NCBI GenBank assembly: GCA_944323535.1
Contig: CALUSW010000015.1
Location: 1-33,209 of the forward strand
DNA length: 33,209 nucleotides
DNA from: Candidatus Gastranaerophilales bacterium
GTDB taxonomy: Bacteria; Cyanobacteriota; Vampirovibrionia; Gastranaerophilales; Gastranaerophilaceae
Direction: 5' to 3'
Positions 1-33,209 of the stretch are shown here, piece by piece (the stretch's first letter is position 1; the number at the start of each line of letters is the position of its first letter). Below the pieces are notes generated by a model, which saw only the letters and a list, made by a program, of their open reading frames with translations, had not been told where the DNA came from and did no database searches. A program made the position numbers and the translations under genes.

Positions 1-20
1 ATACTCTGACATAAACATAA

Positions 21-77
21 TAAAACTAATTAAAAATACCGCAATTACATAAGCTGCGGTATTTTTAATTAGTTTTA
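21..77. terminator. Long perfect hairpin, bidirectional terminator
   Basis: A 23-bp perfect stem (21-43 with 55-77) encloses an 11-base loop. The stem base is A-rich on the left and T-rich on the right, so it could act as an intrinsic terminator on either strand. It most likely ends a gene lying before the window. No coding region is visible in the first 350 bases. Confidence 0.75.
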
Positions 78-87
78 ATATTGGACT

Positions 88-247
88 AAAATATAATCTA
101 GTGTCGTATTAAACGGGTTTTCGCCCTGCTCGTCTTGCTCTTCGCAAGCCGACCCGGCTGCACCCTCTGCTCGCAATCCGCTTTTCAATACGCCACTCTC
201 AAAATTTCACTCACGCCGCCGGCTTATCGTGAACTTTTGTTCGGACA
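88..247 (-). repeat. Dispersed G+C-rich repeat, copy 1 (inverted relative to 22573-22788)
   Basis: About 160 bases, much richer in G+C than the surroundings, match the reverse complement of 22573-22788. I count about six substitutions over the shared length. This copy lacks a 55-base internal segment present in copy 2; the junction is an ATTAAA that is duplicated in copy 2. Its inner end lies 8 bases before the -35 element of the thiG promoter. It contains small hairpins, including AGCCG/CGGCT and CTTGC/GCAAG, but encodes no transposase. The family is unknown to me. Confidence 0.9.
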
Positions 248-254
248 ATTTATA

Positions 255-282
255 TTGACATAAAATTTTATTTTTCTATAAT
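255..282 (+). promoter_or_regulatory. Sigma-70 promoter for thiG operon
   Basis: A consensus -35 TTGACA (255-260) and a consensus -10 TATAAT (277-282) are separated by 16 bases. Transcription should begin near 289, giving a leader of about 85 nt before thiG that contains the hairpin at 298-344. This is one of the strongest promoter matches in the window. Confidence 0.8.
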
Positions 283-297
283 TAGATTAGTTATTTT

Positions 298-351
298 CAC
301 ATGAAGGGGTGCACCACCTCGGGTGCAGATTGTTCTTTCATGTGTTTTTTT
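298..351 (+). promoter_or_regulatory. Structured leader with terminator-like hairpin upstream of thiG
   Basis: An outer stem CACATGAA/TTCATGTG (298-305/337-344) encloses an inner stem TGCACC/GGTGCA (310-315/322-327), and seven T follow (345-351). It sits between a strong promoter and thiG, where an attenuator or riboswitch would be expected. A TPP riboswitch is the usual control for thiamine genes, but I cannot find its conserved CUGAGA and CCUGAU elements, and the element is too short. It may be an attenuator, a short leader RNA, or a terminator for readthrough. Confidence 0.5.
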
Positions 352-374
352 GTTAGTAAAACCGGAGAGCTAAA

Positions 375-1148
375 TTGAATAATTCAAATAAATTTATAAT
401 AGCGGGACATGAATTTAATTCACGATTTATTTTAGGTTCAGGCAAATATAATGTAGAACTCATCAAAGCTGCAATTGAATATGCAGGCGCCGAGATTATT
501 ACGCTTGCTTTAAGACGTGCAAATACAAATGATAAAGAAAATATAACAGACTTTATCCCTGAAGGAATTACTCTTCTCCCTAACACATCAGGAGCCAGAA
601 CTGCAGATGAAGCAGTCAGAATTGCCCGTTTAGCAAGAGAAATCGGCTGCGGCAATTTTGTTAAAATTGAAGTTATCAGAGATTCAAAATATCTTTTGCC
701 TGATAATTATGAAACTGTTAAAGCAACTGAAATTCTTGCAAAAGAAGGTTTTATTGTAATGCCTTATATGTATCCAGATTTGAATATTGCAAGAGATTTA
801 GTTAATGCAGGAGCAGCAGCAGTAATGCCCCTGGCCGCACCAATCGGCTCAAACAAGGGACTTTGCACAAAAGATTTTATTCAAATTCTTATAGATGAAA
901 TTGACTTGCCCGTTATTGTCGATGCCGGTATAGGAAGACCGTCTCAGGCATGTGAAGCTATGGAAATGGGCGCTGCTGCCATTATGGCAAATACAGCCAT
1001 AGCAACGGCAGGAAATATTATTCAAATGGCGGGAGCATTTAAAAAAGCTATTGAAGCAGGACGTGAAGCATATCTTGCAAAAACAGGAAGGGTAAAAGAA
1101 AAAGGCGCATCGGCATCTTCGCCTTTAACGGGATTTATTCTGGATTAG
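375..1148 (+). CDS. thiG: Thiazole synthase ThiG
   Basis: ThiG makes the thiazole phosphate of thiamine in the cytoplasm, from 1-deoxy-D-xylulose 5-phosphate, dehydroglycine and ThiS thiocarboxylate. The 257 residues are the usual family length and form a TIM barrel. Lys97 in [10 protein letters not shown] fits the Schiff-base lysine. The phosphate-binding region is seen in [12 protein letters not shown] and in [12 protein letters not shown]. The start is TTG, chosen because GGAGAG lies 5 bases ahead and the family N-terminus follows directly. thiH follows 13 bases later. ThiS, ThiF and ThiC are not in the window, so the pathway must be completed elsewhere. Confidence 0.95.
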
Positions 1149-1161
1149 GAGCAGACTATTT

Positions 1162-2310
1162 ATGCAGAATCATATGCAATATATGGAAGATATGGAAATT
1201 ATTGAATCTGATATTATGCAAAAAGTTCTTGAGGAAACCCGGAACTATAATTACAATGAATATAAAACAGAGGATATCAAAAGGGCTTTATCCTCCGATG
1301 TTTGTTCCGTCGATGACTTTAAAGCATTATTATCTCAAGCAGCATCCGATTTAATAGAAGAAATGGCATTAAAAGCAAAAGAAGAACGCGAAAAGCATTT
1401 TGGAAATTCGGTATATTTATTCACCCCGTTATATATATCAAACTATTGTGAAAATTATTGTATATACTGCGGATTTAACAGTCATAACAAAATAAAAAGG
1501 GCTAAGTTAAATATTGATGAAATAGAAAGAGAAATGCAGGCAATACAAGCAACCGGACTTGAAGAAATTCTTATACTTACCGGTGAAAGCAGAAAAATGT
1601 CCGATGTTAAATACATAGGAGAAGCCTGCAAGCTTGCCCGTAAATATTTTAAAATGACAGGACTTGAAGTATATCCGATGAATACGGAAGAATACCGCTA
1701 TCTTCAAAAATGCGGCGCAGACTACATAACAGTTTTTCAGGAAACTTATAATCCGGATAAATATAAAGAGCTGCATCTTCAAGGACACAAAAGAATATTT
1801 CCGTACCGTTTTAACGCTCAAGAGCGTGCATTAAAAGGCGGAATGAGAGGAACGGCATTTGCAGCCCTCCTCGGGCTTGATGATTTCAGAAAAGATGCTT
1901 TTGCAACAGGGCTGCATGCATATCTGCTTCAAAGGAAATATCCGTATGCGGAAATTTCTTTTTCCTGTCCGAGACTGCGCCCGATAATAAATAATAATAA
2001 AATTAACCCTAAAGATGTACATGAAAAACAACTTTTACAGGTAATTCTTGCATACAGAATATTTATGCCCTATGCTGGAATAACAATTTCTACCCGTGAA
2101 AGAGCAGATTTCAGAGATAATATTTTATCTCTTGCCGCAACAAAAATATCTGCCGGTGTAAGTACGGGTATAGGCTCACACAATAATGATGTTAAGGATA
2201 AAGGAGATAATCAGTTCATCATAGCTGATGACAGAAATGTTAATGAAGTTTATAATGCTGTTAAAGCTAAAGGTCTGCAGCCGGTAATGAATGATTATAT
2301 ATATGTATAA
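1162..2310 (+). CDS. thiH: 2-iminoacetate synthase ThiH (radical SAM)
   Basis: ThiH cleaves tyrosine to dehydroglycine and p-cresol by radical-SAM chemistry and hands dehydroglycine to ThiG. The iron-sulfur ligands are Cys96, Cys100 and Cys103 in NYCENYCIYCGF (CX3CX2C). The 382 residues match the family, including the C-terminal BATS-type region. AGGAG precedes the ATG by about 10 bases and overlaps the end of thiG, so the two are co-transcribed. Choosing ThiH rather than the oxygen-dependent glycine oxidase ThiO fits an anaerobic organism, because the cluster is oxygen-sensitive. Confidence 0.95.
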   Translation: MQNHMQYMEDMEIIESDIMQKVLEETRNYNYNEYKTEDIKRALSSDVCSVDDFKALLSQAASDLIEEMALKAKEEREKHFGNSVYLFTPLYISNYCENYCIYCGFNSHNKIKRAKLNIDEIEREMQAIQATGLEEILILTGESRKMSDVKYIGEACKLARKYFKMTGLEVYPMNTEEYRYLQKCGADYITVFQETYNPDKYKELHLQGHKRIFPYRFNAQERALKGGMRGTAFAALLGLDDFRKDAFATGLHAYLLQRKYPYAEISFSCPRLRPIINNNKINPKDVHEKQLLQVILAYRIFMPYAGITISTRERADFRDNILSLAATKISAGVSTGIGSHNNDVKDKGDNQFIIADDRNVNEVYNAVKAKGLQPVMNDYIYV

Positions 2311-2319
2311 GGATAAAAA

Positions 2320-2901
2320 ATGATTTCGGAAGAAAAAAAGACAATATGTGTATACTGCTCATCAAGCAATTATCTGCCTCAAAAATTTTATGATTTTTCT
2401 CATAAATTCGGACGATTAATAGCCTTAAACGGTTATAATATGGTATACGGCGGAACTACGGTCGGAATGATGGGAATTATTGCCGATGAAGCACTAAAAA
2501 ACGGGGCAAAAGTAACAGGGGTTATTCCTGAACGCATTGCCTCATTCGGACTAAAGCACCCTGAATTGGCGCAGGTTATAATAACTAAGGACATGCGGGA
2601 AAGAAAAGCAACAATGGAAAAATATGCGGATATTTTTGTTGCTGCTCCCGGCGGTTTCGGTACATTTGAAGAAATATTCGAAATTCTTGTTGCAAAACAA
2701 TTGGGATATCATAATAAACCGGTTATTTTTCTCAATTTTGACAACTACTATGAAAACATGCTGCGTATGTTTAATACCGTTTATGAAAATAAATTTGCAA
2801 AAGAAGATATGAAATCACTCTATTATATTGCAGATACACCTGAAGAAATGTTTGAATATATAAGAACATATACCCCTAAAGAAATTGCATTAAAATGGTA
2901 A
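2320..2901 (+). CDS. LOG-family nucleotide phosphoribohydrolase (TIGR00730-type)
   Basis: The family (often mis-annotated as lysine decarboxylase) hydrolyses nucleoside 5'-monophosphates to base plus ribose 5-phosphate; plant LOG members act on cytokinin ribotides. The signature PGGFGTFEE spans residues 110-118, with MRERK at 92-96 before it. The Rossmann-like start reads ICVYCSSS, and the 193 residues are typical. It lies 9 bases after thiH and is probably in the same transcript, but a direct thiamine role is unproven. The bacterial substrate cannot be read from sequence. The next gene appears to have its own promoter. Confidence 0.85.
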   Translation: MISEEKKTICVYCSSSNYLPQKFYDFSHKFGRLIALNGYNMVYGGTTVGMMGIIADEALKNGAKVTGVIPERIASFGLKHPELAQVIITKDMRERKATMEKYADIFVAAPGGFGTFEEIFEILVAKQLGYHNKPVIFLNFDNYYENMLRMFNTVYENKFAKEDMKSLYYIADTPEEMFEYIRTYTPKEIALKW

Positions 2902-2936
2902 ATTTTAACAAATATTAATATACTAATACTTTTTAT

Positions 2937-2964
2937 TAAAGAATTTTTTTATTTTTGCCGATAG
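2937..2964 (+). promoter_or_regulatory. Sigma-28 (FliA)-like promoter
   Basis: TAAA at 2937-2940 and GCCGATAG at 2957-2964 are separated by 16 bases. The flagellar sigma-28 consensus is TAAA-N15-GCCGATAA, so seven of eight -10 bases agree and the spacer is one base long. Transcription would start near 2971, just ahead of the preferred start at 2997. No other GCCGATA placed like this upstream of a gene was seen in the window. Confidence 0.5.
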
Positions 2965-2996
2965 AAAAAACATAAGTTATGGAGCTAAAGGCAAAA

Positions 2997-3524
2997 ATGG
3001 GATTAAATGTGAATTCTGTATATTCGGCAAATCATAATAAACCTGCTATTGACAGTGATGCCTTAGCACGTGTAACACAAAAGATTTTTAATCCTGAAAA
3101 CGATAAAACCATTGATGTATCAAAACTTGATTTATCAAAATTTAACAGAGCAAGTATAGGCACCGATTTATATGCTTCAAGAACAAACGGAGAAGTTGCT
3201 CTTCAAGCTGCTAAAGCCGCAACGGATTTTGATATTAATCTCAGTAAAGCTTTCAGTGCAAATGTTCAATATTTAAATTCTCAAGCCGCACAAAGTTTAT
3301 TTACATCAAAAGAAAATAACGGCAAAATTGCGCTTGCTGTTGACAATCTGCAAAAAATTAATGAAGAACAAATAATAATTGAATCCTCCCAAATTTCCGA
3401 AACAAAAGATATGGATAAAGATAAAAGAGGTTCAAATCCGTTTTCTTTTTACGTAAAAACAGATAAAAACGAAGAACAAGATGATAATGAATCTGTTTTT
3501 AATTCTATAAATATTTTTGCCTAA
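2997..3524 (+). CDS. Uncharacterised soluble protein behind a sigma-28-like promoter
   Basis: I do not recognise this protein. It has 175 residues from the preferred ATG at 2997, which has GGAG and AAAGG just upstream; an in-frame ATG at 2979 would give 181 residues but has no ribosome binding site and sits almost at the predicted transcript start. There is no signal peptide or membrane segment. The middle is Ala/Gln-rich and probably helical, and the C-terminal 50 residues are charged and rich in Asp, Glu, Lys and Asn. The N-terminus reads MGLNVNSVYS. If the promoter is real, the protein belongs to the flagellar or late motility regulon; it could be an exported or chaperone-like component. 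A clear terminator follows. Confidence 0.7.
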   Translation: MGLNVNSVYSANHNKPAIDSDALARVTQKIFNPENDKTIDVSKLDLSKFNRASIGTDLYASRTNGEVALQAAKAATDFDINLSKAFSANVQYLNSQAAQSLFTSKENNGKIALAVDNLQKINEEQIIIESSQISETKDMDKDKRGSNPFSFYVKTDKNEEQDDNESVFNSINIFA

Positions 3525-3547
3525 TATACATTGTTACTTGTTTTTGC

Positions 3548-3576
3548 GACGGAATTCATAATTTCGTCTTTTTTTT
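3548..3576 (+). terminator. Intrinsic terminator after the 2997-3524 gene
   Basis: An 8-bp stem (GACGGAAT with ATTTCGTC, one G-U pair) is followed by a run of T from 3569. It closes the plus-strand thiG-to-unknown-gene block. Confidence 0.8.
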
Positions 3577-3580
3577 GCAT

Positions 3581-3605
3581 AAAAAAAAGGGACATGTTAT
3601 GTCCC
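3581..3605 (-). terminator. Minus-strand intrinsic terminator
   Basis: A perfect 7-bp stem (GGGACAT/ATGTCCC, 3589-3605) with a 3-base loop is followed, on the minus strand, by eight T (3588-3581). It would stop transcripts coming from the right, although the nearest minus-strand gene, dgkA, ends 459 bases away. Confidence 0.75.
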
Positions 3606-4036
3606 AAATAATTCGGAATGTAAAAGAAAATCATTTTACTATCCATCGTGTGTAAGTAAGGTAAGTAAGGTAAGTATGTAAGGTATATTGTTTAAAAAAT
3701 TATTTTTGTAATAAAAAGTTTAGTACGCGTACTTTTGTCTTCATCCCTGTTCCCGTTATAATCTGTAGTCGTTTTAGTTTGCTTTTGTTTTTCTCTCTTA
3801 ATATCTCTCTTGTTTATTTTTTGTTTGTTTTGTCTTACATATATATAAAGTATTTTTTATATACAAAATTGCTAAATCATAGATAAAAAATATATAAAAT
3901 GCTTAACATTTCTTAATTTTCAAATAAGGATATGTAATATATAGCCCCAAATATATACATACGGTTAATATACGAAAACTTATTTAAACAAGTATTATAA
4001 AACTATACATATTCCACTCTCACTCGTAAACTGTAT
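3606..4036. other. Non-coding interval, candidate small RNA region
   Basis: No convincing gene is seen in this stretch. It holds three 9-bp tandem units of the form GTAAGTAAG (3652-3678, third unit with one change) and a perfect 12-bp palindrome AGTACGCGTACT (3722-3733). On the minus strand a 14-codon frame, MKTKVRVLNFLLQK, follows a GGGAACAGGG that could serve as a ribosome binding site. A minus-strand terminator lies on the left and a plus-strand terminator on the right, so at least one RNA independent of the flanking genes is possible. Confidence 0.45.
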
Positions 4037-4062
4037 GACCGAATTTTTCGGTCTTTTTTTTT
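4037..4062 (+). terminator. Plus-strand intrinsic terminator with no gene before it
   Basis: GACCGAA/TTCGGTC (4037-4043/4047-4053) with a TTT loop is followed by nine T. It faces plus-strand transcription, but the nearest plus-strand gene ends at 3524 with its own terminator. Read on the minus strand, right after dgkA, it lacks a T tract. Confidence 0.8.
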
Positions 4063-4063
4063 A

Positions 4064-4441
4064 TTAAAAAACCAGCTTAAGAATATAAGAACCGAAAAGA
4101 ATACAACCGATAATAACACTCATAAATGCAGCTAGAAGAACCATACCTGCAGACATATCCTTTGCCATTTCAACAAGTTTTGAATAATTATTTTTATAGA
4201 CGGCATCAAGAGTAAATTCTATAGCCGAATTTAAAAGTTCACAAATTAGAACAAGAGCTATCATAATTAAAAGTATACATATATCCGTTAATGAAAATCT
4301 TAATAAGACAGAAAACGCAATAACAAAAACAGATATAAAAATCTCAATAACAAAATTCCGCTGGGAACTTACAGCAAGCTTTAGCCCCCTTATGGCATTA
4401 GAAATACTTTCAGCTACACTTGAAGATTTGAATTTAGTCAT
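4064..4441 (-). CDS. dgkA: DgkA-type diacylglycerol/undecaprenol kinase
   Basis: This small integral membrane kinase phosphorylates undecaprenol or diacylglycerol, recycling lipid carrier and phosphatidate. The 125 residues and three membrane segments (about 30-48, 52-70 and 98-121) fit the family. The active-site pattern is visible: Glu69, Asn71 and Glu75 in CELLNSAIEF, and Lys94-Asp95 in MAKDMSAG. It overlaps the ybeY stop by 4 bases (ATGA), so it is translationally coupled. The order pgpH-ybeY-dgkA is the one seen in many Bacillota. Undecaprenol is the likelier substrate, as in Gram-positive homologues, but this is not provable here. Confidence 0.93.
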   Translation of the reverse strand: MTKFKSSSVAESISNAIRGLKLAVSSQRNFVIEIFISVFVIAFSVLLRFSLTDICILLIMIALVLICELLNSAIEFTLDAVYKNNYSKLVEMAKDMSAGMVLLAAFMSVIIGCILFGSYILKLVF

Positions 4442-4977
4442 AACACCAGTGCCTTTGATTTATTTTGATAATCGATCATAAAATTATAATCTTTTTCCGT
4501 TTGATGATCAAAACCGAGAAGATGTAATATACCGTGAGATATTACAAAAAATAACTCGTTTTTAAAATCTATATTGTTTTCTTCCGCCTGTTCTTTTACT
4601 CTATCCAGAGAAATCATTATTTCTCCGAGATAAACTTCATTATCTATAATAAACCGCTCTTCCTTCGGAGAATCCGCAAAAATAGAAAAAGTTATAACAT
4701 CCGTAGGCATATCTTTATTACGATATTCATTATTAATGCGTTTTATTTCATTATTATTCATAAACACTATATCAAAAACTACCGCAGCAAAAGAACAATC
4801 AGCAAGACAGGATTTATTCATAATATTTTCTTCAGCAAAAATAAAATCCGCCATTTTAACAACAGCATTATATATTTCGGTTTCATTAATCTTAAAAGAG
4901 GAATAATTATTTTCTAAAAATATATTCAGCTGCGCCACAATTACCTGCTTATTCTTCTTTATTTCGGATTTCTTCAA
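4438..4977 (-). CDS. ybeY: Endoribonuclease YbeY (rRNA maturation factor)
   Basis: YbeY is a zinc-dependent single-strand RNase needed for 16S rRNA 3'-end maturation and ribosome quality control. The motif HGILHLLGFDH (residues 148-158) carries the three zinc-binding histidines 148, 152 and 158. The listed TTG start gives 179 residues and overlaps pgpH by 29 bases, with AGGA in front. A GTG at 4938 gives 166 residues, nearer the family norm of about 150-160, starts after the pgpH stop and also has AGG upstream, so the true start is uncertain. It lies in the pgpH-ybeY-dgkA operon. Confidence 0.93.
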   Translation of the reverse strand: MKKSEIKKNKQVIVAQLNIFLENNYSSFKINETEIYNAVVKMADFIFAEENIMNKSCLADCSFAAVVFDIVFMNNNEIKRINNEYRNKDMPTDVITFSIFADSPKEERFIIDNEVYLGEIMISLDRVKEQAEENNIDFKNELFFVISHGILHLLGFDHQTEKDYNFMIDYQNKSKALVL

Positions 4978-7039
4978 TAGATTCCTGATATTTAATACGT
5001 TTATGGAACACGCTTCTTAGAACTCTGGAGAGAGTTGCGGCAATAACTTTAATATCTTTAAGAGTCAAAGGACTTTCCGAAAGCTGGTCATCATCAAGTC
5101 TGTCTTTTATTATCTTATTTATTAAAGCGTCCAATTCTTCCTGAGATTGATCTTTTAATGTTCTGGAAGCAGATTCTACCGCATCTGCTATCATTAATAT
5201 AGCAGTCTCTTTAGTATTAGGTTTGGGACCTGTATAGCGGAATTGTTCTTCTTTTACATTTTCGATGCCTTCCTGCGCAACCGCCTGATTATAAAAATAG
5301 CTGGCAAGAGAATCCCCATGGTGCTGAACCATAAAATCCTGTATTATTTCAGGGATATTATACTCTTTGGCAAGCGCAATGCCGTCTTTGGTATGCGATG
5401 TTATAACCATTTTACTTGAACGCGGAGTTAACTTTTCATGAGGATTTTCAATGCCGCTGTAAGTTTGATTTTCAACAAAGAACAAAGGTCTTACAATTTT
5501 TCCTACATCGTGATATAAAGCCCCGACTCTTGCCAGAATAGGATTAGCTCCTATTGCCTCCGCTGCCGATTCTGCTAAATTAGATACCCTTAAACTATGC
5601 TCAAATGTACCGGGTGCGGTTTCATGCAATTTTTTTAATAACGGCTGGTTATAGTCACCAAGTTCAGCAAGCCCGAACATTGTAATTACTTTAAAAGTAT
5701 TCTCAAAAATAGGAATCATTCCGACAGCTATAATACCCGAGAAGAAACAATTTAAGACACCTGCCGCAACATCCTGCATAAGTTTATTAATTCCGAGATC
5801 ATAGTATACGCAAAGTATAATTACAGCCATTGCAATTGAAGTATAAGCACCTACTTTTATAAGATCAAACCTTCTTGTATACTTTATAGTTGTCATGCCT
5901 ATTGTTGAAATTATCACCGACAATATAAATACGGACATTGCAAGCGCCGAAAATTGAAGCGAGAAAGTTATAATCGTCAGTAAAGTTACGGTTATAAAGA
6001 ATGCACTTCTGGGATTTAAGAATACCGATAATATAATTGTAAAAAACGGGAACGGAAGCAGGAACACAGACCAGTTTACAGGCAGCAATACTGACAATAT
6101 TGCCATAAACAAACATAAAACAGCTACTATTAATAAATATCTTTTATTTAAAAATTTTGGTTCAAATGATTTCAAATAATATATTACGGTAAAAATTCCT
6201 ATCCCGACCAGACATAATATACCCAGAATTCCAAGATAATTAATTCTCAAAATATTGTAACCGGCCTTGCTGAGCGCTTCTTTTTTAACCTGAGTTATAG
6301 GTTCTCCTACCTTAACAATGGTATCACCTTTATTAAATTTAACTATAATCGGAGAAACCATATCACGGGCATTTTTTCTGGCAATGGCTGTTGCTTCTTC
6401 ATCGACAATCATATTCGGAACTATAACCTGTTCTAAAAGCGCCGTTATAACTTTTATCTGGTTATTTGTTGTATTTGCTTCTATATTTCTTCTTATAATT
6501 TTTGAGAGAGAATTCTCTTCAAAATCTTTTTCGGTTATCCCTTCATTTAAAACGGAAGTTAATGTTTTTTGCGAGGATACAAAAATTTTATTTAATAATT
6601 CATCATCGGCATTTAAAAAATAAGAGACAATAAATGATTTTGCGGATATATCGGAAATATCCAGCATTACATCCATGTCTTTTTGTTTTTTTTGTTCAGA
6701 TTCTCCCGAATTTCTGATATTTTGTATTTCATTGATTATTTCATTTAAATTATTTTTAATATAACCGTCATCGGCAGGTGCATATACAAGACTTACCTTA
6801 TGGGCAACTTCTCTTTTTCTTTTCTCTGTTTTAATATTATCAACAACCTCAATGTCTCTGGGGGCAACAACCATTACTTTGCTTATATTGTCGGTGCCGG
6901 CTATTGTCTGAAAGAAAAAATATTTTGATACTATTATTCCCGTAAAGATAACCGCAAAAATAACTATTAAAAATCCGTTCAAAAGAAATTTAGGTGATTT
7001 TAGCCCTGACAATTTCTTATTAAAGTCTATTTTTTTCAT
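4949..7039 (-). CDS. pgpH: PgpH-family c-di-AMP phosphodiesterase (7TMR-HDED plus HD domain)
   Basis: PgpH-type proteins hydrolyse c-di-AMP at the cytoplasmic face and respond to signals through an external domain. The 696 residues hold a membrane anchor (about 20-40), an extracellular HDED region (about 55-255), a membrane bundle (about 265-450) and a cytoplasmic HD domain (about 475-640). Metal ligands are visible: His481, His510-Asp511 in LYHDVGK, His549, His573-His574 and Asp619. It is first in an operon with ybeY and dgkA. No diadenylate cyclase lies in the window. Assignment as c-di-AMP specific rests on family membership. Confidence 0.92.
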   Translation of the reverse strand: MKKIDFNKKLSGLKSPKFLLNGFLIVIFAVIFTGIIVSKYFFFQTIAGTDNISKVMVVAPRDIEVVDNIKTEKRKREVAHKVSLVYAPADDGYIKNNLNEIINEIQNIRNSGESEQKKQKDMDVMLDISDISAKSFIVSYFLNADDELLNKIFVSSQKTLTSVLNEGITEKDFEENSLSKIIRRNIEANTTNNQIKVITALLEQVIVPNMIVDEEATAIARKNARDMVSPIIVKFNKGDTIVKVGEPITQVKKEALSKAGYNILRINYLGILGILCLVGIGIFTVIYYLKSFEPKFLNKRYLLIVAVLCLFMAILSVLLPVNWSVFLLPFPFFTIILSVFLNPRSAFFITVTLLTIITFSLQFSALAMSVFILSVIISTIGMTTIKYTRRFDLIKVGAYTSIAMAVIILCVYYDLGINKLMQDVAAGVLNCFFSGIIAVGMIPIFENTFKVITMFGLAELGDYNQPLLKKLHETAPGTFEHSLRVSNLAESAAEAIGANPILARVGALYHDVGKIVRPLFFVENQTYSGIENPHEKLTPRSSKMVITSHTKDGIALAKEYNIPEIIQDFMVQHHGDSLASYFYNQAVAQEGIENVKEEQFRYTGPKPNTKETAILMIADAVESASRTLKDQSQEELDALINKIIKDRLDDDQLSESPLTLKDIKVIAATLSRVLRSVFHKRIKYQESIEEIRNKEE

Positions 7040-7076
7040 ATAAAAACCACTATTATTTATTATTTATCACTTAATT

Positions 7077-7104
7077 TTACACCAATCCTTTTTTTTTGCA
7101 AAAT
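7077..7104 (-). promoter_or_regulatory. Probable promoter of the pgpH operon
   Basis: On the minus strand TTGCAA is followed after 16 bases by TAAAAT, four and five of six bases from consensus. The initiation site would be near 7070, about 30 bases ahead of the pgpH start. It is divergent from the plus-strand promoter at 7116-7144. Confidence 0.45.
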
Positions 7105-7115
7105 TCATTAAATAT

Positions 7116-7144
7116 TTGAACTTTTACTCTTACAATAATATAAT
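7116..7144 (+). promoter_or_regulatory. Sigma-70 promoter of the AsmA-like gene
   Basis: TTGAAC (7116-7121) and TATAAT (7139-7144) are separated by 17 bases. The transcript should begin near 7151, leaving a 45-base leader that lacks a clear Shine-Dalgarno sequence before the ATG at 7196. Confidence 0.7.
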
Positions 7145-7195
7145 TACAAAAGTAGAGTTTTACAACTTCAGATTAGTGCCGGCAGATTATTTAAT

Positions 7196-10100
7196 ATGCA
7201 AATAAATAAAAAACTTTTTAAATTGTTATTTAAGACCTTTATTACAATTGCAATACTTGAGTGTATATATTTGTTTTTTATACCTTTTATGCTTGAAAGA
7301 GATATTGTACAAATTTATATACAGAAAAATCTTCAGAATAAATTAAATTTAAAAATCCAATATACAAATCCTGAATTTAAAACATATATAAGACCTGCAT
7401 TATCAATAAAATTTAAAGATCTTAGTATTTACGGGGAAAAAAGCAACGATTTAATTCTTGAAGCTCAAAATCCCGAATTAAAAATTTCTCTGCTGCCTGT
7501 CGTAATTAAAAAGCTGGATATAAAACATTTATTCGCAGATGACATACACCTGAATATAGAAAAGGACAAAGACGGAAAATTTAATTTTGAAAAACTTTTT
7601 GACGGAAACAGCAGAAAAAATTTCAAATTATCTTATGAAAATGCACTGTTAAATATAAAAAATCTGCATGTTAACACAAAAGATCTGGAGTTAAATAAGT
7701 CATTTAAAATAACTGCGGCTCCTTTTATGGTAGAAAATAATACAGGAAAAGATATAATTGCTTTAACTGCAAAAGGACAGTTGTTAACACCGGAAAATAC
7801 CGGTGATTTTGACATAAATCTTTCTTTTAAATATCCTCTCTCTTATGAAAATTTTGACAAAAATTTAATAAACGGAACCTGTTTTATATACAATCTTGAC
7901 TTAAAAATATTGCAGCCGTATCTTCAAAAATATTTTGACAATAATATTGCAGCATTTGAAGGCTTTGTCGATTTTATACAATTATCCGCAGAAAAAGATG
8001 AAAACAACAGAAATCAAATTATAATAAATACAAAGTTCAACAATGCCGTTTTTGATAAAAAAAATTGGAAAAACCATATTATTGCTGCAGGAGAAAATAA
8101 ATTCAATGCCGGTATAGCACTTTATGATAATATTGTCGGAATTAACTCGGCACAATTCAAAGCAGACAATATCAACATTAGTGCAAACGGGACAATAACA
8201 CTAAGCAAAAAACCCGAACTTAATATAAATGCGGAAGTAAAAGATTCAAGAGCCGAAAATATAGCAGCAATTCTTCCGCCGACACTTGTTCCCGAATATA
8301 TGACAATAGAAAAAGTCAAAACTTACGGAGTCTATGGAAATATAGAAGGAAAAGCCAATATAAAAGGTAAAGTTCCCCGTCCTGATATAACAGGATATAT
8401 TAATGCCGATGATGTGCATGTTCTGGACAAATCCATACATAAACTGCATAAAGGAACCGTTCATCTTACTTTTGATAAAAGAATATTAAATATGGATATC
8501 CTTGTTGAACTTCCCGAAAAACAAAAAACAGAAGTCAAAGGATTTGTTTATATGTATAGAGAAGGAATAAATAATGTTTCGGTGAAAACAACCGAAAATA
8601 TAGATTTCCCTCTGGCACAAAAAATAATAGTCCCGATAAGTAAAGTATTTAATTTCCAATTAGGACCTATTCCGGATATGAATATAATATCAGGGAACGG
8701 AATAATCGATATATTCATTAAAGGGTCTTTGGATTTCATTAATATTGACGGTTTCAGCAGATTTAACAACGCAAGATTAGGCTATAACGGACTATACGGC
8801 GAAGTAAAAAATGCAAAAGGAAATCTTGATTTTAAACATGATACAATAAATTTCAAATCAGAGCAGGCATTTATAAAAGATAATCCCATATCGGTTGAAG
8901 GAAAAGTAAAATTAAATAAAAACATGGATTTTAATATTTCCTCTAACCATGTAAAGGCAGAAGATTTACTTGAACTGATAAACAAAAGCTCTCTTCTAAA
9001 AGATGTAAAAGAAGGTATTTCGGTTATAACAAGAGCTTCGGGACCTGCTTCAATATTTGTAAATCTAAATGCAAGGATTGTTCCCGTTCCTTTCGGACAG
9101 CCTCCATTGCCGCCTGAAGAAGCTTTTGAAGATTTGAAGGTTAACGGTTCTTTATATCTTCTCGGAGCCTCCTGTAATATTGAAGGATTTAGAACACCAA
9201 TTGAACAAGTTAAAGGAGTTGCTGATTTTACCGAAAGCGTTGTAAATTTAAGAAAAATCGAAGGATTGGCAGGAGCCTCTCCTTTAACAATAAACGGACA
9301 AATCATTACAGATATGGAAACCAAAATTCCGGATGTTGATATAGAAATAACAAGCAATGATGTTAATCTCAAAGATACTATAAAATTTTTAACACAATCA
9401 TATCTGTATCCCGAAAATTATCCAAACCTTGATTCTTTATACAAAATAGCATCGAAACACGATTTATATTTTAAATATAAAGCCAAATCGGTTGATTTTC
9501 TTACCGATAAAGCATATGCCGTTATGAATTTTATTGAAGATAAAACCGATAATCCCGTTAAAGCAAAATCAGGAAGAATAGTTCTTGATAAAGCAACAGT
9601 AAAAATTGAAGATGTTAAAGCAGACCTTTTTGATTCGACACTGAATATATCAGGAGAAGTAACAAATGTAGATACAGTAAATCCTATATATAATTTAAAA
9701 ATTAATACGGACAAATTTAATCTCGAGAATATAAATAACTCGGATAAAATAACTATACTTCCTGAACAAATAAAAATGTTTCTGGCAGAATTCTATAATT
9801 ATAAAGGTTATTCCGATATAAATATAAATGTAAAACAAAATAAATTAAACGGGCAGATTAAATTTATAAAAACAAAACTTGAACATTTTGCAACAAAATC
9901 TCCAGTAAATTTTGATGATTTTACCGTACATATAGATAATAACAAACTGCAAATAAATAATCTTACGGCACAAATAGGCGATATGCCTTTTTATGGGGAT
10001 TTAACAATTTCAGATATCTATACAAATCCAAGGATTAACGGATATTTTACTTCAAAAGTAACTAATAACTTTGTAAAAGGTTATTTACCGGAATATATCT

Positions 10101-11719
10101 CTAAGAAGCTTGATGTTACCGGAGATATTAATCTGTCTGCCGGTATAAAAGGAACAAAAGATAATTTGAATATATTTCCAAAACTCACATTAAATACAGA
10201 ATCAGATATTTCTTATGATAATGTTAATATCGGTGAAATTAATGATAAAAGAGAATTTACGGGCAATATAAATATTCAAAACAAAATAATCAACGTAAAG
10301 AAATTTGATTATGTAAAATATGTGTCATCACAAAATAATAAAACATATCCGATAAACTTTGCCTCCGCCGCAGGAATATTCAGAATAAATAATGAAAACT
10401 CAATTGAACCTGAAGAAATAACCGTTAAAACAAATAATAATCTATCTGCAAGAATATTAAATCTTTTCTTTAAAAACAAAATTTTAAAACACGGCACCTT
10501 TAATTGTGATTTAAAATATAAATATAATACACTGACTAAAACTGCTAAGATTATAGGAAATCTTGACTGCAGAAATATAGATATACCTCTTTTTGATACT
10601 ATTATAAAAAATGTTAAAATTAAGGCAGCGGAAAACGATATTAAAGTACATTTATTTGCTTTTATGGCAGATTCCGGCTTAAATATAAATTCGGTATTTG
10701 AAAATAATTTCGGAGAAAAACCTAAAATACGCTCATTAGATATCTTTGCCGATCAAATTGACAACGATAAATTGTTTAAAAGTATGTCGCAGGTACACAA
10801 AGCCGTTAATACAAATAATAATATTAAAAACATTGATTTATCCGGTTTTAATATAGATAAAGGAACATTAACCGTAAAAAAATTCATAATTAAGTCAATG
10901 TCGGCAGATAATCTTAAAAGCAACTTTTCAATAGATGAAAACGGCATTTTTTACGCGAATGATATGTATGCGGATATAGGACAGGGCAATATAAACGGGA
11001 AATTAACCTATAATTTAAACAACAGTGAAGCCGAATGTGATTTTGAATTAAATGATGTTGATTCAAATTATATTGCAGAAACTTTATTTGACGGTAAAGA
11101 CCAGATATACGGGAATGCAAACGGAAAAATGTTTCTTAAAACAAAAGGCTATACAAATGAAGAAAGAATTAAAAATTTATCCGGTTTTGTATATTTTGAT
11201 ATTTCAGACGGAAGAATGCCAAAACTCGGCTCTTTAGAATATCTTTTAAGAGCAAGCAATATAATAAAAAGCGGAATAACAGGTTTTACGATTAACAGTA
11301 TTTTAGAGCTGCTGAACCTTGTTAAGACAGGATATTTTTCCAATATTAGCGGCAGCTGCGTTATACAAGACGGTATTGCAAGAGAAATAGAAATATTTTC
11401 AAAAGGTGAGAATCTTAGCCTTTATATTCACGGAAATTACGATATAAGTAAAACTCATGCAGATATGGAAATATTAGGAAAATTATCTAAAAAGATTTCC
11501 ACGATATTCGGTGCTATCGGCAATACTTCATTAAATACATTTTTCAAATTAATTCCCGGCATTTCTCTCTTAGATTTCAGCAGAAAAGATTTTATAGAAA
11601 ATGTTGAAAAAATACCATCATTTACAAACGGCGAATATGAATCAAGAGTTTTTCAGGCTATTATCAACGGCAATATTAATAATTCAGAATATGTACAAAG
11701 CTTCAGATGGGTTAAATAA
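7196..11719 (+). CDS. Giant AsmA/TamB-like envelope protein
   Basis: The 1507 residues begin with an uncleaved membrane anchor (about 11-33) and continue as a long, beta-strand-rich periplasmic body. Repeated short strands with Asn, Asp and Lys turns resemble AsmA, YhdP and TamB proteins, now viewed as bridge-like lipid carriers between the inner and outer membranes. The C-terminal 200 residues, with a segment on a common basal layer such as GRMPKLGSLEYLL followed by a hydrophobic helix pair, fit the AsmA C-terminal type. It implies a diderm envelope. It stands alone between its own promoter and terminator. The cargo is unknown; DUF3971/YhdP-type is an equally possible label. Confidence 0.75.
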   Translation: MQINKKLFKLLFKTFITIAILECIYLFFIPFMLERDIVQIYIQKNLQNKLNLKIQYTNPEFKTYIRPALSIKFKDLSIYGEKSNDLILEAQNPELKISLLPVVIKKLDIKHLFADDIHLNIEKDKDGKFNFEKLFDGNSRKNFKLSYENALLNIKNLHVNTKDLELNKSFKITAAPFMVENNTGKDIIALTAKGQLLTPENTGDFDINLSFKYPLSYENFDKNLINGTCFIYNLDLKILQPYLQKYFDNNIAAFEGFVDFIQLSAEKDENNRNQIIINTKFNNAVFDKKNWKNHIIAAGENKFNAGIALYDNIVGINSAQFKADNINISANGTITLSKKPELNINAEVKDSRAENIAAILPPTLVPEYMTIEKVKTYGVYGNIEGKANIKGKVPRPDITGYINADDVHVLDKSIHKLHKGTVHLTFDKRILNMDILVELPEKQKTEVKGFVYMYREGINNVSVKTTENIDFPLAQKIIVPISKVFNFQLGPIPDMNIISGNGIIDIFIKGSLDFINIDGFSRFNNARLGYNGLYGEVKNAKGNLDFKHDTINFKSEQAFIKDNPISVEGKVKLNKNMDFNISSNHVKAEDLLELINKSSLLKDVKEGISVITRASGPASIFVNLNARIVPVPFGQPPLPPEEAFEDLKVNGSLYLLGASCNIEGFRTPIEQVKGVADFTESVVNLRKIEGLAGASPLTINGQIITDMETKIPDVDIEITSNDVNLKDTIKFLTQSYLYPENYPNLDSLYKIASKHDLYFKYKAKSVDFLTDKAYAVMNFIEDKTDNPVKAKSGRIVLDKATVKIEDVKADLFDSTLNISGEVTNVDTVNPIYNLKINTDKFNLENINNSDKITILPEQIKMFLAEFYNYKGYSDININVKQNKLNGQIKFIKTKLEHFATKSPVNFDDFTVHIDNNKLQINNLTAQIGDMPFYGDLTISDIYTNPRINGYFTSKVTNNFVKGYLPEYISKKLDVTGDINLSAGIKGTKDNLNIFPKLTLNTESDISYDNVNIGEINDKREFTGNINIQNKIINVKKFDYVKYVSSQNNKTYPINFASAAGIFRINNENSIEPEEITVKTNNNLSARILNLFFKNKILKHGTFNCDLKYKYNTLTKTAKIIGNLDCRNIDIPLFDTIIKNVKIKAAENDIKVHLFAFMADSGLNINSVFENNFGEKPKIRSLDIFADQIDNDKLFKSMSQVHKAVNTNNNIKNIDLSGFNIDKGTLTVKKFIIKSMSADNLKSNFSIDENGIFYANDMYADIGQGNINGKLTYNLNNSEAECDFELNDVDSNYIAETLFDGKDQIYGNANGKMFLKTKGYTNEERIKNLSGFVYFDISDGRMPKLGSLEYLLRASNIIKSGITGFTINSILELLNLVKTGYFSNISGSCVIQDGIAREIEIFSKGENLSLYIHGNYDISKTHADMEILGKLSKKISTIFGAIGNTSLNTFFKLIPGISLLDFSRKDFIENVEKIPSFTNGEYESRVFQAIINGNINNSEYVQSFRWVK

Positions 11720-11749
11720 AAAGACAGAGATAAATATATCTCTGTCTTT
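11720..11749. terminator. Bidirectional terminator between convergent genes
   Basis: A 13-bp perfect stem (11720-11732 with 11737-11749) with loop AATA has A-rich and T-rich ends. It serves the AsmA-like gene on the plus strand and the LTxxQ gene on the minus strand, beginning directly at the AsmA-like stop codon. Confidence 0.85.
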
Positions 11750-11766
11750 TAGTTAAATAAACTGAA

Positions 11767-12438
11767 TTATTCCCGTTCCAAATTTTCCAGAGGGCAGCCC
11801 ATAGGTCTGTCTTTTTTAAATTCGCCTCTTTTTTTGTTAAATTCTTTTTTGCGTTTTTCCATATTTTTTCTCTGTTCTTCTTTTATCTTAGAGAATTCTT
11901 TCTTTTGTTTTTCAGTAAGTATGGATTCGAAATTTTTCATATTTTCTTTTCTGCAATTATCAGCTTGCATTTTAAGGTCTTTTAATTCGCTGCGAAGCTC
12001 ATTCTTTTGTTTTTCTTTATCTTCCTGTGATAAAGAAGTATCTGAATCTATCCTGCGGAATTCTTGTTTTTTGACTCTTATTTCATCAAAAATCGGTTTG
12101 ATTTTTTCATGGTCATGAATTCTGTTTTCTTCAATTTGTTTCTTCTGTTCATCCGTTAATTTTAGACGTTTTTCAAATTCAGCTTTTTTTGCTTCCATTT
12201 CTTTTTTAGACGGATGTTTTCCTTTAAAATGCGGCGGTTTTTTCATATTCTGAGAATGACCCGGGGCAAAATGTTCAGGCGGCGGAGGGGGAGGACCCTG
12301 TACATCTTCAGGCAAAACAGAGTTATATTCCGATTCGGGGTGTTGTACATCCGTTTGTACATCTGCCGCCTTACAAATATTGCCGCCTGACATCATTACA
12401 AATACAGCTAATACTGCCATAATAAAATTCTTTTTCAA
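11767..12438 (-). CDS. Periplasmic LTxxQ (Spy/CpxP/ZraP-type) protein
   Basis: The signal peptide ends near residue 25 (CKAAD). A Pro-rich linker (PPPPPPEHF, about 50-58) follows, and the body is almost entirely charged helix. Two LTxxQ-type motifs are visible, LTDEQKKQ (about 94) and LTEKQKKEF (about 174), the hallmark of the Spy/CpxP/ZraP/CnrX superfamily of periplasmic chaperones and stress or metal sensors. At 223 residues it is longer than Spy. It lies 13 bases downstream of an ECF sigma gene that itself follows an anti-sigma gene. It may sense envelope stress for that pair or be the chaperone it induces. Confidence 0.8.
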   Translation of the reverse strand: MKKNFIMAVLAVFVMMSGGNICKAADVQTDVQHPESEYNSVLPEDVQGPPPPPPEHFAPGHSQNMKKPPHFKGKHPSKKEMEAKKAEFEKRLKLTDEQKKQIEENRIHDHEKIKPIFDEIRVKKQEFRRIDSDTSLSQEDKEKQKNELRSELKDLKMQADNCRKENMKNFESILTEKQKKEFSKIKEEQRKNMEKRKKEFNKKRGEFKKDRPMGCPLENLERE

Positions 12439-12451
12439 TGTTATTCTCCTT

Positions 12452-12943
12452 TCAGATTAAATCTTTTAATGCTATACTAAGTTCTTTGCGCGCGTTAAAT
12501 AGTCTTGATCTGATTGTACCTACCGGACAATTTAATTTTTCCGATATTTGTTCATAACTCATTTCCTGCATTTCATACATTATAATTACTTCTTTAAATT
12601 TAGGTTTTAATGCATCTATTGCATCCATAATTTTTTTTTGCCGCTGCTTGCGAATTAAAGCGGATTCTATACTTTCCCGTTCGTCTTTTATTTGTATTAA
12701 ATCATCTTCCTCTGTTAATGTATTTTGAGAATGTTTAAAATATGCTGACTTCATATAATCACGGCATAAATTAGCAGTTATGGTATTAATCCAGCTTTTA
12801 AATTTACCTGCTTCTTTATATTTACCTATATTTTTCCAGGTTCTTATGTAAACTTCCTGTTCAATATCTTCATTATTAGAACCTGTCATATTAGAAATAA
12901 TTTTCCGGATATTATTTCTGTATTGGTCTATAATAAATTTCAA
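12452..12943 (-). CDS. ECF-type RNA polymerase sigma factor
   Basis: At 163 residues it has the two-domain size of extracytoplasmic-function sigma factors. Region 2 is seen at about 1-70 (EDIEQEVYIRTWKNIGKY, then FKSWINTITANLCRDY). Region 4 is at about 108-160, with the helix-turn-helix in MSYEQISEKLNCPVGTIRSR. The start is TTG, preceded by AAAGGA. It follows the anti-sigma gene by 15 bases and precedes the LTxxQ gene, forming a three-gene unit. The -35/-10 specificity is not directly readable, but TGAACT-N16-CGTT upstream of the unit is a candidate target. Confidence 0.92.
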   Translation of the reverse strand: MKFIIDQYRNNIRKIISNMTGSNNEDIEQEVYIRTWKNIGKYKEAGKFKSWINTITANLCRDYMKSAYFKHSQNTLTEEDDLIQIKDERESIESALIRKQRQKKIMDAIDALKPKFKEVIIMYEMQEMSYEQISEKLNCPVGTIRSRLFNARKELSIALKDLI

Positions 12944-12958
12944 AATTTTTCCTTTACT

Positions 12959-13315
12959 CTATATCTCCAAAAAGCCATATTCATCTACAGGCAAGCCTAA
13001 AGAACTGCTAATATAAGATTCATCAGCCGAATTTACCTGAAATGTATAATCTCCGTAAAGTTGATATCCCGAATAAACACTAAATCCTGCTAAGAATATA
13101 AAGCAGCATGCCAGTTTTTTTACGGCATCAAGTTTTCTTTTATTCCGTTTTGCCAGATAAACAGGTGCAACTTCTTTTACCAAATTTGAAACTTTTAAAT
13201 ATTTAGCATGTTCTTCTCTGCAATCGGGGCAGTTCTTAAGATGTTCATTAAAGGCTTCATCATCTTTAAAAACAAAATATGCTTCATACTTATCGCATTT
13301 TCTTTTATCCGTCAT
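12959..13315 (-). CDS. Membrane anti-sigma factor with zinc-finger motif
   Basis: The 118 residues carry a cytoplasmic ZAS-type motif, His25-X3-Cys29-X2-Cys32 (FNEHLKNCPDC), plus Cys7 near the start. A single membrane segment lies at about 68-88, and a short periplasmic tail of about 30 residues follows. This is the layout of anti-sigma factors that hold an ECF sigma factor at the membrane. The partner is the adjacent gene. The short outer tail suggests signalling through another periplasmic protein, perhaps the LTxxQ protein encoded two genes on, rather than a large sensor domain of its own. Confidence 0.85.
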   Translation of the reverse strand: MTDKRKCDKYEAYFVFKDDEAFNEHLKNCPDCREEHAKYLKVSNLVKEVAPVYLAKRNKRKLDAVKKLACCFIFLAGFSVYSGYQLYGDYTFQVNSADESYISSSLGLPVDEYGFLEI

Positions 13316-13340
13316 TTTATTTTTCCTCTTACATTAAGTA

Positions 13341-13367
13341 TAACGAAAAACAAAAAAATAAAGTTCA
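13341..13367 (-). promoter_or_regulatory. Candidate ECF-sigma promoter of the anti-sigma/sigma/LTxxQ operon
   Basis: On the minus strand TGAACT (13367-13362) and CGTTA (13345-13341) are separated by 16 bases. Many ECF promoters have a -35 with an AAC core and a CGT-type -10 at this distance. It lies about 25 bases before the anti-sigma start, whose ribosome binding site AGAGGA follows. Autoregulation by the encoded sigma factor is inferred. Confidence 0.45.
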
Positions 13368-13393
13368 TTTTTTATTAAAAAATTTTTCAACAT

Positions 13394-13432
13394 AAAACAG
13401 CCGTAAAATAAAAATTATTTTATGGCTGTTTT
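13394..13432. terminator. Hairpin terminator after the 13453-13956 gene
   Basis: An 18-bp stem with one G-U pair (13394-13411 with 13415-13432) and loop AAA is flanked by A- and T-rich ends. On the minus strand it lies about 20 bases after the stop of the 167-residue exported protein and separates that operon from the ECF cassette. Confidence 0.8.
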
Positions 13433-13452
13433 ATTATCTTTAAACTTTTATA

Positions 13453-13956
13453 TTATCTTCTAATATAAAGTTGTGAACCGGTTAAATTCATTTGATTATA
13501 TTGTTCTAAGAATTTTTTTACATATCTTTGGTATGTAATTGTAGGCATAATTCTTTGAACTTCCATTAAATAATTAATCGTTTTTGAATCAAGATCATAT
13601 AAAGCAGAATCTGCATCCTGATACAATTTGCTAATTTGCAGATTTTTATCGGAATCCGAAAAATCCGCAGAATTTTTGACTATATCAATTTGCCTTAAAA
13701 TATTACGCAGGCTTTCCGCGGTAATACCTGCGTTATTTTTATATTGCATTGTTGACATATCAAAAGACGAGCGAATTTCGCCTATAAGCTCATTTTTATT
13801 TACCATTGAATTAAAATCATAATTTACAATAGATTGTACCTGATTAAGCTTATATGTAACATCAGCCTCAGACGTAATTGCCGCATTAACGGCAGAAGAT
13901 ATCAAAAACAAGCTCAAACACAGCGCAGTAAAAATATTTAAAAGTTTCTTTTTCAA
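13453..13956 (-). CDS. Exported protein of unknown function
   Basis: I do not recognise this family. The 167 residues start with a signal peptide (MKKKLLNIF, hydrophobic core, AVNAA near 25). The mature part is predicted mostly helical, with no cysteine and a Gln/Asn/Tyr-rich composition. A C-terminal stretch, IMPTITYQRYVKKF, recalls the second LTxxQ-like motif of the preceding gene, so the two may share a fold, but this is weak. It begins 12 bases after that gene, with a GGAG ribosome binding site, and is the last gene of the rsfS operon. Confidence 0.7.
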   Translation of the reverse strand: MKKKLLNIFTALCLSLFLISSAVNAAITSEADVTYKLNQVQSIVNYDFNSMVNKNELIGEIRSSFDMSTMQYKNNAGITAESLRNILRQIDIVKNSADFSDSDKNLQISKLYQDADSALYDLDSKTINYLMEVQRIMPTITYQRYVKKFLEQYNQMNLTGSQLYIRR

Positions 13957-13968
13957 AATACATCTCCT

Positions 13969-14376
13969 TTACTTTTGTAAGAAATCATTAAAAGAATCCT
14001 GAACATTCATTTGAAGAGCACGGTACTGAAGATACTGTTCTTCTGTCATATTAGCCTTATATAATTTATCCGTTTCCTGTTCAAGCTGTTTTTGCTGAGC
14101 TTTGAAAGTTTCAAGATTTCTTTCATAAGCGCCCGATAACAGTTCAATTTGTTCCGGAGTCTTATCTTTATCCTGCTTCAACTGATTAATTTTATTATTA
14201 TATTCTATAATTCTCATTTCCAAATCATTATTTTTTTGCTTATAGTTAAAACTGATTCGTGTTAAATTTTGTTTCTGCGCAGGCGTAATCCCTTCAAGAG
14301 AGTCGAAAACATCCGCAAATGCGGCACTGCCGGCAAAGGCACATATTAAACCTAACAAAAAAGCTGTTTTTTTCAT
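13969..14376 (-). CDS. Small exported LTxxQ-like protein
   Basis: A signal peptide (MKKTAFLLGLICAFAGSAAFA) is followed by about 114 residues of charged helix. Two motifs resemble LTxxQ: ITPAQKQNL near residue 30 and MTEEQYLQY near 113, the spacing seen in Spy/CpxP proteins. The middle (about 45-105) is likely coiled coil. It lies 14 bases after rsfS and 12 bases before another small exported gene. A periplasmic chaperone or stress role is inferred. This is the second LTxxQ-type gene within 2.6 kb. Confidence 0.65.
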   Translation of the reverse strand: MKKTAFLLGLICAFAGSAAFADVFDSLEGITPAQKQNLTRISFNYKQKNNDLEMRIIEYNNKINQLKQDKDKTPEQIELLSGAYERNLETFKAQQKQLEQETDKLYKANMTEEQYLQYRALQMNVQDSFNDFLQK

Positions 14377-14390
14377 CCGTATACCTCTTC

Positions 14391-14786
14391 CTATTTATAA
14401 TCAGAATATTCTTTTGATTTTTCTTTCCATTCTTTTTCATCCACACAAAAAGCATGATTCCAAAACCGCTCTATTGCATAGGTTTCACGCTCTTCTTTAT
14501 GCAGAATATGTATAATTACATCTCCGTAATCAAGCAAATTCCATCTGTTTTTAAGATCATTTTCCTCTCCTATCGGAATTCTGTTAAAGAAATCCTTTAC
14601 TTTTTCTCTTACATATCCTGTAAGAGCTTTAACATGCGTACTTGTATCAGAGGAACAAATAACAAAATAATCTGCCAGAACGGAAATATTTGAAATATTT
14701 AATATCTTGATATCTTTACCCTGTTTATCATCAAGAATTCTGGCTATAACACTTGCAAATTTATCCGATGAAATATCCTTAGACAT
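14391..14786 (-). CDS. rsfS: Ribosomal silencing factor RsfS
   Basis: RsfS (Iojap/YbeB family) binds ribosomal protein uL14 on the 50S subunit and blocks joining with 30S under starvation. The 131 residues hold the core pattern ADYFVICSSDTSTHVKAL and, further on, RWNLLDYGDVIIHIL. The C-terminal tail is Lys/Glu-rich. CGGAG precedes the ATG. It is the first gene of its transcript, with two small exported proteins behind it, which is an unusual companion set; rsfS is more often beside nadD. Confidence 0.93.
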   Translation of the reverse strand: MSKDISSDKFASVIARILDDKQGKDIKILNISNISVLADYFVICSSDTSTHVKALTGYVREKVKDFFNRIPIGEENDLKNRWNLLDYGDVIIHILHKEERETYAIERFWNHAFCVDEKEWKEKSKEYSDYK

Positions 14787-14810
14787 ATATACTCCGTTTT
14801 CTATGCAAAA

Positions 14811-14840
14811 ATTATATCATAATATATTATTAAGCACCAA
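14811..14840 (-). promoter_or_regulatory. Probable promoter of rsfS
   Basis: On the minus strand TTGGTG (14840-14835) and TATAAT (14816-14811) are separated by 18 bases. The start of transcription would be near 14804, about 18 bases ahead of the rsfS ATG, with CGGAG in between. Confidence 0.5.
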
Positions 14841-14876
14841 CTTTATATAATCCGATATTGTATCAAATCGGAAATA

Positions 14877-15698
14877 TTATTCTGTTTCCAAAGACATTTT
14901 ATAAATTTTATTCTTATTTACACCGTATAGTTTTGAGATTATTCTGGAAATATCTTTGGGCGAAAAGTTTTCTTTATGCAATATCTTAATTTTGTCGATT
15001 ATCATTACTTCGTCAATATCTTGATTCTCTTTTTGGGCAAATACCATAGCAACAATCTCGCCTTTCAGCGGATTTTTCTCATAATAGTTTATGATTTCTT
15101 CAACACTTCCTTCTTTAACCTCTTCAAATACCTTTGTAAGTTCTCTTGCAACGGCTATTTTTTTGTTACTTCCGTATAAATCCGATATATTTTGAAGTGT
15201 ATTCATAAATCTGTTAGGAGAATCATAAAAGACACAATTTGTATATTTATACTTATCTAAGATATCAAATTGCTGCTGTTTATTGCGCGGAATAAAACCA
15301 ATAAATGCAAATTCTTCACTATCACGTGAGATAAGGCTTAAAAACGTAATAACTGCACATGCGCCGGGCAATGCAGTAATTTTTATGTTTTCTTTTTTTA
15401 ATTCCTTAATAAGAACACTGCCGGGGTCTGATATCAAAGGAGTACCGGCATCCGAAACAAAAGCAACGGTTTTACCTTCTTTTATAATGGAAATTATCTT
15501 GCCGCTTCTTTCTTTTTCATTAAACTTGTGACAATCTATAAGTTTTGTATTTATTAAATACTTATCCAATAAAATTTTTGTTTTTCTTGTATCTTCACAA
15601 GCGATATAATCGACTTTTTTTAATATTTCCAGAGTTCTTATTGAAATATCGCCGAGATTTCCGATAGGAGTTGCCGCAATATAAAACTGCGCCTCCAT
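14877..15698 (-). CDS. rsmI: 16S rRNA 2'-O-methyltransferase RsmI
   Basis: RsmI uses S-adenosylmethionine to methylate the ribose of C1402 in 16S rRNA, tuning the P site. The 273 residues are family length. The N-terminal signature YIAATPIGNLGDIS (6-19) and CEDTRKTKILL (34-44) are plain, as are DAGTPLISDPG (about 85-95) and LPGACAVI. It is preceded by the STAS gene with only 2 bases between them, suggesting co-transcription. The C-terminal 40 residues, rich in Lys and Ile, match the small extra helical domain of the family. Confidence 0.95.
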   Translation of the reverse strand: MEAQFYIAATPIGNLGDISIRTLEILKKVDYIACEDTRKTKILLDKYLINTKLIDCHKFNEKERSGKIISIIKEGKTVAFVSDAGTPLISDPGSVLIKELKKENIKITALPGACAVITFLSLISRDSEEFAFIGFIPRNKQQQFDILDKYKYTNCVFYDSPNRFMNTLQNISDLYGSNKKIAVARELTKVFEEVKEGSVEEIINYYEKNPLKGEIVAMVFAQKENQDIDEVMIIDKIKILHKENFSPKDISRIISKLYGVNKNKIYKMSLETE

Positions 15699-15700
15699 CT

Positions 15701-16000
15701 TTATTCAACTCTCTTTCTTATCGGTGTTACCGTCATATTAGCAAACGTTTTAGATAATCCCGTAACGTCAAGCATTCTGCTCACGTCAGAATTTACATTC
15801 TTTATAGATAATGCTTTATTATTTAACAATGCAACTTTTTGCAAATCCAATAATATTTTTATTCCTTTCAGATCAATATTATTTATATTTGAAAAGTCTA
15901 AAGTAATATTACTTGATTTTTCAAATTCTGAGTTATCTATATTTTTTATATTTTGAAATAAATCAGAAGCTTTTAGTATTTGCATAACATAATTACTCAT
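15701..16000 (-). CDS. STAS-domain protein lacking the phosphorylatable serine
   Basis: The 99 residues fit a single STAS domain, the fold of anti-anti-sigma factors such as SpoIIAA and RsbV and of MlaB. The central loop reads NIDLKGIKILL (about 41-51). Regulated members have Asp-Ser/Thr-x-Gly there; here Leu44 replaces the phosphorylated residue. It may be a constitutive binding module or a scaffold, or act in transport as MlaB does. No RsbW-like kinase is in the window. The start has no evident ribosome binding site. Confidence 0.7.
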   Translation of the reverse strand: MSNYVMQILKASDLFQNIKNIDNSEFEKSSNITLDFSNINNIDLKGIKILLDLQKVALLNNKALSIKNVNSDVSRMLDVTGLSKTFANMTVTPIRKRVE

Positions 16001-16062
16001 TTATTTGTTGCATAAAATAATATTAATATTTTTACCTTATTATTGCAACCGTTTTATGAATA

Positions 16063-16794
16063 TTAGCCTATCTTCCTCATTTCTTCGGAATATTCGCCGT
16101 TCATATAATTATTAATAATAAATTTTTCGGGAACCGTCATTTTAGAATTTGAAAAATTATAAGTATTATTAACTCCGTAATTTATAGACGGTATATAACG
16201 GGAAGTATTATGTTTTGTACTATTTACGGAATTTACGGTTAAAGATTTTATTGTTCTCTTATTTTGCAAAGATTTACATTTTTTTCTGCCTGACGTCCTT
16301 GCAAAAAGCATTATTATAAACAAAGAAACAACACCTATTATCGAGGATACAAAAAGTTTAGTATCCTGAATAACAAATATATTATCCTTTAAATCTGATT
16401 GCTTTATTATTCCCGTAGATAATTCTTTCGTAAATATTGTAGAATTTACAATGTTTTTACCTTGCAGCAATATAATTGTATTATCGGCATTTTTTTTCTG
16501 AACAGTAACATTCTTCAAGCCGGCAGCATTATCATAAACGATTTCTACGGAATCCGAAGGAAGAGTTTTATTTAAAACAAGAGTCAAATTATCATTTCCG
16601 TTAAAAGATTTTTTTATCCGGACATTATTATCAAGTTTGAGAAGAATATTATATTCACCGTTATTAACCTGCTTAACATTAACCGACGAAAGTGAATTTT
16701 CCGCAGACAAAGACATTAACGCAGAAAAGAAAAATACACAAAGTGTAAGTATTAATTTGTTATATAACAAAATATGTTTTTCCCCTTTTCTCAT
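16063..16794 (-). CDS. Exported AMIN-like protein with one internal membrane segment
   Basis: The 243 residues start with a signal sequence (about 12-31). A beta-rich region follows (about 35-125) whose alternating strands resemble an AMIN domain, known for binding peptidoglycan. A membrane segment lies at about 147-165, then a basic patch (RTSGRKKCK) and a Ser/Asn/Thr-rich tail of about 70 residues, presumably cytoplasmic. GGAG lies 5 bases ahead of the start. It stands between comM and the STAS gene on the same strand. Function is unknown; a cell-wall-linked membrane adaptor is a guess. Confidence 0.6.
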   Translation of the reverse strand: MRKGEKHILLYNKLILTLCVFFFSALMSLSAENSLSSVNVKQVNNGEYNILLKLDNNVRIKKSFNGNDNLTLVLNKTLPSDSVEIVYDNAAGLKNVTVQKKNADNTIILLQGKNIVNSTIFTKELSTGIIKQSDLKDNIFVIQDTKLFVSSIIGVVSLFIIMLFARTSGRKKCKSLQNKRTIKSLTVNSVNSTKHNTSRYIPSINYGVNNTYNFSNSKMTVPEKFIINNYMNGEYSEEMRKIG

Positions 16795-16924
16795 TAATTC
16801 TCCAACGAACGACTATACTACCCTTTTGAAATTATTTTACAGATTTTTCTTTAACGTTACATCAATCAAACGGTTTATAAAATCATCTACACCTTTAGAT
16901 TGATATTTTTATAGGCTAAAATTA

Positions 16925-18469
16925 TTATATCGTAGATCTGTATTGAATAGCCTGAGCCAGATGTTTAACCTGAATATTATCACTCGAATCTAAATCGGCA
17001 ATAGTTCTTGAAAGTTTAAGCAGCCTGTCATATGCACGTGCTGAAAGATTAAATTTTCTCACAGCATCCTTAACAATAGAAGTTGCTTCATTATCAAGGC
17101 TGCAAAATTTCTTTATTAATTTGGGCGTAAGTTCAGAATTAGTGTAAATCCCGAGTCCTTTATATCTTTGAAGCTGAATATTTCTTGCTTTAATAACCCG
17201 TTTTCTGATTGTTTCGGAGCTCTCTGTATAGCTTTCATCATTCTTAACTGTAAGTTCATCAATTTTTAAGCGCGGAACATCAATAACAATATCTATTCTG
17301 TCAAGTAAAGGGCCTGAAAGTTTTGAACGATACTGTTTTATTTGATGTTCGCTGCAGGTGCAGTTTTTTTCACTATCTCCAAGATAACCGCACGGGCATG
17401 GGTTCATAGCTGCAAGTAAAATAAAATCCGCCGGAAACTCCAGCCTCATTTTTGCTCTGGCGATAACAATTTTTCCGTCCTCTAAAGGCTGGCGCAAAAC
17501 CTCAAGAACATTTCGTGGAAATTCAACAAGTTCATCAAGAAACAAAACTCCCCTATGGGCAAGTGTTATTTCTCCGGGCATAGGATTAGTGCCCCCGCCT
17601 ATAATTCCAATGGCAGATGCGGTATGATGAACACATCTGAACGGTCTTTTTGTAATCAAAGGTTTATTAGGATTGACCATTGAACTTATACTGTATATTT
17701 TAGTAAGTTCCAACGATTCTTCAAAAGTAAGAGGCGGTAAAATAGACGGGAAACACTTTGCCATTAATGTTTTACCTGATCCGGGAGGTCCCGACATTAA
17801 AAGATTATGTGCACCCGCTGCAGCTATTTCCATGGCTTTTTTTGCTTTAAGCTGCCCTTTTACATCCTTAAAATCAAAATATTCACTATCATTTGCCTGA
17901 TTATTCATAAACCCGTCAATATCAGTATAGACAGGCTCCATTTTTTTATGTTCGGGAGCTTCAACATTAAAATGATTTACTATCTCATTAAGATTTTTTG
18001 CACCAAAAACAGTAAGTCCCTTTATTATTGCAGCCTCTTTTGCATTTTCAAAAGGAACAATAATTGTCTTTATTCCCTGTTCTTTTAACCCTGCAGCAAC
18101 AGGAAGCACGCCTGAAACGGTTCTTAAAGAACCATCGAGCGAAAGCTCTCCTATAAAAGCGGTATCATTGAATTCTTTTTGAGAAATAGTTCCATTTTTA
18201 GACAAAATACCTATTGCAATAGGCAAATCATAATTACTGCCTACTTTGCGAATATCGGCAGGAGCAAGATTGACTACCACTTTTTTATTCGGGAATTCAT
18301 AACCCGAATTTTTTATGGCAGAGCGGACCCTTTCTTTTGCTTCACTTATTGCAGTATCAGGAAGCCCCACAATAGAAACGGAAGGAAGCGAATTATTTAT
18401 ATCAACCTCCACCATTATTTTATATACATCAAGTCCTATTACCGTAGCTGAAAGAATTTGTGATATCAC
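16925..18469 (-). CDS. comM: YifB/ComM-family Mg-chelatase-like AAA+ ATPase
   Basis: ComM is a hexameric helicase that promotes branch migration when transformed DNA is integrated. The 514 residues show the N-terminal ChlI-type domain (about 1-165, with VSIVGLPDTAISEAKERV), Walker A GPPGSGKT (227-234), Walker B VLFLDEL, and a Cys cluster NPCPCGYLG...NCTCS (about 358-375) that may bind zinc. The start is GTG. A promoter-like TTGCAC-N18-TATACT lies upstream. No other competence genes are in the window, so a transformation role is inferred from the family only. Confidence 0.93.
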   Translation of the reverse strand: MISQILSATVIGLDVYKIMVEVDINNSLPSVSIVGLPDTAISEAKERVRSAIKNSGYEFPNKKVVVNLAPADIRKVGSNYDLPIAIGILSKNGTISQKEFNDTAFIGELSLDGSLRTVSGVLPVAAGLKEQGIKTIIVPFENAKEAAIIKGLTVFGAKNLNEIVNHFNVEAPEHKKMEPVYTDIDGFMNNQANDSEYFDFKDVKGQLKAKKAMEIAAAGAHNLLMSGPPGSGKTLMAKCFPSILPPLTFEESLELTKIYSISSMVNPNKPLITKRPFRCVHHTASAIGIIGGGTNPMPGEITLAHRGVLFLDELVEFPRNVLEVLRQPLEDGKIVIARAKMRLEFPADFILLAAMNPCPCGYLGDSEKNCTCSEHQIKQYRSKLSGPLLDRIDIVIDVPRLKIDELTVKNDESYTESSETIRKRVIKARNIQLQRYKGLGIYTNSELTPKLIKKFCSLDNEATSIVKDAVRKFNLSARAYDRLLKLSRTIADLDSSDNIQVKHLAQAIQYRSTI

Positions 18470-18499
18470 AATTAAGTTCCGTCTGTTTAATACACAGAC

Positions 18500-18529
18500 A
18501 GTATAGCATTACAAGAATTATACGTGCAA
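18500..18529 (-). promoter_or_regulatory. Probable promoter of comM
   Basis: On the minus strand TTGCAC (18529-18524) and TATACT (18505-18500) are separated by 18 bases. A small hairpin (GTCTGT/ACAGAC) follows within the short leader before the GTG start at 18469. Confidence 0.5.
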
Positions 18530-18566
18530 GAAATAAAATAATCCGGTATCGCAACCTACCGCTAAA

Positions 18567-18704
18567 CTATTTTGCAAGTTTTTCTTCGGTTTCATCAATT
18601 TTTTTTATTATAATTTCAAGTTGTTTTTGAAACCATTGTGTAAAAAGTTTAATCTCATTTTTAAAGCTATATGCGCCGGGCCATACAGAATTATAATAGT
18701 TCAT
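18567..18704 (-). CDS. 45-residue small protein
   Basis: An ATG at 18704-18702 opens a 45-codon frame ending in TAG at 18567. GAGGT lies 6 bases upstream, an ideal ribosome binding position. The product begins MNYYNSVWPGAYSF and continues as an amphipathic, Lys/Glu-rich helix (about 14-45) without a membrane segment. I know no matching family. Codon use looks like the neighbours. A TTGACA lies at 18797-18792 on the same strand, but its -10 is poor. A weak hairpin with T-rich tail follows the stop. It could be a small regulator or partner-binding peptide. Confidence 0.6.
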   Translation of the reverse strand: MNYYNSVWPGAYSFKNEIKLFTQWFQKQLEIIIKKIDETEEKLAK

Positions 18705-19067
18705 ACTTATACCTCATTATTCCGAATAAACATATTAACGGATATTTTTATAAAAACTTTAGAGGAATTTACATTGTGAAATATTATCTTCTGTCAAATT
18801 TGTAAAGTTATGTAAAATTTACATTTAAAAAACGCATAAAAATTTTTTCACGGTAATTAAAGAAAATGTGAGACTCATAAAAGTCTAAACTGAACAACTA
18901 TCTACCAAAACTAACCTAGTTAACGCTCTTTCTCAAAAAAAGAGCTTTTTTTTATTTTAGTTAGATTTAATCCGGTATTGCAAATAATATAAAAATATGA
19001 TTTACTTTTTTTAAATCATCATTAATATATTAACAGGGCAGTTTATAATAAAAAAGGAGCTTGTCTT
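18705..19067. other. Non-coding interval with a candidate plus-strand small RNA
   Basis: No gene is visible here apart from the leader of the 45-residue gene and the ribosome binding site of the EF-hand gene (GGAG near 19057). A strong plus-strand terminator at 18925-18953 has no plus-strand gene before it within the window back to 11719. The 150 bases ahead contain a short hairpin (GACT/AGTC near 18872-18885). A small RNA is possible; I found no clear promoter. Confidence 0.4.
18925..18953 (+). terminator. Plus-strand intrinsic terminator
   Basis: GCTCTTT/AAAGAGC (18925-18931/18939-18945) is followed by eight T. No plus-strand gene precedes it locally, so it probably ends an unannotated transcript. 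Confidence 0.8.
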
Positions 19068-19631
19068 ATGAGTATATTAAACGGGCAATCTTTGCTGGCA
19101 AGTGCAATGTCCGGATTAAGTTCGACATATTCGACTTTGTTAAGCAGCAGTTCTTCCGGCAAAGGTATATCTCTGGATGATTTATCAAATCTTTCAAGTA
19201 CAACATTATTAAGTTTGGGTTCTAACTATTCTTTTGTTCAATATATGACAAATAATTTTGCCTCACTTGACAAAGACGGTGACGGAGAAATCTCCAGTAA
19301 TGATTTAAGCCAGCTTATGAATACAATGCAGGCACAAGGATTAACATATAGCGAGATTCAGTCACTTTGTGCATCAGGAAGCAGTGATTCAACATTATTA
19401 TCCACCGTATTAACATATTTCAACAAGATTGATTCTAACGGTGACGGAAGAGTAACAAGTGATGAAATTACAAAATTCAGCTATGACTGCCAGAGATATC
19501 AGGTAGAAGCAAAATATAATTCATATAAAGCATCAGAAACAAGCCTGTATTATAATGACGGTGTTGAAGATGACACCTCCAGCGTTCTTGATGCTCTTCA
19601 ACCTAATTTAGATTCAACTTCCAATTTATAA
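19068..19631 (+). CDS. EF-hand calcium-binding protein
   Basis: The 187 residues carry two canonical EF-hand loops. DKDGDGEISSND (68-79) ends in Asp rather than the usual Glu, and DSNGDGRVTSDE (122-133) is fully canonical. The N-terminal 55 residues are Ser/Leu-rich with no classical signal peptide. Two cysteines (101 and 141) flank the second loop. GGAG lies 8 bases ahead of the ATG. It is a single-gene unit closed by its own terminator. A calcium sensor or buffer role is inferred from the loops; its location, and whether it leaves the cell by a non-Sec path, cannot be told. Confidence 0.85.
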   Translation: MSILNGQSLLASAMSGLSSTYSTLLSSSSSGKGISLDDLSNLSSTTLLSLGSNYSFVQYMTNNFASLDKDGDGEISSNDLSQLMNTMQAQGLTYSEIQSLCASGSSDSTLLSTVLTYFNKIDSNGDGRVTSDEITKFSYDCQRYQVEAKYNSYKASETSLYYNDGVEDDTSSVLDALQPNLDSTSNL

Positions 19632-19670
19632 AATAAAAACCCGGGTTTTTATTCGGGTTTTTATTTATTT
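19631..19670 (+). terminator. Intrinsic terminator of the EF-hand gene
   Basis: A 13-bp stem (19631-19643 with 19654-19666) with a 10-base loop is followed by more T. It begins immediately at the stop codon of the EF-hand gene. Confidence 0.85.
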
Positions 19671-19681
19671 TTTTTAACTAT

Positions 19682-19709
19682 TTGATATTCCTTTAATTAA
19701 GTTTATTAT
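19682..19709 (+). promoter_or_regulatory. Probable promoter of the amidase gene
   Basis: TTGATA (19682-19687) and TATTAT (19704-19709) are separated by 16 bases. The expected start of transcription, 7-8 bases on, coincides with the ATG at 19717, implying a leaderless or nearly leaderless mRNA. Confidence 0.5.
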
Positions 19710-19716
19710 TATTAAT

Positions 19717-21771
19717 ATGATACAAAGGATATTAGTATTAATTATCATATATATAATAATCTTAATAATACCGGCTGAAAAAATCAGCTTTATTTCCTTT
19801 GTTTTCTTTAATAATCAGGCGTTCGCCCAGGAAACTTTAAAAATCAACAGTATAAACTTTGATAATTCCGATTCCATAATATTTCTGGGAACTTCAGGAA
19901 CAACAGAGCCTGCCGATATAAAAATAACAAAAAAAGTGCTTTCTGAACCAGACAGAGTTTTTTTTGATATTGAAAATTCCATAATAACCTTCCCGAACAC
20001 CACTTACGAATTAAAAAACAGCCGATTAAAGCAGCTGAAAATAGCACAAAATTCAACCCGGCCCGATATAGTGCGCATTGTAATATGGAACTCTTCAAAT
20101 TATGATGCTTCACAAATAAAGGTTCTCAAAATAAAAAACAACATTATTATTAAATTAAGTAATGAAATTCCTCTGCAGCAGTATTTGACCCAGATATACC
20201 GCGAAACAAAAGAAAGTGCGGTTGAATATTATGATAAAGCAGTGGTTATTCCAGAAGAACAACCGTTAACACGCGAGTCTGATGAGATATTTAATAAAGT
20301 ACAGCAAGCATTTAAAGAAGATGATAATCAAATCGTTCGACCGAATATAGAACAAAAACAGGCAAGATTAAAATCAAGATTTTTTCTGGAAAAAGCCATT
20401 GTAAAAAACGGAAATTTATTAATTTCCGGTATCGGAGTTATAAATGCGGCTAAACCGTTTTATCTTACTGAACCTTCAAGAATTGTTTTTGATTTGCCAA
20501 ATACAATTGTTTTGCAGGAATTAAGGGATAAGACTTTTAAACTTTCCGAAACGGAAACAGTCAGAATCGGTCAATTTGAACCCTCCGTAGCAAGAATTGT
20601 AATAAATACAAATACTCCCGATGCATACAAACCTATCTATTCAACAACATTGCAATCATTACTTATTGCAAATGAAAATAATTTATCGGGAGTAAATCTG
20701 ACTTCAACCTCAAGCGAGCTTGCATATTTCAAAGAACAAAACGTTAACCCGAGAACAAAAGTTATAAATATAATTTTTTCAACTCCCATAGTATATTCAA
20801 TAAAAAGAGAAAACTTAAAGTTTAATATCACTGTTTATAACCTTACCAATTTCAATACGGCACCTTTTAATGCAGTTGCACAGGCAAACAAATCAGGATT
20901 TGAAGCCAAACAAACGGGTGCCAATATATACAATTTTTCATTCCCAGTAAATAAAACTACTCTTGTTGATTGTTATGAAACCTTAAACGCTTCCCAGCTA
21001 AGATTAGTATTTACCATGCCGGAAATACAAAAAACAATACAGCCGATACAAACACCGCAAACAACAATAAAAGAAAAAGAACCGGTAATTAAGCTGCCTG
21101 TTTCAGAACCCATAGTAAGAAAAAGCACAACTATTAAACGGGAAAGTCCTTTGGAGAAATTAGCCGGAAGAACCTCAGGCATTATAAAACCTGCAAAAAA
21201 AGTAAAAGATACATCAAAAGCAGCAAAAAAAATCAGAAACAAAACCGTTATAATAGACCCCGGACATGGCGGCAATGATACAGGTGCAATGAGAGGAAAT
21301 GTGCTTGAAAAAGATTTAACCCTTGAATTTGCACTAAAAGTAAAAGAAATTCTTAAAGAAAAAGGAATGAACAATGTTATTATGACACGTTCAACGGATA
21401 AAACACTTTCTCTTAACGACAGGGTAGAAATTGCAAATAATAACAAAGCGGATATTTTTGTAAGTATTCACATAAATGCAAGTGTAAAAAGCGAAATTAA
21501 CGGAATAGAAACACATTATTGCTCAAACAGCGGATATAAAGTAGCAGAAATAATTCATAAACAATTAACAGAAAATGTTGCTGCAGCCGACAGAGGCTTG
21601 TTTAAGTCCAAATTTTATGTTATAAACCACACAGAAGCACCTGCCGTTTTATTAGAATTAGGATTTATTTCTAACGAACGCGAGCGCAATTCGTTAACCT
21701 CCGATAAAAGGCAGACTGATTCTGCGCAGGCTATTGCAGAGGGAATAATAGATTATCTGACGGAGCATTAA
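19717..21771 (+). CDS. AMIN-domain N-acetylmuramoyl-L-alanine amidase (Amidase_3, AmiC-type)
   Basis: This exported zinc enzyme cuts the stem peptide from N-acetylmuramic acid in peptidoglycan, mainly at division. The 684 residues hold a signal sequence ending near 37 (QAFAQE), AMIN-type regions at about 40-155 and 230-330, a linker (about 430-510, with Pro/Thr and then Lys-rich) and the Amidase_3 domain (about 513-684). Zinc ligands are His517 (DPGHGG), Glu531 and His585 (SIHINA); the catalytic Glu647 lies in LLELGF. There is no ribosome binding site ahead of the ATG. murI starts 1 base after its stop, so wall synthesis and cleavage are co-transcribed. Confidence 0.93.
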   Translation: MIQRILVLIIIYIIILIIPAEKISFISFVFFNNQAFAQETLKINSINFDNSDSIIFLGTSGTTEPADIKITKKVLSEPDRVFFDIENSIITFPNTTYELKNSRLKQLKIAQNSTRPDIVRIVIWNSSNYDASQIKVLKIKNNIIIKLSNEIPLQQYLTQIYRETKESAVEYYDKAVVIPEEQPLTRESDEIFNKVQQAFKEDDNQIVRPNIEQKQARLKSRFFLEKAIVKNGNLLISGIGVINAAKPFYLTEPSRIVFDLPNTIVLQELRDKTFKLSETETVRIGQFEPSVARIVINTNTPDAYKPIYSTTLQSLLIANENNLSGVNLTSTSSELAYFKEQNVNPRTKVINIIFSTPIVYSIKRENLKFNITVYNLTNFNTAPFNAVAQANKSGFEAKQTGANIYNFSFPVNKTTLVDCYETLNASQLRLVFTMPEIQKTIQPIQTPQTTIKEKEPVIKLPVSEPIVRKSTTIKRESPLEKLAGRTSGIIKPAKKVKDTSKAAKKIRNKTVIIDPGHGGNDTGAMRGNVLEKDLTLEFALKVKEILKEKGMNNVIMTRSTDKTLSLNDRVEIANNNKADIFVSIHINASVKSEINGIETHYCSNSGYKVAEIIHKQLTENVAAADRGLFKSKFYVINHTEAPAVLLELGFISNERERNSLTSDKRQTDSAQAIAEGIIDYLTEH

Positions 21772-21772
21772 G

Positions 21773-22609
21773 ATGAATAATTGTCCAATAGGTATATTTG
21801 ATTCCGGAGTAGGCGGCTTAAGCGTTTTTGCCGAGCTTATTAAATTATTGCCGGAGGAAAATTATATTTATTTTGGAGATACAAAAAATTGTCCCTACGG
21901 AAATAAAACTAAAGAACAATTAATTGATATAACTAAAAGCATTCTGGAGTTTTTCCGAACAAAAAATGTTAAAGCTGTAGTTATGGCCTGCAACACAACA
22001 TCTGCTGCCGCATATGAAGCAATAAAAACAAACTATAATTTTAAAATATATCCTATAGTACAAACCGTATCCGGATATATTGCCCGTAAGAATTACAAAA
22101 ACATCGGTGTTTTTGCAACAAATGCAACAGTAAATTCACATGCTTACAAAACGGAATTAAAAAAATATAATCCAAATTGCAATATATATGAAACAGCCTG
22201 CCCGGACTGGGTAGATATAGTTGAAAATGAACTTCAGAATGAAGAAAAAAGCATTCAAAATGTTAAAACACATATGGATGAAATGCTTTGCAATAATATA
22301 GATAAAATAATTCTGGGCTGTACACATTATCCTTATCTAATAAATGTGCTGAAAAAATTTGCGCCGGAAGACTTATTTATAAATCCAGCCGAATATTTTG
22401 CAAAAGCCATTGCTAAAGATTTAAAAGAAAATAATCTTCTTAGCGGAATTAAAAAACATGAGCCAATGTTTTTTGTAAGTTCAAACCCCGGACAGTTCAA
22501 ATCTGCTTCAAAATTGTTTTATAATGTTAATAAAGCGGAAGAAATTTCTGTTAATCAACTTCTTGTAAAATATGTCCGAACAAAATTTCACGATAAGCCA
22601 ACGGCGTGA
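21773..22609 (+). CDS. murI: Glutamate racemase MurI
   Basis: MurI makes D-glutamate for peptidoglycan precursors in the cytoplasm. The 278 residues carry Asp10 in GIFDSGVGGLS, the catalytic cysteine pair Cys73 (CNTTSAA) and Cys183 (LGCTHYPYL), and FGDTKNCPYG near 35-44. It follows the amidase by one base. The last 11 residues (VRTKFHDKPTA) and the stop are encoded by the dispersed repeat that starts at 22573, so the native C-terminus has been replaced or extended. The catalytic core is complete, so the enzyme is probably active. Confidence 0.95.
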   Translation: MNNCPIGIFDSGVGGLSVFAELIKLLPEENYIYFGDTKNCPYGNKTKEQLIDITKSILEFFRTKNVKAVVMACNTTSAAAYEAIKTNYNFKIYPIVQTVSGYIARKNYKNIGVFATNATVNSHAYKTELKKYNPNCNIYETACPDWVDIVENELQNEEKSIQNVKTHMDEMLCNNIDKIILGCTHYPYLINVLKKFAPEDLFINPAEYFAKAIAKDLKENNLLSGIKKHEPMFFVSSNPGQFKSASKLFYNVNKAEEISVNQLLVKYVRTKFHDKPTA

Positions 22610-22788
22610 GTGAAATTTTGAGAGTGGCGTATTGAAAAGCGGATTGCGAGCAGAGGGTGAAGCCGGGTCGGCTTGCGAAGAGCAAGACGAGCAGGGCGAA
22701 AACCCGTTTAATGCGAGCAACCAAGCAGGTGAGTATTAAAGTGGAAATGTTGAATTTTCACTTTAATACGATACTAGATTATGTTTTA
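22573..22788 (+). repeat. Dispersed G+C-rich repeat, copy 2
   Basis: This is the reverse complement of 88-247 with about 96% identity over the shared part, plus 55 extra bases (about 22708-22762) lying between ATTAAA repeats. Hairpins include AAAATTTCAC/GTGAAATTTT (22582-22619), AGCCG/CGGCT, CTTGC/GCAAG, and an outer-end stem TATTAAAGTGGAAA/TTTTCACTTTAATA (22735-22768, one G-U). A frame without stops runs through most of it (..RAEGEAGSACEEQDEQGENPF..), but no start or ribosome binding site goes with it. It overlaps the 3' end of murI and lies upstream of the gyrA promoter. Confidence 0.9.
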
Positions 22789-22814
22789 TAATGAAGTTTT
22801 ATAAATACATAATT

Positions 22815-22842
22815 TTGTCCAAATACTTGTTTGTGTTACAAT
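22815..22842 (+). promoter_or_regulatory. Probable promoter of the gyrA operon
   Basis: TTGTCC (22815-22820) and TACAAT (22837-22842) are separated by 16 bases. Transcription would start near 22849, leaving a leader of about 80 bases that contains a short frame, MSIFMRLE, and ends in AAGGGG ahead of the gyrA TTG. Confidence 0.55.
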
Positions 22843-22930
22843 ATAAGAGACATGAGCATATTTATGCGCTTGGAGTGAGAACGGCAAAAGCCAAAGAAAA
22901 AATAATTAAAATCAAAAAGGGGTAGATGTT

Positions 22931-25477
22931 TTGAGCCAAAAGAATTTTTTTGAAGACGGAAAAATAGTTCCAGTTAATATACGTGAACAAATGAAACAGT
23001 GCTATATAGACTACGCAATGTCTGTTATTATAGGCAGAGCCCTGCCTGATGTGCGAGACGGATTAAAACCCGTTCACAGGCGTATTCTTTTTGCAATGAA
23101 CGAACTCGGAATGACACCTGATAAACCGTTTAAAAAATGTGCAAGAATCGTAGGTGAAGTTTTAGGTAAATATCACCCTCACGGTGATACTGCGGTTTAT
23201 GAATCATTAGTCAGAATGGCTCAGGACTTTTCTACAAGATATTTAACGGTTGACGGGCATGGAAACTTCGGTTCCGTCGACGGCGACGGCGCTGCCGCAA
23301 TGAGGTATACGGAAGCAAGAATGCATAAAATTACAACTTCAATGCTTGCTGACATAGATTGTGAAACCGTTGACTTTGTCCCTAACTTTGACGGTTCATT
23401 AGAAGAACCTTCGGTTCTTCCGGTCCGCCTGCCAATGCTTCTTTTGAACGGAGTTTCGGGTATTGCGGTAGGTATGGCAACAAATATTCCGCCGCATAAT
23501 TTATGCGAAGTAGTGGACGGAACAATTGCCCTTATTGATAATCCAAATCTCACAGTAGATGAACTTATGCACTATATAAAAGGTCCTGATTTCCCTACAG
23601 GTGCAAGCATAATAGGTGTTTCCGAAATAAGAAAAGCTTATGCTACAGGCAGAGGCTCAATAAAAATGTCTGCAATATCCACCTTTGAAGAAATTCCTGC
23701 AGGAGCCGGCAGGCAATCAAGAACGGCCATTGTTGTTACAGAAATTCCTTATCAGGTAAACAAAGCCGTATTAATTACAAAAATAGCCGAGCTCGTAAGA
23801 GATAAAAAAATAGACGGCATTTCTGATATCCGTGATGAATCCGACCGCGACGGAATGCGCATTGTTATTGAGCTTAAACGTGATGCAAAACCTGATGTAG
23901 TTAAAAATAATCTTTATAAGTATACACAGTTAACTGCAACTTTCGGAGTTAATATGCTCGCTCTTGTCGGACAGCAGCCGAGATTAATGAATCTGCTTGA
24001 AGTTCTCAATGAATTTATCGAGCACAGAGTTGAAATAATTACAAGAAGAACTTTGTTCTTCCTTAAAAAAGCTAAGATGAGAGCGCATATTTTAGAAGGT
24101 TTATTAATCGCTTTAGCAAGTCTTGACGATGTTATTGAGCTTATTAAGAAATCAAAAACAGCCGATGAAGCAAGAATAGGTTTAATGTCAAAATTCGGTC
24201 TTGATGTTGATCAGGCAAATGCCATTTTGGAAATGCAGTTAAGACGCTTAACAGGATTGGAACAGGATAAAATTAAAGCTGAATACGAAGAACTCAAACG
24301 CAAGATTGCTGAATATGAAGAACTGCTTGCTGACAGAAATAAAGTATTGGCTTTAATTAAAACCGAATTACAGGAAGATAAAGAAAAATACGGTGATGAC
24401 AGAAAAACTCAAATTCTGCCTGAAGCCGATGAAATGACCATTGAAGATTTAACCCCGAATGTTCCTATGGCTGTATTTATTACACGTCAGGGATATATAA
24501 AACGTATCTCTCTTGATGTCTTTGAAAGACAAAACAGAGCAACAAGAGGAAAAGGCGGAATAAAAACGAAAGAAGATGATGATGTCGGTCATTTCTTCAC
24601 CGCTATGATGCATGATAAAGTTTTATTCTTCTCAAACAAAGGCACCGTATACAGCTTAAATGTATATGATTTTCCCGAAGGGTCAAGACAGGCTAAAGGG
24701 CTGCCTATAATTAATGTTCTTCCTATCGAGCAGGATGAGCAAATTACCGCAGTAGTTCCGGTTTCAGATTTCAAACCCGATTCAAACCTGATAATGCTTA
24801 CTAAGAAAGGCTATATAAAGAGAATAGGTCTTGATAACTTCGCAAACATAAGAAAGAACGGTATTATAGCAATAGGACTTGAAGAAGGAGATACTTTAAA
24901 CTGGGTTAAACAGGCAAATAATACCGATGAAGTATTTATAGCAACCAGCTGCGGTATGGCAATAAGATTTGCTATTGAAGATTTAAGACCTTTAGGCAGA
25001 AGTGCAAGAGGTGTAAATTCAATGAAACTGAGAGCAGCTGATACTATAATAGGCTGCGATATAATCCCTAAAAACTTTGATGCGGATTTACTCGTTGTAA
25101 CCTCTGACGGCTTCGGAAAAAGATCAAAAATGTCAGAGTTCAGACCCCAGAACAGAGGCGGTATAGGTTTGATTGCTACTAAATTCAAATCCGCTTCTTC
25201 AAGATTGGTTGCACTGACTGTTGTTGAAGAAGATGACGAAATTATGGTAGTAACACAAAACGGAATTGTTTCAAGAATAAAAGCAAGTGATATCTCCCGT
25301 CAGGGCAGACCCGCTACCGGTGTCAGAATACAGAACTTAATGGAAAATGATTCTGTTATGTGTGTTAATAAAATTGTTGTAACCGACACTAAAGATTCAT
25401 ACAGCAGCGAAACTTTAAACGAAAATGTTGAACAGGCAATACAAAACAAATTAGGAGATATTGATAATAATGAATAA
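22931..25477 (+). CDS. gyrA: DNA gyrase subunit A
   Basis: GyrA breaks and rejoins DNA in the A2B2 gyrase that introduces negative supercoils. The catalytic Tyr126 lies in [10 protein letters not shown]. The quinolone-region positions equivalent to E. coli Ser83 and Asp87 are Thr87 and Glu91 ([15 protein letters not shown]). The C-terminal half holds the beta-pinwheel repeats. The GyrA box near 534-543 reads NRATRGKGG rather than the usual QRRGGKG. The 848 residues and full C-terminal domain favour GyrA over ParC, though the altered box leaves some doubt. The start is TTG after AAGGGG; the only nearby ATG is followed by a stop. ridA overlaps its end. Confidence 0.9.
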
Positions 25478-25844
25478 AATTATCAGTACGGACAAAGCAC
25501 CAAAAGCAATAGGTCCTTATTCGCAAGCTTATTTATGCGGGAATACGCTTTATTGTTCGGGACAAATCGCAATAAATCCCGATACAAATGAGTTTGTTAA
25601 CGGAAATATTGAAATTCAGACGGAGCAAATCCTTAAAAATATTAAAGGACTTCTTGAAGCGGCAGGGTTTAGTTTTGAAGATGTTGTAAAAACAACCTGT
25701 TTTTTAGCTGATATGAAAGATTTTAACATATTTAACGGTATATATGAAAAAGCTTTTGTATCAAAACCCGCCCGCTCTTGCGTAGCTGCAAAAGCTCTGC
25801 CGAAAGGTGCTTTAGCTGAGATTGAAGTAATTGCGGTTAAATAA
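25470..25844 (+). CDS. ridA: RidA-family 2-iminobutanoate/2-iminopropanoate deaminase
   Basis: RidA hydrolyses reactive enamine/imine intermediates released by PLP enzymes. The 124 residues from ATG 25470 begin with the family N-terminus, [19 protein letters not shown]. The conserved Arg is in [20 protein letters not shown] near the C-terminus. A TTG at 25461 would add three residues, but GGAG lies only 3 bases before it; the ATG has 12 bases and fits the family better. It overlaps the gyrA stop by 8 bases, so is translationally coupled. Confidence 0.92.
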
Positions 25845-25847
25845 AAG

Positions 25848-26288
25848 ATGAAGCTGGTTGTTCAAAGAGTAAAAAAAGCTTCCGTAACTATTGAAAACAA
25901 ACTTTTCAGTTCAATAGACAGCGGTTATCTGGTTTTATTCGGTGCTGAAAAAGATGATACAAAGCAAAATGCGGATTGGCTTGCCAATAAGATTTCCAAT
26001 CTCAGATGTTTTTCTGATGAAAACGGAAAAATGAATTTATCAATCAAAGATATTAAAGGCGAAATGCTGATTGTATCTCAATTTACTTTATGTGCTGATG
26101 TAAAAAAAGGTACGCGCCCCGGATTTGATAATGCAATGAAACCGGAGGAAGCTAATGAAATGTATGAATATTTTATAAATAAAGTAAAAGAACAGAATAT
26201 TCCTGTTAAAACAGGTGTATTCGCCGCACATATGGAGGTTGGTCTTATAAATGACGGACCTGTTACCTTCATAATCTCTTCTCATTAA
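25848..26288 (+). CDS. dtd: D-aminoacyl-tRNA deacylase
   Basis: Dtd removes D-amino acids and glycine wrongly attached to tRNAs. The 146 residues start with the signature KLVVQRVKKASVTIENK. The two active-site motifs are SQFTLCADVKKGTRPGF (about 77-93) and NDGPVTF near the end. It begins 3 bases after ridA and shares its transcript with gyrA, ridA and a DUF2142 gene. Confidence 0.95.
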   Translation: MKLVVQRVKKASVTIENKLFSSIDSGYLVLFGAEKDDTKQNADWLANKISNLRCFSDENGKMNLSIKDIKGEMLIVSQFTLCADVKKGTRPGFDNAMKPEEANEMYEYFINKVKEQNIPVKTGVFAAHMEVGLINDGPVTFIISSH

Positions 26289-26300
26289 GAGGAATTTCAC

Positions 26301-27581
26301 GTGACAAAAACAATAAAATATATAACTGATAAACCATGGTTTCTTTTCTTTATAATTGCATTTATATTCGGAGGTTTAATGTTATTCATTACCCCGCCTA
26401 ACGGGGTAGCGGATGAAAACGGTCATGTATTGCGCGCATGTGAAACAGCAGACGGAATTTTGTATAATAAAATTCCGTCAGAAAGCACAAAATATGACAA
26501 ATTATTTGATTTTCTGCCGCCCAGAGAGGAAAATACTTTTCATTATATGTCAGGCTATTCGCCCGTTATGTATATGGCATCCGCTGCAGGTATTAAAATC
26601 GGCAGCATATTAACCGGTAACGGATTATTTATATTTTATCTTTGCAGATTTTTAAATTTGATTGTTTACATAATGCTATCTGCTTTTGCAATAAAAATTA
26701 CACCTGTTTTTAAATATCATTTTTTGTTTATTGCGCTTCTTCCAATGGCTTTATTTGAAGGAATGAGTTTCAGCGCGGATTCTTTTAATAACGGTTTTAC
26801 TTTTTTATTTTTTGCTTTTATTTTTAAATTAATATTTGATAAAGAAGAAATTACAAAAAAAGACTATATTATTTTATTTATTTTTTCGATTATCGGAGCA
26901 TTCTGTAAAGGATTAATTTATCCGCTGCTTTTGTTTTTCTTTTTGCCAAAATTCTCTTACGATTTTAAATATAAGAATAAATACATATATATACTGCCTG
27001 TTATTATTTTTTCTTTATTTATATGTTTTTTCTGGCATCATATTAATAACGTGGTATTAAATCCGGATTTATCCGAATATAATAGGGCTGATATAATCTT
27101 TTCAAAGCCGTTAGACGTATTATATATAATCTTTAATACGACAATTCTTTCTTTAAAAAAATATATCTTCGGAATTATAGGAATTTTCGGAAATCCTGCC
27201 GGAATTTATCTTCCCTCTGCCATGTATACGGGGTGTATTTATATATTCTTTTTATCATTAATCATTTTAGGCGAACAGATAAAATTAAAATATAGATTAG
27301 TTGCTTTACTGATTTTTATTATATTTTATATTTCCGTATTGTATATGATGTTAATCAACTGGACAGGAATAAATGCAAATGAAATTATAGGTGTGCAGGG
27401 ACGATATTTTATTCCTGCCATTCCATTTTTGTTTTTATCTTTATCTTTTCATATATCAAAAATTTCCGAAAAATATAAAATATATTTCAAGTTTTTTTTA
27501 TTGCTGTTTGTTATTTATTTGTTAATTTTAAGCAATATAATTTTATACAATTATTACCATATCCTCGGAATAAATGCATAA
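26301..27581 (+). CDS. DUF2142-type polytopic membrane protein
   Basis: The 426 residues have about ten membrane segments. A conserved outer loop near the start reads PPNGVADENGHVLRA, with Asp38-Glu39 and His42, which is the hallmark of DUF2142 proteins, thought to be GT-C-type glycosyltransferases of polysaccharide or lipid-linked sugar pathways. Another loop holds FSADSFNNG. The start is GTG with AGAGGAA 6 bases ahead; it follows dtd by 12 bases. Its stop touches the stop of the converging SGNH-like gene with no bases between. The substrate is unknown. Confidence 0.75.
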   Translation: MTKTIKYITDKPWFLFFIIAFIFGGLMLFITPPNGVADENGHVLRACETADGILYNKIPSESTKYDKLFDFLPPREENTFHYMSGYSPVMYMASAAGIKIGSILTGNGLFIFYLCRFLNLIVYIMLSAFAIKITPVFKYHFLFIALLPMALFEGMSFSADSFNNGFTFLFFAFIFKLIFDKEEITKKDYIILFIFSIIGAFCKGLIYPLLLFFFLPKFSYDFKYKNKYIYILPVIIFSLFICFFWHHINNVVLNPDLSEYNRADIIFSKPLDVLYIIFNTTILSLKKYIFGIIGIFGNPAGIYLPSAMYTGCIYIFFLSLIILGEQIKLKYRLVALLIFIIFYISVLYMMLINWTGINANEIIGVQGRYFIPAIPFLFLSLSFHISKISEKYKIYFKFFLLLFVIYLLILSNIILYNYYHILGINA

Positions 27582-28493
27582 TTAAATACCGTATTCCGAC
27601 AATGTTTTATATAATTTGGGAGTTACAAGTTTCCAGACTTTTGCATTCGGATGTCCGTCCGGCAGCAAATATTGTTGTTCCTTAAGATTATATCCGTAAT
27701 CTTCTTTTATTCTGACGATTATAATATTTTCTTTTTCCAAATCTTTTGCAATTTCTTCAAAAATCGGCGATTCAAAATATACCAAAATTATAAATTTTGT
27801 ATTTTCAAAATTTTTATCTATATATTGTTTCATTTGAATAAAGTGTTGTTTTAATAATAATTTTAAATGATTTCGGTATTGTTTATTATTATTCTTAAAA
27901 TATTCAAATGTTTTTTCACGCAGCAAAGAAAGCGAAGAAAAACGTGAAATAACAAAAGGTCTTGTCTTTAAAGTTAATTTTCCGTTATCAAGTTTATATA
28001 ATATTTCGGTTGTTTCAAACATCATATTAGGCATAATCATTCTAAGAATGTGAAAATCTGCATAAGTATATATAAAAACGGCAGGTTTCTGTTTTATATT
28101 TTGTGAAATGATACCCGATTCAAGCAAAAACAAAGTATGATTAAGCCCCCAGCCTAATGAAGCAAAATTATATACGGGATTTTTCATAAGTTCGGATAAT
28201 CCGTACGATAATATTTCTTCTTCCTTCAGTCCTTCTCCATATATAAAAGAACATCCGGTAAGGATTATGGATTTAAGATTATTTTGTTCATTTAACGGTT
28301 TTCTGTGCGGCGATAAGTTGAGAACATAATCTCTGGCAGCATTAATACTGCCAAGTTTTTTTGTCATATTTTGAAAATAACTTATATCGCAGCCAAGAGC
28401 AGTTGTTTGTTTACAAAATACGCAATAGTCAATTATGAAAAACAAGCTTATAGCTATAAACAGGTTTATTGCCAATAATTTTATGATTTTCAT
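27582..28493 (-). CDS. SGNH-hydrolase-like membrane-anchored protein
   Basis: The 303 residues start with a signal anchor (about 6-25). SGNH-type blocks are visible: IILTGCSFIYGEG with Ser82 in place of the nucleophile (GCS instead of GDS), YNFASLGWGLNHT (about 109-121), and LPDGHPNAKVW with Asp279 and His281. This is the pattern of esterase or acetyltransferase partners of sugar O-acetylation. It lies 6 bases after adeC in the minus-strand module that includes AlgI- and AlgJ-like genes. The product probably acts outside the membrane on an acylated glycan; the substrate is unknown. Confidence 0.65.
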   Translation of the reverse strand: MKIIKLLAINLFIAISLFFIIDYCVFCKQTTALGCDISYFQNMTKKLGSINAARDYVLNLSPHRKPLNEQNNLKSIILTGCSFIYGEGLKEEEILSYGLSELMKNPVYNFASLGWGLNHTLFLLESGIISQNIKQKPAVFIYTYADFHILRMIMPNMMFETTEILYKLDNGKLTLKTRPFVISRFSSLSLLREKTFEYFKNNNKQYRNHLKLLLKQHFIQMKQYIDKNFENTKFIILVYFESPIFEEIAKDLEKENIIIVRIKEDYGYNLKEQQYLLPDGHPNAKVWKLVTPKLYKTLSEYGI

Positions 28494-28499
28494 AATTTA

Positions 28500-30209
28500 T
28501 TAAATAAATAACTCCGTAAACTGATTATTTTTTACATCCATTAAACCTTTGTCCGTCAATTTTAATTCGGGAATTACGGATAAAGATAGGAAGGACATTG
28601 TCATAAAAGGTTCATCTAAAATGCAGCCGATTAAATTTTGCCCTTGTTTAAGTTCATTGCATTTTTCAATAACCGTTTGAGCGCTTTCTTCAGACATTAA
28701 TCCGGCAACCGGAAGCTCCAATTTTGCCGCCACTTTACCGTCTTTAACAATAACCTTTCCGCCCTGTGATTTTACAAGTTCTTTTATTGCTTTGAGCATA
28801 TCATCATCATTTGTCCCTATAACAATCATATTATGGGAATCATGCGCAACTGTCGAGGCAATGGCGCCTGATTTAATACCAAAGCCTTTTACAAAGCCCT
28901 TTCCTATATTTCCGCTTGCCTTATGTCTTTCGATTACAAGCATTTTTAAGATATCATCTTCAACATTGCTCATCGCATAACCGTTATCGATTTTTACTTT
29001 TGCATCTATACATTTTGTTACAAGCTGTCCGTCTTTTACTTCAATTGCTCTAACTCTGTCAGAAAGTGCTTTTATTTTCAAATCTTCTTCATCAAGCCAT
29101 CTTATATTTACCGTACCTCTGAGTGATGATAATTTACCGTATTCGGGTTCTGTCAGCATTCTGCCGTTTTGTGCCGTAATGATACCGTTTTTAATAACAA
29201 TCTGCGGTTTAAAGTCTTTAAGATTATCAAAAATCAGCAAATCTGCTTTATAACCGGGAGCTATTGCACCGAGATTTTTTAATCCGAAATATTCTGCCGT
29301 ATTAATACTTGCCATTTGAATTGCTTTAATAACATCAACACCTTTTTCAACAGCTGTTCTTACCATCATATTTATATGCTCTTTCAATTGGGCAGGATAT
29401 CTGTCATCCGTAACGAACATACATTTACGCACAGGAAATTGTTTTAAGACCGGAATTAAAGCCTCCAAATCTTTAGCGGCACTGCCTTCTCTTATCATAA
29501 GATACATACCGAGTCTTAATTTTTCTATTGCCTCGGAAGGATTTGTACATTCATGATCCGATGTTATTCCGGCAGCTATATACGCGCATAAATCTTTGCC
29601 GGATAAATAAGGAGCATGCCCGTCTATTCGTTTTCTTTTTTCTATACCGAGTTTTATTTTAGATAAAACTTCTTTATCCATATTAACGACTCCGGGGAAA
29701 TTCATCATTTCCGCAATACCTAAAACCCATGGACTGTCTATAAGCAAAGACAGGTCATAACTGTTAAGTTCAAACCCTGATGTCTCATAAGGCGATGCAG
29801 GAACGCAAGAAGGCAGCATCATATAAACATCTAACGGAAGGTTTTTGGAAGCTTCACGCATAAAGCTTATTCCGTGCAATCCTATTATATTTGATATTTC
29901 ATGAGGATCTGCCACTATCGTGGTTGTTCCGGTCGGAACTACCATTTTAGCAAATTCAGACGGAAGAAGCATTGAGCTTTCAATATGCACATGCCCGTCT
30001 ATAAAAGACGGTGAAAGATATTTTCCGCTTGCATCAATTTCTTTTATACCGTTATATCCTGTTCCGACTCCTGCAATTATGCCGTTTTTCACGGCAACAT
30101 CAGCTTTATAAATTTCTTCCGATAAAACATTTATAATTTGTGCATTTTTTATAACCAAATCGGCCGTATTTTCACCTTTTGCGGTTTTTATAATATCTTC
30201 CAATCCCAT
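28500..30209 (-). CDS. ade: Adenine deaminase AdeC
   Basis: Ade converts adenine to hypoxanthine and ammonia for purine salvage; it is a metal-dependent amidohydrolase. The His-x-His motif is in SFIDGHVHIESSML (about 70), followed by VADPHEISN, and the second domain has GNIGKGFVKGFG and ASTVAHDSHNMIVIG. The chosen ATG at 30209 gives 569 residues and has AAGGAGC about 5 bases ahead; an ATG nine codons earlier lacks one. The enzyme has no obvious link to the surrounding acetylation genes and may simply share their transcript. Confidence 0.95.
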   Translation of the reverse strand: MGLEDIIKTAKGENTADLVIKNAQIINVLSEEIYKADVAVKNGIIAGVGTGYNGIKEIDASGKYLSPSFIDGHVHIESSMLLPSEFAKMVVPTGTTTIVADPHEISNIIGLHGISFMREASKNLPLDVYMMLPSCVPASPYETSGFELNSYDLSLLIDSPWVLGIAEMMNFPGVVNMDKEVLSKIKLGIEKRKRIDGHAPYLSGKDLCAYIAAGITSDHECTNPSEAIEKLRLGMYLMIREGSAAKDLEALIPVLKQFPVRKCMFVTDDRYPAQLKEHINMMVRTAVEKGVDVIKAIQMASINTAEYFGLKNLGAIAPGYKADLLIFDNLKDFKPQIVIKNGIITAQNGRMLTEPEYGKLSSLRGTVNIRWLDEEDLKIKALSDRVRAIEVKDGQLVTKCIDAKVKIDNGYAMSNVEDDILKMLVIERHKASGNIGKGFVKGFGIKSGAIASTVAHDSHNMIVIGTNDDDMLKAIKELVKSQGGKVIVKDGKVAAKLELPVAGLMSEESAQTVIEKCNELKQGQNLIGCILDEPFMTMSFLSLSVIPELKLTDKGLMDVKNNQFTELFI

Positions 30210-30243
30210 AATCGCTCCTTTGCTATATGGTAGCACAGAAAAC

Positions 30244-31200
30244 TTAAAATCTGAAATATATAAACGGATTATATGTTGATGCCGCTATTGAGGCGGAAGA
30301 TATAACAAATAATATTAACAGCCATAAATTAATTATTGCTCTGCCGAATTTATTTTCAATCTGCAGCATTTTATTAAATAAAGGCACAGAACATAATACG
30401 GCCGCAATAAGGGCAATAACCTCAAAAGTATCGATATAATAAGGAAGAGCATATGATATTGCAGGCACTTTAATATCAATGCAGCCGAACATATTTTTTA
30501 AATATGTCCATGCATATGTCATATTATCGGATCTGAACATTACCCAGCCTAAAACAAATATAAATATTGTATAAAGATGTTTCAGTATATTAATAAATTT
30601 ATTATCAGTTTCTTTATGCCAGCCTGTCATCTTCTCGATTATTATGAAAAATCCGTTCCATAATCCCCAGAAAACAAAGTTCCAGCTTGCGCCATGCCAG
30701 ATGCCCGTCAGCAAAAACACAATAAACAGATTTATATAAGTTCTGTTTTTCCCGTTTCTGTTACCGCCCAGAGGTATATAAACATATTGTTTAAACCAGG
30801 TTGATAATGAAATATGCCATCTTCGCCAGAATTCCGTAATAGATTTTGAGATATACGGATAATTAAAATTCTCAAGAAAATTAAACCCGAAAATTAACCC
30901 GAGTCCAATTGCCATGTCAGAATATCCCGAAAAATCAAAAAACAACTGAAATGAATAACATAAAGCCCCGAGCCAGGCAATTAAAGGAGAAAAACTATCG
31001 GCAGGCTGCACGAAAATTTTATCTGCTACGGCACCAAGAGTATTTGCTATAAGCACTTTTTTTGAAAGTCCGATTATAAAACGCTTAACACCTAAAACAA
31101 CTTTTTCAAAATTAACTTCTCTATTGTCAATTTGATCTTCTACATCATGATATTTTATGATTGGTCCGGCTACCAGCTGGGGAAATAGACATATAAACAA
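30244..31200 (-). CDS. C-terminal part of an AlgI-like MBOAT O-acyltransferase
   Basis: These 318 residues match the second two thirds of AlgI/DltB-type membrane O-acyltransferases. They contain LFPQLVAGPI at the start, FWRRWHISLSTWFKQYVYIP, and the catalytic histidine in LLTGIWHGASW (about 171), with about eight membrane segments. The TTG at 31200 is only a nominal start with no ribosome binding site. The reading frame continues in phase upstream through seven sense codons to a TAA (31222-31224) and then the N-terminal part. With that codon read as sense the enzyme would be 466 residues, normal for AlgI. Confidence 0.85.
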   Translation of the reverse strand: MFICLFPQLVAGPIIKYHDVEDQIDNREVNFEKVVLGVKRFIIGLSKKVLIANTLGAVADKIFVQPADSFSPLIAWLGALCYSFQLFFDFSGYSDMAIGLGLIFGFNFLENFNYPYISKSITEFWRRWHISLSTWFKQYVYIPLGGNRNGKNRTYINLFIVFLLTGIWHGASWNFVFWGLWNGFFIIIEKMTGWHKETDNKFINILKHLYTIFIFVLGWVMFRSDNMTYAWTYLKNMFGCIDIKVPAISYALPYYIDTFEVIALIAAVLCSVPLFNKMLQIENKFGRAIINLWLLILFVISSASIAASTYNPFIYFRF

Positions 31201-31221
31201 TGCAAGTTTATATATATCTTT

Positions 31222-31644
31222 TTAAGCCTTAACTTCTCCTCTGAAAACATCCGCTATATATGATATTGCCTGAAATGTATAAAAAGATATACCTATCGGC
31301 ATTATTATATTTAAAGGTTTTACACTGCAATGAAGCAATGAATTCATATTATCAATAATAAAATTAAAATATTTGAAATATACAAGAAAACTTAAATTTG
31401 CAATAACAGTTAATACCAGCGCGGTTTTTTTGTATTTTTGAGTTTTTTCTATTAATATGGCGCCTATGTAGTTAATCAATATAGTCAAAATCATTATGGC
31501 AAGATATCTCGGTTCTCCCCAGGCATAAAAAATAATACTTGCTATAAGCAGAATAGGATTATGCAGCTCCTTCTTTGCAAGAAGGTAAATTAAACATACA
31601 ATCGGAAGAAACATATATAAAAAAGTCATTGAACTGAACAGCAT
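31222..31644 (-). CDS. N-terminal part of an AlgI-like MBOAT O-acyltransferase, cut by TAA
   Basis: The 140 residues match the first third of AlgI: MLFSSMTFLYMFLPI, then IIFYAWGEPRYL, and GISFYTFQAISYIADVFRGE. In full-length relatives the next residues usually run on from the equivalent of EVKAQ. Here the codon after EVKA is TAA, and the frame then resumes with KDIYKLALFIC. AAGGAG precedes the ATG at 31644, 3 bases after the DHHW gene. As written the enzyme is split; a CAA-to-TAA change (Gln to stop), readthrough, or a sequence error would explain it. Confidence 0.85.
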   Translation of the reverse strand: MLFSSMTFLYMFLPIVCLIYLLAKKELHNPILLIASIIFYAWGEPRYLAIMILTILINYIGAILIEKTQKYKKTALVLTVIANLSFLVYFKYFNFIIDNMNSLLHCSVKPLNIIMPIGISFYTFQAISYIADVFRGEVKA

Positions 31645-31647
31645 TTA

Positions 31648-32757
31648 TTACTCCTTAGAAAACAGATTATATTGATACTTAATTTCAACATAGGGAATAC
31701 AATATATTATAATGTCAGGTTTATAATCAAGAATTTCTTTTTTATAATATTTTATATATTTCAATTTTACTTTTCCTTCCACAAGCCGCATTCTGATTGT
31801 ATTTTTAAAGCTGAAAGGAATAAATTCGCCTAAATTTTCATTCTGGCTTGTTCCCAGCATTATTACCTTTAAATCAGTACCGTCAGAATAATAAAAAATT
31901 TTCTTTCTTCTGGGCGATTTTATTATTGTTTTTCTTCTCAAATTCTTTGATTGTTTATGCTTATAATATCGATAGTTTACATTATGATATTTTTTATGAA
32001 AGTATTTTGGAATATGAATGCTATTGCAAGTTGTACCATATCTGAAACGTCTGTCAAAACCACCTCTTATCTTTTCGTCATAAAAATATGTATAATCATC
32101 TTGTGTCAATACTTTTACTTGTGGAAAATCTTTTTTTATTTCTTTCATAAGTTCTTTATAACCCGTAAAAGCCCCGTCATCAGTCCAGTGGTGTTCTGTC
32201 TTGAAGAATACAAAGTTATTTTTAGACTCGGCTTTTAATTCATTATATGGATATATTACCTTAAGTTCATTTTTATTATTTATATCACTTATAAATGACA
32301 AGAATTTGTTGTGATTATTATCTTTTATCTTATATAATTTATTGTCCGGAACATAAATATCTGATTTTTGCGGTGTTATTAAAATATATAGTTTAATATT
32401 ATTACTTTTACAGAAATTATTTAGCCTTACTAAATATTTAAAATTACTTTTAATAATATTCATGTCAAAATGTGTAAATTCCCAGTCCATATATAAAAAA
32501 CCGGTACTGTTATCTATATATCCTTTTACGGCTTTACGATTTATAACAAATTTTATGAACTTATTTAATTCTATAAAATGTTCTCTTAAATTAAACCTGT
32601 CAGAGAACCAGCTGTCGTAATTTTTGCCGAAATTATAATTTATTTTTCCTTTATTTATCAAAGGTTTATATACTGCAAGCCGCCTGTTTTCAGCAGCACT
32701 TCTTTCCGCTTTGTTTATTTTACTCATAGGGATAAACAAAAGTACAAAAAATATCAA
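31648..32757 (-). CDS. DHHW/AlgJ-like SGNH-fold protein, main part (frame interrupted upstream)
   Basis: Members of this AlgJ/AlgX/DHHW group work with AlgI to pass acetyl groups to exported polysaccharide. Visible are a membrane segment at the start, the ENRRLA motif (about 23-28), the region YILITPQKSDIYV, and TEHHWTDDGAF (about 191-201), the family's DHHW with Glu for Asp. The listed TTG start at 32757 has no ribosome binding site and lies inside a membrane helix. The same frame is open back to 32919 through another membrane helix, ending at a run of ten C. With nine C it joins a start at 33007 to give 452 residues. Confidence 0.75.
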   Translation of the reverse strand: MIFFVLLFIPMSKINKAERSAAENRRLAVYKPLINKGKINYNFGKNYDSWFSDRFNLREHFIELNKFIKFVINRKAVKGYIDNSTGFLYMDWEFTHFDMNIIKSNFKYLVRLNNFCKSNNIKLYILITPQKSDIYVPDNKLYKIKDNNHNKFLSFISDINNKNELKVIYPYNELKAESKNNFVFFKTEHHWTDDGAFTGYKELMKEIKKDFPQVKVLTQDDYTYFYDEKIRGGFDRRFRYGTTCNSIHIPKYFHKKYHNVNYRYYKHKQSKNLRRKTIIKSPRRKKIFYYSDGTDLKVIMLGTSQNENLGEFIPFSFKNTIRMRLVEGKVKLKYIKYYKKEILDYKPDIIIYCIPYVEIKYQYNLFSKE

Positions 32758-32875
32758 AAGAAATATAATATCTATTCTTGATTGTTTTTCTATATTTTTA
32801 AAATCAGCAAGATAAGCAGTTATTTTTAATGCAATTAAAAAACTGACAACACCTATTGTTACTATTATGAGAAAG

Positions 32876-33007
32876 TCAATATGTCCAAAAACGAATGGGG
32901 GGGGGGATTTTTGCAGTTAAATCTTTTAAATACCAGAAATTTTTAGCTGCCGCAATACATATTGCAGCTATCAAAAAACTTATAATATACCTTTTTCGGA
33001 TAGTCAT
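32876..33007 (-). pseudogene. Separated 5' end of the DHHW/AlgJ-like gene
   Basis: ATG at 33007 begins MTIRKRYIISFLIAAICIAA, a membrane anchor, and reads to Ile34 just before ten C. As written the frame then ends after 43 codons at TGA (32878-32876). Losing one C (or gaining two) puts it in phase with the rest of the gene. A purine-rich AAAGAGAG lies upstream of the ATG. This is either a phase-variable off state, a decaying gene, or a homopolymer sequencing error. Confidence 0.6.
32897..32906 (-). repeat. Ten-base C homopolymer inside the DHHW/AlgJ-like gene
   Basis: Ten consecutive C on the coding strand lie in a region that is otherwise strongly A+T-rich. Such tracts change length readily by slipped-strand replication. 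It lies at codons 34-38 of the gene, a typical place for an on/off switch. Confidence 0.85.
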
Positions 33008-33197
33008 AAACTCTCTTTCAAATCAATAACAGAATATTATCATGAAAACTTAAAGTACTTTTGTATTATTAATTTTTGTAAATTAGTTCTGATAAAAAAA
33101 CAATTTTATTTTTCACAAGCCTTTATGTAAACAGAAAAATTAAGTGTTCAACAAGTAAAATGTATATATTATAATATACAAATAAGAAGGAAAAAAA
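33008..33197. other. Divergent intergenic region at the right edge
   Basis: This A+T-rich stretch separates the minus-strand acetylation module from a plus-strand gene that leaves the window. TATAAT occurs in a TATATTATAATATA palindrome (about 33166-33179), a plausible -10 for the plus-strand gene, but its -35 is poor. I see no other structure. Confidence 0.35.
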
Positions 33198-33209
33198 ATG
33201 AGAATTTCT
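33198..33209 (+). CDS. Start of a gene running off the right edge
   Basis: ATG at 33198 follows GAAGGA at a good distance and opens MRIS before the window ends. Only four codons are visible, so no function can be given. Confidence 0.45.

Follow-up and report, generated by a model that had tools for sequence, protein, structure and literature searches.

Phase variation by simple repeats has become known mainly through mucosal bacteria that can be cultured, both pathogens and commensals, among them Campylobacter, Helicobacter, and Neisseria; the α-1,3-fucosyltransferases of Helicobacter pylori are phase-variable, for example. Separately, the pairing of an acyltransferase gene with an adjoining MBOAT gene is known from patA/patB and algI/algJ. 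In the contingency loci of Campylobacter, poly-G/C tracts of 9 and 10 dominate (53 and 26%, respectively), lie in coding sequences for surface structures, occur in mixed ON and OFF states, and vary greatly in number among species (PMC6321876). PglI of Neisseria meningitidis is an O-acetyltransferase of a surface glycan that undergoes phase variation within hosts (PMC5445459). Both the slipped-strand mechanism and a phase-variable O-acetyltransferase are already known.

Here, we analyzed a stretch of 33,209 nucleotides (hereafter the window) from a bacterium of the Gastranaerophilales, gut-dwelling relatives of cyanobacteria that do not photosynthesize, which NCBI taxonomy lists as an order in the Cyanobacteriota/Melainabacteria group. 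Our reading, to which we assign a probability of about 0.82, is that a gene for a PatB/AlgJ-like SGNH O-acyltransferase in this window contains a slipped-strand contingency tract, namely a run of ten C residues, and that this locus is part of a large poly-C/G phasome widespread in the Gastranaerophilaceae. The tracts of this lineage share with those of Campylobacter the dominance of lengths 9 and 10, the location in coding sequences for surface structures, the mixture of ON and OFF states, and the widely differing counts among species. However, they occur in a distant phylum, and their per-genome maxima are 119 for the genus and 176 for the family versus 5-81 tracts in Campylobacter (PMC6321876), with cut-offs of at least nine here and at least seven there, and with some of our runs possibly outside genes. 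The likeness to PglI lies in phase variation of an O-acetyltransferase whose substrate is a surface glycan, which for the window protein is predicted from its family. Whereas the target of PglI is a pilin/protein glycan (PMC5445459), the window protein belongs to the PatB/AlgJ-like SGNH type, which is partnered by an MBOAT enzyme.

Results

A homopolymeric tract separates the start of the gene from its catalytic part

A run of ten G residues on the plus strand of the window (positions 32,897-32,906), which corresponds to C10 on the coding minus strand, lies within coding sequence, between the first and second membrane segments of the encoded protein and between the start codon and the catalytic part. 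Its presence is far beyond chance, because 0.003 C10/G10 runs are expected in the window under a first-order Markov model. In a scan of the whole window, which has a G + C content of 32%, all remaining C/G runs were shorter than six. The 5′ part of the gene (32,907-33,007, minus strand) begins with an ATG at position 33,007 and encodes MTIRKRYIISFLIAAICIAAAKNFWYLKDLTAK, i.e. 33 codons before the tract with one hydrophobic segment. Upstream of this ATG, GAAAGAGAG is a possible ribosome-binding site. The frame opened by the ATG meets a stop 10 codons past the tract, and a second frame extends without interruption over 415 codons between the tract and the stop at 31,648. The two parts fuse at run lengths divisible by three (9 or 12) to give a protein of 452 aa, with one predicted membrane segment before the tract and two after. 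Tract length therefore sets the frame of a gene whose downstream part is open and conserved, and the assembled allele is OFF. These results agree with an initial annotation of the window, which had described a membrane-anchored start put out of frame by the tract and a 452-residue protein with three membrane segments restored by nine or twelve C; its count of 34 codons for the start is corrected here to 33.

The downstream part encodes a probable SGNH O-acyltransferase

The 3′ part of the gene (31,648-32,896, minus strand), which is out of frame at C10, comprises two membrane segments followed by an SGNH/DHHW/AlgX-type O-acyltransferase domain. Pfam identifies DHHW (4.7e-12) and ALGX (1.6e-11), both above cut-off. 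A profile built from 13 relatives and compared with solved structures matches PatB1 (1.6e-20) and AlgJ (3.7e-7), as well as AlgX. The 416-residue part encoded in the window itself was modeled with AlphaFold; the model has a mean pLDDT of 85 and displays helices at residues 9-35 and 40-59; its best Foldseek matches are PatB1, a DHHW protein, AlgJ, and AlgX. The E-x-H-W motif is at residues 235-238 and the serine of the GTS motif at residue 351 (416-aa numbering, alignment A1). His237 and Ser351 are invariant across 32 sequences, and the first position of E-x-H-W is either D or E in the relatives. All of the 44 positions that are invariant in 12 relatives are retained in the window protein, which argues that it was functional until recently. 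The family profile and fold, the catalytic Ser and Asp/Glu-x-His, and the adjoining MBOAT gene all fit this class, and the 3′ part is thus probably a PatB1/AlgJ/DHHW-type SGNH O-acyltransferase with intact catalytic motifs, in line with the DHHW/AlgJ-like identity proposed initially.

The window protein resembles PatB1 of Bacillus cereus and AlgJ/AlgX of Pseudomonas in its profile and Foldseek matches and in having an MBOAT gene alongside, but it shares only ∼16% identity with them over the aligned fold and has three predicted membrane segments. Most of its relatives (e.g. L015, L016, and L020) harbor a module of ∼125 aa that follows the first membrane segment and precedes the tract; the window gene lacks it, a difference that counts against the contingency reading. 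Elsewhere in the window (27,582-28,493), a 303-aa protein displays an SGNH-like GCSFIYGEG motif, and a protein with a similar motif in genome G049 (L153) contains a C9 tract.

The neighboring algI-like gene carries an in-frame stop

Directly downstream lies an algI-like gene (30,244-31,644, minus strand) encoding an MBOAT O-acyltransferase, the usual partner, as assessed by Pfam (MBOAT, 2.4e-35, in the 3′ part) and by alignment with 13 relatives. Codon 141 of this gene is an in-frame TAA (ochre) at 31,222-31,224, coordinates that follow the listed end of the ORF, at a site where 13 of 13 relatives have Gln. The gene is therefore broken, as had been noted initially, by a single substitution within one frame, which rules out a frameshift as the cause; no homopolymer is involved. 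It nevertheless retains 155 of 159 invariant positions, the stop itself being counted among the misses. The operon as assembled is doubly off, and this copy may currently be silent irrespective of the state of the tract.

The presence of two independent inactivating lesions in adjoining genes is what would be seen in a decaying operon, in which ordinary gene loss had produced first one and then the other of the C run and the algI stop, and the tract switches nothing useful. The same genome also has two further MBOAT genes, both open, on contig C3. We nonetheless consider such decay unlikely. Retention of 44/44 and 155/159 invariant positions indicates that both genes were under selection until recently, so that any decay would have to be very recent. 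Moreover, a nonsense codon in algI could be tolerated during an OFF state of the switch. The stop may mark a silent copy or a nonsense codon gathered while the switch was OFF.

Homologues carry tracts in both frame states

In the genus, 15 homologues of the acyltransferase gene contain a tract, nine being in frame and six out of frame, whereas all 16 homologues without a tract are open (Fisher p = 0.007, a value that is indicative only because the homologues are related sequences). ON and OFF states therefore both occur at homologous tracts, these being homologues and paralogues rather than alleles of one species. The position and base of the tract vary: a C tract is located at -8 in the window gene, at -70 to -79 in the largest group, where it sits at the end of the ∼125-aa module missing from the window gene, and elsewhere at -272, and a G tract is located at -114. 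In relatives outside the genus (L055, L056, L064, L067, and L075), G tracts are found elsewhere in the gene, with uncertain and possibly misbinned assignments. These varied sites and the use of either base suggest repeated origin, which within one gene family is hard to account for without selection. In genome G003 (G003:C3:66578-75766, L207), a tandem array contains five acyltransferase copies, four of which have C9 or C10 in mixed frame states.

These data also bear on the quality of the assembly. Ten-base homopolymers are error-prone, and the tract lies 303 bases from a contig end in a fragmented metagenome assembly of 121 contigs. The length of the run, and possibly the algI stop too, might therefore be a sequencing or assembly error in a gene that is really intact and has a fixed tract length. 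We find this quite improbable. A miscount by one would still leave a C/G run of ∼10 matching the lineage-wide pattern, and the algI stop is a substitution rather than a homopolymer change. In addition, 6/15 out-of-frame genes among tract-bearing homologues from many assemblies is high for error, with 0/16 broken among those without a tract.

Long homopolymers can make polymerase or ribosome slip. Some full-length protein could on this basis be made constitutively, if the C run induced programmed frameshifting by the ribosome or slippage during transcription. Tracts at the same place in homologues, however, have lengths of 8-10 and are in frame as well as out of frame by different offsets, so that no single recoding event would serve them all; this makes recoding very improbable. 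A search for RNA elements near the tract, limited to the curated Rfam library, matched no family in the stretch.

Poly-C/G tracts are abundant across the lineage

We extended the analysis to the genus, represented by 41 genomes with one genome per species, using counts from sequence searches and from stretches that were read. By chance alone, longer runs would be far rarer than shorter ones. Summed over the 41 genomes, there are 1,132 C/G runs of at least nine versus 74 of exactly seven. The window's own genome has runs of at least eight at five places, with lengths of 10-12, and none of exactly seven. The distribution of lengths is two-peaked in the deduplicated stretches, with 78, 4, 0, 3, 57, 39, and 9 runs of 5, 6, 7, 8, 9, 10, and 11, respectively; since these stretches were mostly picked for holding long runs, the gap at 6-8 alone is free of selection bias. 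Lengths 9 and 10 account for 57 and 39 of the 108 runs of at least eight. The C10 of the window fits the tracts of its lineage well, and random decay poorly.

The count was also made for the order, over 146 genomes: those from the window's family (G083, which has the maximum, G088, G078, G058, and others) have 0-176 runs of at least nine per genome, whereas other families have at most six. Within the genus, the maximum is 119 in G041, whose genome is 96% complete. Tract length also differs between near-duplicates. In two neighboring membrane-protein genes of G049 (L208:4497 and 8123; G049:C3), which are identical over the 200 bases that follow the tract and 90% identical in the part that precedes it, one has C9 and is in frame for 888 codons, and the other has C10 and is out of frame, with a stop after 11. 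Such differences could partly reflect assembly error.

Two technical or general causes were considered for the tracts as a whole. Loss of mismatch repair is not a general explanation, because most genomes of the genus have the repair genes: mutS is above cut-off in 39/41 genomes and mutL in 37/41, including many that are tract-rich. G041, the tract-richest genome of the genus, has a mutS match and no mutL match; it is the only well-covered genome of which this is true, a single case, and most other tract-rich genomes have both. A poly-G artefact of two-colour sequencing was ruled out, because the tracts used are internal and flanked on either side by homologous coding sequence. Very long C runs at the start of, or within, some contigs (G013:C108:1-32, G019:C60, and similar contig ends) could be true assembly-breaking tracts or poly-G read artefacts.

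Many of the tracts lie in genes for surface structures

Among 95 tracts read in four genomes, 67 are in or at a possible frame of at least 100 aa. The most frequent families are prepilin N-terminal methylation (13), DUF6613 (six), and ALGX/DHHW (five). GT2, NAD-dependent epimerase, and ATP-grasp occur twice each, and acyltransferase 3, FkbM methyltransferase, UbiA, and others once. A search for other long C/G runs in surface genes, the check called for in the initial annotation, thus uncovered them in pilin-like, glycosyltransferase, epimerase, and acyltransferase genes.

The pilin-like genes of G041 form a multigene family (L183-L201 and L211-L214, e.g. L198:1319-2090, L192, L193, and L195) with a near-constant leader, composed of a ribosome-binding site, an ATG, about eight codons, and G9-G11, followed by a mature part that is in or out of frame. 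The prepilin-like N terminus is FTLAEVLITLVVIGIIAAITVPV. The start is in frame in about 4 of the 17 rows listed. From its sequence organization, this family looks like a phase-variable pilin-like repertoire.

In the window's own genome, one tract is associated with a GT2 frame of only 112 codons, the start of which is out of frame. In a GT10 fucosyltransferase-like gene that immediately follows clpP (L010:2343-3369; G000:C10:27359), a G10 lies at the start or just ahead of it; this gene, as a candidate only, resembles the phase-variable fucosyltransferases of H. pylori. Another tract follows a TupA-like ATP-grasp frame, near a 349-aa protein, and a further one lies between an FMN-reductase-like gene (named by eye) and an α/β hydrolase. 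The total of only five tracts in this species, including that ahead of the short GT2 frame, is the kind of picture that decay would leave, and the phasome there may be shrinking.

Discussion

The initial annotation had recognized in the window the structure of a phase-variable contingency locus. This proposal is supported by the mixed frames of homologues, the excess of runs of 9-11, the occurrence of tracts in surface genes, and the differences in length between near-duplicates. After comparison of the genomes, sequencing error and simple decay have become less likely.

If the C10 is such a tract, replication slippage would add or drop C residues in the window species as well. With one length class in three, the gene would be ON, its catalytic part being read in frame with the membrane-anchored start; with the remaining two it would be OFF, yielding a short nonfunctional peptide. 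When the gene is ON, as predicted from the protein families, the acyltransferase and its algI-like MBOAT partner would acetylate a glycan of the surface or cell wall, with the MBOAT partner delivering acetyl groups and the acyltransferase transferring them to the glycan. Changes in tract length would then make this modification differ from cell to cell, presumably to the benefit of the bacterium in its host.

On a wider scale, it is likely that the Gastranaerophilaceae have among the largest poly-C/G phase-variation repertoires known, with up to 176 tracts of at least nine in a 2-Mb genome, spanning pilin-like families, glycan synthesis, and glycan O-acetylation; that the O-acyltransferase family gained tracts several times; and that the window locus is one such switch. 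What is new is the lineage in which the tracts are found, how large their repertoire is, and that they have appeared repeatedly within a single acyltransferase family. The use of this mechanism in the lineage appears unreported: in a literature search that covered few subscription journals, we found no papers on phase variation in Gastranaerophilales or Melainabacteria.

If this reading is correct, a repertoire equal to or larger than those of known systems exists in an uncultured, non-pathogenic gut order, which would mean that the strategy serves gut colonization in general. It would also provide many loci at which available gut metagenome reads would allow a direct count of ON and OFF states, and many annotations in Gastranaerophilaceae genomes would seem broken for a reason other than decay.
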